Shown: positions 1 to 64,000 of the stretch, one piece after another
Layout of the letters: the number at the start of each line of letters is the position of its first letter
Position numbering within the stretch: position 1 is the stretch's first letter
NCBI GenBank assembly: GCA_016235585.1
Contig: JACRJY010000100.1
Span: 1 to 64,000 of the forward strand
Direction of reading: 5' to 3'
Length of the DNA stretch: 64,000 bases
Source: Verrucomicrobiota bacterium
GTDB taxonomy: Bacteria > Verrucomicrobiota > Verrucomicrobiia > Limisphaerales > JACRJY01
Notes under the pieces: model-generated
The model's input: only the letters and a program-made list of their open reading frames with translations
What the model was told of the DNA's origin: nothing
Databases searched by the model: none
Made by a program: the position numbers and the translations under genes

Positions 1-108
1 CGAAGGTGGCGAAGGGGAAGAGGCGCTTGTCTTCGGCTTTTCTTCGCGGCCTTCGCGCGACACAAAATGAAGAAGCCGCCGGCCCGTGGCGTCCATTTCG
101 CCACCAAA

Positions 109-753
109 ATGAAAACCATCGCCCTCGCCCTCACCGCCACTCTCCTCACCCTCACTGCTTCTGCCGCCGATCTTGAGCCGGTGCTTGGCAAGAAGGGCAA
201 ACTGCTGCTCGAAGAAAAGTTCGACGGCGACGCCGTGCCGAAAGGCTGGAACCGGAACACCGGCAAACTCTCCGTGAGCGGCGGCGTGCTGCACGCCAGC
301 GAGGTGGCCGCCGACAAGCACGCCGGCGCGTTTCGCAAGCCGCTGCCGGTGCAGGACTGCGCGATCCAGATCGACTTCAAGTTCGACGGCGCGCGGATGT
401 TCAACCTCGGCTTCGACCCCGCGCCCGGCGAGCTGAAGAAGAAGGGCCACCTGTTCTCGCTCGTCGTCACGGCGGATTCGTGGAACCTCACCGAGCACAC
501 CGACAAGGCGGATCCAAAATCGAAGAACGTCGCGCACGCCAAGGCGGCGGTGAAATTTGAACAAGGCAAGTGGCACACGCTGCTGCTGGAGTGCAAGGGC
601 GACGACGTGGTGGCGCGGGTCGCCGGCCAGGAGCCGCTGCGCGCGACGGCGAAGGATTTTCACGTGAAGAAACCCGGCCTCGTCTTCCGCATGGGCGGCA
701 AGGATGATCAGGAGGTCCTCTTCGACAACGTGAAGGTGTGGGAGCTGAAGTGA
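109..753 (+). CDS. Secreted protein of unknown function, possibly with a concanavalin-like fold
   Basis: The protein has 214 residues. The ATG at 109 is preferred over an in-frame ATG at 67 because it directly begins a signal peptide, with a hydrophobic core at residues 4-16 and cleavage after ALTATLLTLTASA. The mature part is rich in short beta-prone stretches with alternating Trp, Phe and Gly and ends in FDNVKVWELK. Such an ending is typical of the laminin-G/concanavalin-like sheets of DUF1080-type exported proteins, which are abundant in Verrucomicrobiota and Planctomycetota. No catalytic motif is visible, so a carbohydrate-binding or structural role outside the cytoplasm is only an inference. 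The stop is followed by a large palindromic repeat shared with the convergent minus-strand gene. Confidence 0.7.
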   Translation: MKTIALALTATLLTLTASAADLEPVLGKKGKLLLEEKFDGDAVPKGWNRNTGKLSVSGGVLHASEVAADKHAGAFRKPLPVQDCAIQIDFKFDGARMFNLGFDPAPGELKKKGHLFSLVVTADSWNLTEHTDKADPKSKNVAHAKAAVKFEQGKWHTLLLECKGDDVVARVAGQEPLRATAKDFHVKKPGLVFRMGGKDDQEVLFDNVKVWELK

Positions 754-759
754 TTCCGG

Positions 760-931
760 TTGACCACGGAAAACACCGAGCACACGGAAAGACGAGCGAC
801 GCGAGTCCCCAATTGCTTCGCCCGTCATTTTGAATGGTGGGGACTCGCGTAGCTCGTCCCTCCGAATCTCGCCACCGCTGTTTCCCCGCTTTCCGTGTTT
901 TCGGCGTGTTCCGAGGTTGAACTCCGGCTTC
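760..931. repeat. Nested imperfect palindromic repeat between convergent genes
   Basis: The outer arms are TGACCACGGAAAACACCGAG and onward on the left and an imperfect reverse complement ending near 920 on the right. An inner pair, GACGAGCGACGCGAGTCCCC at about 791-810 and its reverse complement at about 839-858, matches at 19 of 20 positions. The outer arm belongs to the same family as the perfect 30-bp inverted repeat at 48553-48641. Its position between two converging genes is compatible with a bidirectional transcription stop, but there is no U-tract. Confidence 0.75.
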
Positions 932-935
932 CGGA

Positions 936-2204
936 TCAGTGCTGGTAGATCGGCAGGAAGTGGTATTTCACCGAGAGGCTCAAGAGGCCAAGCGCCGTGC
1001 AGTAAATCCGTCCGGCGGAGTATTCCTGCGTGTCGTGGCCGATCCACGAGCCGTCGTCCTGCTGGTTGGCGAGAAGGAGCTGCTCGGTGCGCTGCTTGGC
1101 GCGGGCGGCGAACTCGCCGCCGCGCTTCTGCATCCCCTGCGAGTAATAATACGTGCCGTAAAAAAACCATTTGTCATCGAGCGACACCGGGTGCTCGTGC
1201 AGCCACGCGGTGGAGCCGGCGGTTTCGGGTGCCTCGTAATGCCCGCACACCTGCAAGGCCAGCAGGCCGGCGGCGGCGGTGGCGTATTTCGCGGGCGCGC
1301 CGGGCTGGTAGGCGCATGCGCCGACGGGCCGGGTGTAGCGCCCGAACTTGTCCGGCTTCTGATCGTAGCTGCGCTTCAGGTAGGCCACGGCGAAATCAAT
1401 CGCCTCCTTCGGCACGGTGAACCCCGCGTTCTTCGCCGAGCGCAGCGCCATCACCTGCCAGACGGTGATGGACAGGTCGGCGTCGCCCGAATCCGGCGAG
1501 TAACGCCAGCCGCCCTCGAACTTCTTGTCGAATTTTTTCACGCGCTGCGAGCGCAGGATCAGTTCTATGGCCTTCTGGCAGCGTTCGCGCACCATCCGGT
1601 CCTGCTGCTTGTCCATGCCCATGCCGAGCATTTCGGTGAGGGCCAGCGTGGCGATGCCGTGGCCATACATCCGCGAGCCGTCGCGCACGCCGAGGTAGCC
1701 GTCGCGGTCGCGGCCCAGGGCGTCGGGCTTCGCGAGCAGGTCAATCGCCCGCCGCAGCGCCTCGCCCTCGCGCGTGCGGTCAATCGGCTGGTGGCCGACG
1801 GACGCGATGGCCATCATGCCCAGCGCCGTCATCGCCACCTCGTTCACGCCGGAATGCTCCTTGTCGGTGAACGCGCCCGTCCTGTCCTGCTGGGCCACGA
1901 GGTAGCCCACCGCGCGCGCGGCGGCGTCATCCACCCGGTCGGCGCGGCAAAACCCGCCACCCCAAAGCCACGTGATGAGCACGAGCAGGCGGGAAAACAA
2001 CGTGAGGCCGGCACGGGCTTTGAAACTCGAATTCCGAATCGCTGAAGCTCGAAGGAAGCCCGAAACTCGAAACGCGAAACCCGTCGCCGGCTGCCCGTCA
2101 AAAAGACACCGCCCCACCGTCTGTGAACGGTTTCTGTTCCGGCTTTCGATTTTCGAGCTTCCTTCGCCTTTCGAGTTTCGCTCTTCGGATTTTGCCAAGC
2201 TCAT
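936..2204 (-). CDS. Prenyltransferase/squalene-cyclase-like repeat protein
   Basis: The protein has 422 residues from the ATG at 2204, which overlaps the DUF4175 stop codon (ATGA). It carries alpha/alpha-toroid repeats with QW-like motifs such as GGWRYS, QQDDGSWIG and GYLGVRDGSRMYGHGIATLAL, as in terpene cyclase/prenyltransferase folds. The acidic DxDD motif of true squalene-hopene cyclases is not seen, so cyclase activity is doubtful. In PVC bacteria such proteins often sit near DUF4175/DUF4159/MoxR genes. The first 60 or so residues are encoded by a 7-bp-period repeat array. The ancestral start may be the TTG at 2000, just before a hydrophobic signal-like segment (LFSRLLVLITWLWGGG). Confidence 0.75.
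   Translation of the reverse strand: MSLAKSEERNSKGEGSSKIESRNRNRSQTVGRCLFDGQPATGFAFRVSGFLRASAIRNSSFKARAGLTLFSRLLVLITWLWGGGFCRADRVDDAAARAVGYLVAQQDRTGAFTDKEHSGVNEVAMTALGMMAIASVGHQPIDRTREGEALRRAIDLLAKPDALGRDRDGYLGVRDGSRMYGHGIATLALTEMLGMGMDKQQDRMVRERCQKAIELILRSQRVKKFDKKFEGGWRYSPDSGDADLSITVWQVMALRSAKNAGFTVPKEAIDFAVAYLKRSYDQKPDKFGRYTRPVGACAYQPGAPAKYATAAAGLLALQVCGHYEAPETAGSTAWLHEHPVSLDDKWFFYGTYYYSQGMQKRGGEFAARAKQRTEQLLLANQQDDGSWIGHDTQEYSAGRIYCTALGLLSLSVKYHFLPIYQH
2018..2195. repeat. Degenerate heptad inverted array (GA-rich arm, TC-rich arm)
   Basis: On the plus strand the left arm reads in units of seven, for example GAAACTC GAATTCC, followed by related GA-rich units. The right arm reads TTTCGAT TTTCGAG and related units to about 2195. 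The arms are roughly reverse complements across a central spacer of about 70 bp. The array covers the 5' end of the squalene-cyclase-like gene and directly abuts the DUF4175 stop. A closely similar element lies at 26742-26885. Confidence 0.7.
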
Positions 2205-5200
2205 GGCGCCTTGTCCTTCGCCTTTTCCGCGACGGCGCGGAAGTAGGCCTCGACCTGCGTGCGGTATTCGCCGGCCACCCCTTCGCGCTGCGCCTCGGAC
2301 AGCCCCTGCGCGAGCTTCGGCGGCAGCTTGCCCCATTCGCCCGCCCGCAGCGCGCGCAACTGCGGCAGTGTCGTGATGCTCTCCGGCCCGCCGACAATCG
2401 AGGCGCCGCTGCCCTCGCCGCCCGTCTCGGACTTCGGCTTGTCGCCGGGCGTCTTGCCCTGCGACCGCGCGGCGGCCATCGCGGAACGCTGCGCCTCCGC
2501 GGCGGCGTTCATCGCGCTGGACGCGGCGGAAGGCTTGCCCGCCGACTGCGACGCAGGCTTCTCACCCTTGCCGCTGCTGTTGCCAGATTGAGGAGCGGAA
2601 TCCGCCTTTGGAACTTCGCCGCCACCGGCGGACGAACCGGGCTGCGCCTTCCCGTCGCTTTCGCCCGCGCCGCTTTGCTGGCCGCTGCTGCCCGGTTGCG
2701 AATTCATTTCCGAATCGAGGCGGTCCAGCGCGCGGGCCATCCACTTCCCCTGCTCCTGTGAAGTGCCATCGGAGGCCTGCTGGCCACCGGCGGCGGAACG
2801 GTTGCCGGGCAGCTTCATCGCCGCGTCGAGCGCCTGCACCTGCTGCTCGACGGCGGTGCGCGCGGTGTCGAGCGCCGTCTGCGCCGCCGCGACGGTGGGC
2901 GCTTTTTCCAGCGCGCCCTGCGCTTCGGGAATCGTCTGGCCGCCGACCGTCTGCGTCTTCTGGCCGACGGCCTGGAGCGCGTTGCCCTGCTCGGTGCCGA
3001 GGCGCATCTCGTGCCGGCCCGCGCGCTCGATGTCGCCACCGGCCTGCGAAACATTGCCGGCAATCGCCGGCTGCTGCGCGGCGGCCTGCGCGCGCGCCTG
3101 CTGCGAAACCGGCGCGCCGGAGGAGCCGGTCGGCGGCTTCGAGTCCGACGAGGATTCCTGCTTGCCCGAGGAATTCCCCGGGGTGGGCGTCTGGTTCGAC
3201 GACGCGGTGGAGCCGGAGGAATTGTTCCCACCCTTGCCCATCCCGGCGAGCGCGGCGGCGATCTGCTCGGCCTGCTGGGCCATGCTGGCCGCCTGCTGCG
3301 CGGCGGCTTCCGCGCGGGCCTTCGCGGTCTGTCCCGCGCCCTGGCCCGGGTTCGGCTTGGCACCGGGTTTGCCCGCGCCGCTTCCTTGGCCGCTGGACTG
3401 TTGCTCGTCTGCGCCCTGGCCTTTGCCGGCCGGCTGCGAGTCGGAACCTTCGCCCTTGCCCTGCGGTGAAGATTTTTTTCCCGGCTGGCCCCGGCCCTGG
3501 CCGCTCTCGTTTGATTTCGCGCCGGGCTTGCCGCCGCTGCCGTTCGGGTTTTCCGCCGGCGCGTTCGGCCCGCTCTGGCCCTTGGCGGACGGCGGTGTTT
3601 CCGCGCCCTGCCCGGCGTTTTCCGCGGAAGGAGAATTCTTCCCGGACTTTCCAGATTTTCCCGCCTGCTCCGCCTGTCCCGCCTTCGCGGCGGCGGCGCT
3701 CACCCCTTGTCCCGCCTGCTGCAGCTTCGGCGTGAGCGCGGCCATCTGGCTGGCGAGCTGGGACGGCGGCGCGGAAAAATCCGCCGGCACTCCACTGGCG
3801 GCGGCCTTCATCGCTTCCTGGGCGCGCTGCAATTCCGCCTGCGCCTTCGCCCCGGCCTGCGCGGCCTGCTGGCCGAGGGCGGGGATCTCCTTGCGCGCCA
3901 TCTCACCGGCCTGCTGCGCGAGCTGCCGCGCCTGTTTGGCAAGTTCCTGCACAGGAGTGGCCGGTTGCGGTTGCGCGGACGGTGCACCCGGCTTGGCGGG
4001 CGCGCTGCCGGAGAGAGCGTCGGCCAGTTCCTTCGCCTGCTGCGCCATTTGCGCGGCCTGTTCGGCGGCCTTGGTGGACTTCTCGTTGACGTTGGTGGCG
4101 GCGCGCTCGATGTCGCCGTCAACGGCTTCCTTGGACAGTTGCTCGCCCTTCTCGGCGGCGGCGCGGAATTCCTTGCTCGCCTCGCGCAGCGGCTCGACGA
4201 GGCCGGCCACTTCCTTGACCATTTCGTAGGGCGATTTCCGGCCCGCCGTCTGCGCCTTGGTGGCGACCTCGCGCGTGGCGCGCAGGGCGCGGCCAATCTC
4301 GCGCGACACGTCGAGCCGCGCCTTGGAGGCCTCGCGGCTGATCTCCGTCACGGTCTTGATGCCCAGCTCGCGGGCCTGCGCGGCAAGCTGCTTCGCCATC
4401 TCGACCAGATGCTCCGGCACGACGGAGGCCGACTGCCTGCCGGAATTTTCAGCAGGCGCGGGCGTTGCCGCCGCCGTCGCTGCGGCGGTCAAATCATCGG
4501 CCAGACTTTTCGCCTGCTGTGCGAGTTCCCCGGCGCGTTCGGCGGCGCGTTCAGCGGAGGCCTGCGCCGTTTCCGCCGCCTGGACTTGTGATTCCTCCGG
4601 CGCGGCGGACTTGATTTTCGCGGCCTTGAGCGCGGCGGACTTGAAACTGTTCGCCGCCGTTTGCAGCGGCTTCACGAGGTCGTTCACCTCGCGGGCGAGT
4701 TCGGGCGAAAGGGCGGTGAACTCGCCCGGCATTTTTTCCGCGACGGTTTGCAACGACTGCCGCGCCAGATCGGTTTCGGCGGTCGCGTTGGCGCGGGCGC
4801 GGGCGGCGTCCTCGGCGACGGCGGGCGTGTCCTTCTCCGCCATCTCCCGCGCGGCCTCGGCGATCTGCCGGGCGCGCTCGGCGGCGGCGGCAAGCTGGCC
4901 CTGTGTGTGCGCGTCGCTTTCGAGCGCGCGGGCGAGCTCCTGCTCGCGGCGTGCGGAATTTTGCAGCGTGTCCTTCGCCTGACCGAGCGTGTCCTTCGCG
5001 ATGTTCTCCAGCTCCTGGCGCATCGCCGGGTTCTGCCCCAGTTCCTGCTCCAACTGTCGCAGCATCGCCTCGGGGCTTTGCTTCGCCAGCTCGTTCAGCT
5101 TCTCCGCGAGCGCGAACTGTTCGTCAAGCATGGCCTTGATGCCCAGCTCCTCCTCGGCGCGGCGCAGCGCCTGCCGCGAATCCGCCGCCGCACCGGCTTC

Positions 5201-8200
5201 GAGATTCTTGTAGTGCTGCGCGAGCTGGTTCAACGCGCTGGCGAGCTTCTGCTGCTGCGCGGCGGCCTCGGTGAGCGCGGTGCGCTGGAGGAGATATTCG
5301 TTCGCCTGCGCCGCCTCGCGCAACGCGTCCTCGGCCCTGGGCGGCGGCTCGCGGAGCAGCGCGATGGCGTCATCGGCGTCGCGGACGCGCTCGCGGTTTT
5401 CCTCGCGGCCCAACTCCTGAATGTTGGCCTCGCGGCGGATGGCCTGCTGCAATTCGTCGAGCTGCTTGTTCAAATCCTGCTGCTTCGCGAGGATGTCCTT
5501 CGCCTCTTCGGGCACCTTGGCAGCCTCCTTGTCGGGCTTCACCGCGTCGGAACTTTTCTTCTGCAAATCCTCCGAGGTGCGGGCGAGGCCGGCCATCATG
5601 TCGCTCAACTTGGGCGCGGACTTGCCGAGCACCTGCCGCGCGTCCGCCAGCAGCGGCTCCAGCTCGCGAAGGGCCAGCAGCAGGTCTTGATAAACTTTCT
5701 CGGCGGGAACGGGCACCGGCTGCGCCGCCGGGGCCGAGCCTTGTCGGCGGGTCATTTCCTGCGCGACGGTCTGCGCCGCCGGGCTGGGCGGCACGGCGGC
5801 GACGAGTTCGCCGACGCGCGCGGGCAGGCCCGCCTTCTTCAAATCGCCCGGCACCGCTTTCATCCGCGCGCCCATCCAGTTCCAATCCTTCGGCTGGCTG
5901 GTGAGCGCGTCGCTGGACTGGTTTTCCCACTGCTCCTGCTGGGCAAGATGCTTCGCGCCGCGCGTCAGCTCGCCCAGGCCGCAGCCGGCCTCGATGGTGC
6001 GGAGCGCCTTTTCCATTTCGCGGACGGGTTCGAGCATCCGCGTCGAAACGGGCGTGCCCGCGACGGCGCGCAGCGCGCTCAATGACTGCGCCGCCTTGCC
6101 GAGGTCGGCGACGAACTGCAGCTCGGTGTCGCGCCGCACTTCTTCGGCCTCGGCGCGATCCTTGATCTGCTCGACCGCGCCGCGCCAGTTCGCGGCGGCA
6201 TTTTCCTGCGCGGTCTTGAGCTGCGCCTCGCTGCGCGCCTGCGACTGCGCGTTGCGCTTGCCCGGCCCGGAGAGCTGGCGCTCCGCCGCCGCGATTTCGC
6301 CGAGGTTGCGGCTCACGCGCTCCAGCAGCACGGTCGAGGCGGGCGCGAGCTTGGCCAGCGTGTCGCGGGCCTTGTCCGCGCGGACGCCCAGCTCGCGGTT
6401 GAGCGGCCTCATGTCCACCGCCGCCAGCTCGGTGCTCTTCTGCATCCGCGTGGCGCGGTCGAGCAGCTCCAGCGTGAAGGTCTCGGCGGCGAGGGTCTTT
6501 TCCATTTCCTCGCGGTTCCGGCTCAAGTTGTCGTAAGGCTTGGCCGTGCGGTCGGCCAGCGCGCGGGGCGCGCGCGCCTTCAAGTCCTTGAGCAACTCCT
6601 CGACGACGCGCGTCTCCTGCGCCGCGCCGCCTTGCCGGCGGGCGAGCCGCGGCCACGCGTTGGGATTTTCCCGCGCCTCGGCGGCGGCCTGGCGGTTCAT
6701 GCGATCCTGCTCGCGCGCGAGTTGGGCGAGGTTCTCCACAATCACGTCGCCTTCCTCCGCCGCGAACAAATCCGCGTAGGCCAGTTCCAGCGCTGCGATG
6801 AGGTCGGCCAACGCCTGCGGGGCGCGGACGGCCTGGCGCACATTCGGCGCGGAGAGGTTTCCGCTGATTTCCTTGAGGGCCGTCTCCAGTTGCGCCCGGT
6901 CTTCCGCAATGACGCCGCGCCGCGCCCGGCTCAACGCCATGCCCAGCCGCGCCAGGTCGGCGGATTCGCGCCCGGGGCGCGCGTGCGGCAGGGCTTCCTT
7001 GAGCTTCTCCCAGCATTTGTTCAACGCCTGCTCCATGTCGCCCAGCCCGGTGAGCGCGCCGAGGAGGAGTTGCTTCGCCTGTAATTCATTTCCCTTGAGG
7101 GCGCGGTTCGACAAGTCGGCTGCCTTGGCCTTTTGCGCGGTGTTGCGCGCGGCGGCCAGCGACTCGTGCAAAGCCCGCTTGGCCTCCAGCGCGAGCAGCC
7201 GCTTCGCGTTCAACCCCGACGTGCCGATGACGAGGTGCAGCGGCGCGGACTCGGCGCGGCTGCCCTTGAGGTCAATGGCGACGAGCTTCGTCGTCACGCG
7301 GTCGCCGGGCGTGGCCTTGAGCTGGAGCAAATCCCACGCGCGCGTGACGACGAGGTTGGTTTTGTTTTCCTCCGAGAGCGTGAAGTCGCCGAACGGTTCC
7401 TCGTTCACGAGCACCGACTGAAACACGCGCGCCAGCCCGATGTCATCACCGGCGGTGCCTTGCAGCATGAGCACCTCCTCCGGCGCGACGACCAAGTCCT
7501 GCCTCGGCTGGTCAATCGTGACGCGCGGCACGAGGTCGGGGATGGGCCGCAGCTCGTATTGCGGGCTGAACTTGTTTTCAAACGCCGTCTCCGCCGCGAC
7601 GAGATGCACGCGGTAGGCGCCCGCGAACTTCAGCGGCACCACGCCCTCGGCGCGGTTCGTGGAGACGGTGAGCGCGAGGAAGTTGGTCTTCCCCTTGATT
7701 TCCATTTCGAGCGACGCGCGCTGGAGCGGCTGGTTGGCGGCGAAGGAAAGTTTCACCTCGCTGCCTTCGAGCGCGATGAGGTCGCCGTGATCCTCGACGG
7801 CGCGGCGCGGCGCGAGGCGCGAATAGGCGGGGAACTGATACGTCTTCTCGAACTTCACCACGCCGGGGCGCGGGCGCGTCTCGACGCTGAACTTGCGCGT
7901 CATGCCGTCGCCGGCGCGCACGCGGAACTGGAGATTGTCCGCGCCGAGCGGCACGCCGGCGGAGAAGCGCCGTCCGCCAAGCGGGTTCATCGTGAGGCGC
8001 GCGCGCTCGCCGGTTTTGGAAAATGTTTCGAGTGTGACCTTGCGCGGTTCGGGGCCGGAGATTTCCACGACGACGGTCATCGTGTCGCCCTGCGGTTGCC
8101 AGCGGTCGGCGGCGGTGGGTTCCAGCACGGCGATCTTCACGCGCGAAACCCGCTCCACGTCCGCCAGCGGCGCGAAGGCCCGCGCCATCAACCGGTCGTA

Positions 8201-8722
8201 GTGAAAACCCGGCACGAGCAGGAGCGCGCCGCACACCACGAGCACCGCCGCCGCCGCGCGCAGCCAGAACGCGATCAACTGGCGCGGCAGGAGCGATTCG
8301 ATGCGGAGATTCCGCAGGCGGCTGGCGACGTTCTCCTGCAGCAGCGCGCGGAACACCGGCGAATCCCATTGTGCGGCGGCGGAGAGCTTGCCGAGTTCCA
8401 CGGCGGAGAGCAGGTCTTCGCGGAGTTGCGGCTCGGCTTTTTCCACGAGGCGGGCCAGTTCGCGCGGGCCGGGCAGATGCAGCAGCGCGCGGCCACTCGT
8501 CCACCAGAACACCGCGAGCGTGACGGCATAACAGACACCGCTCAACGCCAGCCGCAGCCCGTCCGGCATCAGGACGAGGAAGTCCGCGACGGCCACGAGC
8601 GTCATGCCCGCGAGCAGCGTGAAGAGGCTGCCCGCCACACCGCGCGCGAGCACGAGCCGCCGCCACCGGCGGCCAAAGGCCTCCAGTTTTTGCGCGATCA
8701 GCGGGTCGAGCGATGCGGGCAT
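2201..8722 (-). CDS. DUF4175-family giant membrane-anchored coiled-coil protein
   Basis: This 2173-residue protein has three hydrophobic segments near its N-terminus (about 29-51, 56-75 and 149-171). An extracytoplasmic-looking beta-rich region follows (about 180-500), then very long Ala/Glu/Gln/Lys-rich helical stretches with strong coiled-coil character. A Gly/Ser/Gln/Pro low-complexity region lies at about 1650-2050. The N-terminal layout and the LVEKAEPQLREDLLSAVELG motif match the DUF4175 family of Planctomycetota and Verrucomicrobiota. Its function is unknown; a scaffold at the inner membrane is an inference. It is followed with a 4-bp overlap by the squalene-cyclase-like gene, suggesting translational coupling. 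The long internal repeats make this gene prone to assembly error. Confidence 0.85.
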   Translation of the reverse strand: MPASLDPLIAQKLEAFGRRWRRLVLARGVAGSLFTLLAGMTLVAVADFLVLMPDGLRLALSGVCYAVTLAVFWWTSGRALLHLPGPRELARLVEKAEPQLREDLLSAVELGKLSAAAQWDSPVFRALLQENVASRLRNLRIESLLPRQLIAFWLRAAAAVLVVCGALLLVPGFHYDRLMARAFAPLADVERVSRVKIAVLEPTAADRWQPQGDTMTVVVEISGPEPRKVTLETFSKTGERARLTMNPLGGRRFSAGVPLGADNLQFRVRAGDGMTRKFSVETRPRPGVVKFEKTYQFPAYSRLAPRRAVEDHGDLIALEGSEVKLSFAANQPLQRASLEMEIKGKTNFLALTVSTNRAEGVVPLKFAGAYRVHLVAAETAFENKFSPQYELRPIPDLVPRVTIDQPRQDLVVAPEEVLMLQGTAGDDIGLARVFQSVLVNEEPFGDFTLSEENKTNLVVTRAWDLLQLKATPGDRVTTKLVAIDLKGSRAESAPLHLVIGTSGLNAKRLLALEAKRALHESLAAARNTAQKAKAADLSNRALKGNELQAKQLLLGALTGLGDMEQALNKCWEKLKEALPHARPGRESADLARLGMALSRARRGVIAEDRAQLETALKEISGNLSAPNVRQAVRAPQALADLIAALELAYADLFAAEEGDVIVENLAQLAREQDRMNRQAAAEARENPNAWPRLARRQGGAAQETRVVEELLKDLKARAPRALADRTAKPYDNLSRNREEMEKTLAAETFTLELLDRATRMQKSTELAAVDMRPLNRELGVRADKARDTLAKLAPASTVLLERVSRNLGEIAAAERQLSGPGKRNAQSQARSEAQLKTAQENAAANWRGAVEQIKDRAEAEEVRRDTELQFVADLGKAAQSLSALRAVAGTPVSTRMLEPVREMEKALRTIEAGCGLGELTRGAKHLAQQEQWENQSSDALTSQPKDWNWMGARMKAVPGDLKKAGLPARVGELVAAVPPSPAAQTVAQEMTRRQGSAPAAQPVPVPAEKVYQDLLLALRELEPLLADARQVLGKSAPKLSDMMAGLARTSEDLQKKSSDAVKPDKEAAKVPEEAKDILAKQQDLNKQLDELQQAIRREANIQELGREENRERVRDADDAIALLREPPPRAEDALREAAQANEYLLQRTALTEAAAQQQKLASALNQLAQHYKNLEAGAAADSRQALRRAEEELGIKAMLDEQFALAEKLNELAKQSPEAMLRQLEQELGQNPAMRQELENIAKDTLGQAKDTLQNSARREQELARALESDAHTQGQLAAAAERARQIAEAAREMAEKDTPAVAEDAARARANATAETDLARQSLQTVAEKMPGEFTALSPELAREVNDLVKPLQTAANSFKSAALKAAKIKSAAPEESQVQAAETAQASAERAAERAGELAQQAKSLADDLTAAATAAATPAPAENSGRQSASVVPEHLVEMAKQLAAQARELGIKTVTEISREASKARLDVSREIGRALRATREVATKAQTAGRKSPYEMVKEVAGLVEPLREASKEFRAAAEKGEQLSKEAVDGDIERAATNVNEKSTKAAEQAAQMAQQAKELADALSGSAPAKPGAPSAQPQPATPVQELAKQARQLAQQAGEMARKEIPALGQQAAQAGAKAQAELQRAQEAMKAAASGVPADFSAPPSQLASQMAALTPKLQQAGQGVSAAAAKAGQAEQAGKSGKSGKNSPSAENAGQGAETPPSAKGQSGPNAPAENPNGSGGKPGAKSNESGQGRGQPGKKSSPQGKGEGSDSQPAGKGQGADEQQSSGQGSGAGKPGAKPNPGQGAGQTAKARAEAAAQQAASMAQQAEQIAAALAGMGKGGNNSSGSTASSNQTPTPGNSSGKQESSSDSKPPTGSSGAPVSQQARAQAAAQQPAIAGNVSQAGGDIERAGRHEMRLGTEQGNALQAVGQKTQTVGGQTIPEAQGALEKAPTVAAAQTALDTARTAVEQQVQALDAAMKLPGNRSAAGGQQASDGTSQEQGKWMARALDRLDSEMNSQPGSSGQQSGAGESDGKAQPGSSAGGGEVPKADSAPQSGNSSGKGEKPASQSAGKPSAASSAMNAAAEAQRSAMAAARSQGKTPGDKPKSETGGEGSGASIVGGPESITTLPQLRALRAGEWGKLPPKLAQGLSEAQREGVAGEYRTQVEAYFRAVAEKAKDKAP

Positions 8723-8799
8723 TGAAGTGACAGCGGGAATTTAGACCAAAACCGCGCCTTGGCGATTCAGAAATGGCGGCGGGGATTACAGGAAACCCC

Positions 8800-9192
8800 T
8801 CACTCCGCCGGCACGACCATCTTGAACGGCGGGATGCGGGTGAGGACTTTGCGGTTCTGCGCGTCCACGCCGAGGTAGCTGCCTTCGGCGATGGCCCAGC
8901 CGGAGTCGAGGATGTGCCGGCTGTTGTAGCTGAATTTTTCGCCCGGCGCGATGGTGGGAAATTCGCCGACCACGCCGTCGCCCTCGACGGCGGTGATTTC
9001 GCCCCGGTCGTTTTTCACCACCCACTTGCGGCCCTTGATGGTCACGGGGCCATCGGTGTCGTTGTGGATGGAGATGAAATAGACGAACGAGTGCGGACGA
9101 TCCGGCGGCGCGGGCAGGTGCGGCGCGTGAACCACGCGGTCCACGGTCACGCGCAGGCCGGGAGGCTCGATGATTTCGGAGGGGTTGCTCAC
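8800..9192 (-). CDS. apaG: ApaG-domain protein (Co2+/Mg2+ efflux protein family)
   Basis: The ApaG fold is clear: FVYFISIHNDTDGPV, then KGRKWVVKNDRGE, VEGDGVVGEFPTIAPGEKF and a C-terminal IPPFKMVVPAE. From the GTG at 9192 the protein has 130 residues, close to the usual 125. A longer version starting with a TTG at 9276 would follow the ilvB stop with a GGAG-like site, but its first 28 residues would come from a double palindrome (9223-9266), so I prefer the GTG. The family is an immunoglobulin-like beta-sandwich linked to cobalt/magnesium resistance and, in eukaryotes, to F-box proteins. Its molecular function remains unclear. Confidence 0.85.
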   Translation of the reverse strand: MSNPSEIIEPPGLRVTVDRVVHAPHLPAPPDRPHSFVYFISIHNDTDGPVTIKGRKWVVKNDRGEITAVEGDGVVGEFPTIAPGEKFSYNSRHILDSGWAIAEGSYLGVDAQNRKVLTRIPPFKMVVPAE

Positions 9193-9222
9193 ACGGCTGC
9201 GGGCGAATTGCTTGGTTACATT

Positions 9223-9266
9223 CCGCCGGGCGGGTCGCCCGGCGGCACAGGCCAGTGGCCTGTGCC
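9223..9266. repeat. Double palindrome at the ilvB-apaG junction
   Basis: Two perfect back-to-back palindromes are present. CCGCCGGGC at 9223-9231 pairs with GCCCGGCGG at 9237-9245, and GGCACAGGC at 9244-9252 pairs with GCCTGTGCC at 9258-9266. They lie just after the ilvB stop. They could end or pause ilvB transcription, or be a dispersed repeat; related GACAGGC/GCCTGTC arms occur at 36665-36765. Confidence 0.8.
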
Positions 9267-9277
9267 ACCAAGGCAAA

Positions 9278-11203
9278 TTACTTCTCCACCTTCCAGATCA
9301 TGTCGGCCACGGTGCGGTTGGCCGGGATGAACGGCAGCACGTGCTCGGCATACGGCGTCACCACGTCGAGGACGTAGGGCGTTTTGGCGTCGAGCATCCG
9401 CTGGAGCGCGGCGCGCAGGTCGCGGCGGAACATCACGCGCTCGGCGGGGACGTTGAAGCTGTTGGCGACGCGCACGTAGTCGGGATAAATCTGGCTGCGG
9501 TCGTCGGGGTTGCCGAGGTAGGTGTGGCCGCGGTTGCCGGCGTAGAAGTTGTCCTCCCATTGCACGACCATGCCGAGGTGCTGGTTGTTGAGGATGATCG
9601 CCTTGGCGGCGATTTTCTCGACGTGCGCGGTGGCCAGCTCCTGGATGTTCATGAGGAACGAGCCGTCGCCGTCAATGTCAATGACCTGCTTGTCCGGGTG
9701 CGCGACCTTGATGCCGAGCGCCGAGGGATAGCCGAAGCCCATCGAGCCGAGGCCGGCGCTGGTGATGAACTGGCGCGGGAACTTGTATTTATACCACTGC
9801 GCCGACCACATCTGGTGCTGGCCCACGCCGGTGGTGATGTAGGCCTCGCCCTTCGTCATCTCCCACAACATTTCGATGACCATCTGCGGCAGGATGACCT
9901 GATCCTCCTGGCCCTTCATGTGATCCTTCATGTGGTCGGAATTGGAAATCTCCTGCGTGACGGCGTATTGGAACGGCGCTTTCTTCTTCCACTCGGCAAT
10001 CTGTGCGTGCCACGCGGTGAATTTCTTCGTGATGGGCCGCTTGGCGATGAGGGCGTTGAGGCGCGTGAGTGCGTCCTTCAAGTCGCCGACGATGGGCAGG
10101 TGGGCGCGCTTGTTCTTGTTGATCTCCGACGCGTCAATGTCGAGGTGAACGATGGTGCCGTGCTTGCAGAATTCCTCGAACTTGCCCGTCACGCGATCGT
10201 CGAAGCGCACGCCGAACGCGAGCAGCAAGTCCGCGCCGTCCTTCATTTTCACCATCGGGTCGGCGGGGTTTTTGCGCTGCTGGTATTCGCCGTTGACGGC
10301 CCAGTTGGCGTAGGCCGCGCCGTGCATGCCGAGCCAGCGCAGCGAGAGCGGATGCGTCTCCTCGAACGCGCCGATGCCCATGATGGTCGTGGTGACGGGA
10401 ATCTGCGCGGCCTGCGCGAACTTCCGCAGTTCCGCGCTCGCGTCGCCGGTGATGATGCCGCCGCCGCAGTAGAACACCGGGCGCTCGGACTTCTCGATGA
10501 GGCCGATGATTTCGTTCAACGCCAAGTCGTCCGCCTTCAAGTCGGGCTGGTTGTAGCCGGGCAAACCCTTCTTCACCTCGTCCAGCGTGGGCCAGACGGG
10601 CTGGGCTTTTTGCTGCTGAATGTTCTTCGGCAGATCAATCACCACCGGGCCGGGCCGACCGGACTGCGCGATGTAAAAGGCTTCCTTGACGATGCGCGGG
10701 ATGTCGTTGATGTCCGTGACGAGGTAGCTGTGCTTCACGATGGGCAGCGTCAGGCCGATCATGTCCGTCTCTTGAAACGCGCCGCGGCCGATCATCACCT
10801 GTGGCACCTGGCCGGTGATGGCGACGAGCGGGCAGGAATCCATGTAGGCGTCCGCGATGGCGGTGACGAGGTTCGTTGCGCCGGGGCCGCTGGTGCCCAT
10901 GCAGACGCCGGCCTTGCCGGTGGAACGGGCGTAGCCCTCGGCGGCGAAGCTGCCGCCCTGCTCGTGGCGCGGGAGAATGGTGCGAATCTTCGTCGAGTGA
11001 GTGAGCGACTGGTGAATCTCCATGCTCGCGCCGCCGGGATAGGCGAAGATGACCTCGACGCCCTCGCGTTCGAGCGCCTCGACGAGGATGTCGCGGCCCC
11101 ACATGGCCTGGCCGACCTCGGCGCGGGCGGGCGCTGGTTGTCCACGCTTCAGCGTGGCGGCGGGCGTCTCTTTTTTCACGGACTTCGCAGTGGTCTTGCT
11201 CAT
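9278..11203 (-). CDS. ilvB: Acetolactate synthase large subunit
   Basis: This 641-residue ThDP-dependent enzyme condenses two pyruvates to acetolactate (valine/leucine), or pyruvate plus 2-ketobutyrate (isoleucine). Visible are the N-terminal PYR domain with YPGGASMEIHQ and the catalytic Glu in RHEQGGSFAAEGYA, a central FAD-type domain, and the C-terminal ThDP/Mg site with GDGSFLMNIQELATA and NNQHLGMV. The ATG at 11203 was chosen because upstream in-frame sequence runs through the terminator hairpin. The N-terminal tail of about 40 residues (Lys/Ala/Pro-rich) is longer than usual. The small subunit gene ilvN is not adjacent. Expression is probably controlled by the attenuator at 11241-11274. 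Confidence 0.95.
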   Translation of the reverse strand: MSKTTAKSVKKETPAATLKRGQPAPARAEVGQAMWGRDILVEALEREGVEVIFAYPGGASMEIHQSLTHSTKIRTILPRHEQGGSFAAEGYARSTGKAGVCMGTSGPGATNLVTAIADAYMDSCPLVAITGQVPQVMIGRGAFQETDMIGLTLPIVKHSYLVTDINDIPRIVKEAFYIAQSGRPGPVVIDLPKNIQQQKAQPVWPTLDEVKKGLPGYNQPDLKADDLALNEIIGLIEKSERPVFYCGGGIITGDASAELRKFAQAAQIPVTTTIMGIGAFEETHPLSLRWLGMHGAAYANWAVNGEYQQRKNPADPMVKMKDGADLLLAFGVRFDDRVTGKFEEFCKHGTIVHLDIDASEINKNKRAHLPIVGDLKDALTRLNALIAKRPITKKFTAWHAQIAEWKKKAPFQYAVTQEISNSDHMKDHMKGQEDQVILPQMVIEMLWEMTKGEAYITTGVGQHQMWSAQWYKYKFPRQFITSAGLGSMGFGYPSALGIKVAHPDKQVIDIDGDGSFLMNIQELATAHVEKIAAKAIILNNQHLGMVVQWEDNFYAGNRGHTYLGNPDDRSQIYPDYVRVANSFNVPAERVMFRRDLRAALQRMLDAKTPYVLDVVTPYAEHVLPFIPANRTVADMIWKVEK

Positions 11204-11240
11204 GGTTTTGCTTGGTTTGGCCGGCGGCGGGCCGGGGCAA

Positions 11241-11274
11241 ACAAAAAACCCACGACCGCTGCCAGCCGTGGGTT
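11241..11274 (-). terminator. Intrinsic terminator in the ilvB leader (attenuator)
   Basis: On the minus strand an 8-bp perfect stem, AACCCACG (11274-11267) with CGTGGGTT (11254-11247), encloses a 12-nt loop and is followed by a T-rich tract to 11241. It lies 38 nt upstream of the ilvB ATG and 18 nt after the leader peptide stop. CCGCTG in the leader-peptide coding region can pair with CAGCGG in the loop and 3' side, giving a candidate antiterminator. Together these are the parts of a classical amino-acid attenuator. Confidence 0.85.
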
Positions 11275-11291
11275 GTTGTCGAAATCTGCGT

Positions 11292-11369
11292 TCAGGCCCG
11301 ACAAGCACCAGCGGCGTCGCCGACTACGACGACGACCAGCGGGACGACTTGCAGGGCCAGTTGTTTCAT
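11292..11369 (-). CDS. Val/Leu-rich leader peptide of ilvB
   Basis: This 25-codon ORF runs from the ATG at 11369 to the TGA at 11292. It begins MKQLALQVVPLVVVVV and then continues GDAAGACRA, with seven Val and three Leu codons concentrated in residues 4-16. This composition, its place just ahead of an intrinsic terminator and its position upstream of ilvB match ilv-type leader peptides. In that mechanism, ribosome stalling on charged-tRNA shortage prevents terminator formation. A TTGACC box (11407-11402) with a poor -10 match 17 nt downstream is a weak candidate promoter. Confidence 0.8.
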   Translation of the reverse strand: MKQLALQVVPLVVVVVGDAAGACRA

Positions 11370-11422
11370 TGCGGCAGAAGGTAAATGGCCCGCCACACTC
11401 CGGTCAAGCGTGGATTTTGGCC

Positions 11423-11806
11423 TCACAGCCGTTCCCGCCCTGCGTAGCCGGAGTCGAGGTCGTGCCAGAACTCGATCTTGTCCTCGCCGGTTTCCCAGCA
11501 GAGGAAGACTTCGTTGCCGCCGATGAGCGCGGGGAAATCCACGAGGCCGCGTTCGAGATCCTTGATCTGAATTTCGCGCTGCTGGAACTCGCGGAACACG
11601 TCGCGGATGTCCGCCATCGCGCGCGTCCAGCGGTCCACGAGGCCGCCGCCGGCGTCCGCACCCTCGGCCATCGTGCGTCCGATGTGCGTGTCGAGCCGCC
11701 CGACCTCGGTGCGGAGGCGGTGAAGCTGTTCGATCCAGAGGCGGATGCGTGGCAGGAGCGCCTCCGCCTCTTCCACGGTGTAATGTTTGCCAAAACGGTG
11801 CGCCAT
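11423..11806 (-). CDS. DUF2203 family protein
   Basis: The protein has 127 residues. It begins with the family hallmark YTVEEAEALLPRIR and continues with a helical stretch. The C-terminus is QIKDLERGLVDFPAL, then FLCWETGEDKIEFWHDLDSGYAGR, which is the typical DUF2203 ending. It is cytoplasmic and small, and its function is unknown. It lies 19 bp downstream of the TPR lipoprotein gene on the same strand, so the two are probably cotranscribed. It ends 53 bp before the ilvB leader peptide. Confidence 0.88.
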   Translation of the reverse strand: MAHRFGKHYTVEEAEALLPRIRLWIEQLHRLRTEVGRLDTHIGRTMAEGADAGGGLVDRWTRAMADIRDVFREFQQREIQIKDLERGLVDFPALIGGNEVFLCWETGEDKIEFWHDLDSGYAGRERL

Positions 11807-11825
11807 GCGGTGTGCGGGAGTGAAC

Positions 11826-13568
11826 CTACGGGCGGGGCGCGGCGTCGAGCTTTTTCTGGATTTCCGGGCTGGGCTCGACGGCGAGGGATTTCTGCCAGGC
11901 CTCGCGGGCTTCCTTGAAGCGCTTCAACGCGGCCAGCACGTCGCCGAGGTGATCGTAGAGTGTCGCGTCCGCCTCCTTCGTTTTGGCGATGGATTTTTGG
12001 AGCCACGGGAGCGCCTCACGCGGCTTGCCGAGCTGGTGGAGCACCCAGCCGAGGCTGTCGAGGAACGCGCCGTTGTCCGGCTCCAGCTTCACGGCCTTCT
12101 CGATCATCTCGCGGGCCTCGATCAAATTCTCGCCGCGCTCGGCCCACATGTAGCCAAGGTAGTTCAGCGCGTCGGCGAAGTCCGGCGCGAGCTTGAGCGC
12201 CTGCCGGAAATAATTTTCCGCCTGCTTGAAATCCTTGTTCCGCTCATGCACCGCGCCGAGCTGGAAGTAAAAACCCTCGTTCAGCCGGTTGGTCTCGCCG
12301 GTGCGCGCGAGCAGCTCGGCGGCGGTGAAATGCTTGAGCGCGCCGGGGTAGTCCTTCATCCCGTTGCACGCGACGGCCGAGTAATACTCGATCAGGAAAC
12401 TGCGGGGAAATTTCTCCTTCGCCTTCGCCAGCAGTTCGAGCGCCTGCGGCCCCTGCTTCTGCGTGAGGCGCACCCCGGCCAGTTCATGGTAGGCGGCCTC
12501 GAACTTCGGATCCAGCCGGATGGCCGTCTCCAGATGGCGGGCGGCCTCGTCGAGCTGCTTGGATTCGTGGGCGACCAGGCCGAGGATGAAGTGTGCGCGC
12601 GCGTCGGTGGGGTTGTCCTTGACCATGGCGCGGAGCATTTCCGCCGCGCGCTCGCGGTCATCCGCGCGCAGATACAAGTCCGTCAGCCGCTGGCGCAAGA
12701 GTTCGTGGACGGGCGAGTCCTTGGCGACGAGCGGCAGGAGCTTGGCGAACTGTTCCGCCGCCTTTTTGGTTTCCCCGGCGAACTGGTAGCCGTCGCTCAA
12801 CCGCTGGAGCTGCTGCGGCGTGGGCGCGGCGAGCGGCGCGGCGCGATCCAGCGTGCGGACGATGCGGGGCCTGATCTGCGCGAGGTCATTGGACTGCGAG
12901 CGCGCGAGGCTGGCGTAGATTTCCGCGAGGTCGAGCAAGTAGTCCGCCTCCGCCGGGGCGGCGCTCGCCGCCTGATCCAGCACGAGCAGCGCCTCAATGC
13001 GCCGGTTTTGCTGGGCGAAAAGCTGGGCGAGATTTTGATAGGCCTGGAGCTGCGCGGGCAGCCGTTCAATCGCCTGAAAGTAGGCGACAATGGCGGTGTT
13101 CGTGCGGCCAGCCTGCGCGTGCGCCACGCCCCGCAACGTGTGGAGCATCCCCGACGCGGCGGGCAGCTTCACCGCCTTGTCGAGCAGCTCGAGGGCCTTG
13201 TCGTAGGCTTTGCCCTGGATCAACTGGCTGGCCACAAGCGCCACGAGCGGCTCGTTTGCCGGGTCGGCCAGCGCGGAGAAGTAATACTGCGCCACCGCGT
13301 TCGCCACGTCGCCCTGCATCTGGTGGCTCAACCCGGCGGAATACCGCGCCATCGCCTCGGCGCGCTGCTCCTGCTGCTCGAAATTGAGACGCGGCGACGC
13401 GGGCGGGCGCGGCCCGGAGAGCGGGTTGAGATCGAAGATGTTCGTCCGCGCAGGCTTGGTGGCGGCGGGCGTTTTGCCGGCGGGGGAACTGGGCTTCGCC
13501 GCCGGCGTGGTGCAGCCGATGGCGAGCAGGACGGCCAGCGCCGCCAGAATAAAGGGGCGAATCAGCAT
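11826..13568 (-). CDS. TPR-repeat lipoprotein
   Basis: The protein has 580 residues from the ATG at 13568. The signal peptide is followed by a lipobox (LLAIGC at about residues 16-21), predicting a lipid-anchored periplasmic protein. At least ten helical hairpins with TPR spacing follow, for example NYFRQALKLAPDFADALNYLGYMWAERG and AREAWQKSLAVEPSPEIQKKL (each seen as partial motifs). Such proteins act as protein-protein scaffolds, as in PilF/BamD-like assembly factors, but the partner cannot be read from the sequence. An upstream in-frame ATG at 13634 would place 22 residues before the signal peptide and is less likely. Confidence 0.85.
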   Translation of the reverse strand: MLIRPFILAALAVLLAIGCTTPAAKPSSPAGKTPAATKPARTNIFDLNPLSGPRPPASPRLNFEQQEQRAEAMARYSAGLSHQMQGDVANAVAQYYFSALADPANEPLVALVASQLIQGKAYDKALELLDKAVKLPAASGMLHTLRGVAHAQAGRTNTAIVAYFQAIERLPAQLQAYQNLAQLFAQQNRRIEALLVLDQAASAAPAEADYLLDLAEIYASLARSQSNDLAQIRPRIVRTLDRAAPLAAPTPQQLQRLSDGYQFAGETKKAAEQFAKLLPLVAKDSPVHELLRQRLTDLYLRADDRERAAEMLRAMVKDNPTDARAHFILGLVAHESKQLDEAARHLETAIRLDPKFEAAYHELAGVRLTQKQGPQALELLAKAKEKFPRSFLIEYYSAVACNGMKDYPGALKHFTAAELLARTGETNRLNEGFYFQLGAVHERNKDFKQAENYFRQALKLAPDFADALNYLGYMWAERGENLIEAREMIEKAVKLEPDNGAFLDSLGWVLHQLGKPREALPWLQKSIAKTKEADATLYDHLGDVLAALKRFKEAREAWQKSLAVEPSPEIQKKLDAAPRP

Positions 13569-13646
13569 GGTGAAAAGCCCGCGCAGCCCCGGGTGGCGGG
13601 ACGGCGCGGGCGGGAAGCCGTCGCGCGGCGGCACGGTTGCCCGCGC

Positions 13647-13748
13647 CTACTTCTGCCAGGTGCGCTTCTTGTGGCGGTTGGCGCGCAGCGCCTTCCGGCG
13701 CTTGTGTTTGTTGATCTTCGCCTTGCGGCGTTTCTTGATGGAACCCAT
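13647..13748 (-). CDS. AURKAIP1/COX24-domain small basic protein
   Basis: This 33-residue protein runs from the ATG at 13748 to the TAG at 13647. It begins [19 protein letters not shown] and ends KKRTWQK, and more than half of its residues are Lys or Arg. The motif matches the AURKAIP1/COX24 domain, the bacterial relative of mitochondrial small-subunit ribosomal protein mS38, so it is probably a small ribosome-associated protein. It lies between hisG and the TPR lipoprotein gene on the same strand. Its size makes it easy to miss in automatic annotation. Confidence 0.85.
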
Positions 13749-13768
13749 ATGTCGGTGTCAGCTTGCGG

Positions 13769-14647
13769 TCAGTAGACCACTTTGTTCAAGGGATATTCTA
13801 TGATTCCTTCGGCCCCGGCGGCCTTGAGCGCGGGACTCAGTTCGCGGACGACGTGCTCGTCAATTATCGTCTCGACCGCCACCCAGCCCGGCTGGCTCAA
13901 CTGCGAGATGGTCGGGTTGCGCAGCGCGGGCAGTGCGGCCAGCAGGCTCGCGAGGTTTTTCTGCGCGATGTTCATCTTGAGGCCGACCTTGGCCTCGGCT
14001 TCCAGCGCGCCCTTGAGCAGCAGCGCGAGCGTCTCAATCTTCGTGCGCTTCCACGGGTCGCGCCACGCATCGTGATTGGCGACCAGCCGGGGCGTGCTGG
14101 TGAGCAGCGTGTCCACGATGCGGAGCTTGTTCGCGCGCAGCGAGGAGCCGGTCTCGGTGACTTCCACGATGGCGTCCACGAGTTCGTGCGCCTTCACCTC
14201 GGTCGCGCCCCAGGAAAATTCCACCTCGGCCTTCACCTTGTTCTGGCGAAGATAGCGCTTGGTGATGTTCACCACCTCGGTGGCGATGCGTTTGCCGCGC
14301 AAATCTTTCACCGACTTTATCGGCGAATTTTCCGGCACGCACAGCACCCAGCGCGTGGGCTGGCGGGAGATTTTGCTGAAAAGGAATTCGCCGACCTCGT
14401 GAACCTTCGAGCCGTTCTCGATGATCCAGTCGTGGCCCGTGATGCCGGCGTCGAGGTAGCCGTGCTCGACGTAGCGGCTGATTTCCTGCGCGCGGATGAG
14501 GCGGATTTCCATCTCTTCATCGTCCACGTAGGGGATGTAGGAGCGGCTGCTGACCTGGACGTTGAAGCCGGCCTTGGCCATTTTTTCGATGGTGGCGTCC
14601 TGCAGGCTGCCCTTGGGCAGGCCGAGTCGTAAAATCTGTTTCTTCAT
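13769..14647 (-). CDS. hisG: ATP phosphoribosyltransferase, long form
   Basis: The protein has 292 residues. It catalyses the first step of histidine synthesis, joining ATP and PRPP to phosphoribosyl-ATP. It opens with the family motif [14 protein letters not shown] and has [12 protein letters not shown] and the phosphate-binding region [19 protein letters not shown]. The C-terminal third contains the HisG_C ACT-like regulatory domain, so this is the long form, inhibited by histidine in other bacteria and independent of HisZ. No other his genes are nearby. It ends 20 bp upstream of the COX24-like gene. Confidence 0.95.
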
Positions 14648-14788
14648 GCAAAAGCGAAGGGAAGGATAATCGGCAAGAAGCCGGGGAAAACAAGGACGGA
14701 ATGGCGGGACTTCGCGCCGTGGTTCTGACCGAACGCGAAATGGAGTTTTATGACGGAAGCTCCACGACTGCCTACCGCCGCGCGAACA

Positions 14789-15175
14789 TCACCGCGCCGC
14801 CAGCTTCAATGCGATCTGCTTCTCCAACTCCGCCGCGAGGTAAACGTCCCCGCCGCCGCGCGCCGTGCGCACCTGCACTTGGATTTCCGACACCACGGCA
14901 TCCACAGACTTCACGCGGACGTAGATCGTCTTGGTGTCCACCTTGCCGATGAGCGAATTGTTGACCGAGTCGTTGGAAACGATGACACCGTTGGCGGTGA
15001 TGACATCCCTGGCGGCGGTGAGCAGGTCGCCGACCGCGCGCTCATAGCGACCGGTGACGGTGTCCTTGGTGAGCGGCAGGCCGGCCTTCATGTTGCCGTC
15101 CACCGTCCGCACACAGCCGGTGAACACGACGGAAAGAAGAGCCGCGACGAGTGAGGTAAAAATCATTTTTTTCAT
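14789..15175 (-). CDS. Small putative lipoprotein
   Basis: The protein has 128 residues from the ATG at 15175 (MKKMIFTS). The signal peptide ends in the lipobox VVFTGC, so it is probably lipid-anchored. The mature domain has alternating beta and helix stretches (AVGDLLTAARDVITANG, TKTIYVRVKSVDAVVSEIQVQVRT). This resembles the DUF3568-like small lipoproteins of verrucomicrobia, though the match is only by appearance. It is transcribed away from the sulfatase gene, and the 164-bp gap to that gene should hold divergent promoters. Confidence 0.75.
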   Translation of the reverse strand: MKKMIFTSLVAALLSVVFTGCVRTVDGNMKAGLPLTKDTVTGRYERAVGDLLTAARDVITANGVIVSNDSVNNSLIGKVDTKTIYVRVKSVDAVVSEIQVQVRTARGGGDVYLAAELEKQIALKLAAR

Positions 15176-15339
15176 GCGCGCCAATGCAAGCCCCATTCCA
15201 AAACCGCGTCAAGTGTTTCCACGGCCAACTTGCAAACACGGAACGGGAAAGGCGGCGACCGCAACGTCCGTGTAATTTTCATGGCCCGTTACCGCGTCCA
15301 GTGCCATGATGCTGCCGAATCAAATTCTGTAATCGCGCC

Positions 15340-16788
<1,449 letters not shown>

Positions 16789-16862
16789 CAAAAAACCGGG
16801 TGTCCACGGTCGAATTTATGGCACATTGCCAAAGTCAGAAAGCGAAAGTGAACTGGTTGTCC

Positions 16863-19800
16863 ATGAACTCGCTCATGAATGAGTTTGGTTTTTGTCTCCG
16901 CGCCGCCCGGCCCGCCCTGGCCGCTGGCGTGACGCTGGCGCTGCTTGCGGTGATGCCGACAGCCCGCGCCGCCGCGCCCGTCGAGGCCGAACAGCTTTTT
17001 GTCCGCCGCGTGTGGCCGATGTTCAAAGAGAAGTGCCTCGCCTGTCACGGCGATGATCCGACGAAGATCAAGGGCGAGTTCAAGATGCTCACGCGTGAGC
17101 AGACGCTGGCCGGCGGTGAGAGCGGCCGGCCGGCGCTGGTTCCGGACAAACCGGAGGCCAGCCCGCTGTTCATCGCGGTCACGCGCAAGGACGAAGACCT
17201 CAAGATGCCGCCGAAGGAAAACGACAGGCTCACGGCGGAACAGGTGGATTATCTCAAGGAATGGATCGCCGCCGGCGCGCCGTGGCCCGACGAGCAGCGC
17301 CGCGCGGAACTGGCCAAACTTCCTGACAAGTGGGCGGCGGCGGACGGCGCGACGGTGACGACCAGCGGCGGCCTCTCGCCCGAATGGACGAGCCGCAAAT
17401 ACAAGCCCGAGGGCCTCTGGGCGTATCAGCCGGTGAAGAAGCCGGCCGTGCCGAGGAGCGGCGACACTCTTGTCGCCGATTAAAAGAAGAAGAATGACAA
17501 CGAAGGCGACAAGAGTGTCGCCTCTCCCATTGACGCCTTCATCGTCGCGAAGTGGCCCGCCGGCATGAAGCCCGCCCCACTTGCAAACCGCGTCACGCTC
17601 ATCCGCCGCGCGACGTTTGACCTGACGGGGCTGCCGCCCAAGCCGGAGGAGGTTGACAGTTTTCTGAAAGACCCGGTGTCCGATGATAAAGCGTTCAGCA
17701 AAGTCGTCGAGCGCCTGCTCGCCTCGCCGCACTACGGCGAGCGCATGGCGCAGCATTGGCTCGACGTGGTGCGTTACGCGGATTCGAGCGGCTTTGCCAA
17801 CGACTACTAGCGCGGCAACTCCTGGCGCTACCGCGACTACGTCGTGCGCGCGTTCAATGCGGACAAGCCATACGATCAATTCATCCGCGAGCAGCTCGCC
17901 GGCGATGAAATCGCCGAGGCACGGCGCAAGAGTGCCAGCACGGCCAGGGTGCTTGATGAAGGCGGGAATACGATTGAGCCGGCATCCGACAGTGAACTGC
18001 TCGTTGCCACCGGCTTTCTCCGCATGGGGCCGTGGGAACTCACCGGCATGGAGGTCGCCAAGGTTGCCCGCCAGCGGTTCCTCGACGACGTGGCCAACAG
18101 CGTCGGCGAAACTTTCCTCGCGCACTCGCTCCAATGCGCCCGCTGCCATGACCATAAGTTCGACCCGGTGCCGACGCGCGATTACTACTCGCTGCAAGCC
18201 GTGTTCGCGACGACACAGCTCAGCGAACGGCCCGCGCCGTTTCTGCCGAACGAAAATACCGGCGGCTTCGAGGAGAAAAAATATCTGGAGGCGCGCCGAG
18301 TGGAATATCTCGCAACGTTGCAGCGACTCGACGACACGCTGGTGAAGAATGCAGAGCGCTGGTTTGCGGAGAAGGGCATTGATCCCGCGAAGTGGAACGC
18401 CGCCGTCGCCCAGGCGCGGACGCAGGAGCGCGGCGCGGGCGGCAAGAAGCGGCGCGAGTTCGAGGGGGTGTTCAACACCGCGCGCGGCATCCTCACGAAA
18501 CAGGGCGTGGCCGAGGACCAGTTTCCGCCCAAGCTCGTCGGCTTCACCCCGCAGGACTACGGCAACGAGCGCGTCGCGCGCAAGGGACTCGAACGCCTCA
18601 AGTGGGAGCTGGACCGCTACGAACCGTTCGCGCTCGCGGTTCACGGCGGTCGCACGCCGGACGTGAAATCGGTGAACGCGCCGATTCGCATGCCGGCCAA
18701 CCGCATGAGCGAGGGCGAACTTGAACAGACTTGCATCCTCACGGGCGGCGACCCGTTTGCGACCGGGCAGAAGGTGAAACCCGGCGTGCTCAGTGTAATT
18801 GGCGGGGTGCAGAAAACGCCCATCCCCGACGCCATCGAAGGCCGCCGCAAGGCGTTTGCCGACTGGGTCGCGAGCGCGGAGAATCCACTTACGACACGCG
18901 CCATCGCAAATCGGATCTGGCTCTGGCATTTCGGCCAACCCATCGCGGGGAATCCGAACAACTTCGGCAGCACGGGTAAAAAACCCACGCATCCCGAACT
19001 GCTCGACTGGCTGGCGGCGACATTCGTCGAGCAGGGCTGGTCCTTCAAGGCGATGCACCGGCTCATCATGAGTTCCGAGGCGTATCGCCGCTCCGCCAAT
19101 TTCCCCGACGGGAAAAATCTCGCGGAAAAAGATCCGAACGGCACGAGCTACGCGGTCTTCAAACCGCGCCGGCTCTCGGCGGAGGAACTGCGGGACTCGA
19201 TGCTCGCCGCCACCGGCGAATTGAACCCGACACTCGGCGGCATTCCGAATCGTCCGGAGATCAATCTCGAAGCCGCGCTCCAACCGCGGCAGGTCATGGG
19301 CACGTTCGCCAACGCGTGGACGCCGAACCCGAAGCCGGAGCAGCGCCATCGCCGCTCCCTCTACGCGCTCCGGATTCGCGGACTGCCCGACCCGTTCCTC
19401 GAAGTGTTCAACAATCCCGCGCCGGATTTCTCGTGCGAGAATCGCTCCGCCTCGACCGTTACGCCGCAAGTGTTCAGCCTCTTCAACGGCCGGGCCAGCT
19501 ATGACCGCGCACTCGCGCTCGCCCATCGCGCGATGAAGGAAACTAAGTCCGATGAAGCCGCGCTCACGCTTTGCTTCCAACTCGCCTACGGCCGCGCGCC
19601 GCGCGCGGATGAACTCGCGGCCTGCCTCACCCACTGGCGCGCGATGGAGTCGAAGCAGAATTCCACGAAGGTCGAACCACTCAAGCCGCCGCTCGAAGTG
19701 AAGCGCGAGGCCGTGGAGGAAAACACTGGCGAGAAATTCACGTTCAACGAGAAGCTCGAGGCCTACGCCGAGTTCGTCCCCGACCTCCAGCCCGTCTCCG

Positions 19801-19877
19801 TGGACGCCCGCACCCGCGCGCTGGCGGACGTGTGCCTCGTGCTCTTCAACACGAACGAGTTTGCGTATGTTTATTAA
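16863..19877 (+). pseudogene. PSCyt1/DUF1549/DUF1553 haem-motif protein interrupted by two in-frame stops
   Basis: One reading frame runs from the ATG at 16863 to 19877 but holds a TAA at 17481-17483 and a TAG at 17808-17810. A signal peptide is followed by a cytochrome c-like domain with CLACHGDD, the DUF1549 region (RRATFDLTGLPPKPEEVD, WLDVVRYADSSGFANDY), a second haem-type motif CARCHDHKFDP and the DUF1553 region. The TAA lies between the arms of an 18-bp inverted repeat that extends the normal linker before IDAFIVAK. The TAG replaces one codon between NDY and RGNSWRYRDY in an otherwise intact motif. It is either a decaying gene or a sequence containing errors. Readthrough is possible but unsupported. 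The family's role in PVC bacteria is unknown; it usually pairs with DUF1501, as here. Confidence 0.85.
17460..17522. repeat. Perfect 18-bp inverted repeat inserted in the PSCyt/DUF1549 gene
   Basis: GGCGACACTCTTGTCGCC at 17460-17477 and its exact reverse complement at 17505-17522 flank a 27-bp spacer. The spacer contains the in-frame TAA. Relatives of this gene normally have a short linker here, so the element looks inserted. It keeps the reading frame but introduces the stop. Confidence 0.88.
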
Positions 19878-21309
19878 ACCCTTCTTCCCCTGTGCCGGTG
19901 CCCGCGCGCTGCACGCGCCGACGCGCCGCGAGTTCATCTACAGTCTGGGCACGAGCCTGGGCAGCGTGGCGTTCACCGCGATGATGGCGCGCGATGCGAG
20001 CGCGGCGGAGAAGATCAGCCCGCTCGCACCGAAGGCCGGACATCTTCCCGCGAAGGCGAAGAGCTGCATCTTCCTGATGATGGAGGGCGGGCCGTCGCAC
20101 ATCGACACGTTTGACCCGAAGCCGGAGCTGGAGAAGCAGCACCTCAAGGAATTCGTGCGCGAGGGGAAGCAGAAGTCCGCGATGGAAAGCGGCAAGCGCT
20201 ACTACGTGAAAAGCCCGTTCAAGTTCCGCAAGGCCGGTCAGAGCGGCGCGGACATGGCGGAGAACTGGGAGCACCTCGCAAAGGTCGCCGACGAGATCTG
20301 TTTCTGGCGCGGCTGCCAGGTGGACTCGGTGAATCATCCGACTGCGATGTATCAGATGAATTGCGGCAACCGCTTCGGCGGCGACCCGGGCCTCGGCGCG
20401 TGGGTGAACTACGGCCTCGGCTCGGTGAACCAGGATTTACCCGGCTTCATTGTGCTACCGGAGGTGTCGTATCCGCAGGGCGGCGCGGCGAATTGGAGCA
20501 ATGGCTATCTCCCCGCGAGCTTTCAGGGCACGCCGCTGCGCGCGAAAGGCTCGCCCATTCTCGACCTCACGCCGCCCGCCGGCATCACGCCGGAACATCA
20601 GCGCGCCAATCTCGACCTGCTCGCCAAGCTCAACATCGCGCACGCGGCGCAGCATCCCGGCCACGACGAACTCGCCGCGCGCATGGACAATTACGAACTC
20701 GCCTTCCGCATGCAGATGCAAGTGCCGGAGACACTCGACCTCTCGAAGGAAGACGCGAAGACCAAGGAGAGCTACGGCATCGGCAAGGACGCGACGGATT
20801 CGTTCGGCCGCAAATGTCTCCTCGCGCGCAAGCTTGTCGAGAAAGGCGTGCGCTTCATCCAGCTCTACAACGGCACGTGGGACAGTCACGATTACATCGA
20901 ACGCGCCCACGGCAATCTCGTCCGCGGCGTTGACCAACCCATCGCCGCGCTCATCGCCGACCTCAAACAGCGCGGCCTGCTCGACAGCACGCTCCTCGTG
21001 TGGTGCGGCGAGTTCGGCCGCACGCCCGACAACGGCGTGCGCGGCGGCACCGCCTACGGCCGCGACCACAACCCGAACGCGATGACCATCTGGCTCGCCG
21101 GCGGCGGTTGCAAAGCGGGCACCACGCTCGGCATGACCGACGACCTCGGCATGGCCGCCGTTGAAGGCAAAGCGCACGTCCGCGATTTCCATGTCACGCT
21201 GCTGCGCCTGCTCGGCCTCGATGACAACAAACTCACCTACTACCATGCCGGTCGGTTCAAGCAGCTCTCGCAATTTGGCGGCCAGGTCATCAAGGACCTC
21301 ATCGCTTGA
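19867..21309 (+). CDS. DUF1501 domain-containing exported protein
   Basis: The protein has 480 residues from the ATG at 19867, overlapping the end of the previous gene by 11 bp. A Tat-like N-terminus (TRREFIYSLGTSLGSVAF) precedes the DUF1501 domain. Diagnostic motifs are CIFLMMEGGPSHIDTFDPKP, the TWDSHD stretch, and CGEFGRTPDN followed by GRDHNP, which are alkaline-phosphatase-superfamily-like metal sites. DUF1501 proteins are nearly always encoded directly after PSCyt1/DUF1549/DUF1553 genes in Planctomycetota and Verrucomicrobiota and probably act with them outside the cytoplasm; the substrate is unknown. It is intact although its partner gene is interrupted. Confidence 0.92.
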   Translation: MFIKPFFPCAGARALHAPTRREFIYSLGTSLGSVAFTAMMARDASAAEKISPLAPKAGHLPAKAKSCIFLMMEGGPSHIDTFDPKPELEKQHLKEFVREGKQKSAMESGKRYYVKSPFKFRKAGQSGADMAENWEHLAKVADEICFWRGCQVDSVNHPTAMYQMNCGNRFGGDPGLGAWVNYGLGSVNQDLPGFIVLPEVSYPQGGAANWSNGYLPASFQGTPLRAKGSPILDLTPPAGITPEHQRANLDLLAKLNIAHAAQHPGHDELAARMDNYELAFRMQMQVPETLDLSKEDAKTKESYGIGKDATDSFGRKCLLARKLVEKGVRFIQLYNGTWDSHDYIERAHGNLVRGVDQPIAALIADLKQRGLLDSTLLVWCGEFGRTPDNGVRGGTAYGRDHNPNAMTIWLAGGGCKAGTTLGMTDDLGMAAVEGKAHVRDFHVTLLRLLGLDDNKLTYYHAGRFKQLSQFGGQVIKDLIA

Positions 21310-21355
21310 GGAGAGTGAATTTCCTCCCGGTTGCTTCACGTCTCTTTCCACCATC

Positions 21356-22681
21356 ATGAGAATCGTCATCATCCTGTTTGCGTTGCTGTCCCTCCACGCC
21401 GCCATTCATTCCGCCGAGTGGCCGCAGTGGCGCGGGCCGGATGGCCAGGGTCACGCCAAAGCTGCCGGGCTTCCGGCAAATTTCAGCGAGTCGCAGAATG
21501 TCGCGTGGAAGACGGAAATCCCCGGGCGCGGCTGGTCGTCGCCGGTGATTGATGGCCGCCAAGTCTGGCTGACCACCGCCGTCGAAACCGAGGCGAAGCC
21601 CGAAGACGCGCAGCGCCGGCTCAAGACGAACACCGGCGACCAGCCGCTGACGCTTTTGGAAAAGGTTGAGTTGCGCGCGGTGTGCGTGGATCGCGACAGC
21701 GGGAAACTGCTCCACAACATTTTGCTGCTCACCGCGCGCGAGCCGCAGTGGGTTCACCGGCTCAACAGTTACGCTTCGCCCACGCCGGTGCTCGACGGCG
21801 GAAAACTCTACGCCCACTTCGGCGCGCTTGGCACCGCCTGCCTCGACACGCGCACCGGCAAAGTGTTGTGGATGAGCACGAGCGTCGTGGTGATGCACGA
21901 GAATGGCCCCGGCAGCTCACCGATCCTCTGGCAGGACAAGCTCATCTTCCACATGGACGGCAGCGACCGGCAGTTCATCGCCGCGCTCGACACGCGCACG
22001 GGCAAGCCTGCGTGGCGAACCGAGCGCAGCGGCGAAATGAATCCGCGCGGACAGCAGCGCAAATGCTACGGCACGCCGCTCGTGCTGGAGGTGAACGGCA
22101 AGCCACAGGTTATTTCGCCCGCCGCCGACTGGGTCTACGGCTACGAACCCGCGACGGGCAGGGAGCTGTGGAAAATTCCCTACGGCCAGCTCGGCTTTTC
22201 GATCACGCCGCGGCCCGTCGCCGGGCACGGGATGATTTTCATGAGCACCGGCTTCGGCAAAAAGCAGATGCTTGCCATCAAATACGCCGGCCTGCCCGCT
22301 CCCGAAATCGCGTGGCGCTACACCAAGGGCATCCCAACCCTGCCCTCGCCGCTGCTCACCGGCAGCGAACTGATCTTCGTGGACGACGGCGGATTTGTGA
22401 CGTGCCTCGACGCGCTCACCGGCAGGGAACATTACCGCGAACGCCTCGCCGGCAACTTCAGCTCCTCGCCCATTCTCGCCGACGGGAAAATCTACATCGG
22501 CAACCGCGAGGGCGCGGTCTTCGTGTTCGCGCCGGGCCGGGAGTTCAAGCTGCTCGCCAAGAACCAGCTCGACTCCGGTGTGATGGCGACTCCGGCGGCG
22601 GTGGATCGCGCGCTGTTCATCCGCACGGAAAAGGGATTGTTTCGCCTGGAGAACAAAAGCAGCGCGACGGCGGCGAATTGA
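21356..22681 (+). CDS. PQQ-binding-like beta-propeller protein
   Basis: The protein has 441 residues with a signal peptide ([20 protein letters not shown]). The mature protein starts with [11 protein letters not shown], the standard N-terminus of PVC outer-membrane-assembly-type PQQ-like propellers. Repeated blades carry motifs such as [24 protein letters not shown] and [11 protein letters not shown]. These proteins have the fold of quinoprotein dehydrogenases and BamB but commonly lack enzymatic activity. It is probably periplasmic and lies 46 bp after the DUF1501 gene, so it is likely in the same transcript. Confidence 0.88.
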
Positions 22682-22712
22682 AGGCCCACCCGCGCCGGGT
22701 GCGGCCCAAAAG

Positions 22713-23423
22713 TCACGCCGCCTTCGCCGCCGGCTTTTCCAGCAGCGCGGCAATCATGCTCTCGAAGATGAACCGTCCGTCCGCGCTGCCGAGGATTTCC
22801 TCGCTGGCGCGGTCGGGATGCGGCATGAGACCGGCCACGTTGCGGCGCTCGTTGCAGAGGCCGGCGATGTTCAGCAGCGAGCCGTTCGGATTCGAGGTTT
22901 CGGTCAACTCGCCTTTTGCATCGCAGTATTGCCAGAGGATTTGATGGTTCGACTTCAGCCCGGCGAGCGTGGCTTCGTCGGCGAAGTAGCAGCCCTCACC
23001 GTGCGCGATGGGGATTTTCAGCAGCTTGTCGCGCGGAATTTTGCACGTGAACGGCGAGTCGAAGCTCGCGGTCTTGAGGAACACCTGCTCGCAGTGAAAC
23101 TGGAGATCGCGGTTGCGGATGAGCGCGCCGGGCAGCAGCCCCGCCTCGCAGAGAATCTGGAAGCCGTTGCAGATGCCGAGCACCAGCCCGCCGTGGTCGG
23201 CGAACTGCTTCACCGCCTGCATCACCGGGCTGAAGCGCGCGATGGCCCCGCAGCGCAAATAATCTCCGTAGCTGAAGCCGCCGGGCACGATGACGGCGTC
23301 GGCGGCACCGAGCGAAGTCTCCTTGTGCCAGACGAGGCCGCTGGTGTGGCCGAGCACGCGCACGGCGTGGACGCAATCCTGGTCGCAGTTGCTGGCGGGA
23401 AATTGGAGGACGACGAAGTGCAT
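22713..23423 (-). CDS. purQ: Phosphoribosylformylglycinamidine synthase, glutaminase subunit
   Basis: The protein has 236 residues. It is a class I glutamine amidotransferase with the nucleophile Cys85 in [12 protein letters not shown] and the His/Glu pair in [12 protein letters not shown]. It releases ammonia from glutamine for the FGAR-to-FGAM step of purine synthesis, working with PurS and PurL. The insert typical of PurQ ([21 protein letters not shown]) is present. It is preceded on the same strand by purS. An 84-bp gap filled with two kinds of heptamer repeat separates them. purL is not in the window. Confidence 0.95.
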
Positions 23424-23434
23424 TTCAAATTTTT

Positions 23435-23500
23435 GATTTACGATTTACGATTTACGCGCGAATCCGCAAGAGCCTCGTCAATCGCATATCGCATATCGCA
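23435..23500. repeat. Two different heptamer tandem arrays between purS and purQ
   Basis: GATTTAC is repeated three times (23435-23455), and ATCGCAT occurs twice plus six bases of a third copy (23481-23500). Both have period 7 but unrelated unit sequences. They fill the gap between purS and purQ. Confidence 0.85.
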
Positions 23501-23507
23501 AATTCAC

Positions 23508-23750
23508 TCACTCGATTTCCAGCCGGTAATCCTCGATCACCGGGTTGCTCAAAAACTTGTGTGCCGCCTCATTGAGCGCGGCGTGCGCGGCGGCCTTGTC
23601 CGTGCCGGGCGCGAGGTCAATTTCCAGATACTTGCCCACGTGGACGCCGGTCACGCCGGTGTAGCCCATGTGCGCGAGCGCGCTCTGCACCGTCTTGCCC
23701 TGCGGATCGAGCACGGCCTTTTTCGGAGTGATGATGATCTTTGCTTTCAT
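23508..23750 (-). CDS. purS: Phosphoribosylformylglycinamidine synthase subunit PurS
   Basis: The protein has 80 residues from the ATG at 23748-23750, the normal PurS length. It shows the family pattern KAKIIITPKKAVLDPQGKTV, then ALAHMGYTG, VGKYLEIDL and FLSNPVIEDYRLEIE at the C-terminus. It forms the small structural subunit of the FGAM synthase complex with PurQ and PurL in bacteria lacking the large single-chain PurL. It is followed by purQ on the same strand. Confidence 0.95.
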   Translation of the reverse strand: MKAKIIITPKKAVLDPQGKTVQSALAHMGYTGVTGVHVGKYLEIDLAPGTDKAAAHAALNEAAHKFLSNPVIEDYRLEIE

Positions 23751-24147
23751 GTCGGGGCGGGTGTCCCGCCAAAGTCCGGCGATGTTGGGGAAAGCAGGCC
23801 GGGCGCGCGAGCAGTTTTTTTTTGAGCTTTCCTCCACCCTTTCGAGAAATGAAATTCAACCGCCTCATGAACTAGCCGCCAACCCGAGGATTGGAGGCCG
23901 CTTTGCGTGCCGATCAGTCCCCTCGCCCCGGCCCTTCCCTTCCGAGGAGGAAGGGAAGGGCCGGCGGATTTCACCGAAAACAGCGGGAAACCGGAAATCA
24001 CCGGCGCATTTTTCGGTTGCCGCCAGTTGCCGCGGCGCGGCACGCTCGATCCCGTTGCCATGATGAATATGCCGCGCCACGCGCCAGTCCGCTTTGTTGG
24101 TTCCATGCTGCGTCGCACTAACACATAAAGTCAGCCGTTTTTCTCCC
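23751..24147. other. 397-bp intergenic region with one strong palindrome
   Basis: No gene is supported here. The region separates the divergent purS and the Gfo/Idh/MocA gene, so it should hold both promoters, but I cannot place either with confidence. A perfect 14-bp inverted repeat, GGCCCTTCCCTTCC at 23930-23943 and its complement at 23949-23962, has a 5-nt loop. It has no U-tract. Confidence 0.5.
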
Positions 24148-25467
24148 ATGCACTCCCCTATTGATCCCAATCCTTCGCGCCGTGAATTTTTGAAAGCTTC
24201 GTCCACTCTCGCTGCCGGCGGCGCGCTGGCGTCGGGCCTCGGATTTCCGTCCGTCGCGCTCGGCGCGGCGACGGGCGACAAGTTGAAGATCGGCTTCGTC
24301 GGCTGCGGCGGGCGCGGCACGGGCGCGGCCAGGCAGGCGTTGAGCGCCGACAGCAACGTCGAGCTTTACGCGATGGCCGACGTGCTGCCGGAAAAAATCG
24401 AGAAGAGCCTCGAAGCGCTGAAAACCCAGGCCGAACCGCAGAAGTTCAACATCCCGCCGGAGCGGCGCTTCGTCGGGCTGGACGCGTATCAGAAGGTGAT
24501 CAATTCCGGCGTGGACGTGGTCATCCTCACCACGCCGCCGGGATTTCGCCCGATGCAGTTCAAGGCGGCGGTCGAGGCGGGCAAGCATATCTTCCTCGAA
24601 AAGCCGATGGCCACCGATGCGCCGGGCCTGCGCTCGGTGATGGCGAGCGTCCAGAAGGCGAAGGAGAAGAAGCTCGCGGTTGTCGCGGGATTCTGCCTGC
24701 GCTATGACGCGCCGCGCCGCGCGTTCTTCCGCCAGATTCACGACGGGGCCATCGGCGAGATCAAGGCGCTCTATCACAGCTACCTCACCGGCCCGGTGAA
24801 GCCGATGCCGCCCGCCAGCGAGCGGCCCGCTGGCATGAGCGACATCGAGTGGCAGGTTCGCAACTGGTATAACTTCACCTGGACCTGCGGCGACGGCCTC
24901 GTCGAGCAGGCCGTTCACAGCGTGGACAAGATGGCGTGGGCGATGAAGGACGTGATGCCCGCCCGCTGCACCGCCGTCGGCGGGCGCATGGCCCCGAACA
25001 ACGAGGGCAACATCTACGATCACATCGAGGTGAACTACGAGTGGGAAAACGGCGTGCGCGGTTTCCTCGCGCAGCGGCAGGTCACCGGCTGTTTTGGCGA
25101 GAACAAGGATCTCATCATGGGCACCAAGGGCAACGCCCACATCGGGCGGCGCGGCAAGGCCGCGACCGTGGAGATTACGGGTGAGAAAAATTGGAGCTAC
25201 TCCGGCCCCACGCCCGACATGTATCAGGTCGAGCACGACGAGTTCTTCGCTAGCATCCGCCGCGGCAAGCCGATCAACAACGGCGACCGTATGTGCACCA
25301 GCACGATGATGGCGATCATGGGCCGCATGGCCGCCTACTCGGGGCTGGAAATCACGTGGGACATGGCGCTCAACTCGCAGGAGCGCCTCGTGCCGGAGCA
25401 TCTTGATTGGAATGGCAAACACGAAGTGCCGCCCATCGCCATGCCGGGGAAGAAGAAGTTTGTTTAG
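24148..25467 (+). CDS. Tat-exported Gfo/Idh/MocA family oxidoreductase (EKP motif present)
   Basis: The protein has 439 residues. A twin-arginine signal (SRREFLKASSTLAAGGALASG) is followed by a Rossmann NAD(P)-binding motif (KIGFVGCGGRGTGAARQAL). The catalytic-lysine EKP motif is in HIFLEKPMATDAPG, and substrate-domain residues include GGRMAPNNEG and EHDEFFASIRRGKP. Members oxidise or epimerise sugars and cyclitols. The Tat signal means it folds with cofactor in the cytoplasm and acts in the periplasm. The ATG at 24148 is 12 codons before the twin-arginine motif. A paralogue at 26735 shares the whole layout but has lost EKP. Confidence 0.92.
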   Translation: MHSPIDPNPSRREFLKASSTLAAGGALASGLGFPSVALGAATGDKLKIGFVGCGGRGTGAARQALSADSNVELYAMADVLPEKIEKSLEALKTQAEPQKFNIPPERRFVGLDAYQKVINSGVDVVILTTPPGFRPMQFKAAVEAGKHIFLEKPMATDAPGLRSVMASVQKAKEKKLAVVAGFCLRYDAPRRAFFRQIHDGAIGEIKALYHSYLTGPVKPMPPASERPAGMSDIEWQVRNWYNFTWTCGDGLVEQAVHSVDKMAWAMKDVMPARCTAVGGRMAPNNEGNIYDHIEVNYEWENGVRGFLAQRQVTGCFGENKDLIMGTKGNAHIGRRGKAATVEITGEKNWSYSGPTPDMYQVEHDEFFASIRRGKPINNGDRMCTSTMMAIMGRMAAYSGLEITWDMALNSQERLVPEHLDWNGKHEVPPIAMPGKKKFV

Positions 25468-25472
25468 AGCGT

Positions 25473-25561
25473 GTTTTCAAAATGGCATTGGCGTGGTGAC
25501 CCGCTCGGTAGCGCAGGATGCCATCCTGCGCTACGCCGCTGGCGTCGGTCATTTTGAAAAC
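25473..25561. repeat. Nested palindromic element with 12-bp terminal inverted repeats
   Basis: GTTTTCAAAATG at 25473-25484 is the exact reverse complement of CATTTTGAAAAC at 25550-25561. Inside it, GTAGCGCAGGA at 25508-25518 and TCCTGCGCTAC at 25524-25534 form a second perfect palindrome. The inner core resembles one at 40945-40965. No ORF is present, so it looks like a small non-autonomous repeat. Confidence 0.85.
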
Positions 25562-25712
25562 CCGCCCGCAGGCGGTTCTCGCAAGATTTATTGCGGTGCA
25601 GGGATGCGGGCGTTGAAGCGGACTGAAGCTCGCGCGCCGGAGCGCGGCGTTCACGCTGCTTCTGCGCCTGATGCAGTTCGGGGTGATTTGGCAAAAGCCA
25701 CCAGTCACAAAA

Positions 25713-26738
25713 ATGAAACACAACGCTGCCAAACCCGGTTCGCGCCGGTGGTTTCTGAAAACATCCGCCGCCGCGCTGTGTGGCGGGGCGGTCGTTTCCC
25801 GAGTCGGTTTTCCGCAGGCGGTTCGCGCCGCGCCGGGCAGGCTGGTTTCGCTTTCGCACAATCCCGGCACCGGCGCTTACGACTTCGAGACCGCGCAGAT
25901 GTCGGGGAGCATCCAGCCGGAAGGCCCGTATCATGGCGTGACGCACCTCGTGGACAAGCGCATCGGGCGCGAACTGACGGACAAGCGTTACTCCGCGCTC
26001 AATCTCTTCCGCCTCTTTTCCGTCAACCTCGGCATGGGCACGCCGCGTTCGATGGAACGCAAGGTCAAGGCGACGGACACCGCCGTGGAAATTACCTGGC
26101 CCGCGACCGAAGCGCACCAGGGCGAAATCACCGCGCGCTACGAGGTGCGCGATCCGGACGCGATTGACCTGACAATGACGCTGCGTGTGCGCGGCACTTA
26201 CGCGGGCTACGAACTGCTGCTGCCGAGCTATTTCGACAAGACCCTGATTCCGCACGTCTATCTGAAGCGCCGGGCCGTCAGCACCAAGCCGACTGACGTG
26301 GATCTGGTCGTGCCGATGTTCAACGAAGTTTTTCGCGGCTGCGGGCTGGTCTTCCCACGCGACGCGCACGCGGCGAGGCGGCCCTTCGACGGGCGCTGGG
26401 AGCGCAGCGAATACAAGATGCCGACCGCGCCGTTTCTGCCGGTGCGGCACTACGCGCACCCACTGGCGTTCATGACCGACGCGGAGAAGAAGCTGGCCGT
26501 CGTGCTGATGATGCGCCGCGAGAGATGCTCGGCGATCAGCGCGCGTTATTTCTCCGAGCGCGACGAGGAGCGCGCGACCAGCTACAGCGCGTTTGATTTT
26601 CTCGTGTTCGGCGACGACCTGCTGCCCGGCGACACGCGCACCGCCAAAATCCGCCTCGCGCTGACGCCGCTGGACGCCGAGATGTCGCAGCCGCTGAAGC
26701 TGCATCAGAAGTTTCTCGATGAACGAGACGGCGTATGA
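25713..26738 (+). CDS. Tat-exported protein of unknown function
   Basis: The protein has 341 residues from the ATG at 25713, 12 codons before the RRWFLKTSAAALCGGA twin-arginine signal. The mature protein is beta-rich with many charged strands (AVEITWPATEAHQGEITARYEVRD, YAGYELLLPSYFDKTLIPHVYL) and resembles a beta-sandwich carbohydrate-active or lectin-like fold, but I recognise no family. It lies between two Gfo/Idh/MocA genes and its stop overlaps the start of the second (ATGA). A role in sugar handling together with them is plausible only from context. Confidence 0.7.
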   Translation: MKHNAAKPGSRRWFLKTSAAALCGGAVVSRVGFPQAVRAAPGRLVSLSHNPGTGAYDFETAQMSGSIQPEGPYHGVTHLVDKRIGRELTDKRYSALNLFRLFSVNLGMGTPRSMERKVKATDTAVEITWPATEAHQGEITARYEVRDPDAIDLTMTLRVRGTYAGYELLLPSYFDKTLIPHVYLKRRAVSTKPTDVDLVVPMFNEVFRGCGLVFPRDAHAARRPFDGRWERSEYKMPTAPFLPVRHYAHPLAFMTDAEKKLAVVLMMRRERCSAISARYFSERDEERATSYSAFDFLVFGDDLLPGDTRTAKIRLALTPLDAEMSQPLKLHQKFLDERDGV

Positions 26739-28174
26739 AGAAGAAACTCGAAATCCGAATGACGAAATCCGAAGGAAACCCGAAATCCGAAACACGAACC
26801 AGCGACGCTCCACCGTCCGAACAGACTCGGACTTCGAGCTTCGAGCTTCCTTCGGATTTCGGATTTCGAGCTTCGGACTTTGGGGCGAACAATCCCGCCT
26901 CCCGCCGCGAGTTCCTGAAAACCTCCACGACCACGGCGCTCGGCGGCGCGCTGGTTTCCGAAATCAGTTTCCCGGCCGTCACCTCCGCCGCGCCGAACAG
27001 CGACAAGTTGCGCATCGGACTCGTCGGCTGCGGCGGGCGCGGCACGGGCGCGGTGGCGCAGGCCTTCAATGCCGACAGCAACTGTGAACTCACGGCGCTG
27101 GGCGACGTGTTCGAGGAAAGTCTGCAAAAGAGCCTGCAAATTCTCCGCACCCAGTCGCCGGACAAGGTCAAGGTGACGCCCGACCGTTGTTTCCTCGGCT
27201 TCGACGCGTATCAGAAAGTCATCGCCAGCGGTGTGGACGTGGTGTTCCTGACCACGCCGCCGGGATTCCGTCCGGTTCATCTCAAGGCCGCCATCGAGGC
27301 CGGCAAGCACGCCTTCATCGAAATCACCGCCGGCGTGGACGCGCCCGGCGTCCGCTCGGTGCTGGCGTCGGCGGAACTGGCGCGGAAGAAAAATCTCGGC
27401 ATCCTGTCGGGCTTCTGCTGGCGCTACAACCGTCACGCGCGCGCCGCCTTGGAGCAGATTCGCCAAGGCGTCATCGGAGACGTTCGTTCCGTTTACGCGA
27501 CCTACTACCGCGGCGACCTCACCAGCAAATATCATGGCGAACGCCTGCCGGGGATGACCGACCTGCAATGGATGATTCGCAACTGGCACAACTACACCTG
27601 GCTTTCCGGCGACGTGATTGTCCTGCTCTCGGGCGGGCACAGCGTGGACAAGATGTCGTGGTGGCTGGGCGATGTCATGCCGGCCAAGGCCGTCGCGCTC
27701 GGCAGCCGCGTGTATCCGGCGGAGGGCAACACGTTCGACAACGCCTTCGTGGTTTATGAATACGCCAGCGGCATTCGCGGCTTCCTCGGCTGTCGCGGGC
27801 AGGCGCGTTGTCACGACGACAACTCGGATTACATCACCGGCGCCAAGGGCGTCTGCACGGTCAACGCGCGGGGCGCGGTGATCCAGGGCGACACGAACTG
27901 GCGCTACACCGGGCCGATGACCGCCATGCACCAGAACGAGCAGGACGAATTCTTCGCCTCGATCCGCGCCGGCAGGCCCATCAACGACGGCAAGCGCATG
28001 GCGCACACGACGCTGATGGCCATCATGGGCCGCATGGCCGCCTACACGGGGCAGGAAATCACCTGGGAACAGGCGCTCAATTCGCAGGAGAAACTCGTGC
28101 CGGACGAGCTGAACTGGGACACAAAAGTCGAAATGCCGCCGCTGGCCTTGCCGGGGAAGACGAAGTTTGTGTGA
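26735..28174 (+). CDS. Gfo/Idh/MocA-like protein with repeat-derived N-terminus and no EKP motif
   Basis: The protein has 479 residues. The body matches the family: KLRIGLVGCGGRGTGAVAQAF (Rossmann), FDAYQKVIASGVDVVFLTTPPGF and EQDEFFASIRAGRPIN. The segment that reads FLEKPMATDAPG in the paralogue at 24148 reads FIEITAGVDAPG here, so the catalytic EKP lysine is missing and dehydrogenase activity is doubtful. The twin-arginine signal SRREFLKTSTTTALGG starts only near residue 57. The preceding residues are encoded by a heptad repeat element, and no in-frame start lies between them. The start may be M1 or M9. Confidence 0.85.
   Translation: MKKKLEIRMTKSEGNPKSETRTSDAPPSEQTRTSSFELPSDFGFRASDFGANNPASRREFLKTSTTTALGGALVSEISFPAVTSAAPNSDKLRIGLVGCGGRGTGAVAQAFNADSNCELTALGDVFEESLQKSLQILRTQSPDKVKVTPDRCFLGFDAYQKVIASGVDVVFLTTPPGFRPVHLKAAIEAGKHAFIEITAGVDAPGVRSVLASAELARKKNLGILSGFCWRYNRHARAALEQIRQGVIGDVRSVYATYYRGDLTSKYHGERLPGMTDLQWMIRNWHNYTWLSGDVIVLLSGGHSVDKMSWWLGDVMPAKAVALGSRVYPAEGNTFDNAFVVYEYASGIRGFLGCRGQARCHDDNSDYITGAKGVCTVNARGAVIQGDTNWRYTGPMTAMHQNEQDEFFASIRAGRPINDGKRMAHTTLMAIMGRMAAYTGQEITWEQALNSQEKLVPDELNWDTKVEMPPLALPGKTKFV
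26742..26885. repeat. Heptad inverted array encoding the N-terminus of the Gfo/Idh paralogue
   Basis: The left arm reads GAAATCC GAATGAC and then further GA-rich units of seven; the right arm reads GGACTTC GAGCTTC and related units. The arms are roughly reverse complementary and separated by about 40 bp. The same design occurs at 2018-2195, also at the 5' end of an overlapping downstream gene with a signal sequence. Confidence 0.75.
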
Positions 28175-28332
28175 GGATTCGCTTGGGCGGCGGCTCGACC
28201 GCGAGGACGGACTGCGGACAACGTCTCGAGGATCAACAGTTAGCGAACCAACCGCTTCCGAAGCGGAGCAATGACGCGAAAAGCTGGAATCCGACACTGC
28301 CTTGCTAATCAGGCAGTTGCGTGTCCAGCTCT

Positions 28333-28662
28333 TCAGGAGGCCGACTTTCGATGCCAGGTCTCATTCTCGGTGTAGGTGTAAGTGTAGCTGACCTCATTCT
28401 TGGCGACTGCTTGCAATCGTGCTCTCAAAAAACGACCTGTAGAATTCCAATGGGTGGCGAAGGACAAAACGTCGCCGTCCCACTTGACCTCGAACACGTC
28501 TGCAACCTCCTCATCGTATCGGTCAATGGCACGCACTCTGAAACTTGTGCCGTGCGAGGTGACGATATACTCGATCTCACTCCCATACTCAGTGCCACTG
28601 ACCCAACTGCCGACGAGCGGATGCTTCTTCGTGCTCTCCTTTTTGTGGCGGGGCTTTGGCAT
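28333..28662 (-). CDS. Hypothetical protein, lower GC than neighbours
   Basis: The protein has 109 residues with a basic start (MPKPRHKKESTKKH). It then looks like a small beta-barrel, with the strand pattern GTEYGSEIEYIV, SFRVRAIDRYDEEVADVFEVKWDGDV and SYTYTYTENETWHR. I do not recognise the family. Base composition is visibly lower in GC than flanking genes, suggesting transfer. A GTTAGGC heptamer, matching the GTTRRRY core of integron recombination sites, lies on the same strand 13 nt upstream of the ATG, but no complete attC is seen. Confidence 0.6.
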   Translation of the reverse strand: MPKPRHKKESTKKHPLVGSWVSGTEYGSEIEYIVTSHGTSFRVRAIDRYDEEVADVFEVKWDGDVLSFATHWNSTGRFLRARLQAVAKNEVSYTYTYTENETWHRKSAS

Positions 28663-28819
28663 GGCGTGCGTGTCGGCCTAACTATGAACATACGACGCGG
28701 CGTGCACGGGAGCATGCACGGTTGATTTTTGCACCGGCGCGGGTTTTCATGGGGTTATGAAAACAGACCTGCGAATTTCTGGGAAGGATTTTCCCCGCAA
28801 CCAAACGCTCAAGGCAGCC

Positions 28820-29740
28820 ATGAATACACGTGCTTCACTCTCCCGCCGCCATTTCCTCGAAACCGCCGCGCTCGGCGTGCTCACGCTAGCCGCGCCGCTC
28901 TCCGCCGCCGCGCCCGGCGGCAAGCGCGCCCTCAAGAAGGGCTACATGCTCTCCGCGTTCCCGGCGGGCGGGCGCGATTTGCCGACGCTGGAGAAATTCC
29001 AGATGATCAAGGCCGCCGGGTTCGCGGGTGTCGAGCCGCGCGGGCTGATGGATCAGGAGGAGGTGCTGCGCGCCCGCGACGCCACGGGGTTGGAGATTCC
29101 CTCGGTCGTCATCGGCGCGCAGACGCGCCCGCTCAACAGCCCCGCGCCGAGCGTCCGCGCGCAGGCCCTCGAGGCGCTGCGGCAGGCGTTGCGCGACGCC
29201 AATCGTTACGGCGCGCGCGCGGTGCTCGCCATCGCGGGCGGTGTGGATGAGAAGACGAGTTACGCCGAGAACTGGGATCGCACGCAGGCGGCGTTCCGCG
29301 AGGCGCTGCCGCTGGCGGGCGAGCTGGGCGTGAAGATTGCCATCGAGAACGTCTGGAACAATTTCCTGTTAAGCCCGATTGAGTTCGCGAAATACATTGA
29401 TGACTTCAACTCGCCGTGGGTGGCCGCGCACTACGACATCGGCAACATGATGTATGTGGGCTGGCCGGAGCACTGGGTGCGCGTGCTCGGCAAACGCATC
29501 GCCACGCTGCACATCAAGGAATACAGCCGCAAGAAGCACGAGAACGAGGGCAAGCGCGCGGGTTTCCAGGTGGACTACCTCGAAGGCGACAACAACTGGC
29601 CGGCCATCATGCGCGCGCTCGACGACGTCGGCTACGTCGGCTGGGGCATCGCCGAGCCGGCGTATCGCCCGCCGGGCATCGGGCCGGCGGAGCGGTTGAA
29701 GCAGGTTTCCGAGAAGCTGGGGAAGATTTTTGCGATGTAA
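28820..29740 (+). CDS. Tat-exported sugar phosphate isomerase/epimerase-like TIM-barrel protein
   Basis: The protein has 306 residues from the ATG at 28820. The twin-arginine signal LSRRHFLETAALGVLTLAAP is followed by an AP-endonuclease-2-like TIM barrel: AAGFAGVEPRG, GVKIAIENVWNNF (metal-binding Glu), AAHYDIGNMMYVG (His/Asp), TLHIKEYSRK and GWGIAEPAYRP. The metal ligands for a xylose-isomerase-like divalent site appear intact. These proteins isomerise or epimerise keto-sugars. Together with the nearby Gfo/Idh/MocA proteins it suggests a periplasmic sugar-conversion route. An upstream in-frame ATG at 28757 would add 21 residues before the signal. Confidence 0.88.
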   Translation: MNTRASLSRRHFLETAALGVLTLAAPLSAAAPGGKRALKKGYMLSAFPAGGRDLPTLEKFQMIKAAGFAGVEPRGLMDQEEVLRARDATGLEIPSVVIGAQTRPLNSPAPSVRAQALEALRQALRDANRYGARAVLAIAGGVDEKTSYAENWDRTQAAFREALPLAGELGVKIAIENVWNNFLLSPIEFAKYIDDFNSPWVAAHYDIGNMMYVGWPEHWVRVLGKRIATLHIKEYSRKKHENEGKRAGFQVDYLEGDNNWPAIMRALDDVGYVGWGIAEPAYRPPGIGPAERLKQVSEKLGKIFAM

Positions 29741-29774
29741 GCGAAGGCGTTGGGGGATAATCTCCCCCTTAACC

Positions 29775-29951
29775 TCAAGACTGCGCCTGCACGTCCAGCA
29801 CTTCGCCTGGCTCGCAGGTGGCGGCGACTTCAAACGGGCGGCAGCACACTTCGCAATCCGTCACAAAGCGCTGCTCGGCGATGCTCGTGTCGAGCGCCAG
29901 CGTGGATTCCTGCCCGCAGAAAGGGCAAAGGACGACAGCGTCGGCGAGCAT
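29775..29951 (-). CDS. CPXCG-motif cysteine-rich small protein
   Basis: The protein has 58 residues from the ATG at 29951 to the TGA at 29775. Two cysteine pairs, VLCPFCGQES and TDCEVCCRPFEV, form a likely zinc ribbon as in the CPXCG family. The C-terminal tail is acidic (CEPGEVLDVQAQS). Its function is unknown; members are small cytoplasmic metal-binding proteins. It starts 6 bp after the SMP-30-like gene stop on the same strand and is probably cotranscribed. Confidence 0.85.
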   Translation of the reverse strand: MLADAVVLCPFCGQESTLALDTSIAEQRFVTDCEVCCRPFEVAATCEPGEVLDVQAQS

Positions 29952-29957
29952 GGCGGC

Positions 29958-31046
29958 CTACGTGATGTGCGCGCCCTGCGTCTCGACATAGACGGCGTAG
30001 ATGCTCGTGCTCGCGGCCATGAAGAGGCGGTTGCGCTTGCGCCCGCCGAAGCAGAGGTTGGCGCAGATTTCCGGCAGCAGAATCATCCCGATGCGCTGGC
30101 CTTCGGGCGTGAAGCAATGCACGCCGTCGAAGCCGTCGCCCGACCAGCCGGCGGCGGACCACACGTTGCCATCCACGTCGCAGCGGATGCCGTCGGAGCC
30201 GCCGGTGCCGCCGATGGTGCGCCTGCCGTCGCGCGTTTCGATTTCCCGTTTCGGGAACGGCATGGCCGTGAACTGCCGTCCGTCTTTGAGCTTCGTTCCG
30301 CTCACGTCCCAGACCTTGATGTTCTTTGGCGCGCCGGTGTCGGCGACGTAAAGTTTTTTGTAGTCCGGCGAAAAGCACAGCCCGTTGGGTTTCGTGATGT
30401 CGTCGGTGACGAGTTCGGTTTCGCCGGACTTGGGATCAATGCGATACACCGCCTCCTTCAATTCCAGCGGCCCTTTGTTGCCCTCGTAGTTCATCATGCT
30501 GCCGTAGCCGGGGTCGGTGAACCAGATGCCGCCGTCGGGATGCACCACCACGTCATTTGGCGCGTTGAAGCGTTTGCCGTTGAACTTGTCCGCCAGCACC
30601 GTGACCGCACCGCTGGGCTCGTAGCGGACCACGCGGCGGTTGCCGTGCTCGCAGGAAAGCTGGCGGCCCTCGAAGTCGAAGGTGTTGCCGTTGCTGTTGC
30701 CGGCGGGGTGGCGGAAGATCGAGGTGCGCGCGTCGTCCTCGATCCAGCGGAGCTGCACGTCGTTCGGGATGTCGCTCCACGCGACGTAGCGGCCCACGCC
30801 GTTCCACACGATGCCCTCGGCCCAGAGCATTCCGGGATTGTGATAAAGGCGCTGGATGGGCGTATTGCCGAGCTTGTATTTGTCGAACTTCGGGTCGAGC
30901 GAAAGGATGTCGGGGTCGGGATAGCGCGCCGGGTTCACGCCCGTCCAGTCGCGCGCGGCGGCGAGCGCCGGGGCGAGGGCCGCGCCGGCGGCGGCGGTGG
31001 AAAGAGTCGTGAGGAAGTGGCGGCGGTTCAAGTCGGGTGCATTCAT
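29958..31046 (-). CDS. SMP-30/gluconolactonase/LRE-like exported protein
   Basis: The protein has 362 residues from the ATG at 31046. A twin-arginine signal (LNRRHFLTTLSTAAAGAAL) precedes a six-bladed propeller with family motifs: GMLWAEGIVWNGVGRYVAWSD (metal-binding Glu), NGNTFDFEGRQLSCEH, FNAPNDVVVHPDGGIWFTDPGYG (Asn/Asp ligands) and KPNGLCFSPDYKKLYVADTG. Such enzymes hydrolyse sugar lactones, the expected product of a sugar dehydrogenase such as the Gfo/Idh/MocA proteins nearby. A long in-frame upstream extension is rejected because it is antisense to the CPBP gene. Confidence 0.9.
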   Translation of the reverse strand: MNAPDLNRRHFLTTLSTAAAGAALAPALAAARDWTGVNPARYPDPDILSLDPKFDKYKLGNTPIQRLYHNPGMLWAEGIVWNGVGRYVAWSDIPNDVQLRWIEDDARTSIFRHPAGNSNGNTFDFEGRQLSCEHGNRRVVRYEPSGAVTVLADKFNGKRFNAPNDVVVHPDGGIWFTDPGYGSMMNYEGNKGPLELKEAVYRIDPKSGETELVTDDITKPNGLCFSPDYKKLYVADTGAPKNIKVWDVSGTKLKDGRQFTAMPFPKREIETRDGRRTIGGTGGSDGIRCDVDGNVWSAAGWSGDGFDGVHCFTPEGQRIGMILLPEICANLCFGGRKRNRLFMAASTSIYAVYVETQGAHIT

Positions 31047-31178
31047 GGTGGAAAGATTGTGTTCGCGCAAAAGTGTCGGCGGCGCGCGGTTCTGACAAGG
31101 AAAAGTCTCGCCCGCAACTCTTCGCGCAACACCTTTGCGCTTGGAAGCGCGGCGGAAACGCCGGCATAATCCGCGCCC

Positions 31179-32123
31179 ATGCGGCCTGTCGTCTCCCTCC
31201 TGATTTACTTCGCCGCAATCTTTGCCGGCGGCGCGCTGCTCGCGCCGTGGCTCTACTGGCTGGCGCAGTGGCTGGCCGCGCATTTCCCGGCGCTGGAACC
31301 GCTGGCGGGCGCGCCGTTCCATCGCTTCGTGAGCCGCGCGTTGCTGGGTGTGGCCGTGCTTGGCCTGTGGCCGCTGGGCCGCCGCCTCGGCCTGCGCGCC
31401 TGGGGCGAGGTCGGGCTGGTGAGTGTTCGCGGGCAGGGGCGGCGGTTCCTCGGCGGCTTTGCGGCGGGGCTGGTTTCGCTGGCGGTCGTGATCGGGCTGG
31501 GCGTGCTCGTCGGGGCGCGGCCATTGACCGAAAACTTCGATGCAAACTATTTCCTCAAGCACGCGCTCAATGCCGGCGGCTCGGCGCTGGTGGTGGCGGC
31601 GGTCGAGGAAGTGGTGTTTCGCGGCGTGCTCTTCGGCGCGCTGCAACGCGCCTGCCGCTGGCCCGTGGCCGCGCTGGTGTCGGGGGCCATCTACGCACTG
31701 GTGCATTTTTTCAGCCGCCCCGCTTCGCCAGCGGTGGTGGAGTGGGATTCGGGCTTCGGCGTGCTCGCGCAAATGTTCGCCGGGCTGGGCGCGGAGCACG
31801 CGCTGCTGCCGGGGGCATTGAACCTGACGCTGGCGGGCGTGATTCTCGCGGCGGCGTTCCGGCGCACGGGCAATTTGTATTTCTCCTTCGGCCTGCACGC
31901 GGGCTGGATTTTCTGGCTCAAGACGGGAAAGTTGTGGACGGCGAACGCCAGCGGCTCGGCGGTGTGGTTCTGGGGCGGTTCACAACTCGTGGACGGCTGG
32001 CTGGCGGTGATTGTGCTGGCCGCAACCGCCGGGGTCGTCTACAAAATCACGGCATCAACCCAACACCCGGCAGATGCACGCTCTCGCACCAACGCCCCTG
32101 AAAAGCCTGAAAAGCTGGCTTGA
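31179..32123 (+). CDS. CPBP family intramembrane glutamic endopeptidase
   Basis: The protein has 314 residues and about eight hydrophobic segments. The catalytic motif EEVVFRGVLFGAL is at about residues 145-157, followed by an Rxx/HxxxH-type stretch (ALVHFFS) and an N-containing final helix (FSFGLHAGWIFWL). The CPBP/Rce1-type family includes CAAX prenyl proteases and immunity or processing peptidases in bacteria. It is in the inner membrane; the substrate is unknown. Its 3' end overlaps the comF-like gene by 50 bp in another frame. Confidence 0.88.
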   Translation: MRPVVSLLIYFAAIFAGGALLAPWLYWLAQWLAAHFPALEPLAGAPFHRFVSRALLGVAVLGLWPLGRRLGLRAWGEVGLVSVRGQGRRFLGGFAAGLVSLAVVIGLGVLVGARPLTENFDANYFLKHALNAGGSALVVAAVEEVVFRGVLFGALQRACRWPVAALVSGAIYALVHFFSRPASPAVVEWDSGFGVLAQMFAGLGAEHALLPGALNLTLAGVILAAAFRRTGNLYFSFGLHAGWIFWLKTGKLWTANASGSAVWFWGGSQLVDGWLAVIVLAATAGVVYKITASTQHPADARSRTNAPEKPEKLA

Positions 32124-32838
32124 TGCCGCCGCCGGATTTTTCTACCCTCCGTGCTGCCAAATCTGCCGCGCCGCCCGCGCGGAACCGGGCGAGGGATTCG
32201 TCTGCCCGGACTGCCGCCGGGGCGTGAAGCGGCTGGAGCCGCCGTGGTGCGAGCGCTGCGGGCTGCCGTTCGAGGGTGACTTGACGGCGGCGTTCGAGTG
32301 CAGCAACTGCCGCGAGATGGAACTGCATTTTCAATGGGCGCGCGCCGCCGTGGCCGCGGACGGAACCGTGCTGGACGTGATTCATCGTTACAAATATCAG
32401 CGGGAACTGTGGTTCGAGCCGTTTCTGGCGGGCTTGCTCGCCGAGCGGGCCGAGTCGCTGCTACGCGACGCGCCGTGCGACGTGATTGTCCCCGTGCCGC
32501 TGCATCCGCTCAAAAAACGTGAGCGCGAGTTCAACCAGGCCGAGCGCCTGGCTGCCTGCCTCGGACGCGCGGTAAAGATTCCCGTGGACACCCGCCTCCT
32601 TGAAAGGGTCGAATACACCCGCACGCAGACCCGGCTTGACCGTCCGGCGCGCGCGGCCAACGTGCGCCGCGCCTTCGCCCTGCGCCCCGGAGCAAGCCTG
32701 CGCGGCGGGCGCGTGCTGGTGGTGGACGACGTGATGACGACCGGCGCGACGACGAGCGCGTGCGCGAAAGTGCTCCGCGACGCCGGCGCGGACGAAGTGG
32801 TGGTGCTGACCGCCGCGCGCGGGCTGCGCGGACTGTGA
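32074..32838 (+). CDS. ComF family phosphoribosyltransferase-like protein
   Basis: The protein has 254 residues from the ATG at 32074. An N-terminal zinc-binding region with four CxxC pairs (CCQIC, CPDC, CERC, CSNC) precedes a type-I PRTase domain. The PRPP motif is VLVVDDVMTTGATTSAC, and DVIVPVPLHPLKKREREFNQAERLA is characteristic of ComF. ComF proteins support DNA uptake in competent bacteria and occur widely in non-competent ones, where the role is unclear. It begins inside the 3' end of the CPBP gene and precedes accD by 83 bp. Confidence 0.9.
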   Translation: MHALAPTPLKSLKSWLDAAAGFFYPPCCQICRAARAEPGEGFVCPDCRRGVKRLEPPWCERCGLPFEGDLTAAFECSNCREMELHFQWARAAVAADGTVLDVIHRYKYQRELWFEPFLAGLLAERAESLLRDAPCDVIVPVPLHPLKKREREFNQAERLAACLGRAVKIPVDTRLLERVEYTRTQTRLDRPARAANVRRAFALRPGASLRGGRVLVVDDVMTTGATTSACAKVLRDAGADEVVVLTAARGLRGL

Positions 32839-32921
32839 TTTTGCGTGAAGCCTGAAACAACATTGCAACCCAACCTACTGCCCGCCCGGCGCGGCGCGGC
32901 TTCCGCCCAGCTCTGATTCCC

Positions 32922-33872
32922 ATGGCCACGACCTCCTTCACCAAAAAAACGCTCGGCCTTGAAACGGTGGAACCCGCCGTCACGCCGCCGCCCACCGCCG
33001 CCGAAACCACCTTCATCAAGAAGCCGAAGCTCGGCGCGGGCAAATCCAAGAAGCGTGACATCCCCGAGGGGCTGTGGACGAAGTGCCCGAAGTGCGCCTC
33101 GATGGTCTACGACAAGGAACTCGACGAGAATTCCAAGGTCTGCCCCAAGTGCGCGCACCACTTTCCCATCGGCGCGCGCGAGCGCATCCACGCGCTGGTC
33201 GAGACCTGCACGTTCGAGGAGATGGACGCGGACATGACGAGCGTGGACGTGCTCAAGTTCACCGGCGCGGCCTCCTACAACGACAAGCTCGCGACCAACG
33301 TGAAAAAGACCGGCCTCAACGACGCCGTCATCACCGGCCTCGGCAAAATCGGCCCGCAGCGCGTCGCGCTCGGCGTGATGGATTTCAGCTTTCTCGGCGG
33401 CTCGATGGGTTCGGTCGTCGGCGAGAAGCTCACGCGGCTCATCGAGGCCGGCACGGACAAGGGGCTGCCCGTCATCATCATCTCCACCAGCGGCGGTGCG
33501 CGGATGTATGAGGGAATGTTGAGCCTCATGCAGATGGCCAAGACCTGCGGCGCGCTCGCGTATCACGCTCGCGCCCGGCTGCCCTTCATCAGCGTGCTCA
33601 CCCATCCGACGATGGCGGGCGTGATGGCCAGCTTTGCCAGCGTGGGCGACCTCATCGTGGCCGAGCCGGGCGCGATGATTGGCTTCGCGGGCGCGCGGGT
33701 CATCAAGGACACCACGCAGTCCGAGCTGCCGCCGGGCTTCCAGACGGCGGAATTCCTCCTCGACCGCGGCCTCATTGACGCCATCGTCCCGCGCCGCGAA
33801 ATGAAAGAGAAGCTCTCTTCCTTCATCGCCCACATGATGGAGGGCCAGCAGAAAATCCGCGCGCTGGGTTGA
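32922..33872 (+). CDS. accD: Acetyl-CoA carboxylase carboxyltransferase subunit beta
   Basis: The protein has 316 residues. A zinc ribbon (WTKCPKCASMVYDKE and CPKCAHHFPIGARERI) at about 50-80 is followed by the crotonase-type carboxyltransferase domain with LGGSMGSVVGEKLTRLIE, TSGGARMYEGMLSLMQMAK, GAMIGFAGARVI and LLDRGLIDAIVPRREM. With AccA it transfers carboxyl from biotin to acetyl-CoA, the first committed step of fatty acid synthesis. The N-terminal extension of about 45 residues (Thr/Pro/Lys-rich) is somewhat long. accA is not in the window. Confidence 0.96.
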   Translation: MATTSFTKKTLGLETVEPAVTPPPTAAETTFIKKPKLGAGKSKKRDIPEGLWTKCPKCASMVYDKELDENSKVCPKCAHHFPIGARERIHALVETCTFEEMDADMTSVDVLKFTGAASYNDKLATNVKKTGLNDAVITGLGKIGPQRVALGVMDFSFLGGSMGSVVGEKLTRLIEAGTDKGLPVIIISTSGGARMYEGMLSLMQMAKTCGALAYHARARLPFISVLTHPTMAGVMASFASVGDLIVAEPGAMIGFAGARVIKDTTQSELPPGFQTAEFLLDRGLIDAIVPRREMKEKLSSFIAHMMEGQQKIRALG

Positions 33873-33904
33873 TTTCTCCCCGTGCTTCTGGCATCCCAAA
33901 CGCC

Positions 33905-34750
33905 GTGAGCCAGACCGTCCCCAGCGTGCTGGTGCTGATTCCCGCCTACAACGAGGAAGAACGCATCGAGCCGGTGCTTCGCGAATACGCGGAGCATTTC
34001 CGCGCCCACTACCCCGGCAAATTCCAGCTCGTCGTCGTCCTCAACGGCTGCAAGGACAACACCCTCGGCGTCGTCGGGCGCGTCGCGGCGGAGTTTCCGG
34101 AAATCAGCGCGGACAATTTTCCCGCGCCCATCGGCAAGGGCGGCGCGCTCATCGAGGGCCTGCGCCTCGCGCCCCGCGCCGACCTCATCGGCTACGTGGA
34201 CGCCGACGGCGCGACGCCGCCGCACTCCTTCCTTGAACTGATGAAGCTTTGCGACCGCGCGGACTGCGTGATCGGCTCGCGCTGGCTGCCGGGCGCGGTG
34301 CTGCACCAGAGCCAGCCGCTGTTCCGGCGCTTCACCAGCCGGTGCTTTCACCTGATTGTGGAAGTGCTTTTCTGGATGCACATCAAGGACACGCAATGCC
34401 CCGCCAAGGTGATGCACCGGGCGGCGGCGGAAAAAATTCACGACCACCTGCTCGTCGCCGACCTCGCGTTCGACGTGAACCTCCTCGTCTCGCTCAAGCG
34501 CGCGGGCTACCGCGTCCTCGAAGTGCCGGTCGAGTGGACGGACAAGGCCGGCTCGAAGGTGTCGGCCTCGCTCTTCCGCTCGTCGCTGGTGATGTTTCTG
34601 TCCGTCGTGCGGCTGCGGCTGTTTTACTCGCCGTTTTACCGCTGGCTGAACCCGCTGCGCCCGCTGGAGACGTGGATTTACGGAAAACTGCGCGCGCCTG
34701 CGCCGCGCGCGCCGTCCGGGAAAAAGCCGTCGCGCGCGATTAGCAGATAG
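33905..34750 (+). CDS. Family 2 glycosyltransferase (dolichyl-phosphate-mannose-synthase-like)
   Basis: The protein has 281 residues from the GTG at 33905. A TTG at 33869 overlapping the accD stop is an alternative start. The GT-A fold is shown by SVLVLIPAYNEEERI, FPAPIGKGGALIEGLRLA and the metal-binding GYVDADGATPPHSF. The VIGSRWLPG and DTQCPAKVMHRAAAEKI segments are typical of DPM1/GtrB-like polyprenyl-phosphate sugar transferases. There is a hydrophobic stretch near the C-terminus. It likely makes a lipid-linked sugar for glycan assembly. It is tightly spaced with accD (32 bp) and trmB (10 bp). Confidence 0.88.
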   Translation: MSQTVPSVLVLIPAYNEEERIEPVLREYAEHFRAHYPGKFQLVVVLNGCKDNTLGVVGRVAAEFPEISADNFPAPIGKGGALIEGLRLAPRADLIGYVDADGATPPHSFLELMKLCDRADCVIGSRWLPGAVLHQSQPLFRRFTSRCFHLIVEVLFWMHIKDTQCPAKVMHRAAAEKIHDHLLVADLAFDVNLLVSLKRAGYRVLEVPVEWTDKAGSKVSASLFRSSLVMFLSVVRLRLFYSPFYRWLNPLRPLETWIYGKLRAPAPRAPSGKKPSRAISR

Positions 34751-34760
34751 CTGAAAAACC

Positions 34761-35360
34761 ATGCCTGATGTCCCGCTCGCGTCGCTGATCTACGCGCCGC
34801 CCTCCATCGTCGCGCCGCTCGCGCTCGCGGAAATGTTCCCGCGCCCGCAGCCGCTGGCGGTGGAACTCGGCAGTGGCGACGGCTCGTTCCTCGTCCAATA
34901 CGCCAGCCTGCATCCCGAAAACAACTTCATCGGCGTCGAGCGGCTGCTGGGGCGGCTGCGGAAAATTGACCGCAAAGGCCGGCGGCTGGGGCTGACGAAC
35001 CTGCGCGTCGTCCGCGTCGAGGCGGCGTATTTCCTCGAATACCTCCTGCCGCCGGAGTGCGCCGCCGCGCTGCACGTTTATTTTCCCGACCCGTGGCCGA
35101 AGCGGCGGCATCATAAGAACCGGCTCATCAACGAGCGCTTCCCCGAACTGGCGCGGCGCGTCCTGACGCCCGGCGGAATTGTTTTCCTGCGGACGGACGA
35201 CGCGAACTACTTCGCGCAGATGAACCGGGTTTTTCAGGCGCGAACAGATTTTCGCGCCGTGGAAACACCGGCGGAATTGAGTGTGGTGACGACGGATTTC
35301 GAGCGCGACTTCAACGTGCGCGGGGTGCCGACGCTGCGGGCGGCGTATCAGCGGAGTTGA
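34761..35360 (+). CDS. trmB: tRNA (guanine-N7-)-methyltransferase
   Basis: The protein has 199 residues. The SAM-binding motif is LAVELGSGDGSFLVQYA, followed by NFIGVERLLGRLRKIDRK and the TrmB signature YFPDPWPKRRHHKNRLIN. It makes m7G46 in the tRNA variable loop. The C-terminal VVTTDFERDF region completes the family pattern. It starts 10 bp after the glycosyltransferase and converges on a small membrane protein gene, with just 3 bp between the two stops. Confidence 0.95.
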   Translation: MPDVPLASLIYAPPSIVAPLALAEMFPRPQPLAVELGSGDGSFLVQYASLHPENNFIGVERLLGRLRKIDRKGRRLGLTNLRVVRVEAAYFLEYLLPPECAAALHVYFPDPWPKRRHHKNRLINERFPELARRVLTPGGIVFLRTDDANYFAQMNRVFQARTDFRAVETPAELSVVTTDFERDFNVRGVPTLRAAYQRS

Positions 35361-35363
35361 AGT

Positions 35364-35825
35364 TCAGACATCAATCACCGGGCCGCCGCCGGGGCGGTCA
35401 GGGGGCGGCGGAGTGCGGCCCACCCGGACACGCACACGGCTGCTGCCAAGCAGGAAATTCACCGTGAGGGAGACGAGACTGATCACCAGCGATCCCTTGA
35501 ACGCGATCCAGAAGGTCTCGACGACGAAGTTCTCGCCCATCAGCCAGCCGACGAGGTAGAGCAGCGTGGCGTTGATGACGAGCGTGAACAACCCAAAGGT
35601 GACGATGAGGATGGGCAGCGAGAGCAGCAGCAGCAGCGGGCGCAGCAGCGCGTTCATCACGCCGAGCAGCAGCGATGCGACAAAGAGGTCGTAGGCCTTC
35701 ACCCAGTGGATGCCGTCCACCACGCGCGTCGCCACCAGCACGGCGAGCGTGGTGATGATCCAGCGTTGCAGGAAGGGGACGACGCCCCCGGTGAGGAGCG
35801 AGCGTGGTTGCGGTTGTGGTTCCAT
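35364..35825 (-). CDS. Phage-holin-family (PF04020-like) four-helix membrane protein
   Basis: The protein has 153 residues from the ATG at 35825. Four transmembrane helices are evident: WIITTLAVLVATRVVDGI, LFVASLLLGVMNALLRPLLLLLSLPI (spanning two), TLVINATLLYLVGWLMG and FKGSLVISLVSLTVNFLLG. The LGVMNALLRPLL motif is diagnostic of the mycobacterial-4TMS/phage-holin-like family. It is an inner membrane protein of unknown function, with no sign of a prophage around it. The cytoplasmic tail is Arg/Pro-rich. Confidence 0.88.
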   Translation of the reverse strand: MEPQPQPRSLLTGGVVPFLQRWIITTLAVLVATRVVDGIHWVKAYDLFVASLLLGVMNALLRPLLLLLSLPILIVTFGLFTLVINATLLYLVGWLMGENFVVETFWIAFKGSLVISLVSLTVNFLLGSSRVRVRVGRTPPPPDRPGGGPVIDV

Positions 35826-35908
35826 ACGACGGCGCGGGAACCAGTGTTCCGGCGCGCGGTGAACATGGGGCAGAGTGCGGATGAAAACAAGTGCGGAGAC
35901 GCCGGGAG

Positions 35909-35995
35909 GCAAGGCAAAAGGAAAAAGGTGAAAGGAAAAACGACAGTGGGATCAGGGTTCTCGCTTTCGCTTTTTCCTTTTAGCTTTTGCCTTGC
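35909..35995. repeat. Heptad inverted array upstream of the exonuclease gene
   Basis: The left arm reads in sevens, AAGGCAA AAGGAAA and so on, and the right arm CTTTTTC CTTTTAG and so on. GCAAGGCAAAAG at 35909-35920 is exactly complementary to CTTTTGCCTTGC at 35984-35995, and AAAGGAAAAA at 35931-35940 to TTTTTCCTTT at 35971-35980. It lies between two divergent genes. Confidence 0.8.
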
Positions 35996-36049
35996 GCGCC
36001 GCGCCGCCGTAGCTTCGCCGCGTCTCCGGCCCCGCGCTGGATGGCGAGA

Positions 36050-36586
36050 ATGAAGAACATCGTCTATTTCGACTTGGAAACGCAGAAGTCCGCCGACGAG
36101 GTGGGCGGCTGGGGCCGCATCCGCGACATGAGGATGAGCGTGGGCGTGACCTACAGCACGGCGCGCGGCGATTACCGGGTCTATGGCGAGCCGCAGGTCA
36201 ACGAACTTGTCCAAGAGCTACAGCGCGCGGACTTGGTGGTGGGCTTCAACATCCTGCGCTTCGACTACGAGGTGCTTCAGGGGCACAATGAGTTCTTCGA
36301 CCCGCAGCAGATTCCCACGCTCGACATGCTCATCGAGGTGATGAAGGCGCTGCCGCACCGGCTCTCGCTCGACTCCATCGCGCAAGGCTCGCTCGGCGTG
36401 GAGAAAACCGCCGAAGGGATGCAGGCGATTTACTGGTATCGCGAGGGCAAGCTGCTGGAGATCGCGGAATACTGCTGTTACGATGTGAAGATCACCAAGC
36501 TTGTCCACGAATACGGGCGGGCGAACAAGCAGCTCTATTACTCGAACCGCACGGGGCAGAAGCTCTCCGTGCCGGTGGCGTGGTGA
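36050..36586 (+). CDS. DEDD-type ribonuclease H-like exonuclease domain protein
   Basis: The protein has 178 residues from the ATG at 36050; the ATG at 36041 is equally possible. The first exonuclease motif is NIVYFDLETQKSADEVGG (Asp and Glu), motif II is VVGFNILRFDYEVL, and motif III is the EYCCYDVKITKLV Asp. The layout matches the YprB/ribonuclease H-like exonuclease family often found fused to DEAD-box helicases. Here the domain stands alone. The substrate (DNA or RNA) is not known. The gene follows a heptad palindrome and precedes another repeat. Confidence 0.8.
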   Translation: MKNIVYFDLETQKSADEVGGWGRIRDMRMSVGVTYSTARGDYRVYGEPQVNELVQELQRADLVVGFNILRFDYEVLQGHNEFFDPQQIPTLDMLIEVMKALPHRLSLDSIAQGSLGVEKTAEGMQAIYWYREGKLLEIAEYCCYDVKITKLVHEYGRANKQLYYSNRTGQKLSVPVAW

Positions 36587-36664
36587 GCGGGAGAGATTCC
36601 ATGAGCCGCCAAGGTTCATGAAGTGCGCCTACGAAGCCGGTGTAGGTTGGTGGCGGTAAGCGGG

Positions 36665-36765
36665 AGTGGGACAGGCGTCCCGCCTGTCCAGTGGGGCGTC
36701 CTCAATTCGGATGGCCGCAAGTGCCTTGGAGCATCCTTGCGGGCAGGCAAGATGCCTGTCCCACT
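36665..36765. repeat. Palindromic element with AGTGGGACAGGC arms
   Basis: AGTGGGACAGGC at 36665-36676 is exactly complementary to GCCTGTCCCACT at 36754-36765. Inside the left arm, GGACAGGCGTCCCGCCTGTCC is itself nearly self-complementary. It lies in the 186-bp gap between convergent genes, which otherwise holds nothing I can identify. Confidence 0.85.
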
Positions 36766-36772
36766 ACGCGGA

Positions 36773-38365
36773 TTACTTCCGCGTGGTCGCGCGGCGGAGC
36801 TTGTTCGAGAGGTCGCTCGCGACGTTTTTCATCACCACCATGCCCAGGTGCGGCTCGCGCTGCACCAGCTCGTTGAAGGCCGAGCGCTGCACGACGAGGA
36901 GGATGGTCGCCTGGTTCGCGATGGCGAAGGCGCTGCGCGCCGCGCCGTCGAGGAAGGCCAGCTCGCCGAAAATCTGCCCGTTGCCGACGGACGCGATGGC
37001 GGTGCCGCCGTCTTCGAGGCAGATGTCAATCTGCCCGCGCATGACGATGAAGGCCTCGTTGCCGGAGTCGCCCTTGCTGAAGACTTTCTCCTTCGGGCGG
37101 AAAAGTTTCTGGACGAAGAGGCGCGCAATTTTACGGAGTTCACCGTCGCCCAGGCCCTCGAAGATCGGCAGGGCGCGCAGGAGGTTGATGACCGCCACGC
37201 CCATCTTCTGATCCTGCAAACTCAATTCGACGATGTCCAGCACGCGCTTCGCCGCCGCCGTAACCGTGGCGGCCTCCGGCGCGTAGCTCAAGTTGAACTT
37301 CACCATCTTCACCACGTCCGTGTAGCCGCCGTCCTTGGAGTAAAACGCGGGCAGATACGCCACCGCCACGAAGCCGAGCTGCTCGGCGCTCTTGATGAGG
37401 CGCGGCGCGGTGGTGAGGATGTCCAGCTCGACATAGACGGCGTTGAGCTGCGACTGGGCGAGCTTGACGACGTGGTGCAGCGCCGCGCCGAGGGAAAGAT
37501 CATCCGTGCAGAAGGAGTTGATGACGCGCACGCAGCGGTCCATCTCGTCCAGCAGGAAGGCCAGGCCGGCGACGACCTTGCCGTCGCGCTGGGCGATCAC
37601 GGCCTTGAGCGGCGAGGGCACCGTGATGCGCATGTATCCGTGGCCCATGTTGAAACTGCCGGAGATTTCCTTGGGCGGATTGGCGGCCTCGGCCTCGCGC
37701 TGCTTGGCGAGGAACTCCGGCATCAGCGTGTCCTGGAAGGCCAGTTCCGACTGGAGCGGATAGCCCGTGACGCCGTCGCGGACGGTCTTGGGCGGGCGCA
37801 CCTGCAACTGATCCAGCACGACGGTCGCCAGCTCGCTGATCTGCGGCAGCGACTCGGACACCGGCAGGCGCGTGGTCATCTTGCTCTGCGCGGCCTTGAC
37901 GTAGAAGAGCACGCCTTCGCGCGCGCGATGCATATGCTTGAGCGGCTGGAAGCCCACGCACGCGTAGCCTTGCTTCTCGAAAAGGACTTGCTGCGGATTG
38001 TCGGCGGCCAGCACGCGCGCCACGATCATCTGCTGCTTCTGCGCGCTGGTTTCATCGAGCTTCTTGAGCAGCGCCTCGGCGGAGCCGTCCGTGGCGGCCT
38101 CGGCGCGGAAAAGCTGCCGGCCCAGGTTCATCACGTGGCCGCCCTTGTCGTCCGCGCCGCCGGCCAGGATGGTGACGCTGGCCGTGAGCTTGCCGCCGTT
38201 CTCGGCCACCCAGGTCTCGTGGCCGGAGGCCGGGTTCAACTGGTTGGTGATCCACGCCGCGTCATAGACCTGCTTGGCGGGATGGTCGTCTCCGAGGACG
38301 GCCTTGACGAGTTCAAGCCACTTGGTGGCGTCGGCGGCGCTGGCCTGGCGAATTGTTGCACCCAT
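36773..38365 (-). CDS. GNAT-like acetyltransferase/cyclic-nucleotide-binding fusion protein
   Basis: The protein has 530 residues from the ATG at 38365. The N-terminal region (about 1-380) has GNAT-like patterns (RQASAADATKWLELVKAVL, RVLAADNPQQVLFEKQGYACVGFQP, AVIAQRDGKVVAGLAFLLDE). The C-terminal part (about 400-530) is a cNMP-binding domain: LPIFEGLGDGELRKIARLF, VFSKGDSGNEAFIVMRGQI, NGQIFGELAFLDGAARSAFAIA. A protein whose acetyltransferase domain is gated by cAMP or another nucleotide is a reasonable inference, as in mycobacterial cAMP-controlled acetylases, although here the domain order is reversed. It is followed upstream by tRNA-Leu. Confidence 0.8.
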   Translation of the reverse strand: MGATIRQASAADATKWLELVKAVLGDDHPAKQVYDAAWITNQLNPASGHETWVAENGGKLTASVTILAGGADDKGGHVMNLGRQLFRAEAATDGSAEALLKKLDETSAQKQQMIVARVLAADNPQQVLFEKQGYACVGFQPLKHMHRAREGVLFYVKAAQSKMTTRLPVSESLPQISELATVVLDQLQVRPPKTVRDGVTGYPLQSELAFQDTLMPEFLAKQREAEAANPPKEISGSFNMGHGYMRITVPSPLKAVIAQRDGKVVAGLAFLLDEMDRCVRVINSFCTDDLSLGAALHHVVKLAQSQLNAVYVELDILTTAPRLIKSAEQLGFVAVAYLPAFYSKDGGYTDVVKMVKFNLSYAPEAATVTAAAKRVLDIVELSLQDQKMGVAVINLLRALPIFEGLGDGELRKIARLFVQKLFRPKEKVFSKGDSGNEAFIVMRGQIDICLEDGGTAIASVGNGQIFGELAFLDGAARSAFAIANQATILLVVQRSAFNELVQREPHLGMVVMKNVASDLSNKLRRATTRK

Positions 38366-38403
38366 GAAATTTGATTTTATCGGCGGCGAACCGCCATCCG
38401 AGT

Positions 38404-38488
38404 TGGTGCCCACGGCAGGACTTGAACCTGCACGATGTTACTCACTAGAACCTGAATCTAGCGCGTCTGCCAATTCCGCCACGTGGGC
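38404..38488 (-). tRNA. tRNA-Leu (anticodon CAG)
   Basis: The cloverleaf on the minus strand starts GCCCACG at 38488 and ends CGTGGGC, A and an encoded CCA at 38404. It has the extra-long variable arm of class II tRNAs and the D-loop sequence GGCAGACGCGC. The anticodon stem CTAGA/TCTAG encloses TTCAGGT, so the anticodon is CAG. The T-arm GTTCAAGTC is intact. The 85-nt length fits tRNA-Leu. Confidence 0.95.
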
Positions 38489-38635
38489 CACAGTGTTCAC
38501 GCCGCCCGGCCAGTCAGGTCCGGGGAGGCGTCAACACCGGCCTGTTAATACGCCAGCCCCTCGGCCAGCGGCAAGCCTAAATCCAAGTGGAGGCCAAACT
38601 TCGAAAGGGCAAGCATCCGTCACGCGCAGGCTGTG

Positions 38636-38714
38636 CGGGGAGCGCCGGACTCCGATCCGGCGGGAGTGGAGGCGGGATTCCCCACCCGCCAATCCGGAGA
38701 TCGGCGCTCCGCCC
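38636..38714. repeat. GGAGCGCC-armed palindromic repeat
   Basis: The outer arms GGAGCGCC (38639-38646) and GGCGCTCC (38703-38710) enclose two further small palindromes (CCGGA/TCCGG and GGCGGG/CCCGCC). The same outer arm recurs at 44816-44895. It fills most of the 284-bp gap between the tRNA and the sialidase gene. Nothing else is seen there. Confidence 0.75.
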
Positions 38715-38772
38715 GGCCGCCGGTTGAAATTATTTGTTTTCGGAACACTGGGCGATGATTTATCACATTCCC

Positions 38773-40062
38773 ATGAATTCTCTCTCCAATGCCGCCGTTG
38801 CGATGGTCGCGAGTCTATTGCTGGCTTCCGCCGCCCACGCCGCCGCTCCCGTGAAGCCCTCCGCGTTGCAAAAGAAGGACATCGCCCTCGCGCCGCCCAA
38901 GAACCTCAAGACCAAGCTCCCGCCCGCCTACACCATCCCGACCATTGACCTCGCCGGTGAGAAGCACCGCCAGGTCATCGTGGATCGCGAGGCGGGCCAG
39001 TATCTCGGCCACCCGACCACGCTGCTGCTGGAGGACAACAAAACCATGCTCATCGTTTATCCCAAAGGCCACGGGCGCGGCGCGATTGTTCACAAGCGCA
39101 GCACCGACACCGGCAAAACGTGGAGCGAGCGCCTTCCCACGCCGGCCAACTGGGTCACGTCGCTCGAAGTGCCCACGCTGCATCGCGTGGTGGATGCGGC
39201 GGGCAAGAAGCGCATCATCATGTTCAGCGGGCTGTATCCCATCCGCATGGCCGTCACGGAGGACGACGGCGCGAACTGGAGCGAGCTGAAGCCCATCGGC
39301 GATTTCGGCGGCGTGGTGACGATGGCGACGGTCATCGGGCTCAAGACGCCGGGGTATTACCTGGCGTTCTTCCATGACGACGGACGGTTCATCCGCGGCG
39401 GCAGCGAGGAAAAGTTTCGCGTGAAGACGCCGCACAGCGATTACACCTCGGCGACGGCGAAGCCGTGGCGGTTCTGGGTCTTCACCACTTTGTCAAAAGA
39501 CGGCGGGCTGACGTGGAGCGTGCCCGCGCCCATCGCGATGCTGCCGGATGCGAGCCTCTGCGAGCCGGGCGCGCTGCGTTCGCCCGATGGGAAACAAATC
39601 GCCGTGCTCCTCCGCGAGAACAGCCGCAAATACAATTCGTTCGTCATCTTCAGCAACGACGAGGGCCTCTCGTGGACCGAGCCGCGCGAACTTCCCGCCG
39701 CGCTCACCGGCGACCGGCACGTGGCGAAGTATTCGCAGGATGGTCGGCTCTTCATTTCCTTCCGCGACACCACGCACGTCAGCCCGACGAAAGGCGATTG
39801 GGTCGCGTGGGTCGGCACCTACGACGACATCGTGCAGGGCCGCGAGGGCCAGTATCGCGTGCGGCTCATGCAGAATCACAAGGGTGCCGACTGCACCTAT
39901 CCCGGCGTCGAGCTGCTGCCCGACGGCACGATTGTGACGACGACCTACGGGCATTGGACCGAGGGCGAACTGGCCTACATCGTGAGCGTGCGGCTCAAGC
40001 TGGAGGAACTCGACGCGAAGGCCAAGCGCGGCGAAGTGATGGCGGTGGCCCCGGCCAAATAA
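38773..40062 (+). CDS. Secreted sialidase/BNR-repeat family protein
   Basis: The protein has 429 residues from the ATG at 38773. The signal peptide ends LASAAHAAA. At least four Asp-box (BNR) motifs are visible: STDTGKTWSE, EDDGANWSE, SKDGGLTWSV and NDEGLSWTE, marking the six-bladed sialidase fold. Whether it is an active exo-alpha-sialidase is uncertain; an Arg triad cannot be assigned by eye. A function in degrading extracellular glycans fits the sulfatase and glucosidase in this window. Confidence 0.85.
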   Translation: MNSLSNAAVAMVASLLLASAAHAAAPVKPSALQKKDIALAPPKNLKTKLPPAYTIPTIDLAGEKHRQVIVDREAGQYLGHPTTLLLEDNKTMLIVYPKGHGRGAIVHKRSTDTGKTWSERLPTPANWVTSLEVPTLHRVVDAAGKKRIIMFSGLYPIRMAVTEDDGANWSELKPIGDFGGVVTMATVIGLKTPGYYLAFFHDDGRFIRGGSEEKFRVKTPHSDYTSATAKPWRFWVFTTLSKDGGLTWSVPAPIAMLPDASLCEPGALRSPDGKQIAVLLRENSRKYNSFVIFSNDEGLSWTEPRELPAALTGDRHVAKYSQDGRLFISFRDTTHVSPTKGDWVAWVGTYDDIVQGREGQYRVRLMQNHKGADCTYPGVELLPDGTIVTTTYGHWTEGELAYIVSVRLKLEELDAKAKRGEVMAVAPAK

Positions 40063-40187
40063 TTTTTCGCTGGAACGGGGGCAACGGCTGCCGCCCCTCT
40101 GACGAGTTGAAGGACTGACGGAAAGCGATGCTTCTCAACTGCGCCTCATCGCATTCCGTTGAATGCAGCCTATCTGGATATTAGTGC

Positions 40188-40820
40188 TCATAGTCTCTGA
40201 TACCGATAAGCATGAACTCCCTCTGCCATCGAGCAAACGAAAAACTCTCTGACATGCTTACGACTGTCGCAAACAATGCCCCTCCGCTCGTCGAGAGAGA
40301 AATAAACTCGCTGCTCTCCTGTATCTCGGTCTGGCTGGATAAAAACACGCTCAAAGCGCCCACGTAACAAAGCCGGGAGCTCTGAATCGTCAATCAACAC
40401 AGCTTTCTCAGACATCAAGAAGCTGTGGCCGGTGTCTCCCCGCCTGAGAACAAGAGTCCCGTCGTGCGCCTTCTGGCGAAGACTCGCAGCACAGACTCGC
40501 ATCTGGTCTGGCGGAAACTCTCGGCGAAATCGATGTGCAATGCCCATCATCCCGGAAGTAGCGCCAGCGGGAACAACGGTGAACATCAGGATGCCCTGCG
40601 CGACCAATGCACCGACGAACAAAGACACTCGAATCGGGTATGCAACTCTGACTGTGAGAAACAGCGCGGCGACAAGCCAAGGAAGCAAGAACATGCTCGC
40701 GGCACTGAAAAGAAATCCACTGCCGCGCGGCAACATCCCAGCGCCGTCGAGGTATGAACCAAGGAAGTGCCCGAGTGGTGCAAGGCCTAGCAAAGGTAGG
40801 AATTGGAGGGCACGTCGCAT
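40188..40820 (-). CDS. Hypothetical membrane protein, lower GC than neighbours
   Basis: The protein has 210 residues from the ATG at 40820; an ATG at 40832 would add four. Three hydrophobic segments lie in the first 95 residues (LQFLPLLGLAPLGHFLG, LFSAASMFLLPWLVAALFL, VSLFVGALVAQGILMFTVV). A soluble C-terminal part follows, with SLRQKAHDGTLVLRRGDTGHSFLM and RVFIQPDRDTGEQRVYF. I do not recognise the family. GC content is clearly below that of adjacent genes, suggesting acquisition. It is flanked by an imperfect hairpin downstream (about 40110-40165) and by a repeat island upstream. Confidence 0.6.
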   Translation of the reverse strand: MRRALQFLPLLGLAPLGHFLGSYLDGAGMLPRGSGFLFSAASMFLLPWLVAALFLTVRVAYPIRVSLFVGALVAQGILMFTVVPAGATSGMMGIAHRFRREFPPDQMRVCAASLRQKAHDGTLVLRRGDTGHSFLMSEKAVLIDDSELPALLRGRFERVFIQPDRDTGEQRVYFSLDERRGIVCDSRKHVREFFVCSMAEGVHAYRYQRL

Positions 40821-40928
40821 GAGCACCAACATCTAAATGGGCGGCGCAGTTTGCAGCCTATCCAGCTTCATGACCGTTACCGTATTCTGGAGGCAGTTGC
40901 CTGTCCAGCACCGGTTGCGGCGGGTCGT

Positions 40929-41286
40929 GCCGCAACTTTGCCGTGTGGCGCAGGATGGCATCCTGCCGTATCGCCGGTTGGCAACCGGCAGGGCCGCCGC
41001 CGAAGCCCGACGCTCTCAAACTGGTTTCCCGCCCGCCGACTGCCGGTCGGCGACACAGCAGTTTGACAAACTGCGCTACAAAATCAGGCCGCGCTCCCTC
41101 GCCGAAACCTGCCCGTGATTACGAACCGGCCAAGGTGATGGTGGCGCAAGGCCGCATCCGCGCACTATCCTTGCGCACGTAGCGCAGCCGTCCTCGGCTG
41201 CGGGTTCGCGGGGCGTCCGCGCCCCGTGTCCCCAGCTTGGCCGCGAGACGCGGCCAAAACTCGCAGGCGGGGACGCACTGCGCTAC
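40929..41286. repeat. Island of nested palindromic repeats (intergenic 40833-41368)
   Basis: This 536-bp gap has no gene. It holds a series of palindromes: CAGGATGGCATCCTG near 40950, CCGGTTGGCAACCGG near 40973, CAGTTTGACAAACTG near 41060, and a composite block at 41179-41286. In that block, GTAGCGCAG and CTGCGCTAC are terminal arms around internal hairpins (AGCCG/CGGCT, CGGGGCG/CGCCCCG, TGGCCGCG/CGCGGCCA). A promoter for the dehydrogenase gene must lie at its right end, but I cannot place it. Confidence 0.8.
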
Positions 41287-41368
41287 CGGGGCGCGGATGC
41301 GCCCGTCGTGCAACCATTGCTGCATTTCAAATTGATTCCTGTTCTCCGCTCCCTACCATCCGCGCACC

Positions 41369-44300
41369 ATGTTTAAGAAATGTTTTTTGAACCGCACCCT
41401 CGCCCTCGCCTTCGGGCTGGCCGCGCTTTCCCTCGACGCTGCTGAAATCGGTGCGGACAAAAAGGGCGGCACCGGCCTGAAAGTGGAAGACCGCCAGCCC
41501 GCGCCGCTCGTCGCGCCCGCGTCGAAGGAAGCCGAGTCGAACCTCAAGCGCATCCAGGTGCCCGCCGGGCTGAAGCTCGACCTCTGGGCCGCCGAGCCGA
41601 TGTTCGCCAACCCCGTCGCCTTCTGCCTCGACGAGCAGGGGCGCGTGTTCGTCTCCGAGACCTACCGCTACCGCACGAGCGCCTTGGACATCCGGCACTA
41701 CATGTTCATGCTGGAAGACGACATGGCGGCGCGCAACGTGGACGACCGCCTCGCCTACTCGAAGAAATGGTTCGGCGACAAGTTCAAGGACTTGAGCATC
41801 GAGACGGAAGTCGTCCGCCTGCTCGAAGACCGCACGGGCAGCGGCGTGGCGAACTTCTCCAGCATCTACGCCGACGGTTTCAACACGCCGCTCGACGGCA
41901 TCGCCTCCGGCACGCTGGCGCGCAAGGGCAAGGTGTATTTCGCCAACATCCCGAACGTCTGGGAACTCTCCGGCATGGACAAGGACGGCCACGCGACGGC
42001 GCGCAAGTCCATGAGCTACGGCTACGGCGTGCGCTACAGTTTCACCGGCCACGACCTGCACGGCCTCGTCATCGGGCCGGATGGAAAACTCTACTTCAGC
42101 TTCGGCGACCGTGGCGCGACGGTGAAGACGAAGGAGGGCAAGACGCTCGCGTTCCCCGACGAAGGCGCGGTGTTCCGTTGCAACCTCGACGGCTCCGAAC
42201 TTGAAGTCGTCTATCGCGGCCTCCGCAATCCGCAGGAGCTCGTCTTCGACAACTACGGAAATCTTTTCACCGGCGACAACGACTTCGACCACGGCGACGA
42301 GGAACGGCTCGTCTATGTCGTCGAGGGCGGCGACAGCGGCTGGCGCGTCGGCTACCAGCACGCGCCGCTCGGCTTCGACCTCGTGGCGTGGAAGTCCGAG
42401 CACATCTGGATAAATCACGAGTCGCGCCAGGCCGACTACAACGGCAAAAAACTCGACAACCGCGTCGCCGACGTCGGCATCCGGCCCGCCGCGTATCTCA
42501 AGCCCATCTCGAACGTCGGCGACGGCCCGTCGGGCTTCGCGTTCAATCCGGGTGCCGTCGCGCTGCCGGCAAAGTATGACGGCAAGTTTTTCCTCACGCA
42601 CTTCAAGGGCGCGATTGGCACGAGCAAAATCCAGACGTTCCGCGTGAAGCCGGACGGCGCGGGCTTCACGCTGGCGGACTCGGAGGAGTTTCTCACGCAA
42701 TGTCAGCCGACCGACGTGGACTTCGGCCCCGACGGCGCGGTGTATTTCTCCGACTGGGGCGAAGGCTGGGAGCGCACGAAGAAGGGCCGCCTCTACCGCG
42801 TGTATGACGAGAAGCTCATCAATAGCGCCGAAGTGCTCGCGACCAAGAAGCTCATCGGCGAGGGCATGGACAAGCGCTCCACCGACGAACTCGTGAAGCT
42901 GCTCGCGCACCGCGACCGCCGCGTGCGGCAGGAGGCGCAGTTCGCGCTGGTGGACAAGAAGGCCGCCGATGCGCTCGCGAACGTGGCGTATGCGAAGGGC
43001 GACCAGTTCGCGCGGCTGCACGCGATTTGGGGCCTCGGCCAACTTGGTCGCAACGATCGCAGGCAACTCGACCGTGCCCTCGGCTTGCTCGGCGACGAAG
43101 ATGCCGAAATCCGCGCGCTGACGGCGAAGGTGCTCGGCGACGCGCGATTGAAGGAAGGCACCGGCCCGCTGGCAAAGGCGTTGGGCGACTCCAACTCGCG
43201 CGTCCAGTATTTCGCCGCACAGGCGCTGGGCCGCATCGGCAGCAAACAGGCGATTCCCGCCATCGCCGCGATGCTGGAGAAGAACAACAACGCCGACCAG
43301 TTCATCCGCCACGGCGGCGCGATGGCGCTCGCGGGAACGGGCGATGCGAAAGCCATTGCTGCGCTCGCGTTGCACAGTTCCGCCGCCGTCCGCGTCGCCG
43401 CCGTGCTCGCACTTCGCAAACTGGAGTCGGCAGAGATTGCGGTGTTCCTCAAGGATTCCGATCCTGCCGTCGTCATCGAGGCCGCACGCGCGATCAACGA
43501 TGCGCCGGTCAACGCCGCGATGCCGCAGATGGCGGAACTGCTCAACGCGGGCGCGCCAGCCGCCGCCAGCAAATGGGCGCAGCCGTTCCATCTGCGCGCC
43601 ATCAACGCCAACTTCCGCACCGGCGACGCGAAGAGCGCAAAGGCGCTGGTGCAATTCGCCTCGACCCAGACCGCGCCGGAGGAGATGCGCGTCGAGGCGC
43701 TCGCTCAACTCGCGCTCTGGTCCGCGCCGCCCGCGCGCGACCGGGTTCTCGGCATTTACCGCCCGCTGCCGAAGCGCGACGCGAGGCCCGCCGCGGACGC
43801 GCTCAATTCTTCCCTCACGACCCTGCTGCAATCCGTGCCGGACAATATCCGCATCGCCGCCGCCGACGCGGCGGGCAAGCTGCAGGTGAAGAACGCCGGG
43901 GCGCTCCTGTTCCTGCTCGTGACCGATGGCACCACCGCCAGCAAGGTGCGAATCGCCGCGCTCGGCGCGCTCGCGGCGTTGAAGGACAAGCGGCTCAACG
44001 ACGCGCTCAAGCTCGCGTCCGCCGCGCCCGACATGGGGCTGCGGATCGAGGCCAGCCGCCTGCTCGGCCAGTCCGGCGGCGCGAGCGCCATCAAGAGGCT
44101 CACCGACGCGCTGAACAAGGGCGGCACCGCCGAGAAACAGAGCGCTCTCTCCGCCCTCACCACGATGAAGGGCAAGGACGCCGACAAAATCATCAGCACC
44201 TGGGTCGAGCGCCTCGCTGCTGGCAAAGTGCCGGAGGAACTGCTGCTCGACGTGCTCGAAGCCGGCGCAACGCTGCGCTCCCCGAAAGCCAGCAAGGCAC

Positions 44301-44785
44301 TGGCGGCCTTCAATGCCGCTCGGCCGAAGGACGACGAGCTCGCGCCCTTTCGCGAAGTGCTGCACGGCGGCAACGCCGAGGCGGGAAGAAAGATTTTTCT
44401 GGAGCGCGCCGACGCCCAGTGCCTGCGCTGCCACAAGATGAAGGGCGAAGGCAGCGAAGTTGGCCCCGACCTCACCACCCTCGGCGCGCAGAAGCCGCGC
44501 GAGTATCTGCTCGAATCCATCGTGCTGCCGAACAAGATCATCGCGCCGGGCTTCGACAGCGTGTCCGTCATCTTGAAGGATGAGCAGGAATTCAGCGGCG
44601 TGCTCAAGGCCGAGACGGACACCGAGCTGACGCTCGCCATTCCCGGCGCCGCGCCGGTGAAGGTGAAGAAGGCGGACATCGCTTCGCGCCGCAAGGGACT
44701 TTCAGGGATGCCGGAGGGCTTCGGGCAAATCTTGAGCAAGCGCGATCTGCGCGATCTCGTGGAATTTCTCGCGACGGTGAAGTGA
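41369..44785 (+). CDS. PVC-type membrane-bound dehydrogenase with HEAT repeats and haem-binding C-terminus
   Basis: The protein has 1138 residues with an N-terminal signal sequence. Residues about 50-480 form a six-bladed propeller of the PVC dehydrogenase type (VPAGLKLDLWAAEPMFANPVAFCLDEQG, GLRNPQELVFDNYGNLFTGDNDFDHGD, FGPDGAVYFSDWGEGWERTKKGRLYRV). Residues about 500-980 are HEAT-like helical repeats. The C-terminal domain carries a c-type haem motif, CLRCHKMKGEGSEVGPDLTTLG. Such proteins are large, exported and very common in Planctomycetota and Verrucomicrobiota; a role in oxidation of sugars or alcohols is presumed. It is intact, unlike the PSCyt/DUF1549 gene. Confidence 0.92.
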   Translation: MFKKCFLNRTLALAFGLAALSLDAAEIGADKKGGTGLKVEDRQPAPLVAPASKEAESNLKRIQVPAGLKLDLWAAEPMFANPVAFCLDEQGRVFVSETYRYRTSALDIRHYMFMLEDDMAARNVDDRLAYSKKWFGDKFKDLSIETEVVRLLEDRTGSGVANFSSIYADGFNTPLDGIASGTLARKGKVYFANIPNVWELSGMDKDGHATARKSMSYGYGVRYSFTGHDLHGLVIGPDGKLYFSFGDRGATVKTKEGKTLAFPDEGAVFRCNLDGSELEVVYRGLRNPQELVFDNYGNLFTGDNDFDHGDEERLVYVVEGGDSGWRVGYQHAPLGFDLVAWKSEHIWINHESRQADYNGKKLDNRVADVGIRPAAYLKPISNVGDGPSGFAFNPGAVALPAKYDGKFFLTHFKGAIGTSKIQTFRVKPDGAGFTLADSEEFLTQCQPTDVDFGPDGAVYFSDWGEGWERTKKGRLYRVYDEKLINSAEVLATKKLIGEGMDKRSTDELVKLLAHRDRRVRQEAQFALVDKKAADALANVAYAKGDQFARLHAIWGLGQLGRNDRRQLDRALGLLGDEDAEIRALTAKVLGDARLKEGTGPLAKALGDSNSRVQYFAAQALGRIGSKQAIPAIAAMLEKNNNADQFIRHGGAMALAGTGDAKAIAALALHSSAAVRVAAVLALRKLESAEIAVFLKDSDPAVVIEAARAINDAPVNAAMPQMAELLNAGAPAAASKWAQPFHLRAINANFRTGDAKSAKALVQFASTQTAPEEMRVEALAQLALWSAPPARDRVLGIYRPLPKRDARPAADALNSSLTTLLQSVPDNIRIAAADAAGKLQVKNAGALLFLLVTDGTTASKVRIAALGALAALKDKRLNDALKLASAAPDMGLRIEASRLLGQSGGASAIKRLTDALNKGGTAEKQSALSALTTMKGKDADKIISTWVERLAAGKVPEELLLDVLEAGATLRSPKASKALAAFNAARPKDDELAPFREVLHGGNAEAGRKIFLERADAQCLRCHKMKGEGSEVGPDLTTLGAQKPREYLLESIVLPNKIIAPGFDSVSVILKDEQEFSGVLKAETDTELTLAIPGAAPVKVKKADIASRRKGLSGMPEGFGQILSKRDLRDLVEFLATVK

Positions 44786-44815
44786 GCGAGAGCAAATGTG
44801 CTGGTGATTTGCCCC

Positions 44816-44895
44816 GTTGACTGGAGCGCCGAGCATCGCTCGGCTTTGGAGCGGATGCTGCCTGTGCCGAGCAATGCTTGGCGCTCCAATTCAAC
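44816..44895. repeat. GGAGCGCCGAGCAT-type palindrome overlapping the glucosidase 3' end
   Basis: Imperfect arms of about 29 bp start GTTGACTGGAGCGCC at 44816 and end GGCGCTCCAATTCAAC at 44895, with four differences. The right arm covers the stop codon of the glucosidase gene (44891). The element lies between convergent genes and shares the GGAGCGCC arm of 38636-38714. Confidence 0.8.
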
Positions 44896-47728
44896 GCGCC
44901 GCCCGGTGCCGCGCGAGATTCTTGATGCTGCGGACGACCAGCGCGGTCCAGCCGGTCTGATGGTTCGCGCCCAAGCCCTTGCCGTTCTCGCCGTGGAAGT
45001 ATTCGTGGAAGAGCACGAGGTCGCGCCAGTGCGGATCGTTGCGCCAGCGCTCGTCGTCGCCGTGGCACGGGCGGCGGCCCAGCTCGTCGGGCAGGAAAAT
45101 TCCCGCGAGGCGGCGTTCGATTTCCTCGGCGATCTGTTCGAGGTTCAGCCAGCGGCCTGAACCCGTCGGACACTCCGCCTTCAGGCTGTCGCCGTAAAAA
45201 TGGTGGTAGCGTTCCAGCGCCTCGATGAGGAGGTAGTTCACCGGGAACCAGATCGGCCCGCGCCAGTTCGAGTTGCCGCCGAAGAGCCAGGTGTTGGATT
45301 CGCCGGGAACGTAATCAACGCGGTGGACTTCGCCGCCGGCGTGAAATTCGTAGGGATGCTTCGCGTGGAACTTCGACACCGAGCGGAGGCCGTAGGGCGA
45401 AAGAAACTCGTCCTCGTCGAGCAGATATCGCAGCACGCGCTGCAACTGCTCGCGCGAGGGAATCGCCAGCAGCCGCCGTCCGTCGCCGCTGGAGACGTGG
45501 CGGGAGAGATCCTTGCGGTTCCGCAGGAACCACTCGAAGCGCTTCTTGAATCCCGGCAGGCTGTCAATCGCGTCGTTCTCCAAAACCTCGACGGCGATGA
45601 GCGGCAGCAGGCCGACCATCGAGCGCGTCTTGAGCGGTGTGACAGTGTGGTCGGTCTGGATCTGGTCGTAGTAAAATCCGTCCGCCTCGTTCCACAGGCC
45701 GGTGCCGCCGAGCGTGTTCATCGCGTCGGTGATTTGCACGAAGTGCTCGAAGAACTTCGACGCCATGTCCTCGTAGGCCGTGTTGATTTTGTCGCCGTCG
45801 TGCGCGAGTTCGAGCGCGATGGCGAGCATCGTCGCGGAATAAAACGCCATCCACGCCGTGCCGTCGGCCTGCTGAAGCGAGCCGCCGGTGGGCAGCGGCT
45901 TCGAGCGGTCGAACACGCCGATGTTGTCGAGGCCGAGGAAGCCGCCGCTGAAAAGGTTTTTTCCCTGCGCGTCCTTGCGGTTGACCCACCAGGTGAAGTT
46001 GATGAGCAGCTTTTGGAAAACGCTTTCGAGAAAGTGCCGGTCGCGGCAGCCGCGCGCGCCGGCGATTTTATAGACGCGCCACGCGGCCCACGCGTGAACG
46101 GGCGGGTTCACATCGCCGAAGGCGAACTCGTAGGCGGGAATCTGCCCGTTCGGGTGCATATACCACTCGCGCAGCAGCAGGCTCAACTGCCGCTTGGCGA
46201 ACTCGCCGTCGAGCTTCGCGAAGGGAATCATGTGAAACGCCAGATCCCACGCGGCGAACCACGGATACTCCCACGTGTCCGGCAGGGAAATCACGTCGCG
46301 GCTGTAGATGTGCGGCCACTCGGCGTTGCGGCCCGCTGCGCGGCCCGGCGGTGGCACGGGCGAGTGCGGGTCGCCCTTCAGCCAGTCCTCGACGACGTAG
46401 TGGTAGAACTGCTTCGACCACAGCAGCCCGGCGTAGCCCTGGCGGACGACATTTTTCTCCCCGGTGGAAAGCTGCGGCGGGCTGATGGAGGCGTAGAAGT
46501 CGTCGGCCTCGCGGAGGCGTGCGGTGAAGATGGCGTCGAAGGCCGCAAACGGGGCTTTCCTCTCATTAGCACCGGGCTTTAGCCCGGTGTTCGACGGGAG
46601 AATTGAGGCTTGAGCCGCTTTAGCGGCTTTTTTGGCGGGAGGAGAAACCGCTGAAGCGGTTGGTCTCTCTCCGGGGTCTTTCACCGGGCTAAAGCCCGGT
46701 GCTAATGAGAGGAGCGGAGACGAAGCTTCTTTTTCCGAGACGAGACGCAGCCGCACCGTCTGCGCCTCGTCGGGCGCGAGCTGGAGGACATAGTGCGGCG
46801 CGGCCTTGGTGCCACGGCCTTTCGGGCTGACGGCATCCGCGCGACCGTGGATGACATATTCGTGAAAGGCATCCTTCACGAAGGGAACCGCGTTCTCCGC
46901 GTTGAAGAGCCGCTGGTTGTTGGTCTCGTTGTCGGTGAACAGCACGGGGGGCTGCGAGCCGTCCGGCGCGGGGCCGATTTCAAAGACGTATTTTCCAAGC
47001 GTGTCGTGCGAGAGCGCCAGACGGTCCTCCTTCTCCAAGGCGATGCGCGGCTTGAGCGAGCAACCCTCGTGTGTGCAGCCCCAGATCCACGTGTTGCGAA
47101 ACCACACCGTCGGCAGCAGGTGCAGCGTGGCGGACTGCGGGCCGCGGTTTGCCACGGTGATGCGAATCAGAATGTCATCCGGCGCGTTCTTCGCGTATTC
47201 GGCGAACACGTCGAAGTAGCGGTTCCCGTCGAAGACACCGGTGTCGGCAAGCTCGTATTCAGGGTCATCTTTGCCGCGCTGCTGGTTTTCCTCGATGAGC
47301 CGCGCGTAGGGGAACTCGGCCTGCGGATACTTGTAGAGCGCCTTGGCGTAGGAATGCGTCGGCGTCGCGTCGAGGTAGAAGTATTGCTCCTTCACGTCCT
47401 CGCCGTGGTTGCCCTCGTTGCCGGTGAGGCCGAAGAGGCGCTCTTTGAGAATCGCGTCTTTGCCATTCCACAGCGCGAGCGCGAAGCAGAGACGGCACTC
47501 GCGGTCGGTGAAGCCGAGCAGGCCGTCCTCGCCCCAGCGATAGGCGCGGCTGCGCGCGTGGTCGTGAGGGAAATATTCCCAGCACGTGCCGCCCGGCGAA
47601 TAATCCTCGCGCACCGTCGCCCACTGGCGCTCGGCGAGATACGGCCCCCAGCGCTTCCAGTTTTTCGCGCGCGCGGCGTCCTCGGCCAGACGGCGGGCCT
47701 CGGCGGTGATGGGGGTGGATTTTTTCAT
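44891..47728 (-). CDS. GH63-like glucosidase with an in-frame palindromic insertion
   Basis: The protein has 945 residues. The start (EDYSPGGTCWEYFPHDHARSRAYRWGEDG), the C-terminal (alpha/alpha)6 barrel with GGFLGLDNIGVFDRS, LNTLGGTGLWNEADGFYYD and NWRGPIWFPVNYLLIEAL, and the length fit the MGH1-type/GH63 glucosidase family acting on alpha-glucosides. The general acid and base are likely the Asp/Glu residues of these motifs. Residues about 340-390 (from SLAPGFSPV to NTGLKPGANE) are encoded by a 154-bp palindromic element that splits the family sequence between VSEKEA and APFAAFD. The frame is kept. No signal peptide is visible, so it is cytoplasmic. Confidence 0.88.
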   Translation of the reverse strand: MKKSTPITAEARRLAEDAARAKNWKRWGPYLAERQWATVREDYSPGGTCWEYFPHDHARSRAYRWGEDGLLGFTDRECRLCFALALWNGKDAILKERLFGLTGNEGNHGEDVKEQYFYLDATPTHSYAKALYKYPQAEFPYARLIEENQQRGKDDPEYELADTGVFDGNRYFDVFAEYAKNAPDDILIRITVANRGPQSATLHLLPTVWFRNTWIWGCTHEGCSLKPRIALEKEDRLALSHDTLGKYVFEIGPAPDGSQPPVLFTDNETNNQRLFNAENAVPFVKDAFHEYVIHGRADAVSPKGRGTKAAPHYVLQLAPDEAQTVRLRLVSEKEASSPLLSLAPGFSPVKDPGERPTASAVSPPAKKAAKAAQASILPSNTGLKPGANERKAPFAAFDAIFTARLREADDFYASISPPQLSTGEKNVVRQGYAGLLWSKQFYHYVVEDWLKGDPHSPVPPPGRAAGRNAEWPHIYSRDVISLPDTWEYPWFAAWDLAFHMIPFAKLDGEFAKRQLSLLLREWYMHPNGQIPAYEFAFGDVNPPVHAWAAWRVYKIAGARGCRDRHFLESVFQKLLINFTWWVNRKDAQGKNLFSGGFLGLDNIGVFDRSKPLPTGGSLQQADGTAWMAFYSATMLAIALELAHDGDKINTAYEDMASKFFEHFVQITDAMNTLGGTGLWNEADGFYYDQIQTDHTVTPLKTRSMVGLLPLIAVEVLENDAIDSLPGFKKRFEWFLRNRKDLSRHVSSGDGRRLLAIPSREQLQRVLRYLLDEDEFLSPYGLRSVSKFHAKHPYEFHAGGEVHRVDYVPGESNTWLFGGNSNWRGPIWFPVNYLLIEALERYHHFYGDSLKAECPTGSGRWLNLEQIAEEIERRLAGIFLPDELGRRPCHGDDERWRNDPHWRDLVLFHEYFHGENGKGLGANHQTGWTALVVRSIKNLARHRAAR
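46559..46712. repeat. 154-bp palindromic element with perfect 31-bp arms inside the glucosidase gene
   Basis: The left arm (46559-46589) begins CCTCTCATTAGCACCGGGC and ends in AGCCCGGTG. The right arm (46682-46712) is its exact reverse complement. Each arm is itself a hairpin (CACCGGGCT, TT, AGCCCGGTG). The centre holds two more hairpins (GCCGCTTTAGCGGC and ACCGCTGAAGCGGT). It encodes about 51 residues of the protein without stop codons. Confidence 0.92.
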
Positions 47729-47897
47729 GCGGCAAGGTTCAGGGCGCTGATGTTTTTAGCCACGGATGAAACACGGATGGGACACAGATAAGCAGCCCGC
47801 CCCGGCCAAGTCGAGCAAAGCCGCACGGGGAATGCGCTTTGATTTGGACTATCGGCGCGCTAGGCTCGGAACTGAATGCGGCGCGAGCCGCCTTGCG

Positions 47898-48536
47898 ATG
47901 AAAGTCATTGTCACCTGCGGGCCAAGCTACGAGCCGATTGACCAGGCGCGGCGGCTCACGAATTTTTCCACGGGCCGGCTCGGCATCGCGCTCGCCAACG
48001 CCTTCACGCGCCACGGCTGGGAGGTGGCCTGCCTCAAGGGTGAACAGGCCACCTGCGCCGACCCACTGCACGCAAAGACGGTGCAGACGTTCTCCACCAA
48101 CGAAGACCTCGCGCAAAAGCTGGAGACGTTGAGCCGCGCGGGAAAAGTGGATGCCGTGTTCCACGCTGCCGCGTTGTGCGATTTCAAGGTGGCCCGCGTC
48201 GAGAACGAGGCCGGCGAAACCATCGTGTCGCCGAAGTTTTCCACGCGTGAAGGCGGGCTGCGGCTCGTGCTCGTGCCGACGCTCAAGGTGCTGCCGGAAC
48301 TGCGCGACTGGTTTCCAAATGCCAAAATCGCCGGCTGGAAATACGAGCTGGCCGGGACGCGTGCCGAGGCGTTCGAGGCCGCGGGGCGGCAGTTGCGCGG
48401 GTGCCGCACCGACGCCTGCGTGCTCAACGGCGCGGCCTACGGTAGCGGCTTCGCCCTCTGCACGCCGGACAAGTCAGTGAAGGAATGCGCGGATGCGGAT
48501 GCGCTCGCGGAAGAACTACTGCGATGGGTGATGTGA
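47898..48536 (+). CDS. Stand-alone phosphopantothenate-cysteine ligase-like (CoaB) domain protein
   Basis: The protein has 212 residues from the ATG at 47898. The nucleotide-binding DFP/CoaB fold is shown by KVIVTCGPSYEPIDQARRLTNFSTGRLGIALANAF, AVFHAAALCDF and SREGGLRL-like segments (TREGGLRLVLVPTLKVL). The usual fused CoaC decarboxylase half is absent, so it is a single-domain CoaB, as in eukaryotes and some bacteria, or a related flavoprotein. The active Asn of CoaB (in AAALCDF it is usually AAVSDF/AAVADY) is not obvious, so activity is uncertain. Confidence 0.8.
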   Translation: MKVIVTCGPSYEPIDQARRLTNFSTGRLGIALANAFTRHGWEVACLKGEQATCADPLHAKTVQTFSTNEDLAQKLETLSRAGKVDAVFHAAALCDFKVARVENEAGETIVSPKFSTREGGLRLVLVPTLKVLPELRDWFPNAKIAGWKYELAGTRAEAFEAAGRQLRGCRTDACVLNGAAYGSGFALCTPDKSVKECADADALAEELLRWVM

Positions 48537-48552
48537 GATTGTCCACTGATTT

Positions 48553-48641
48553 TCAACCACGGAAAACACGGAGCACACGGAAAGGAGAACAGGGGAAATC
48601 CCTCATCTGGATTCCGTGTGCTCCGTGTTTTCCGTGGTTGA
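48553..48641. repeat. Perfect 30-bp inverted repeat between convergent genes
   Basis: Positions 48553-48582 (beginning TCAACCACGGAAAACACGG) are the exact reverse complement of 48612-48641, separated by 29 bp. The arm has a 9-bp internal period (ACGGAAAAC, ACGGAGCAC, ACGGAAAGG). A degenerate relative lies at 760-931. It is placed between the CoaB-like gene and the amidase gene, which converge, so it may also stop transcription. Confidence 0.9.
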
Positions 48642-48675
48642 TGAGTTTCGGGATGATGAGCCTGGCGGGAACGAT

Positions 48676-49659
48676 TCACCGCTCCACCGTCTGCTTGTAG
48701 GCTTGGATTCCCAATAAGATGGAGCGCGCAATTTTCCGGCGGTAGGCGGTGTCGTAGATTTTTTTGCTCTCGGCGGTGTCGGTCATGAAGCCGCCCTCGA
48801 TGAGGATCGCCGGCATCTCCGGCGTCTTGAGCACGGCGAAGCGCGCGCGGCGCACGCCGCGATCCTCGGCGTCGAGGTTTTTCACGAGCGAACGCTGCAC
48901 GAGGTAGGCGAGCGTCATGTTTTTGTCGTTGTTCCGGTTGCCGATCAGCGCGCCGTTTTCCGTGCCTTCACCGCGCGCGTTGGTGGAGCTGGCGTGGGCG
49001 GGGGTCAGGCAATACGTCTCCACGCCGCGCGCGCCGGTGCCCTCGGCGGCGTTGAAATGCAGGCTGATGAACAGGTCGGCCTTGAGTTCGTTGGCCATGA
49101 GCGGGCGCAGATTGAGATCCACGGATTTGTCGGTGGAGCGCGTGAACACGACCTTGAATCCTTCCTTGCGGAGCTGCTGGCCCAGTTCTTCCGCCAGCGC
49201 GAGGGTGAACTTTTTTTCCTGCCGCGCGCCCTCCTGATTGCCAGGATCCCGTCCGCCGTGGCCGGGGTCGAGGCAGATGGTTTTGATTTTCGCGCCCTTG
49301 GAGTTTTTTGAGGGATAGAGCACGGGGTAGATCGCCGTGTCCAGATCGAGTGGCGCGAGGTAGGCGTCGCCGTTTTTGCGCGCGACGGGGATGGAGAGCC
49401 AGACGTTGATGCCGTTGACCTCGGCCTTGCGCGAGTCGGCCTCGAAGACGAGCCGCGCCGGGCCGGATTCGAGCCGCACCTGCTCATCCTTGCGCGTCCA
49501 CTTCAGCGAGAAGCCGGTGGCCCCGGCCCAGTCCGCCAGCCGCACGTATTCTTTTCCAAACAGGGTGACGCGCTCCAGCTTCCGCGCCGCGCCGGAGCCG
49601 GCGAAAGCGAGAAGGGAAAAAACCGCCAGCGCGTAAAAGGACTTCAAGGCGGGATTCAC
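48676..49659 (-). CDS. N-acetylmuramoyl-L-alanine amidase
   Basis: The protein has 327 residues with a signal peptide (to about residue 24). An N-terminal copper-amine-oxidase-like/SH3-type segment (RVTLFGKEYVRLADWA) precedes an Amidase_3 domain with zinc ligands in ICLDPGHGGRDPGN, FISLHFNAAEG and the final AILIEGGFMTD Glu. It cleaves the amide bond between muramic acid and the peptide stem in the periplasm, as in cell separation. It is the last gene of a minus-strand run and lies just beyond the terminator of rplI. Confidence 0.93.
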   Translation of the reverse strand: MNPALKSFYALAVFSLLAFAGSGAARKLERVTLFGKEYVRLADWAGATGFSLKWTRKDEQVRLESGPARLVFEADSRKAEVNGINVWLSIPVARKNGDAYLAPLDLDTAIYPVLYPSKNSKGAKIKTICLDPGHGGRDPGNQEGARQEKKFTLALAEELGQQLRKEGFKVVFTRSTDKSVDLNLRPLMANELKADLFISLHFNAAEGTGARGVETYCLTPAHASSTNARGEGTENGALIGNRNNDKNMTLAYLVQRSLVKNLDAEDRGVRRARFAVLKTPEMPAILIEGGFMTDTAESKKIYDTAYRRKIARSILLGIQAYKQTVER

Positions 49660-49714
49660 GGCGGCGCAATCTGCATTGCCGTCGCGGCGAATTCAAGCGA
49701 TTTGATTGCGCCAG

Positions 49715-49744
49715 CAAAAAAGCCCGGCCTGTGCGGCCGGGCTT
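49715..49744 (-). terminator. Intrinsic terminator after rplI
   Basis: AAGCCCGGCC (49744-49735 on the minus strand) pairs perfectly with GGCCGGGCTT (49729-49720) around a 5-nt loop, followed by TTTTTG. It sits 19 bp downstream of the rplI stop, so it ends the rpsF-ssb-rplI transcript ahead of the amidase gene. Confidence 0.9.
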
Positions 49745-49762
49745 GCGTTGGTGAAATTGAAA

Positions 49763-50332
49763 TTATTTTGCCGCCTCGGCCTTGGGCGCACGGGGCTTGC
49801 GCTCGAAACGGTCGCGGCGGCCTTCGGGCCGGCCGTCGGCCTTGGCGGGCGCGGTCTCCACCGGCGCGGGCGGCGGCGTGGAGCTTTTCACAACGACCTT
49901 GAGCGTGGTGTTCACGTCGTGATGCAGGCGCATCTCGACTTCGTGGTCACCGATGGTCTTGATGGGCTTTTCGAGGTGAATCTTGCGCTTGTCGAGCGTG
50001 ACCTCGAACTGGTGCTTGAGCTCGTCGGCAATCGCGCCAGAGGTGACGGAGCCGAACATCTTGCCGTCGTCGCCGGTCTTGACGGTGATGGTGAGCGTCA
50101 TCTTGGAGAGGCTCTTGGAGAGCTCCATCATGGTGTTGAGCTCGTGGGCCTCGCGCTCGGCGCGGCGCTGCTTGAGCGCCTCGATCTGGCGCTTGTTGGC
50201 CGACGTGAGCGGGACGGCCAGGCGCTGCGGGAACAGGTAGTTGCGCGCGTAGCCGGCGGCGACCTTGACCTGGTCGGACTCGGCACCGAGGCCGACGATG
50301 TTGGTAATGAGGATGACTTCGGTTTTAGGCAT
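49763..50332 (-). CDS. rplI: 50S ribosomal protein bL9
   Basis: The protein has 189 residues from the ATG at 50332. The bL9 N-terminal domain is shown by EVILITNIVGLGAESDQVKVAAGYARNYLFPQ with the typical Gly-rich turn. The central helix and C-terminal domain (KMFGSVTSGAIADELKHQF, IKTIGDHEVEMRLHHDV) follow. A basic tail of about 40 residues rich in Pro, Ala, Lys and Arg exceeds the usual 148-residue length and is probably disordered. It follows ssb in the rpsF-ssb-rplI cluster. The usual rpsR gene between ssb and rplI is absent. Confidence 0.95.
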   Translation of the reverse strand: MPKTEVILITNIVGLGAESDQVKVAAGYARNYLFPQRLAVPLTSANKRQIEALKQRRAEREAHELNTMMELSKSLSKMTLTITVKTGDDGKMFGSVTSGAIADELKHQFEVTLDKRKIHLEKPIKTIGDHEVEMRLHHDVNTTLKVVVKSSTPPPAPVETAPAKADGRPEGRRDRFERKPRAPKAEAAK

Positions 50333-50389
50333 AAAAAATTGGTGGAGTTGAATGGCGCGCAAACAGTCGCCGGTTTTCAGTTCTTAAAC

Positions 50390-50857
50390 TTAAAAGGGAA
50401 CGTCGTCGCCCTCGTGCGGCGGCACGTCGGGATCGGCGGCGGGCGCGGCGGGTGCGGACGGGGCCGGGCGCGCCGCGGGCGCGGCGGGACGCTCGGCATC
50501 ACCGCCGCCGGCACCGCTGCCAGTCGGGCTGCCGAGAAATTGAACGGTCTCGGCCACGACGCCGAGTTTGCTGCGCTTCTGGCCGGTCTGCTTGTCGTCC
50601 CATTGGTCGAGGCGCAGGCGGCCTTCGATGAGAATGGGCCGGCCTTTGCGCATATACTGGCCGACGTTTTCCGCCGTGCGGCCAAAGACGTCCACGTCCA
50701 CAAAAGTCACTTCCTCCTTCTTCTCGCCGGTTTCGGTGGTCCAGACGCGGTTGACGGCGACGCCGATCTTGGCGATGGCCGTGCCCTTGGGCGTGTAGCG
50801 CAGCTCGGGGTCGCGCGTGAGGTTCCCCATCAGGATGACTTTGTTGAAGCTGGCCAT
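50390..50857 (-). CDS. ssb: Single-stranded DNA-binding protein
   Basis: The protein has 155 residues. The OB fold is seen in ASFNKVILMGNLTRDPELRYTPKGTAIAKIGVAVNR and KKEEVTFVDVDVFGRTAENVGQYMRKGRPILIEGRL. A Gly/Pro/Ala-rich disordered linker leads to an acidic tip ending in DDVPF, which recruits repair and replication partners in other bacteria. It is encoded 6 bp after rpsF. Confidence 0.95.
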   Translation of the reverse strand: MASFNKVILMGNLTRDPELRYTPKGTAIAKIGVAVNRVWTTETGEKKEEVTFVDVDVFGRTAENVGQYMRKGRPILIEGRLRLDQWDDKQTGQKRSKLGVVAETVQFLGSPTGSGAGGGDAERPAAPAARPAPSAPAAPAADPDVPPHEGDDVPF

Positions 50858-50863
50858 GGTGGT

Positions 50864-51178
50864 TTAAGCGGTTTTGGCCTCGGGCACGGCGGGCGCGGCG
50901 TTGGAGATGAGGACGCGGAAGACTTCCTCGCTCAACGCGAACTTCTGCCGCAGTTGCGCGACCGCGCCGGGCTGGCTCTCAAAAATGACGTTCACGTAGA
51001 AGCCGGAGCTGTGGCGGCGGTCGGCCACGCGCGCGAACGCGCGCTTGTCCATCTTCTGCACCGTCTCGACCCTGCCGCCGGCGGCGGTGATCTCGTTCGA
51101 GATTTTGTCAATGGCTTCCTTGACGCCTTCCTCGCGCCCCGCCGTGTTCAAGATGAACAGACCTTCGTATTTTTTCAC
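50864..51178 (-). CDS. rpsF: 30S ribosomal protein bS6
   Basis: The protein has 104 residues. The ferredoxin-like fold of bS6 is visible in KKYEGLFILNTAGREEGVKEAIDKISNEI, then ADRRHSSGFYVNVIFESQ and ALSEEVFRVLISN. It starts 3 bp inside the end of pth (overlapping stop) and heads the ssb-rplI cluster. In E. coli bS6 binds its own mRNA together with bS18. Without rpsR here such autogenous control may differ. Confidence 0.93.
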   Translation of the reverse strand: MKKYEGLFILNTAGREEGVKEAIDKISNEITAAGGRVETVQKMDKRAFARVADRRHSSGFYVNVIFESQPGAVAQLRQKFALSEEVFRVLISNAAPAVPEAKTA

Positions 51179-51780
51179 AATGTTTCTTTCTGCTCGGGGC
51201 CTTCGACGGCCCCATTAAACTGGTTCATTGCCTGCTGCAAACCCGCGGCCAGCCAGCATTCCGCCTGGTCCGCCGCCCGCTTCAAAACTTTCTCCAGCAC
51301 CGCCGCGTCCGCCGGGCCGAACTGGCCGAGCACGTGGCCCGTGATTTCCCGCGCGCCGTCGCGCCGCCCGATGCCGATCCGCAGCCGGGCGAACTGCCGC
51401 GTGCCCAAGTGCTGCTCCACGGACTCCAGCCCGTGATGCCCGCCGCTGCTGCCTTCGCCGCGCAGGCGGAGCTGGCCGAGCGGCAAATCCGCGTCATCCA
51501 CCAGCACTAAAACTTTCTCCGGCGCGACCCGGTAAAAATCGGCCACGGCCTTCACTGCCGCGCCGCTGGCGTTCATGTAGGTCTGCGGCTGGCACAGGAT
51601 GATCCTGTTTCCGCCGCGCCCGGCTTTGGCCAGCAGCGCATCAAACTTTTTTTCGAGCGTCCACGCCGCCTGCCCGCGGGCGGCCAGTTCCTGCACCAGC
51701 AGGAATCCCGCGTTGTGGCGGGTGCGGGCGTATTCCGCGCCCGGATTGCCCAGCCCCACGATGAGATGCCAGTTCTCCAT
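51175..51780 (-). CDS. pth: Peptidyl-tRNA hydrolase
   Basis: The protein has 201 residues from the ATG at 51780. Family motifs are LIVGLGNPGAEYARTRHNAGFLLV (catalytic His), PQTYMNASGAAVKAVADFY (Asn, Asn), VLVDDADLPLGQLRLRGEGSSGGHHGLESVEQHLGT and RLRIGIGRR. It frees tRNA from drop-off peptidyl-tRNA in the cytoplasm. It overlaps rpsF at its 3' end and follows rplY by 48 bp, as in many genomes. Confidence 0.95.
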   Translation of the reverse strand: MENWHLIVGLGNPGAEYARTRHNAGFLLVQELAARGQAAWTLEKKFDALLAKAGRGGNRIILCQPQTYMNASGAAVKAVADFYRVAPEKVLVLVDDADLPLGQLRLRGEGSSGGHHGLESVEQHLGTRQFARLRIGIGRRDGAREITGHVLGQFGPADAAVLEKVLKRAADQAECWLAAGLQQAMNQFNGAVEGPEQKETL

Positions 51781-51828
51781 AAGCGGGCGGGCCAAAGCGG
51801 CGGGGCACTGGCCACGCCGCGTGATAAA

Positions 51829-52608
51829 TTATTTCTTCTTCTCGGCCTTGGCGTCGGGTTTCTTGTCGCCCGCCTTGGCGTCGGCCTTGGGATCGGCCTT
51901 GCCCGCGGCGGCCTTGTCGCCCGCCTTGGCGTCGCCCTTGCCGGCGGGAGCCGCGCCTTCCTCGTCCTTCTTCTCTTTGATCATCTCCGGCTCGCCGGCG
52001 GCGCCGGCGGCGGCCTCGGTGGCGGCGGCCTCCTCGGCCTCGGTGATCGGCGCGGCGACGGTCAGCACGGGGGCGTTCTTGTCGCCCAAGATTTCCACGC
52101 CCGGAATCGCCGGGATTTCGCCGATGTGGACGGACTTGCCGATTTCGAGGCTGCTCACGTCCACGTAGATGGCCTCGGGCAGATCCTTCGGCAGCGCGCG
52201 CACCTTGAGCTTGAAGACGACGTGTTCGAGCACGCCGCCGCCGGTCTTGACGCCGACGGCCTCGCCGGTGGACTCGACGGGCACCAGGATGGTGACCTTC
52301 TCGGTCGCGGAGACTTCATGAAAATCCACATGGAGCACCTTGCCGCTCAAGGGATGGTGCTGCACCTCCTGCACGAGGACGAGGCGCTGGGGCCGGGCGT
52401 CGCCGTCCAGCTGCAAGTCCACGAGGATGTTCTCGGAGGCGGAGTGGTGGATGAGCGCGTCGAGATCCTTGTCGCCGATCTCCAGGTTTTGCGGGGGGGT
52501 CTGGCCGCCATAGATCACGGCGGGGATGCGCCCGGCGGCGCGGAGCTGCTTCACCTTGAGGCGCTTCACAAGCGTGCGCGGGAACGCGGTCAGAGCTACA
52601 GATTTCAT
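51829..52608 (-). CDS. rplY: 50S ribosomal protein bL25/general stress protein Ctc
   Basis: The protein has 259 residues. The N-terminal 5S-rRNA-binding domain is seen in VKRLKVKQLRAAGRIPAVIYGGQTPPQNLEI, HHSASENILVDL and LVLVQEVQHHPLSGKVLHVDFHEV. A CTC-type C-terminal domain follows (VPVESTGEAVGVKTGGGVLEHVVF, DVSSLEIGKSVHIGEIPAIPGVEIL). The last 55 residues are Lys/Ala/Asp/Gly-rich and repetitive (KAGDKAAAGKADPKAD), probably disordered. The gene stands between prs and pth, its conserved neighbourhood. Confidence 0.94.
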   Translation of the reverse strand: MKSVALTAFPRTLVKRLKVKQLRAAGRIPAVIYGGQTPPQNLEIGDKDLDALIHHSASENILVDLQLDGDARPQRLVLVQEVQHHPLSGKVLHVDFHEVSATEKVTILVPVESTGEAVGVKTGGGVLEHVVFKLKVRALPKDLPEAIYVDVSSLEIGKSVHIGEIPAIPGVEILGDKNAPVLTVAAPITEAEEAAATEAAAGAAGEPEMIKEKKDEEGAAPAGKGDAKAGDKAAAGKADPKADAKAGDKKPDAKAEKKK

Positions 52609-52647
52609 TTGTTTTAATTTTTACTTCGGGCGGCCAGCTGAATCAGC

Positions 52648-53592
52648 TCAACTGGTCCGTCCGCCCTTAAATTCAAACAACGAAGTCACGGATGAATTCG
52701 TGTTGATGCGCTTGATGGCTTCACCCAGCAAGCCTGCCACTGACAGGGTGGTTATTTTCACCCCGGCAATTTCAGAGCGCAGGACTGTATCAGTCGTCAC
52801 CACTTCGTCAATGACTGATTTCCGCAATCTTTCAATCCCCAGATCGTTCAAAATCGCATGGGAAACACAGGCCACGATGCGCCGGGCCCCCTTGCGCTTG
52901 AGCAGCTTCGCCGCCGTCGTCAGCGTGCCGGCGGTCTCGGTGAGGTCGTCCACCAGCAGCACGTTCTTGCCGCGGATTTCGCCGATGACCGTCATGGACT
53001 CGATCTCCATCGCGTTCTTGCGGCGCTTGGCGACGATGGCCAGCCCGGCCTCGAGCACCTGCGAGTAGGCGTGCGCCATCTTCAGCCCGCCCACGTCAGG
53101 GCTGACGACAACGAGGTCTTCCATCTGCAACTCGCGAAGATAATCATACATCACCGGCGCGGCGTAGAGGTGATCCACCGGGATGTCGAAGAAGCCCTGA
53201 ATCTGCTGCGCGTGCAGATCCATCGTGAGAATGCGGTTCGCGCCGGCGGCGACGAGCAGGTTGGCGACGAGCTTGGCGGTGATCGGCACGCGCGGCTGGT
53301 CCTTGCGGTCCTGCCGGGCGTAGCCGTAGAAGGGCAGCACCGCCGTGATGCGCTGGGCGCTCGAGCGCCGCAGCGCGTCCATCATGATGAACATCTCCAT
53401 CAGGTGATGGTTCGTCGGCGGGCTGGTGGACTGCACAACGTAGGTGTCCTCGCCGCGGACGTTCTCCTCGATCTTCACAAACGTCTCGCCGTCGGGGAAG
53501 GCGCTGACGGTGCAGCGGCCCAGCTCGGCGCCGATGTATTCGCACATGGCCCGCGCGAGCGGGGCGTTGGAGGTGCCGGTGAAAATTTTCAC
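52648..53592 (-). CDS. prs: Ribose-phosphate pyrophosphokinase
   Basis: The protein has 314 residues, exactly the family length, from the GTG at 53592 (VKIFTGTSN). It makes PRPP from ribose 5-phosphate and ATP for purine, pyrimidine, histidine and tryptophan synthesis. Visible are FPDGETFVKIEENVRG, the flexible-loop region AVLPFYGYARQDRKDQPR, AANRILTMDLHAQQIQGFF and the PRPP-binding NVLLVDDLTETAGTL. An upstream in-frame extension is rejected because it crosses the terminator. A hairpin with a T-run lies 29 bp upstream of the start. Confidence 0.96.
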   Translation of the reverse strand: MKIFTGTSNAPLARAMCEYIGAELGRCTVSAFPDGETFVKIEENVRGEDTYVVQSTSPPTNHHLMEMFIMMDALRRSSAQRITAVLPFYGYARQDRKDQPRVPITAKLVANLLVAAGANRILTMDLHAQQIQGFFDIPVDHLYAAPVMYDYLRELQMEDLVVVSPDVGGLKMAHAYSQVLEAGLAIVAKRRKNAMEIESMTVIGEIRGKNVLLVDDLTETAGTLTTAAKLLKRKGARRIVACVSHAILNDLGIERLRKSVIDEVVTTDTVLRSEIAGVKITTLSVAGLLGEAIKRINTNSSVTSLFEFKGGRTS

Positions 53593-53620
53593 GGTCGGTT
53601 CAAGTTGGATTCCTGCAAAA

Positions 53621-53644
53621 ATAAAAAACCACCGCGGACGGTGG
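53621..53644 (-). terminator. Intrinsic terminator just upstream of prs
   Basis: CCACCG (53644-53639) pairs with CGGTGG (53634-53629) around a 4-nt loop, followed by TTTTTTATTTTT on the minus strand. It may terminate the cyclase transcript, which ends 160 bp earlier, or act as an attenuator in a prs leader. The sequence alone cannot decide. Confidence 0.75.
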
Positions 53645-53805
53645 ACGAAAAATGTGGCGCGACTGTAACAATGGCTTCCAAGGCGGCAAGCGGAAACTGG
53701 GTTCAATCCGAATGCCGAAGTTGAGGCGCGAGGCGCGAAGGGAGCGCGGCCTTCAGGCCGCTTCAACGCCCACCCCGCCGTCGCCGTGCCGCTTCGGATT
53801 CCCCG

Positions 53806-55917
53806 TCACGTCCGGTTCCGCAGGAACATCGTGCCCTCGACCTCCGCCGGGTGCGCGGGGCCGGCCGCCGGCGCGCTCTCGCGCCACGGGACTTCGTAGA
53901 TGTTCACCGCCGCCTTGATGCCCTTGACCATCACCGGCGCCTGCGGCACGCACGTCGCCGCCAGCTCCGGCGCGTGCTTGAGCAGCTCCTGGTAGGTGGA
54001 CTCGCCGATGATGATGCGCCCGCGCCCGGAGACGCCCTCGAGCCGGCTGGCGAGGTTCACCTCGCGGCCAAACACGGTGTAGTTGAGGATGTGCTCGTTC
54101 GAGCCCATCAGGCCGACGATGGCGACGCCGGAGTTGATGCCCGTGCCGAGCGAGAGCAGCGGCAGCAGCGCCTGCGGCGGCTTGCCGTAGAGTGCGCGGC
54201 CCTGGTTTTCGTTTTCGATGCGCTTGTTCTCCTCGGCGCGTTCGAGGTTCAGCCGGTGCATGGCGCGCTGGGCGTCCACTGCGGCGCGCACGCAGGCGGC
54301 GGCGTGGTTGTCGTTCGGCACCGGCGCGCCCCAGAAGGCCATCACGCAGTCGCCGATGTATTTGTCGAGCGTGCCGTTGTGCTTCTTGATCTGGTCGGCA
54401 ATGGTGGCGAGATAGATGTTGACCGTGGCGAGGGTCGCGCTGGCCGAGGCGTCGAAGTGCGCCTCCGCCTCCGCGCCCTCCAGTTTGTTGGTCCGCACAA
54501 ATTCCTCCGCCCGCGACTGCATCGCGTCGGTCATCTCGGTGAACCCGCGCACGTCGGCGAAGAACACCGTGATGTGCCGCCGCCCGCCGCCGAGGTTGAG
54601 CTTCTCCGCGCCGAGCAGCTCGTTCACCACGTCGGGCGAGACGAGCCGCGAGAAGACCGCCTTCACGCGCCGCTTCTCTGACTGCTCGAAGAGGAGCTGG
54701 TAGGTCGCGAGGCTCACGTGGTTGAGCAGCAGCCCGCCGCCCACGGGCAGGATGATCGGCAGCCAGTAGTGGAACTTCACGAACAGCAGCAATGCGACGA
54801 TCACATAGACCGCCCCCGCCACGGCCACGCCCACGGTCGCCCACGGCGGCTGGAGCTTGAGCGAGACGGCGGCGGACGCGGCGGCGAGCAGGAGAATCAA
54901 AACCAACTCCAGCCCGTAGGGGCTGCGCGTGATGAAGTCGTTCATCAGCACGGAATTCGCCACGTTCCAGTGCTTGCTCACCAGATACGTGTCGCGATCC
55001 AGCGGCGACGCGCCGATGTCCGAGATGTTGTTGCCCGCGCCGATGGAGCCGATGACGACAATCTTGCCGCGCCAGTCGGGATCATCCTCGGATTTGGCGC
55101 GCAACATTTCCCGCAGGGCGCCCTTCGTGAGGCGGGGATCGTTCCACGCCAGGCTCCAGTTCACATGGAAATAGCCCTCGTGATCCAGCGGGATGACGCG
55201 CTCGACCCCGCCCGCGCCGCGCAGGGTGATCCGCCCCTTCTCGATGACCGCCTGCGTGAGATCGAGGCCGAGCGAGCGGGCGGCAAGCACGATGCCGAGG
55301 TGCCAGATGCGCCCGATCTTCGGGTCGTCCTTGAAGGCCCGCGTGCGGCGCAGCACGCCGTCGGAATCCGTGTCGCTCGTGGCGTGGCCTACGGCAAAGG
55401 CGTTCGTGCGGAACAGATCCGCCGGCGCGATGGCCGTCCATTTGTCGCCCAAAGTCTCGCCGAAGGCCGCCAGCGTCACGTTGCCCGCCGCCTTGAGCTG
55501 CTGGGAAAAATACTCGTCCGACGACATTTCCACGCCGCCGCGCTTCAGGTTGGTTTCGGGCCGGGGCGTGTCGAGTTCGCTGAACAGGATGTCAAAGCCG
55601 ATGGCCCCCGCGCCCTCGGCGGTGAGTCTCTCCACCGCGCGCCCGTAGAGCCGCCGGGGCAGCGGCCACTTGAAGCCCATCTGCTCGTTGATGATCTGCA
55701 AGTCCTCGTCGTCAATGAACAGCGCGCCGAGGTTGGTGGCGACGGGCGGCTTGGACTCAAAGGCCTGGCGCACGCGCCAGTCGTAGGTCATCCACTCCAG
55801 CCGCTCGAAGGCGTCGGCGTGGGGGCTGAAGCGGGGGAGGGCCTGAAAAATACAGACGACGAGCGTCGTGGCCGCGACGATGAGGACGGGCGCGAGTTTG
55901 AGAGATTTCGCTTTCAC
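53806..55917 (-). CDS. CHASE2-domain adenylate/guanylate cyclase
   Basis: The protein has 703 residues from the GTG at 55917. After an N-terminal hydrophobic segment comes an extracytoplasmic CHASE2 sensor (about 45-320; motif FERLEWMTYDWRVRQ, then LFIDDEDLQ). Three transmembrane helices (about 340-420) follow, then a class III nucleotidyl cyclase domain (about 440-690). The two metal-binding Asp residues are in TVFFADVRGFTEMTD and KYIGDCVMAFWGAP; the second motif has Cys where Ala is usual. An external signal is probably converted into cAMP or cGMP. A GTG at 55926 or TTG at 55935 is possible; the latter lies inside a terminator. The partner could be the cNMP-binding GNAT-like protein at 36773-38365. 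Confidence 0.9.
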   Translation of the reverse strand: MKAKSLKLAPVLIVAATTLVVCIFQALPRFSPHADAFERLEWMTYDWRVRQAFESKPPVATNLGALFIDDEDLQIINEQMGFKWPLPRRLYGRAVERLTAEGAGAIGFDILFSELDTPRPETNLKRGGVEMSSDEYFSQQLKAAGNVTLAAFGETLGDKWTAIAPADLFRTNAFAVGHATSDTDSDGVLRRTRAFKDDPKIGRIWHLGIVLAARSLGLDLTQAVIEKGRITLRGAGGVERVIPLDHEGYFHVNWSLAWNDPRLTKGALREMLRAKSEDDPDWRGKIVVIGSIGAGNNISDIGASPLDRDTYLVSKHWNVANSVLMNDFITRSPYGLELVLILLLAAASAAVSLKLQPPWATVGVAVAGAVYVIVALLLFVKFHYWLPIILPVGGGLLLNHVSLATYQLLFEQSEKRRVKAVFSRLVSPDVVNELLGAEKLNLGGGRRHITVFFADVRGFTEMTDAMQSRAEEFVRTNKLEGAEAEAHFDASASATLATVNIYLATIADQIKKHNGTLDKYIGDCVMAFWGAPVPNDNHAAACVRAAVDAQRAMHRLNLERAEENKRIENENQGRALYGKPPQALLPLLSLGTGINSGVAIVGLMGSNEHILNYTVFGREVNLASRLEGVSGRGRIIIGESTYQELLKHAPELAATCVPQAPVMVKGIKAAVNIYEVPWRESAPAAGPAHPAEVEGTMFLRNRT

Positions 55918-55931
55918 CGCCGCCACCCTAA

Positions 55932-55969
55932 ACAAAAACCCCAGAGCAACTCAAGGCTGCTCTGGGGTT
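55932..55969 (-). terminator. Intrinsic terminator between fecR-like and cyclase genes
   Basis: AACCCCAGAGCA (55969-55958) pairs perfectly with TGCTCTGGGGTT (55948-55937) around a 9-nt loop, followed by TTTTG on the minus strand. It is the strongest terminator in the window and ends FecR-gene transcription. The cyclase start must therefore lie after it. Confidence 0.92.
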
Positions 55970-55995
55970 TTGCAGAAAAATCAGTTCTCAATCAC

Positions 55996-56727
55996 TCAAC
56001 CTTCACGATCCTTCTCGCCTTCAGTTTTATAAGGCGGTTGCGGATCTGGCGGAGGGAGATCCTTCTTAACAGTGATAGTCGTTTCAACATCAGTGGTGCC
56101 ACCGTCACGAGGAGGAGGAGGAGGGGGCAACCCCGGGGGGTTTGCAACAACAGTCGGCGCACCGCCCGGAGTTGTGGGAGGAATTGCGGTCTGCCCGGCA
56201 TTGAGTGTGACCGGAGGACTCTGAACCCCATTGATCACAAAAATCACCACCACGGTGCCGCCGGTGACTGATGTCGTGCCGTCGGAGCCGATGATGAACG
56301 AGGTGCCGCGGATGCCCGCCACGCCCTTGGCCGTCTTGATTTCATACTTGGAGGCGGCGGAAATCTTCTTGGCGTTGCCACTCACCTTGCCCTCTTTGAG
56401 GTCAAGAAAGGTTTCGCCGGTGTCCGCACCCTTGATGTCGAGCTTGTCGAGGGAGAGGGTGGAATTCGCCTTGATGGTCAGTTGGCCGCCATTGACGCCG
56501 AGGTCAATGCTCACCTCGGAACCCGGCCCGGTCACGATGGTGGAGCCTTCTTTCACAATCTGGCCTTTATACGCCGGAGCGCCGTTGACGGTCGCGCCGC
56601 CGGATATCTTGTAAATTTCAGCCGAGCCTTTGAGCGCGCCAGGGTTGGCCGCCGAGGCGGTGGTGACGAGGGCCGTCACCGCAAACAGCGCGGCGGCGGA
56701 CTTGAGGAGAGAACCGAGTGTTTTCAT
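55996..56727 (-). CDS. FecR-domain exported protein
   Basis: The protein has 243 residues with a signal peptide ending VTTASA. The FecR fold is indicated by GQIVKEGSTIVTGPGSEVSIDLGVNGGQLTIKANSTLSLDKL and KYEIKTAKGVAGIRGTSFIIGSDG. It has neither a transmembrane anti-sigma helix nor a neighbouring sigma factor, so it is probably a surface or structural variant, not the iron regulator. The C-terminal 55 residues are Pro-rich (PPGLPPPPPPRDGG). The same-strand neighbours are O-antigen ligase and the cyclase. Confidence 0.88.
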   Translation of the reverse strand: MKTLGSLLKSAAALFAVTALVTTASAANPGALKGSAEIYKISGGATVNGAPAYKGQIVKEGSTIVTGPGSEVSIDLGVNGGQLTIKANSTLSLDKLDIKGADTGETFLDLKEGKVSGNAKKISAASKYEIKTAKGVAGIRGTSFIIGSDGTTSVTGGTVVVIFVINGVQSPPVTLNAGQTAIPPTTPGGAPTVVANPPGLPPPPPPRDGGTTDVETTITVKKDLPPPDPQPPYKTEGEKDREG

Positions 56728-56787
56728 AAAATGTTGTCTGTTTCTGGTTGAGACTGCGGGGTGAATCTAGCCAGCCCGCCGGGAATG

Positions 56788-58671
56788 TCAATTCGTTATT
56801 TTGCTTTCCTTCAACTTGGTGTTCACCGTCTGGAGCTGGCTCCAGGCGAAGTGGTTGTCATAGGGTTTGAGCCGCCATGCGCGCTCCAGATGGCGCTTGG
56901 CCGCCGCGAGGTCGCCGGTCTGCAAATAATGCCAGCCGAGGTGCGACTGGACGAAGTGGCCGTTGGGGTCGAGCCGCTCGCCCTGCTGGAAATAGGGGAG
57001 GGCCATGGCCGGCGACTGGTTGAGGCGGTCCAGGCACATCCCGTAGCGGATGAAGCCAAACGGCTCATTGGGATCCAGCTTTTGAGTCTTCTCAAACCAC
57101 GGCAGGGCGTGGAGCAGTTCGGTCTGCATCTCCTGCTTGTCCGCGCGGCGCTGCCCGCTCAAATCCCAGTGGAATTCACCGAGGTAATAGGTGGTGGCGG
57201 CGTTCATCGGCTCGGCGGCGTGGACGCGTTTGAGCAGTTCCAGGCGCTCGGCGGAACGGGGCCGGGTTTCGCTGGCGAGCTTCAGGAGGGTCTGCTCGCG
57301 GCCCAGGCGCGCGGCCTGCTGCGCGAGATAAGCCCCGCCCGCGATGGCGGCGAGGGTGAAGAGGAGCTTCACGAAGACACCCGGGGAAACGGTGTTCCGC
57401 TCGGACACGTGCCGCCACAGGCCGGCCAGCAGCGCGGCGAGCGTGACGGCGACGAGGGCGTTGGCGGGAACGTGGAGGTTGTGATCCAGGAAGGAGTGGA
57501 CGAGCAGCGCCGCCAGCCCGGTGGACGCGCCGATCCACAGGGCGAAGCGGTTGCTGTTGCGCGGGGCCTCGTCCTCCCGGCCGCGCTGGACGAACTTCGC
57601 CGCGCGCCACACGCCGAAGCCCGCGAGCACGAGCGCCACGGCGACAATCGCGCCGCCCGCCGCGCCGAAGTCGGCGAGGAGTTCGAGATAGTCGTTGTGG
57701 GGGTGGGCCGGGCGCGTCTGCATCGTCTCCGGGCGGTAACGGCGCATCACGAAGCCGTAATGCCCCGGGCCCGCGCCGAGCCAGGGGTGATCCTTCCACA
57801 TCGCCGTGGCGGTGGCCCAGTATTCGAAGCGGGCGTCCGAGGCGATGTCGGCCTTGAGCTTGTTGTCGCGGCGGCTTTGCGTGATCTGCGATCCCGCCAC
57901 CAGCGCGCCCACCACGACGACCAGCATGAGCGCGCCGAGAATCACCGCGAGCGTGCGCCGCCGCAGCGCCACCAGCCAGCCGAGCAGCAGCGCCAGCGAA
58001 ACGCCCGCCGCCGTCCAGCCGCCGCGCGACACCGTGACGGCCACGCCCGCCGCCGCAACGATGACCGCGTAGCCGAGGAAAATTCTCAAGCCCGGCCCGA
58101 TGCGGCCCGCGAGCGCGAAGGCCAGCGCGAGCGGCAGCACCATTTCCAGAAAACCGGCGAGGTGGTTCGGGCTCATGAACGTGCCGGAGCCGCGCCCGGT
58201 GTAGATGTCCATCCGGGTGAATTCCCAGACCGTGTTCGACTTGGCGAAGAACTGCCACACCGCGTAGCCCGCCGTGAAGATGGCCACGAGCGCCAGCGCG
58301 ATGACGATGAGCTGCACGGACTCCGGCCGGGCCGTGTGGTTCACGACGGCGAGGAAGACCACGGCGTAGACCAGCACGCGCAGCAGTTCCAGCCGCGCGA
58401 CGTATTCGATCTGCGCCGACGGATAACGCGCCGCCGCGTAAATCACAAACGCCAGCACCGCCCAGCAGACGGGCGGCCAGAGCAGGCGCGGCTCCGGGCT
58501 GATCCACAGCCGCAGCGTCCACAGCGCGAGGATGCCGGCGGCGAGCCATTGCAGCACGACGAGGTCGGTGGTCCGCAGCGCGCCGACCGAGAGCGGCGCA
58601 TAGACGAGCAGCGCCAGCACGAGGGCGAGCACGCCCCATTCGCACCATTTGTCCAGTTGTTCGCGAATCAT
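56788..58671 (-). CDS. O-antigen ligase family protein with C-terminal TPR region
   Basis: The protein has 627 residues. About eleven transmembrane helices span residues 12-450. The Wzy_C/O-antigen ligase motif is seen in FMSPNHLAGFLEMVLPLALAFALAGRIG and the periplasmic WLGAGPGHYGFVMRRYRPETMQTRPAHPHNDYLELLADFG with its conserved His. Residues about 480-620 are TPR-like (PFGFIRYGMCLDRLNQSPAMALPYFQQGERL). It likely transfers or polymerises a lipid-linked glycan at the periplasmic face of the inner membrane. It ends 60 bp upstream of the fecR-like gene. Confidence 0.9.
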   Translation of the reverse strand: MIREQLDKWCEWGVLALVLALLVYAPLSVGALRTTDLVVLQWLAAGILALWTLRLWISPEPRLLWPPVCWAVLAFVIYAAARYPSAQIEYVARLELLRVLVYAVVFLAVVNHTARPESVQLIVIALALVAIFTAGYAVWQFFAKSNTVWEFTRMDIYTGRGSGTFMSPNHLAGFLEMVLPLALAFALAGRIGPGLRIFLGYAVIVAAAGVAVTVSRGGWTAAGVSLALLLGWLVALRRRTLAVILGALMLVVVVGALVAGSQITQSRRDNKLKADIASDARFEYWATATAMWKDHPWLGAGPGHYGFVMRRYRPETMQTRPAHPHNDYLELLADFGAAGGAIVAVALVLAGFGVWRAAKFVQRGREDEAPRNSNRFALWIGASTGLAALLVHSFLDHNLHVPANALVAVTLAALLAGLWRHVSERNTVSPGVFVKLLFTLAAIAGGAYLAQQAARLGREQTLLKLASETRPRSAERLELLKRVHAAEPMNAATTYYLGEFHWDLSGQRRADKQEMQTELLHALPWFEKTQKLDPNEPFGFIRYGMCLDRLNQSPAMALPYFQQGERLDPNGHFVQSHLGWHYLQTGDLAAAKRHLERAWRLKPYDNHFAWSQLQTVNTKLKESKITN

Positions 58672-58684
58672 TTTCTAAAATCAC

Positions 58685-59212
58685 TCAATCCGGCAGCCGC
58701 TCGACGGCCTCGTCCGGTTTCAGTTCCGCCAGCAATTGCGCCACCGTTTTCGCCTGCCCCGGCAGCACCAGTTCCGGCGCGATTTCCGCCAGCGGCGCGA
58801 GCACGAACCGCCGCCGGTGCGCGCGCGGATGCGGCAGCGCCAGTTCCGGCGTGTCCCGCGTCTCGCCGCCGAACGCAATCAAGTCCAGGTCCAGCGGGCG
58901 GGCTTCGTTCAAGGCCAGCTTGTCTCGGCGGCCAAATTCTTTTTCCAGCGCGCGCAGTTTGGCGAGCAAACTCTCCGGCGTTTCGCCGTCGTGCGGTGCG
59001 AGCGCCGCGACAGCGTTCACAAAGTCCGGCGAGCCGGGCGGACAATCCACCGGCGCGGTGCGCCAGAGCGAGGATTTTTTCAGCGGCGCGGTGGAGAAGC
59101 TTTGCAGCCGCGCCATCGCCTGCCGCAGAATTTCGGCGGAGTTCCCCAGATTGGAACCGAGCGCGACGAAGGCGCGGAGTTCCGCGTTCCGCGTTCCGCG
59201 TTCCGCGTTCAT
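58685..59212 (-). CDS. folK: 2-amino-4-hydroxy-6-hydroxymethyldihydropteridine pyrophosphokinase
   Basis: The protein has 175 residues. The HPPK pattern is AFVALGSNLGNSAEILRQAM, SSLWRTAPVDCPPGSPDFVNAVAAL and the signature NEARPLDLDLIAFGG (metal-binding Asp pair), then LPHPRAHRRRFVLAPLAEIAP. It transfers pyrophosphate from ATP to the pterin in folate synthesis. The ATG at 59212 overlaps the dapB stop (ATGA). The first 11 residues after it are encoded by a heptamer tandem repeat, and no other in-frame start precedes AFVALGSN. Confidence 0.93.
   Translation of the reverse strand: MNAERGTRNAELRAFVALGSNLGNSAEILRQAMARLQSFSTAPLKKSSLWRTAPVDCPPGSPDFVNAVAALAPHDGETPESLLAKLRALEKEFGRRDKLALNEARPLDLDLIAFGGETRDTPELALPHPRAHRRRFVLAPLAEIAPELVLPGQAKTVAQLLAELKPDEAVERLPD
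59180..59210. repeat. Heptamer array TTCCGCG x4.4 at the folK start
   Basis: Four exact TTCCGCG copies (59180-59207) plus TTC form the array. On the minus strand it reads as the codons for residues about 2-11 of FolK (NAERGTRNAE). Neither strand has a stop in any frame of this repeat. Confidence 0.93.
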
Positions 59213-59943
59213 TTCAGCCCCAGCACATCCTGCATGTCGTAAAGGCCGGGCTTCTGCTTCACGACCCACTGCGCGGCGCGCAGCGCGCCGTTGGCGAAAG
59301 TCTCGCGGCTTGACGCCTTGTGCGTGAGTTCAACCCGCTCGCCGTTCGCGGCGAAGATGACCGTGTGGTCGCCAACGACATCGCCGCCGCGGAGGGCGTG
59401 GACGCCAATCTCGGAATCGGTGCGCTCGCCGACGATGCCTTCGCGCCCGTGGCGCAGCGCGTCCTTGAGTTGGACTTTGCGCACATCGCCGAGGATTTCC
59501 AGCAGCGTCGTGGCGGTGCCGCTGGGCGCGTCCTTCTTGAGGCGATGATGCATCTCGACGACTTCGAGGTCGAAGCCGGGGCCGAGGATTTCCGCCGCCT
59601 TGCGCGTGAGCCAGAAAAGCGTGTTCACGCCCGTCGAGTAGTTCGACGCCCAGACGATGGGGATTTGAGATTTGAGATTTGAGATTTGAGATTTTTCCGC
59701 CTCGCTGTGGCCGGTGGTGCCGATGACCAGCGCCTTCTTGTGCTGGGCGCAGAGCTGCGCGACGGACGGCGTGACGTTGTGAAAGCTGAAGTCAATCACC
59801 ACGTCACCCTGCGAAATGACGCGGACGAGGTCGTCGCCCTGGTCAATCTGGCCGGCGACCTGAAGTTCAGGAATGCGCGCGGCGCAGGCGAGGAGCATCT
59901 GGCCCATGCGGCCCTTGCTGCCGGTAATGATGAGTTTCGTCAC
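59209..59943 (-). CDS. dapB: 4-hydroxy-tetrahydrodipicolinate reductase
   Basis: The protein has 244 residues from the GTG at 59943; a GTG at 59961 would add six. The NAD(P) motif is LIITGSKGRMGQMLL, and the catalytic signature is VEMHHRLKKDAPSGTA. It makes tetrahydrodipicolinate for lysine and peptidoglycan cross-links. A heptamer array (59662-59694) lies in frame at residues 84-94, encoding KSQISNLKSQI between SEAE and PIVWASNYS, in a surface stretch before the conserved loop. It overlaps folK by 4 bp. dapA lies 1.6 kb upstream. Confidence 0.95.
   Translation of the reverse strand: MTKLIITGSKGRMGQMLLACAARIPELQVAGQIDQGDDLVRVISQGDVVIDFSFHNVTPSVAQLCAQHKKALVIGTTGHSEAEKSQISNLKSQIPIVWASNYSTGVNTLFWLTRKAAEILGPGFDLEVVEMHHRLKKDAPSGTATTLLEILGDVRKVQLKDALRHGREGIVGERTDSEIGVHALRGGDVVGDHTVIFAANGERVELTHKASSRETFANGALRAAQWVVKQKPGLYDMQDVLGLK
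59662..59694. repeat. In-frame heptamer array GATTTGA x4.7 inside dapB
   Basis: Four exact GATTTGA copies (59662-59689) plus GATTT. On the coding (minus) strand the unit is stop-free in every frame. On the plus strand TGA codons appear, so insertion in this orientation alone keeps the gene open. Confidence 0.95.
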
Positions 59944-59995
59944 GGCGGGAGAATCCCCCACCCGCCGCCGTTAGTCAAAGCCGGACAGCGCCCGG

Positions 59996-60663
59996 TTACG
60001 GATGAATGAAACCTTTGGTTATGGACGAAAGGGTCACGCTGGAAAGCGCCGGTGGCGCATTGGTTTTGAAGACATCAGGTGTTTCGATGGGGCGGAGCGT
60101 GTAGGCAAACGCGCCAAGCAACTTGCCCTGCTCGCACTGGTGACACTTGGCGCAATCGGCACCAGCGCGGAGTGCGCCGAGGGCTAACACTTCGTGCCCG
60201 GCAAGGCCGCTTCCACCCACAACGTAATTCACGCGGTTTGTGATGATCGCAAGGTCACGGCCAGTCCGCAGCACGGCGATAAGATTTGTTTCCCTGCGGT
60301 TAGCGGACGGTGGCGGGCTAGCACTTTGAATTGACTGTTAGTAAAAAATGCCTTGTTTGGGACGGCTCCATATCCAACTGGCTCATTCTCCAGTCCGATT
60401 AGTTGAGGTGTCGGCACAACGAATGCCACCTCTGGCAAAGCCAGTTGCACCTCCTTTGGAAGATAGATGCGCCTTCCAATTCCGAAGTCCGGCGCTTGAT
60501 TAAAGCGCTTCTGATACTCCGTATGGACAGCCTCCATCGAATCAAATCGCTCCACAAGCCGGTTGATGTTTGTGATTGAGAATTGCCCTTTTTTGGAAGG
60601 GTTGTCCGCTGCCGACGCGGAGAGCGCCAGTGCGACCACCGAGAGAACAAGCAATTTTTTCAT
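59996..60663 (-). pseudogene. Frameshifted exported protein with C-terminal CxxCH motif
   Basis: The first half (from the ATG at 60663) has a signal peptide (MKKLLVLSVVALALSASAA) and a region ending FKVLARHRPLTAGKQ, after which the frame leads into a meaningless tail. From about 60310 another frame continues NLIAVLRTGRDLAIITNRVNYVVGG and then CAKCHQCEQGKLLGAFAYTL, with a haem-type CxxCH. A one- or two-base shift near 60300-60330 joins the halves, giving about 220 residues. Base composition is lower in GC than the neighbours. It is either a decayed gene or a sequence error. The family is unknown to me. Confidence 0.75.
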
Positions 60664-60796
60664 ACAGGGCGCGAGTTGCTGATGGTTTTAATGTGCCGGT
60701 TCAAGTCGGCCATTTCACCGTGAAACCGCCGACTTCGTCCGTCTCGTCATTTAGACGGACGTTTGGTTAAAACCCTCCCGAAAAGAAAAGTTGCGC

Positions 60797-61444
60797 TCAA
60801 CCCAGGCACGCCCGCACGGCGGCGGCGTGGGTAGCGGCCAGTTCGTCGGGCCGGGTGAGGCAGATGTCCAGGTCGCGCAGCCGCCCGTCGCGCAGCCCGT
60901 AAATCCAGCCGTGGACGGCCGGTTCCTGCCCGCGCAGCCAGGCGTCCTGCAACACGGTGGTCTGGCAGACGTTGACGACCTGCTCGATGACGTTGAGTTC
61001 GCAGAGGCGATCGGCGAGCTGGGCCTCGTCCGTGACGCGGCCCAGCTCGAAGGCGTGCTTGTGCCGCACGTCCTGCACGTGGCGCAGCCAGTTGTCAATG
61101 AGGCCGAGCCGCTGGTTGCGCAGCGCCGCGAGCACGCCGCCGCAGCCGTAATGCCCGCACACGACGATGTGCCGCACGCGCAGCACGTCCACGGCGTATT
61201 GAATCACCGAGAGGCAGTTCAGGTCGGCGTGGACGACGACGTTGGCGACGTTGCGGTGGACGAACACCTCGCCCGGCAGGAGGCCGACGACCTGGTTCGC
61301 CGGCACGCGGCTGTCCGAGCAGCCAATCCAGAGATACTCCGGGTTCTGCTGGTGGGAGAGCTTCTCAAAAAAATCCGGCTGCTGCGCGCGGATCGACTCG
61401 GCCCACGCGCGGTTGTTGTCGAAGAGGTTTTTTAGGAGGCGCAT
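60797..61444 (-). CDS. can: Beta-class carbonic anhydrase
   Basis: The protein has 215 residues. The zinc site and catalytic dyad are at Cys42, Asp44 and Arg46 (WIGCSDSRVP), His98 and Cys101 (VVCGHYGCGGV), the same numbering as E. coli Can. It interconverts CO2 and bicarbonate, supplying carboxylases such as the AccD complex. The gene follows dapA by about 100 bp, a gap occupied by a heptamer inverted repeat. The start ATG (61444) has no visible alternative. Confidence 0.95.
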   Translation of the reverse strand: MRLLKNLFDNNRAWAESIRAQQPDFFEKLSHQQNPEYLWIGCSDSRVPANQVVGLLPGEVFVHRNVANVVVHADLNCLSVIQYAVDVLRVRHIVVCGHYGCGGVLAALRNQRLGLIDNWLRHVQDVRHKHAFELGRVTDEAQLADRLCELNVIEQVVNVCQTTVLQDAWLRGQEPAVHGWIYGLRDGRLRDLDICLTRPDELAATHAAAVRACLG

Positions 61445-61449
61445 GGGAA

Positions 61450-61538
61450 CAGAATTCAGAATCCAGAATCCAGAATTTAGAATCCAGAATGTGCAGCCGC
61501 CAGACTCATTCCGGCTCCTGAATTCTGGATTCTGGATT
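61450..61538. repeat. Heptamer inverted array between dapA and can
   Basis: AATCCAGAATCCAGAATT at 61460-61477 is the exact reverse complement of AATTCTGGATTCTGGATT at 61521-61538. Both arms have period 7 (unit CAGAATC and relatives). The spacer is 43 bp. It occupies the dapA-can gap. Confidence 0.92.
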
Positions 61539-61541
61539 CGC

Positions 61542-62426
61542 TCATTTCAGCACCCCGCAGGCCTTCATCGTGGCCTTGAGCGTCTCGCGGTTTTTCGCGT
61601 TCGGCGGCACGAGCGGCAGGCGGTATTCCTCCTCAATCATCCCCAGCATCGCCATCGCGGCCTTCACCGGGACGGGATTGGTCTCGATGAACAAGTCCTT
61701 GAACAGCGGGTAAAACTTGTGGTGCAGCTTGCGCGCGATGTCCGCCTTGCCCAGCGCAAAGGCGCGCACCAGATGGCTCACCTCGCGCGGAATCACGTTC
61801 GACGCCACACTGATCACGCCGTCCGCGCCCACGGACATGAACGGCACCGTGAGCGAGTCGTCGCCGCTCATGATGGTGAACTTCGGCCCCAGCGCGGCGC
61901 GAAGCTGGCTCACGCGGTCGCACGAGCCGCCGGCCTCCTTGATGCCGATCACGTTCGGACTGTCGTGCATCAGGCGGTCCACCGTGTCCACGCCGATCTC
62001 GATGCCGCATCGGCCCGGAATGCTGTAGAGCATGATGGGCAGCTTGGTCGCGCGCGCGACGGCGTGGAAATGCTGGAACAGCCCTTCCTGCGTCGGTTTG
62101 TTGTAGTAGGGAGCGACCTGCAGCGAGCCGTCCGCGCCGGCTTCCTCCGCCGCCTTTGTGAGATAAATCGCCTCGCTCGTGGAATTGCCGCCCGTGCCGG
62201 CGAGCACCTTGATTTTGCCGTGCGCGAACTTCACCGCCAGCTCGATGACGCGGATGTGCTCCTCGTAATCCAGCGTGGGCGACTCGCCGGTGGTGCCGAC
62301 GGGCACGATGCCGTCCACGCCGCCCTTGATCTGCGCCTTGATGAGGCGGTCGAGGGCGTCCTCGTCGAGCACGCCCTTGCGGAACGGCGTGACAATGGCG
62401 GTGTAGGTTCCAGAGAACGGATTCAT
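61542..62426 (-). CDS. dapA: 4-hydroxy-tetrahydrodipicolinate synthase
   Basis: The protein has 294 residues. The Schiff-base lysine is Lys163 (VIGIKEAGGS), with Thr45/Thr46 (VPVGTTGESPTL) and Tyr134 (LYSIPGRCGIEI) of the proton relay. It condenses pyruvate with aspartate semialdehyde, the first step unique to lysine and diaminopimelate. It starts a minus-strand run through can, dapB and folK, although spacing suggests more than one promoter. Confidence 0.95.
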   Translation of the reverse strand: MNPFSGTYTAIVTPFRKGVLDEDALDRLIKAQIKGGVDGIVPVGTTGESPTLDYEEHIRVIELAVKFAHGKIKVLAGTGGNSTSEAIYLTKAAEEAGADGSLQVAPYYNKPTQEGLFQHFHAVARATKLPIMLYSIPGRCGIEIGVDTVDRLMHDSPNVIGIKEAGGSCDRVSQLRAALGPKFTIMSGDDSLTVPFMSVGADGVISVASNVIPREVSHLVRAFALGKADIARKLHHKFYPLFKDLFIETNPVPVKAAMAMLGMIEEEYRLPLVPPNAKNRETLKATMKACGVLK

Positions 62427-62545
62427 CTTCGTGTCAAATTGCGGCGGGTAAATTCCGCCAAAGCCGGACGCTTGGCGAGCCTCTTTTTGCGGCGTGCAAG
62501 TTGGGGCTTTGCAGCCGCGCCGGCTTTGCCCATAGTCGCGCCCGC

Positions 62546-63427
62546 ATGAAATCCATGACGGGCTACGGGCGCGGCGAATGCGCCCGCGACGGCTCCAAAA
62601 TCACGGTTGAAGTCAGCTCGGTGAACCGCAAGCAGAGCGAAATCTCCGTCAACCTCCCGCGCGATCTGGAGCCGCTCGAAGCCCAGATCCGCGACGAGGT
62701 CAACCGCCTCATCTCACGCGGTCGCCTCACCGTCCGTGTCGCGCTCCACGCCGGCAAAGGCAAGGCCGCCAGCCACGCGCAGCTCAACACCGCGCTCGCC
62801 AAGCTTTACGCGAAGGAATTCGCCAAGCTCGCCAAGGAACTCAAGCTCACCAACGGAGCCTCGCTGGATTCCATCCTCCGCGCGCCCGGCGTGCTCGAAG
62901 CCGAGGAAGACCTGGGCGACGCCGAGGATTTCTGGCCCGCCGTGAAGACCGCGCTCGACAAGGCGCTGGCCGCGCTCGTGAAAATGCGCGAACGCGAGGG
63001 CGCGCATCTTGCCAAGGATTTGCGCGCGCGGATGAAAACCATCAGCGAGGCCGTCGCCCGCGTGCAGGCGCAGTCACCGCTCGTGCAGCAGCGTTACCGC
63101 GAGAATTTGATTGAGCGCGTGAAAAACGCCGGTGTGGAAATTCCCGGCGCGGACGACGAACGGCTGCTCAAGGAAGTCATATTCTTCGCCGACCGCTCGG
63201 ACATCTCCGAGGAGCTCACGCGGCTGCAAAGCCATTTCCAGCAGTTCGACGACTGCATGAAATCCGCCGAGCCGGTCGGGCGCACGCTGGATTTCCTCTC
63301 GCAGGAGATGAACCGCGAGATCAACACCATCGGCTCCAAGGCCAATGACGCGCTCATCTCGCGCGACGTGGTGACGGTGAAGGCCGAGCTGGAAAAATTC
63401 CGAGAACAGGTGCAGAACGTGGAGTGA
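62546..63427 (+). CDS. YicC family endoribonuclease
   Basis: The protein has 293 residues from the ATG at 62546. The N-terminal YicC domain MKSMTGYGRGE and VSSVNRKQSEISVNLPRDLEPLE is followed by the C-terminal DUF1732 domain (QRYRENLIERVKNAGVEIPGADDERLLKEVIFFADRSDISEELTRLQSH and TLDFLSQEMNREINTIGSKANDALI). The family includes a stress-related RNase in E. coli. It precedes gmk, the usual order yicC-gmk, but the 103-bp gap now holds a heptamer array. Confidence 0.93.
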   Translation: MKSMTGYGRGECARDGSKITVEVSSVNRKQSEISVNLPRDLEPLEAQIRDEVNRLISRGRLTVRVALHAGKGKAASHAQLNTALAKLYAKEFAKLAKELKLTNGASLDSILRAPGVLEAEEDLGDAEDFWPAVKTALDKALAALVKMREREGAHLAKDLRARMKTISEAVARVQAQSPLVQQRYRENLIERVKNAGVEIPGADDERLLKEVIFFADRSDISEELTRLQSHFQQFDDCMKSAEPVGRTLDFLSQEMNREINTIGSKANDALISRDVVTVKAELEKFREQVQNVE

Positions 63428-63433
63428 TGATGA

Positions 63434-63465
63434 GAATTCAGAATTCAGAATTCAGAATTCAGAAT
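63434..63465. repeat. Heptamer array GAATTCA x4.6 between yicC and gmk
   Basis: Four exact copies of GAATTCA (63434-63461) plus GAAT start six bases after the yicC stop. Confidence 0.95.
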
Positions 63466-63530
63466 GACACTGCGCCGTTGCCTCGCGGATGCCAGCGGCT
63501 CTCATGCGGAAACACGGATTGAGCGTGACG

Positions 63531-64000
63531 ATGAAAGCTTCAAACCCCAGTCCGCTGTTGATTTTGATTTCCGCGCCGTCCGGCGGCGGCAAGACGACGC
63601 TGTGCGAGCAGTTGCTTGCGGCGCATCCCGAAATCACCCGCGCCGTCACCTGCACCACGCGTGCGCCGCGCACCGGCGAGCGCGATGGCGTGGATTACCA
63701 CTTCCTCGCGCCGGTGGATTTCCAAAGCCGCGTCGCCGCCGGGGAATTCATCGAGCACGCCAACGTCTATGGGAACCGCTACGGCACGCTGAAGTCCGAG
63801 GTGCTCGAAAAGCTGCGCGCGGGCCGCGACGTGCTGCTGAACATAGACGTGCAGGGCGCGGCGTCCATCCGCGCCCGCGCCGACGAGGACGCCGAACTGG
63901 GCCGCGCGCTCGTCTCGATTTTTCTCACGCCCGCCTCGCTCGCGATTCTGGAGGAACGCTTGAAACGGCGCGGCAAGGATTCGCCGGAGGCGGTCCAGAC
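63531..64000 (+). CDS. gmk: Guanylate kinase, truncated by the window end
   Basis: About 156 residues from the ATG at 63531 are visible, running to the window edge with no stop. The P-loop is in ILISAPSGGGKTTLCEQ. GMP-binding and lid residues are in TCTTRAPRTGERDGVDYHF, then FIEHANVYGNRYGTLKSEV and LLNIDVQGAASIR. It phosphorylates GMP to GDP. Family length is about 200, so roughly 45 residues are missing. yicC immediately precedes it. Confidence 0.93.
   Translation, partial: MKASNPSPLLILISAPSGGGKTTLCEQLLAAHPEITRAVTCTTRAPRTGERDGVDYHFLAPVDFQSRVAAGEFIEHANVYGNRYGTLKSEVLEKLRAGRDVLLNIDVQGAASIRARADEDAELGRALVSIFLTPASLAILEERLKRRGKDSPEAVQ

Follow-up and report, generated by a model that had tools for sequence, protein, structure and literature searches.

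The ilvB locus and its leader region

The analysed window, a 64,000-nucleotide stretch of a Limisphaerales draft genome, carries on its minus strand an ilvB gene for the large subunit of acetolactate synthase (667 bits against TIGR00118, cut-off 538). It is the sole copy in the 4.6-Mb draft genome, and its product makes the amino acid that the leader described below would sense. The features of the locus are collected in Table 1. As originally predicted, ilvB is not linked to ilvN, which adjoins ilvC on another contig (locus L110 on contig C90; ilvB lies on contig C62). The ilvN-ilvC pair sits downstream of a small xseB-like ORF, far from ilvB. At the position directly 3' of ilvB, ilvN of an Escherichia coli-type ilvBN operon was not found, and the gene there encodes an ApaG-like protein (84 bits against the ApaG model, below the cut-off of 106). 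The window also contains a long repetitive ORF rich in Ala, Gln and Lys. The region upstream of hisG (14647, minus strand) was inspected for an attenuator; no His-rich leader and no terminator were seen.

Table 1 Features of the ilvB locus and of the leuA leader of the same genome.
Feature	Position	Strand	Remarks
ilvB	9278-11203	minus	acetolactate synthase large subunit, putatively controlled gene
Intrinsic terminator	11239-11274	minus	stem 11274-11247, loop GCAG, U-tract 11248-11239
Region 3	11265-11284	minus	TTTCGACAACAACCCACGGC; 3' strand of antiterminator, overlaps 5' arm of terminator
Region 2	11298-11315	minus	GCCGCTGGTGCTTGTCGG; partner of region 1 or region 3
Five-Val run	11322-11336	minus	codons 12-16, GUC GUC GUC GUA GUC
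Rare Val codon GUA	11325-11327	minus	codon 15, 4 codons ahead of region 2; from codon counts
Region 1	11348-11358	minus	GGCCCTGCAAG; 5' strand of 1:2 helix, within leader ORF; from fold and covariation
Leader ORF	11369 (ATG) to 11292 (TGA, stop included)	minus	MKQLALQVVPLVVVVVGDAAGACRA; 25 codons
-10 box (tentative)	11378-11383	minus	TACCTT, 18-nt spacer; placed from its position in relatives
-35-like box	11402-11407	minus	TTGACC, predicted leader promoter
Upstream gene	11423-11806	minus	ends ~53 nt before leader ORF
ApaG-like gene	8800-9276	minus	directly downstream of ilvB
Repetitive ORF	2201-8722	minus	2173 residues
leuA leader	contig C53, upstream of 54699-56099	minus	locus L163; VNRNLNNLLLIRALPPGGAAVGL, then CCCCACTGCCAGCCCGGCGGTGGGG and U-tract

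Translation of the short ORF ahead of ilvB gave the predicted peptide, in which seven Val and three Leu residues stand among 25 codons, a cluster of pathway-product codons as found in classical attenuators. The window holds 699 distinct short ORFs when both strands are counted, and this one alone reaches seven Val within ten residues; the runner-up has five and is not followed by a terminator. No Shine-Dalgarno sequence is evident for the leader ORF.

Between the leader ORF and ilvB lies an intrinsic terminator, again as predicted, with the stem AACCCACG/CGTGGGTT forming 8 Watson-Crick pairs (12 with G.U included) ahead of a U-tract. The order of ORF and hairpin was correctly given in the original prediction, but the gap from stop codon to terminator start is 17 nt rather than 18. 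Folding of the 147-nt leader was compared with shuffled sequences and gave a z of -4.4, with 0 of 200 shuffles folding as well. The plus strand folded no better than its shuffles.

A promoter is predicted immediately ahead of the leader. Of 76 relatives, 75 have TTGAC at 32-45 nt ahead of the leader start, compared to 2.8% of control windows. A T/A-rich stretch resembling a -10 box follows with appropriate spacing in the relatives but is weak in the window itself. Transcription would then start at about 11371, a few nucleotides at most from the leader start codon, and would leave the ORF with hardly any untranslated sequence before it, a nearly leaderless arrangement.

Conservation across Limisphaerales

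The ilvB loci of relatives were gathered from whole genomes and named records, and 80 leaders, including that of the window, were aligned. Among loci of the Verrucomicrobia subdivision 3 or Limisphaerales type with enough upstream sequence, nearly all have a Val-rich ORF together with a terminator that follows the pattern CCCACGGCTGGCAACGGTCGTGGG; ilvB loci of other groups lack a Val-rich ORF with a terminator of this type. All 80 aligned leaders contain an open, in-frame ORF with a start codon, and each encodes at least three Val (median 6; certain relatives have just three). Upstream of region 2, 33% of leader residues are Val (76 leaders), compared to 7% in the IlvB protein encoded in the window. 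For the terminator, 98.3% of pair cells are preserved. Relatives devoid of the Val codons or the hairpin, which would speak against an attenuator, did not appear among these roughly 80 leaders, all of which keep both.

A covariance model, R1, covering the terminator and the final part of the leader, matched 268 of the 293 genomes examined from the order and 151 of the 154 good ones. Of 388 genomes drawn phylum-wide, 25 were matched, two of them members of the order. On inspection, the phylum-wide matches outside the order were mostly ordinary terminators of other genes, with one exception (locus L128, described at the end). Additional R1 matches in five genomes of the order proved to be leuA leaders or ordinary terminators. 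In the genome of the window, a second ilvB-type attenuator was not found with R1: the ilvB match alone was significant, the next having E values of 0.07 or worse. No Val-rich ORF followed by a terminator was found at 29 ilvB loci from other families and orders of the phylum. Four metagenome-assembled genomes titled Acidobacteria or Akkermansia muciniphila (L043, L056, L067 and L086) carry the ilvB and attenuator of the order (78-81% identical), and these records are probably mislabelled.

These data bear on whether the hairpin might be nothing more than an ordinary terminator, serving perhaps the upstream gene, with the ORF incidental. That gene is encoded on the same strand and ends close to the leader, and generic terminators of similar sequence are found elsewhere. 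However, a conserved promoter box separates the gene from the leader, the arrangement is tied to ilvB in relatives, and the ORF, its Val codons and both of the competing helices described below are conserved, which makes this explanation very improbable.

Competing RNA structures

Two further helices can form in the leader. Pairing of regions 1 and 2 encloses most of the Val codons and provides a protector helix that overlaps the putative sensing codons. Region 2 can instead pair with region 3 (GCCG..GGU..UUGUCGG with UUUCGACAA..ACC..CGGC), yielding an antiterminator that includes the 5' arm of the terminator and is mutually exclusive with it; region 3 paired with region 4 is the terminator.

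The comparison across relatives suggested in the original prediction was carried out, and both helices covary. Two-sided changes numbered 40 for the 2:3 antiterminator, against 16 expected in shuffles, and 60 for the 1:2 helix, against 31, with 0 of 500 shuffles doing as well in either case; the shuffles leave sequence relatedness in, and these figures are supporting evidence, not probabilities. The 2:3 antiterminator is paired in 85.5% of cells across the 80 sequences, with weak inner pairs in one clade of relatives, and its register is a clear optimum among all slid registers. The strongest single exchange is C-G to U-A at pair 174-201, in 31 and 24 sequences.

Fold prediction of alternative structures, likewise suggested beforehand, agreed with this pairing. 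For transcripts that stop within the terminator loop, modelling a ribosome at Val codons 12-15 gave the 2:3 antiterminator as the minimum-energy fold. For the complete transcript, minimum energy favoured the terminator even when region 2 was free. The energies were -17.8 kcal/mol for the antiterminator, -20.3 kcal/mol for the terminator and -38.9 kcal/mol for the 1:2 arm. Since the terminator is slightly more stable than the antiterminator in the full transcript, the switch would have to be kinetic, as in known attenuators.

A different antiterminator, CCGCTG paired with CAGCGG, had been proposed at first. Both motifs are present in the window (11314-11309 and 11261-11256) and form six perfect pairs there, three of which are nearly always kept in relatives. 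Across the 80 sequences, however, the motifs pair in only 76% of cells, two of the six pairs are broken in half of the sequences, and the covariation was matched by shuffles (105/500 and 146/500). The same columns are better explained by 2:3 pairing. Attenuation through CCGCTG/CAGCGG is accordingly regarded as highly unlikely, and the 2:3 helix is taken as the candidate antiterminator.

Valine codon choice and ribosome position

The Val codons of the leaders are strongly biased. GUA accounts for 46.5% of leader Val codons but, at these loci, for 2.0% of those in ilvB itself (odds ratio 43). None of the 230 Val codons in five genes of the window is GUA. The commonest position of GUA in the leaders is codon -4 relative to region 2 (44 of 80), which is also where the single GUA of the window leader stands. 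A ribosome covers about 12 nt downstream of its decoding position at its 3' edge. If codon 15 occupied the A site and the 3' edge lay at +12, region 2 would begin at the very next nucleotide.

According to selective-charging theory, leaders are biased to codons whose translation responds most strongly to starvation (PMC1183508). The GUA enrichment and its position are signs of ribosome sensing beyond the presence of the ORF, and the bias could partly stem from other RNA constraints on these codons.

A Leu-rich leader upstream of leuA and other possible forms of control

A weak R1 match in one relative was located upstream of leuA, a gene matching 2-isopropylmalate synthase models, and came with a Leu-rich leader. 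A search with the LeuA protein then identified a Leu-rich leader and terminator before leuA in about 20 genomes of the order (L148-L173), including the genome of the window (Table 1). Towards its end, the leuA leader is similar to the 3' arm of the terminator and can pair with the 5' arm; this pairing, the predicted antiterminator of leuA, is kept in 90.2% of cells and covaries. The match between leader codons and pathway product occurs twice, Val for ilvB and Leu for leuA, and provides strong, independent support for attenuation.

Control of some ilv and leu genes in other phyla relies on ligand-binding riboswitches, T-boxes or protein-controlled antiterminators, and such a device could in principle operate here with the Val-rich peptide secondary. 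Rfam covariance models run on the window and 16 other loci recovered tRNAs only, all else being chance matches far below gathering scores. No large conserved domain exists beyond the ORF and hairpins, and the repeated fit of codon identity to product also argues against such a device, which we hold to be very unlikely.

The tail of the peptide, mostly encoded by region 2, is conserved as DAVGACR in relatives (DAAGACR in the window). Columns 156-159, 162 and 163 have entropies no higher than 0.23 bits, whereas the unpaired columns 160, 161, 167 and 168 reach 1.6-1.9 bits. Because variation is nearly absent from paired columns yet unconstrained at unpaired positions of the same codons, the tail is best read as RNA conservation rather than peptide conservation. 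A functional small protein encoded by a conserved short gene, to which the tail might otherwise point, is exceedingly unlikely, since tail conservation tracks the pairing columns and, outside them, the peptide is constrained neither in sequence nor in length.

Proposed mechanism and relation to known attenuators

The ilvB leader shows every feature of a classical ribosome-mediated attenuator that can be tested in sequence. The ORF, terminator, promoter, competing helices, codon bias and the Leu/leuA parallel together strongly support the original proposal of ribosome-stalling attenuation, and the leader is very probably a transcription attenuator sensing charged tRNA-Val. It would almost certainly turn ilvB down when valine is plentiful. 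From the elements observed, with their conservation, covariation and codon bias, we infer promoter use, leader translation, termination and a response to valine.

Transcription would begin just ahead of the leader ORF, with a ribosome trailing the polymerase. When Val-tRNA is ample, the ribosome would reach the stop codon and cover region 2. Region 3 would then be available to region 4, the terminator would form, and ilvB would not be made. When Val-tRNA is scarce, the ribosome would stall in the Val run and mask region 1, exposing region 2. The exposed region 2 would pair with region 3 as the antiterminator, absorbing the 5' arm of the terminator and allowing read-through into ilvB. If the leader were not translated, 1:2 pairing would lead to the terminator by default.

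A broader reading is slightly favoured over its negation: attenuation in Limisphaerales may be an order-wide regime that arose independently, in which nearly leaderless ORFs sense Val (ilvB) and Leu (leuA) separately. In this reading, the rare codon GUA would be kept one ribosome footprint ahead of the antiterminator, so that the switch depends on how far a single tRNA-Val isoacceptor is charged.

Among the closest known systems, alongside related enteric attenuators of branched-chain amino acid synthesis, is ivbL-ilvBN of Escherichia coli, in which a Val/Leu-rich leader ORF, competing hairpins and an intrinsic terminator precede the acetolactate synthase gene, as they do here. The present family differs in that ilvN lies outside the operon, the leader is predicted to be nearly leaderless, the Val codons are mainly GUA and GUC, and the host belongs to a different phylum. 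Attenuation of ilvBN is cited in PMC1183508. The Corynebacterium ilvB-II motif, or ilvBNC attenuator, also places a uORF with branched-chain codons, a terminator and an antiterminator before ilvB (PMC10272879, PMC11857589), but it is found in Actinobacteria, belongs to an ilvBNC operon and has mixed I/L/V codons, whereas the Verrucomicrobiota element has no Rfam match. The ilvB-OMG and Leptospira ilvB motifs likewise have a uORF with branched-chain amino acid codons before ilvB and proposed attenuation, with at least three consecutive Val codons in the Leptospira motif; they have 41 and 7 representatives, compared to an order-wide distribution here (PMC10272879), and no Rfam family matched the window or its relatives. 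The Leu-rich attenuator of the Staphylococcus aureus ilv operon shares leader-peptide attenuation of branched-chain amino acid synthesis, but is a leucine system of Firmicutes and stands closer to the leuA case than to ilvB (PMC5794164).

A 2010 survey that added cases from Firmicutes noted that, until then, classical attenuation had been demonstrated in no phyla other than Proteobacteria and Actinobacteria (PMC2965389). No paper tying Verrucomicrobia or Verrucomicrobiota to leader-peptide attenuation was found in the open-access literature, subscription papers and preprints being outside that scope. The leaders would therefore constitute a family of classical ribosome-mediated attenuators that spans the order and is not listed in Rfam, familiar in kind and new in lineage. 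The known range of classical attenuation would gain a deep branch of the PVC group, and hundreds of covarying natural examples would become available for testing predictions on codon choice, ribosome footprint and competing helices. The family also predicts the regulation of two amino-acid pathways in mostly uncultured bacteria.

Outside the order, the exceptional R1 match at locus L128 (1501-1598, minus strand) consists of an unrelated Val-rich leader, MLNVIRLVVVNVVVVVTNVVSAR, and a terminator before a second, 41%-identical kind of IlvB from another family of the class. This leader possibly represents a separate origin of Val-leader control.
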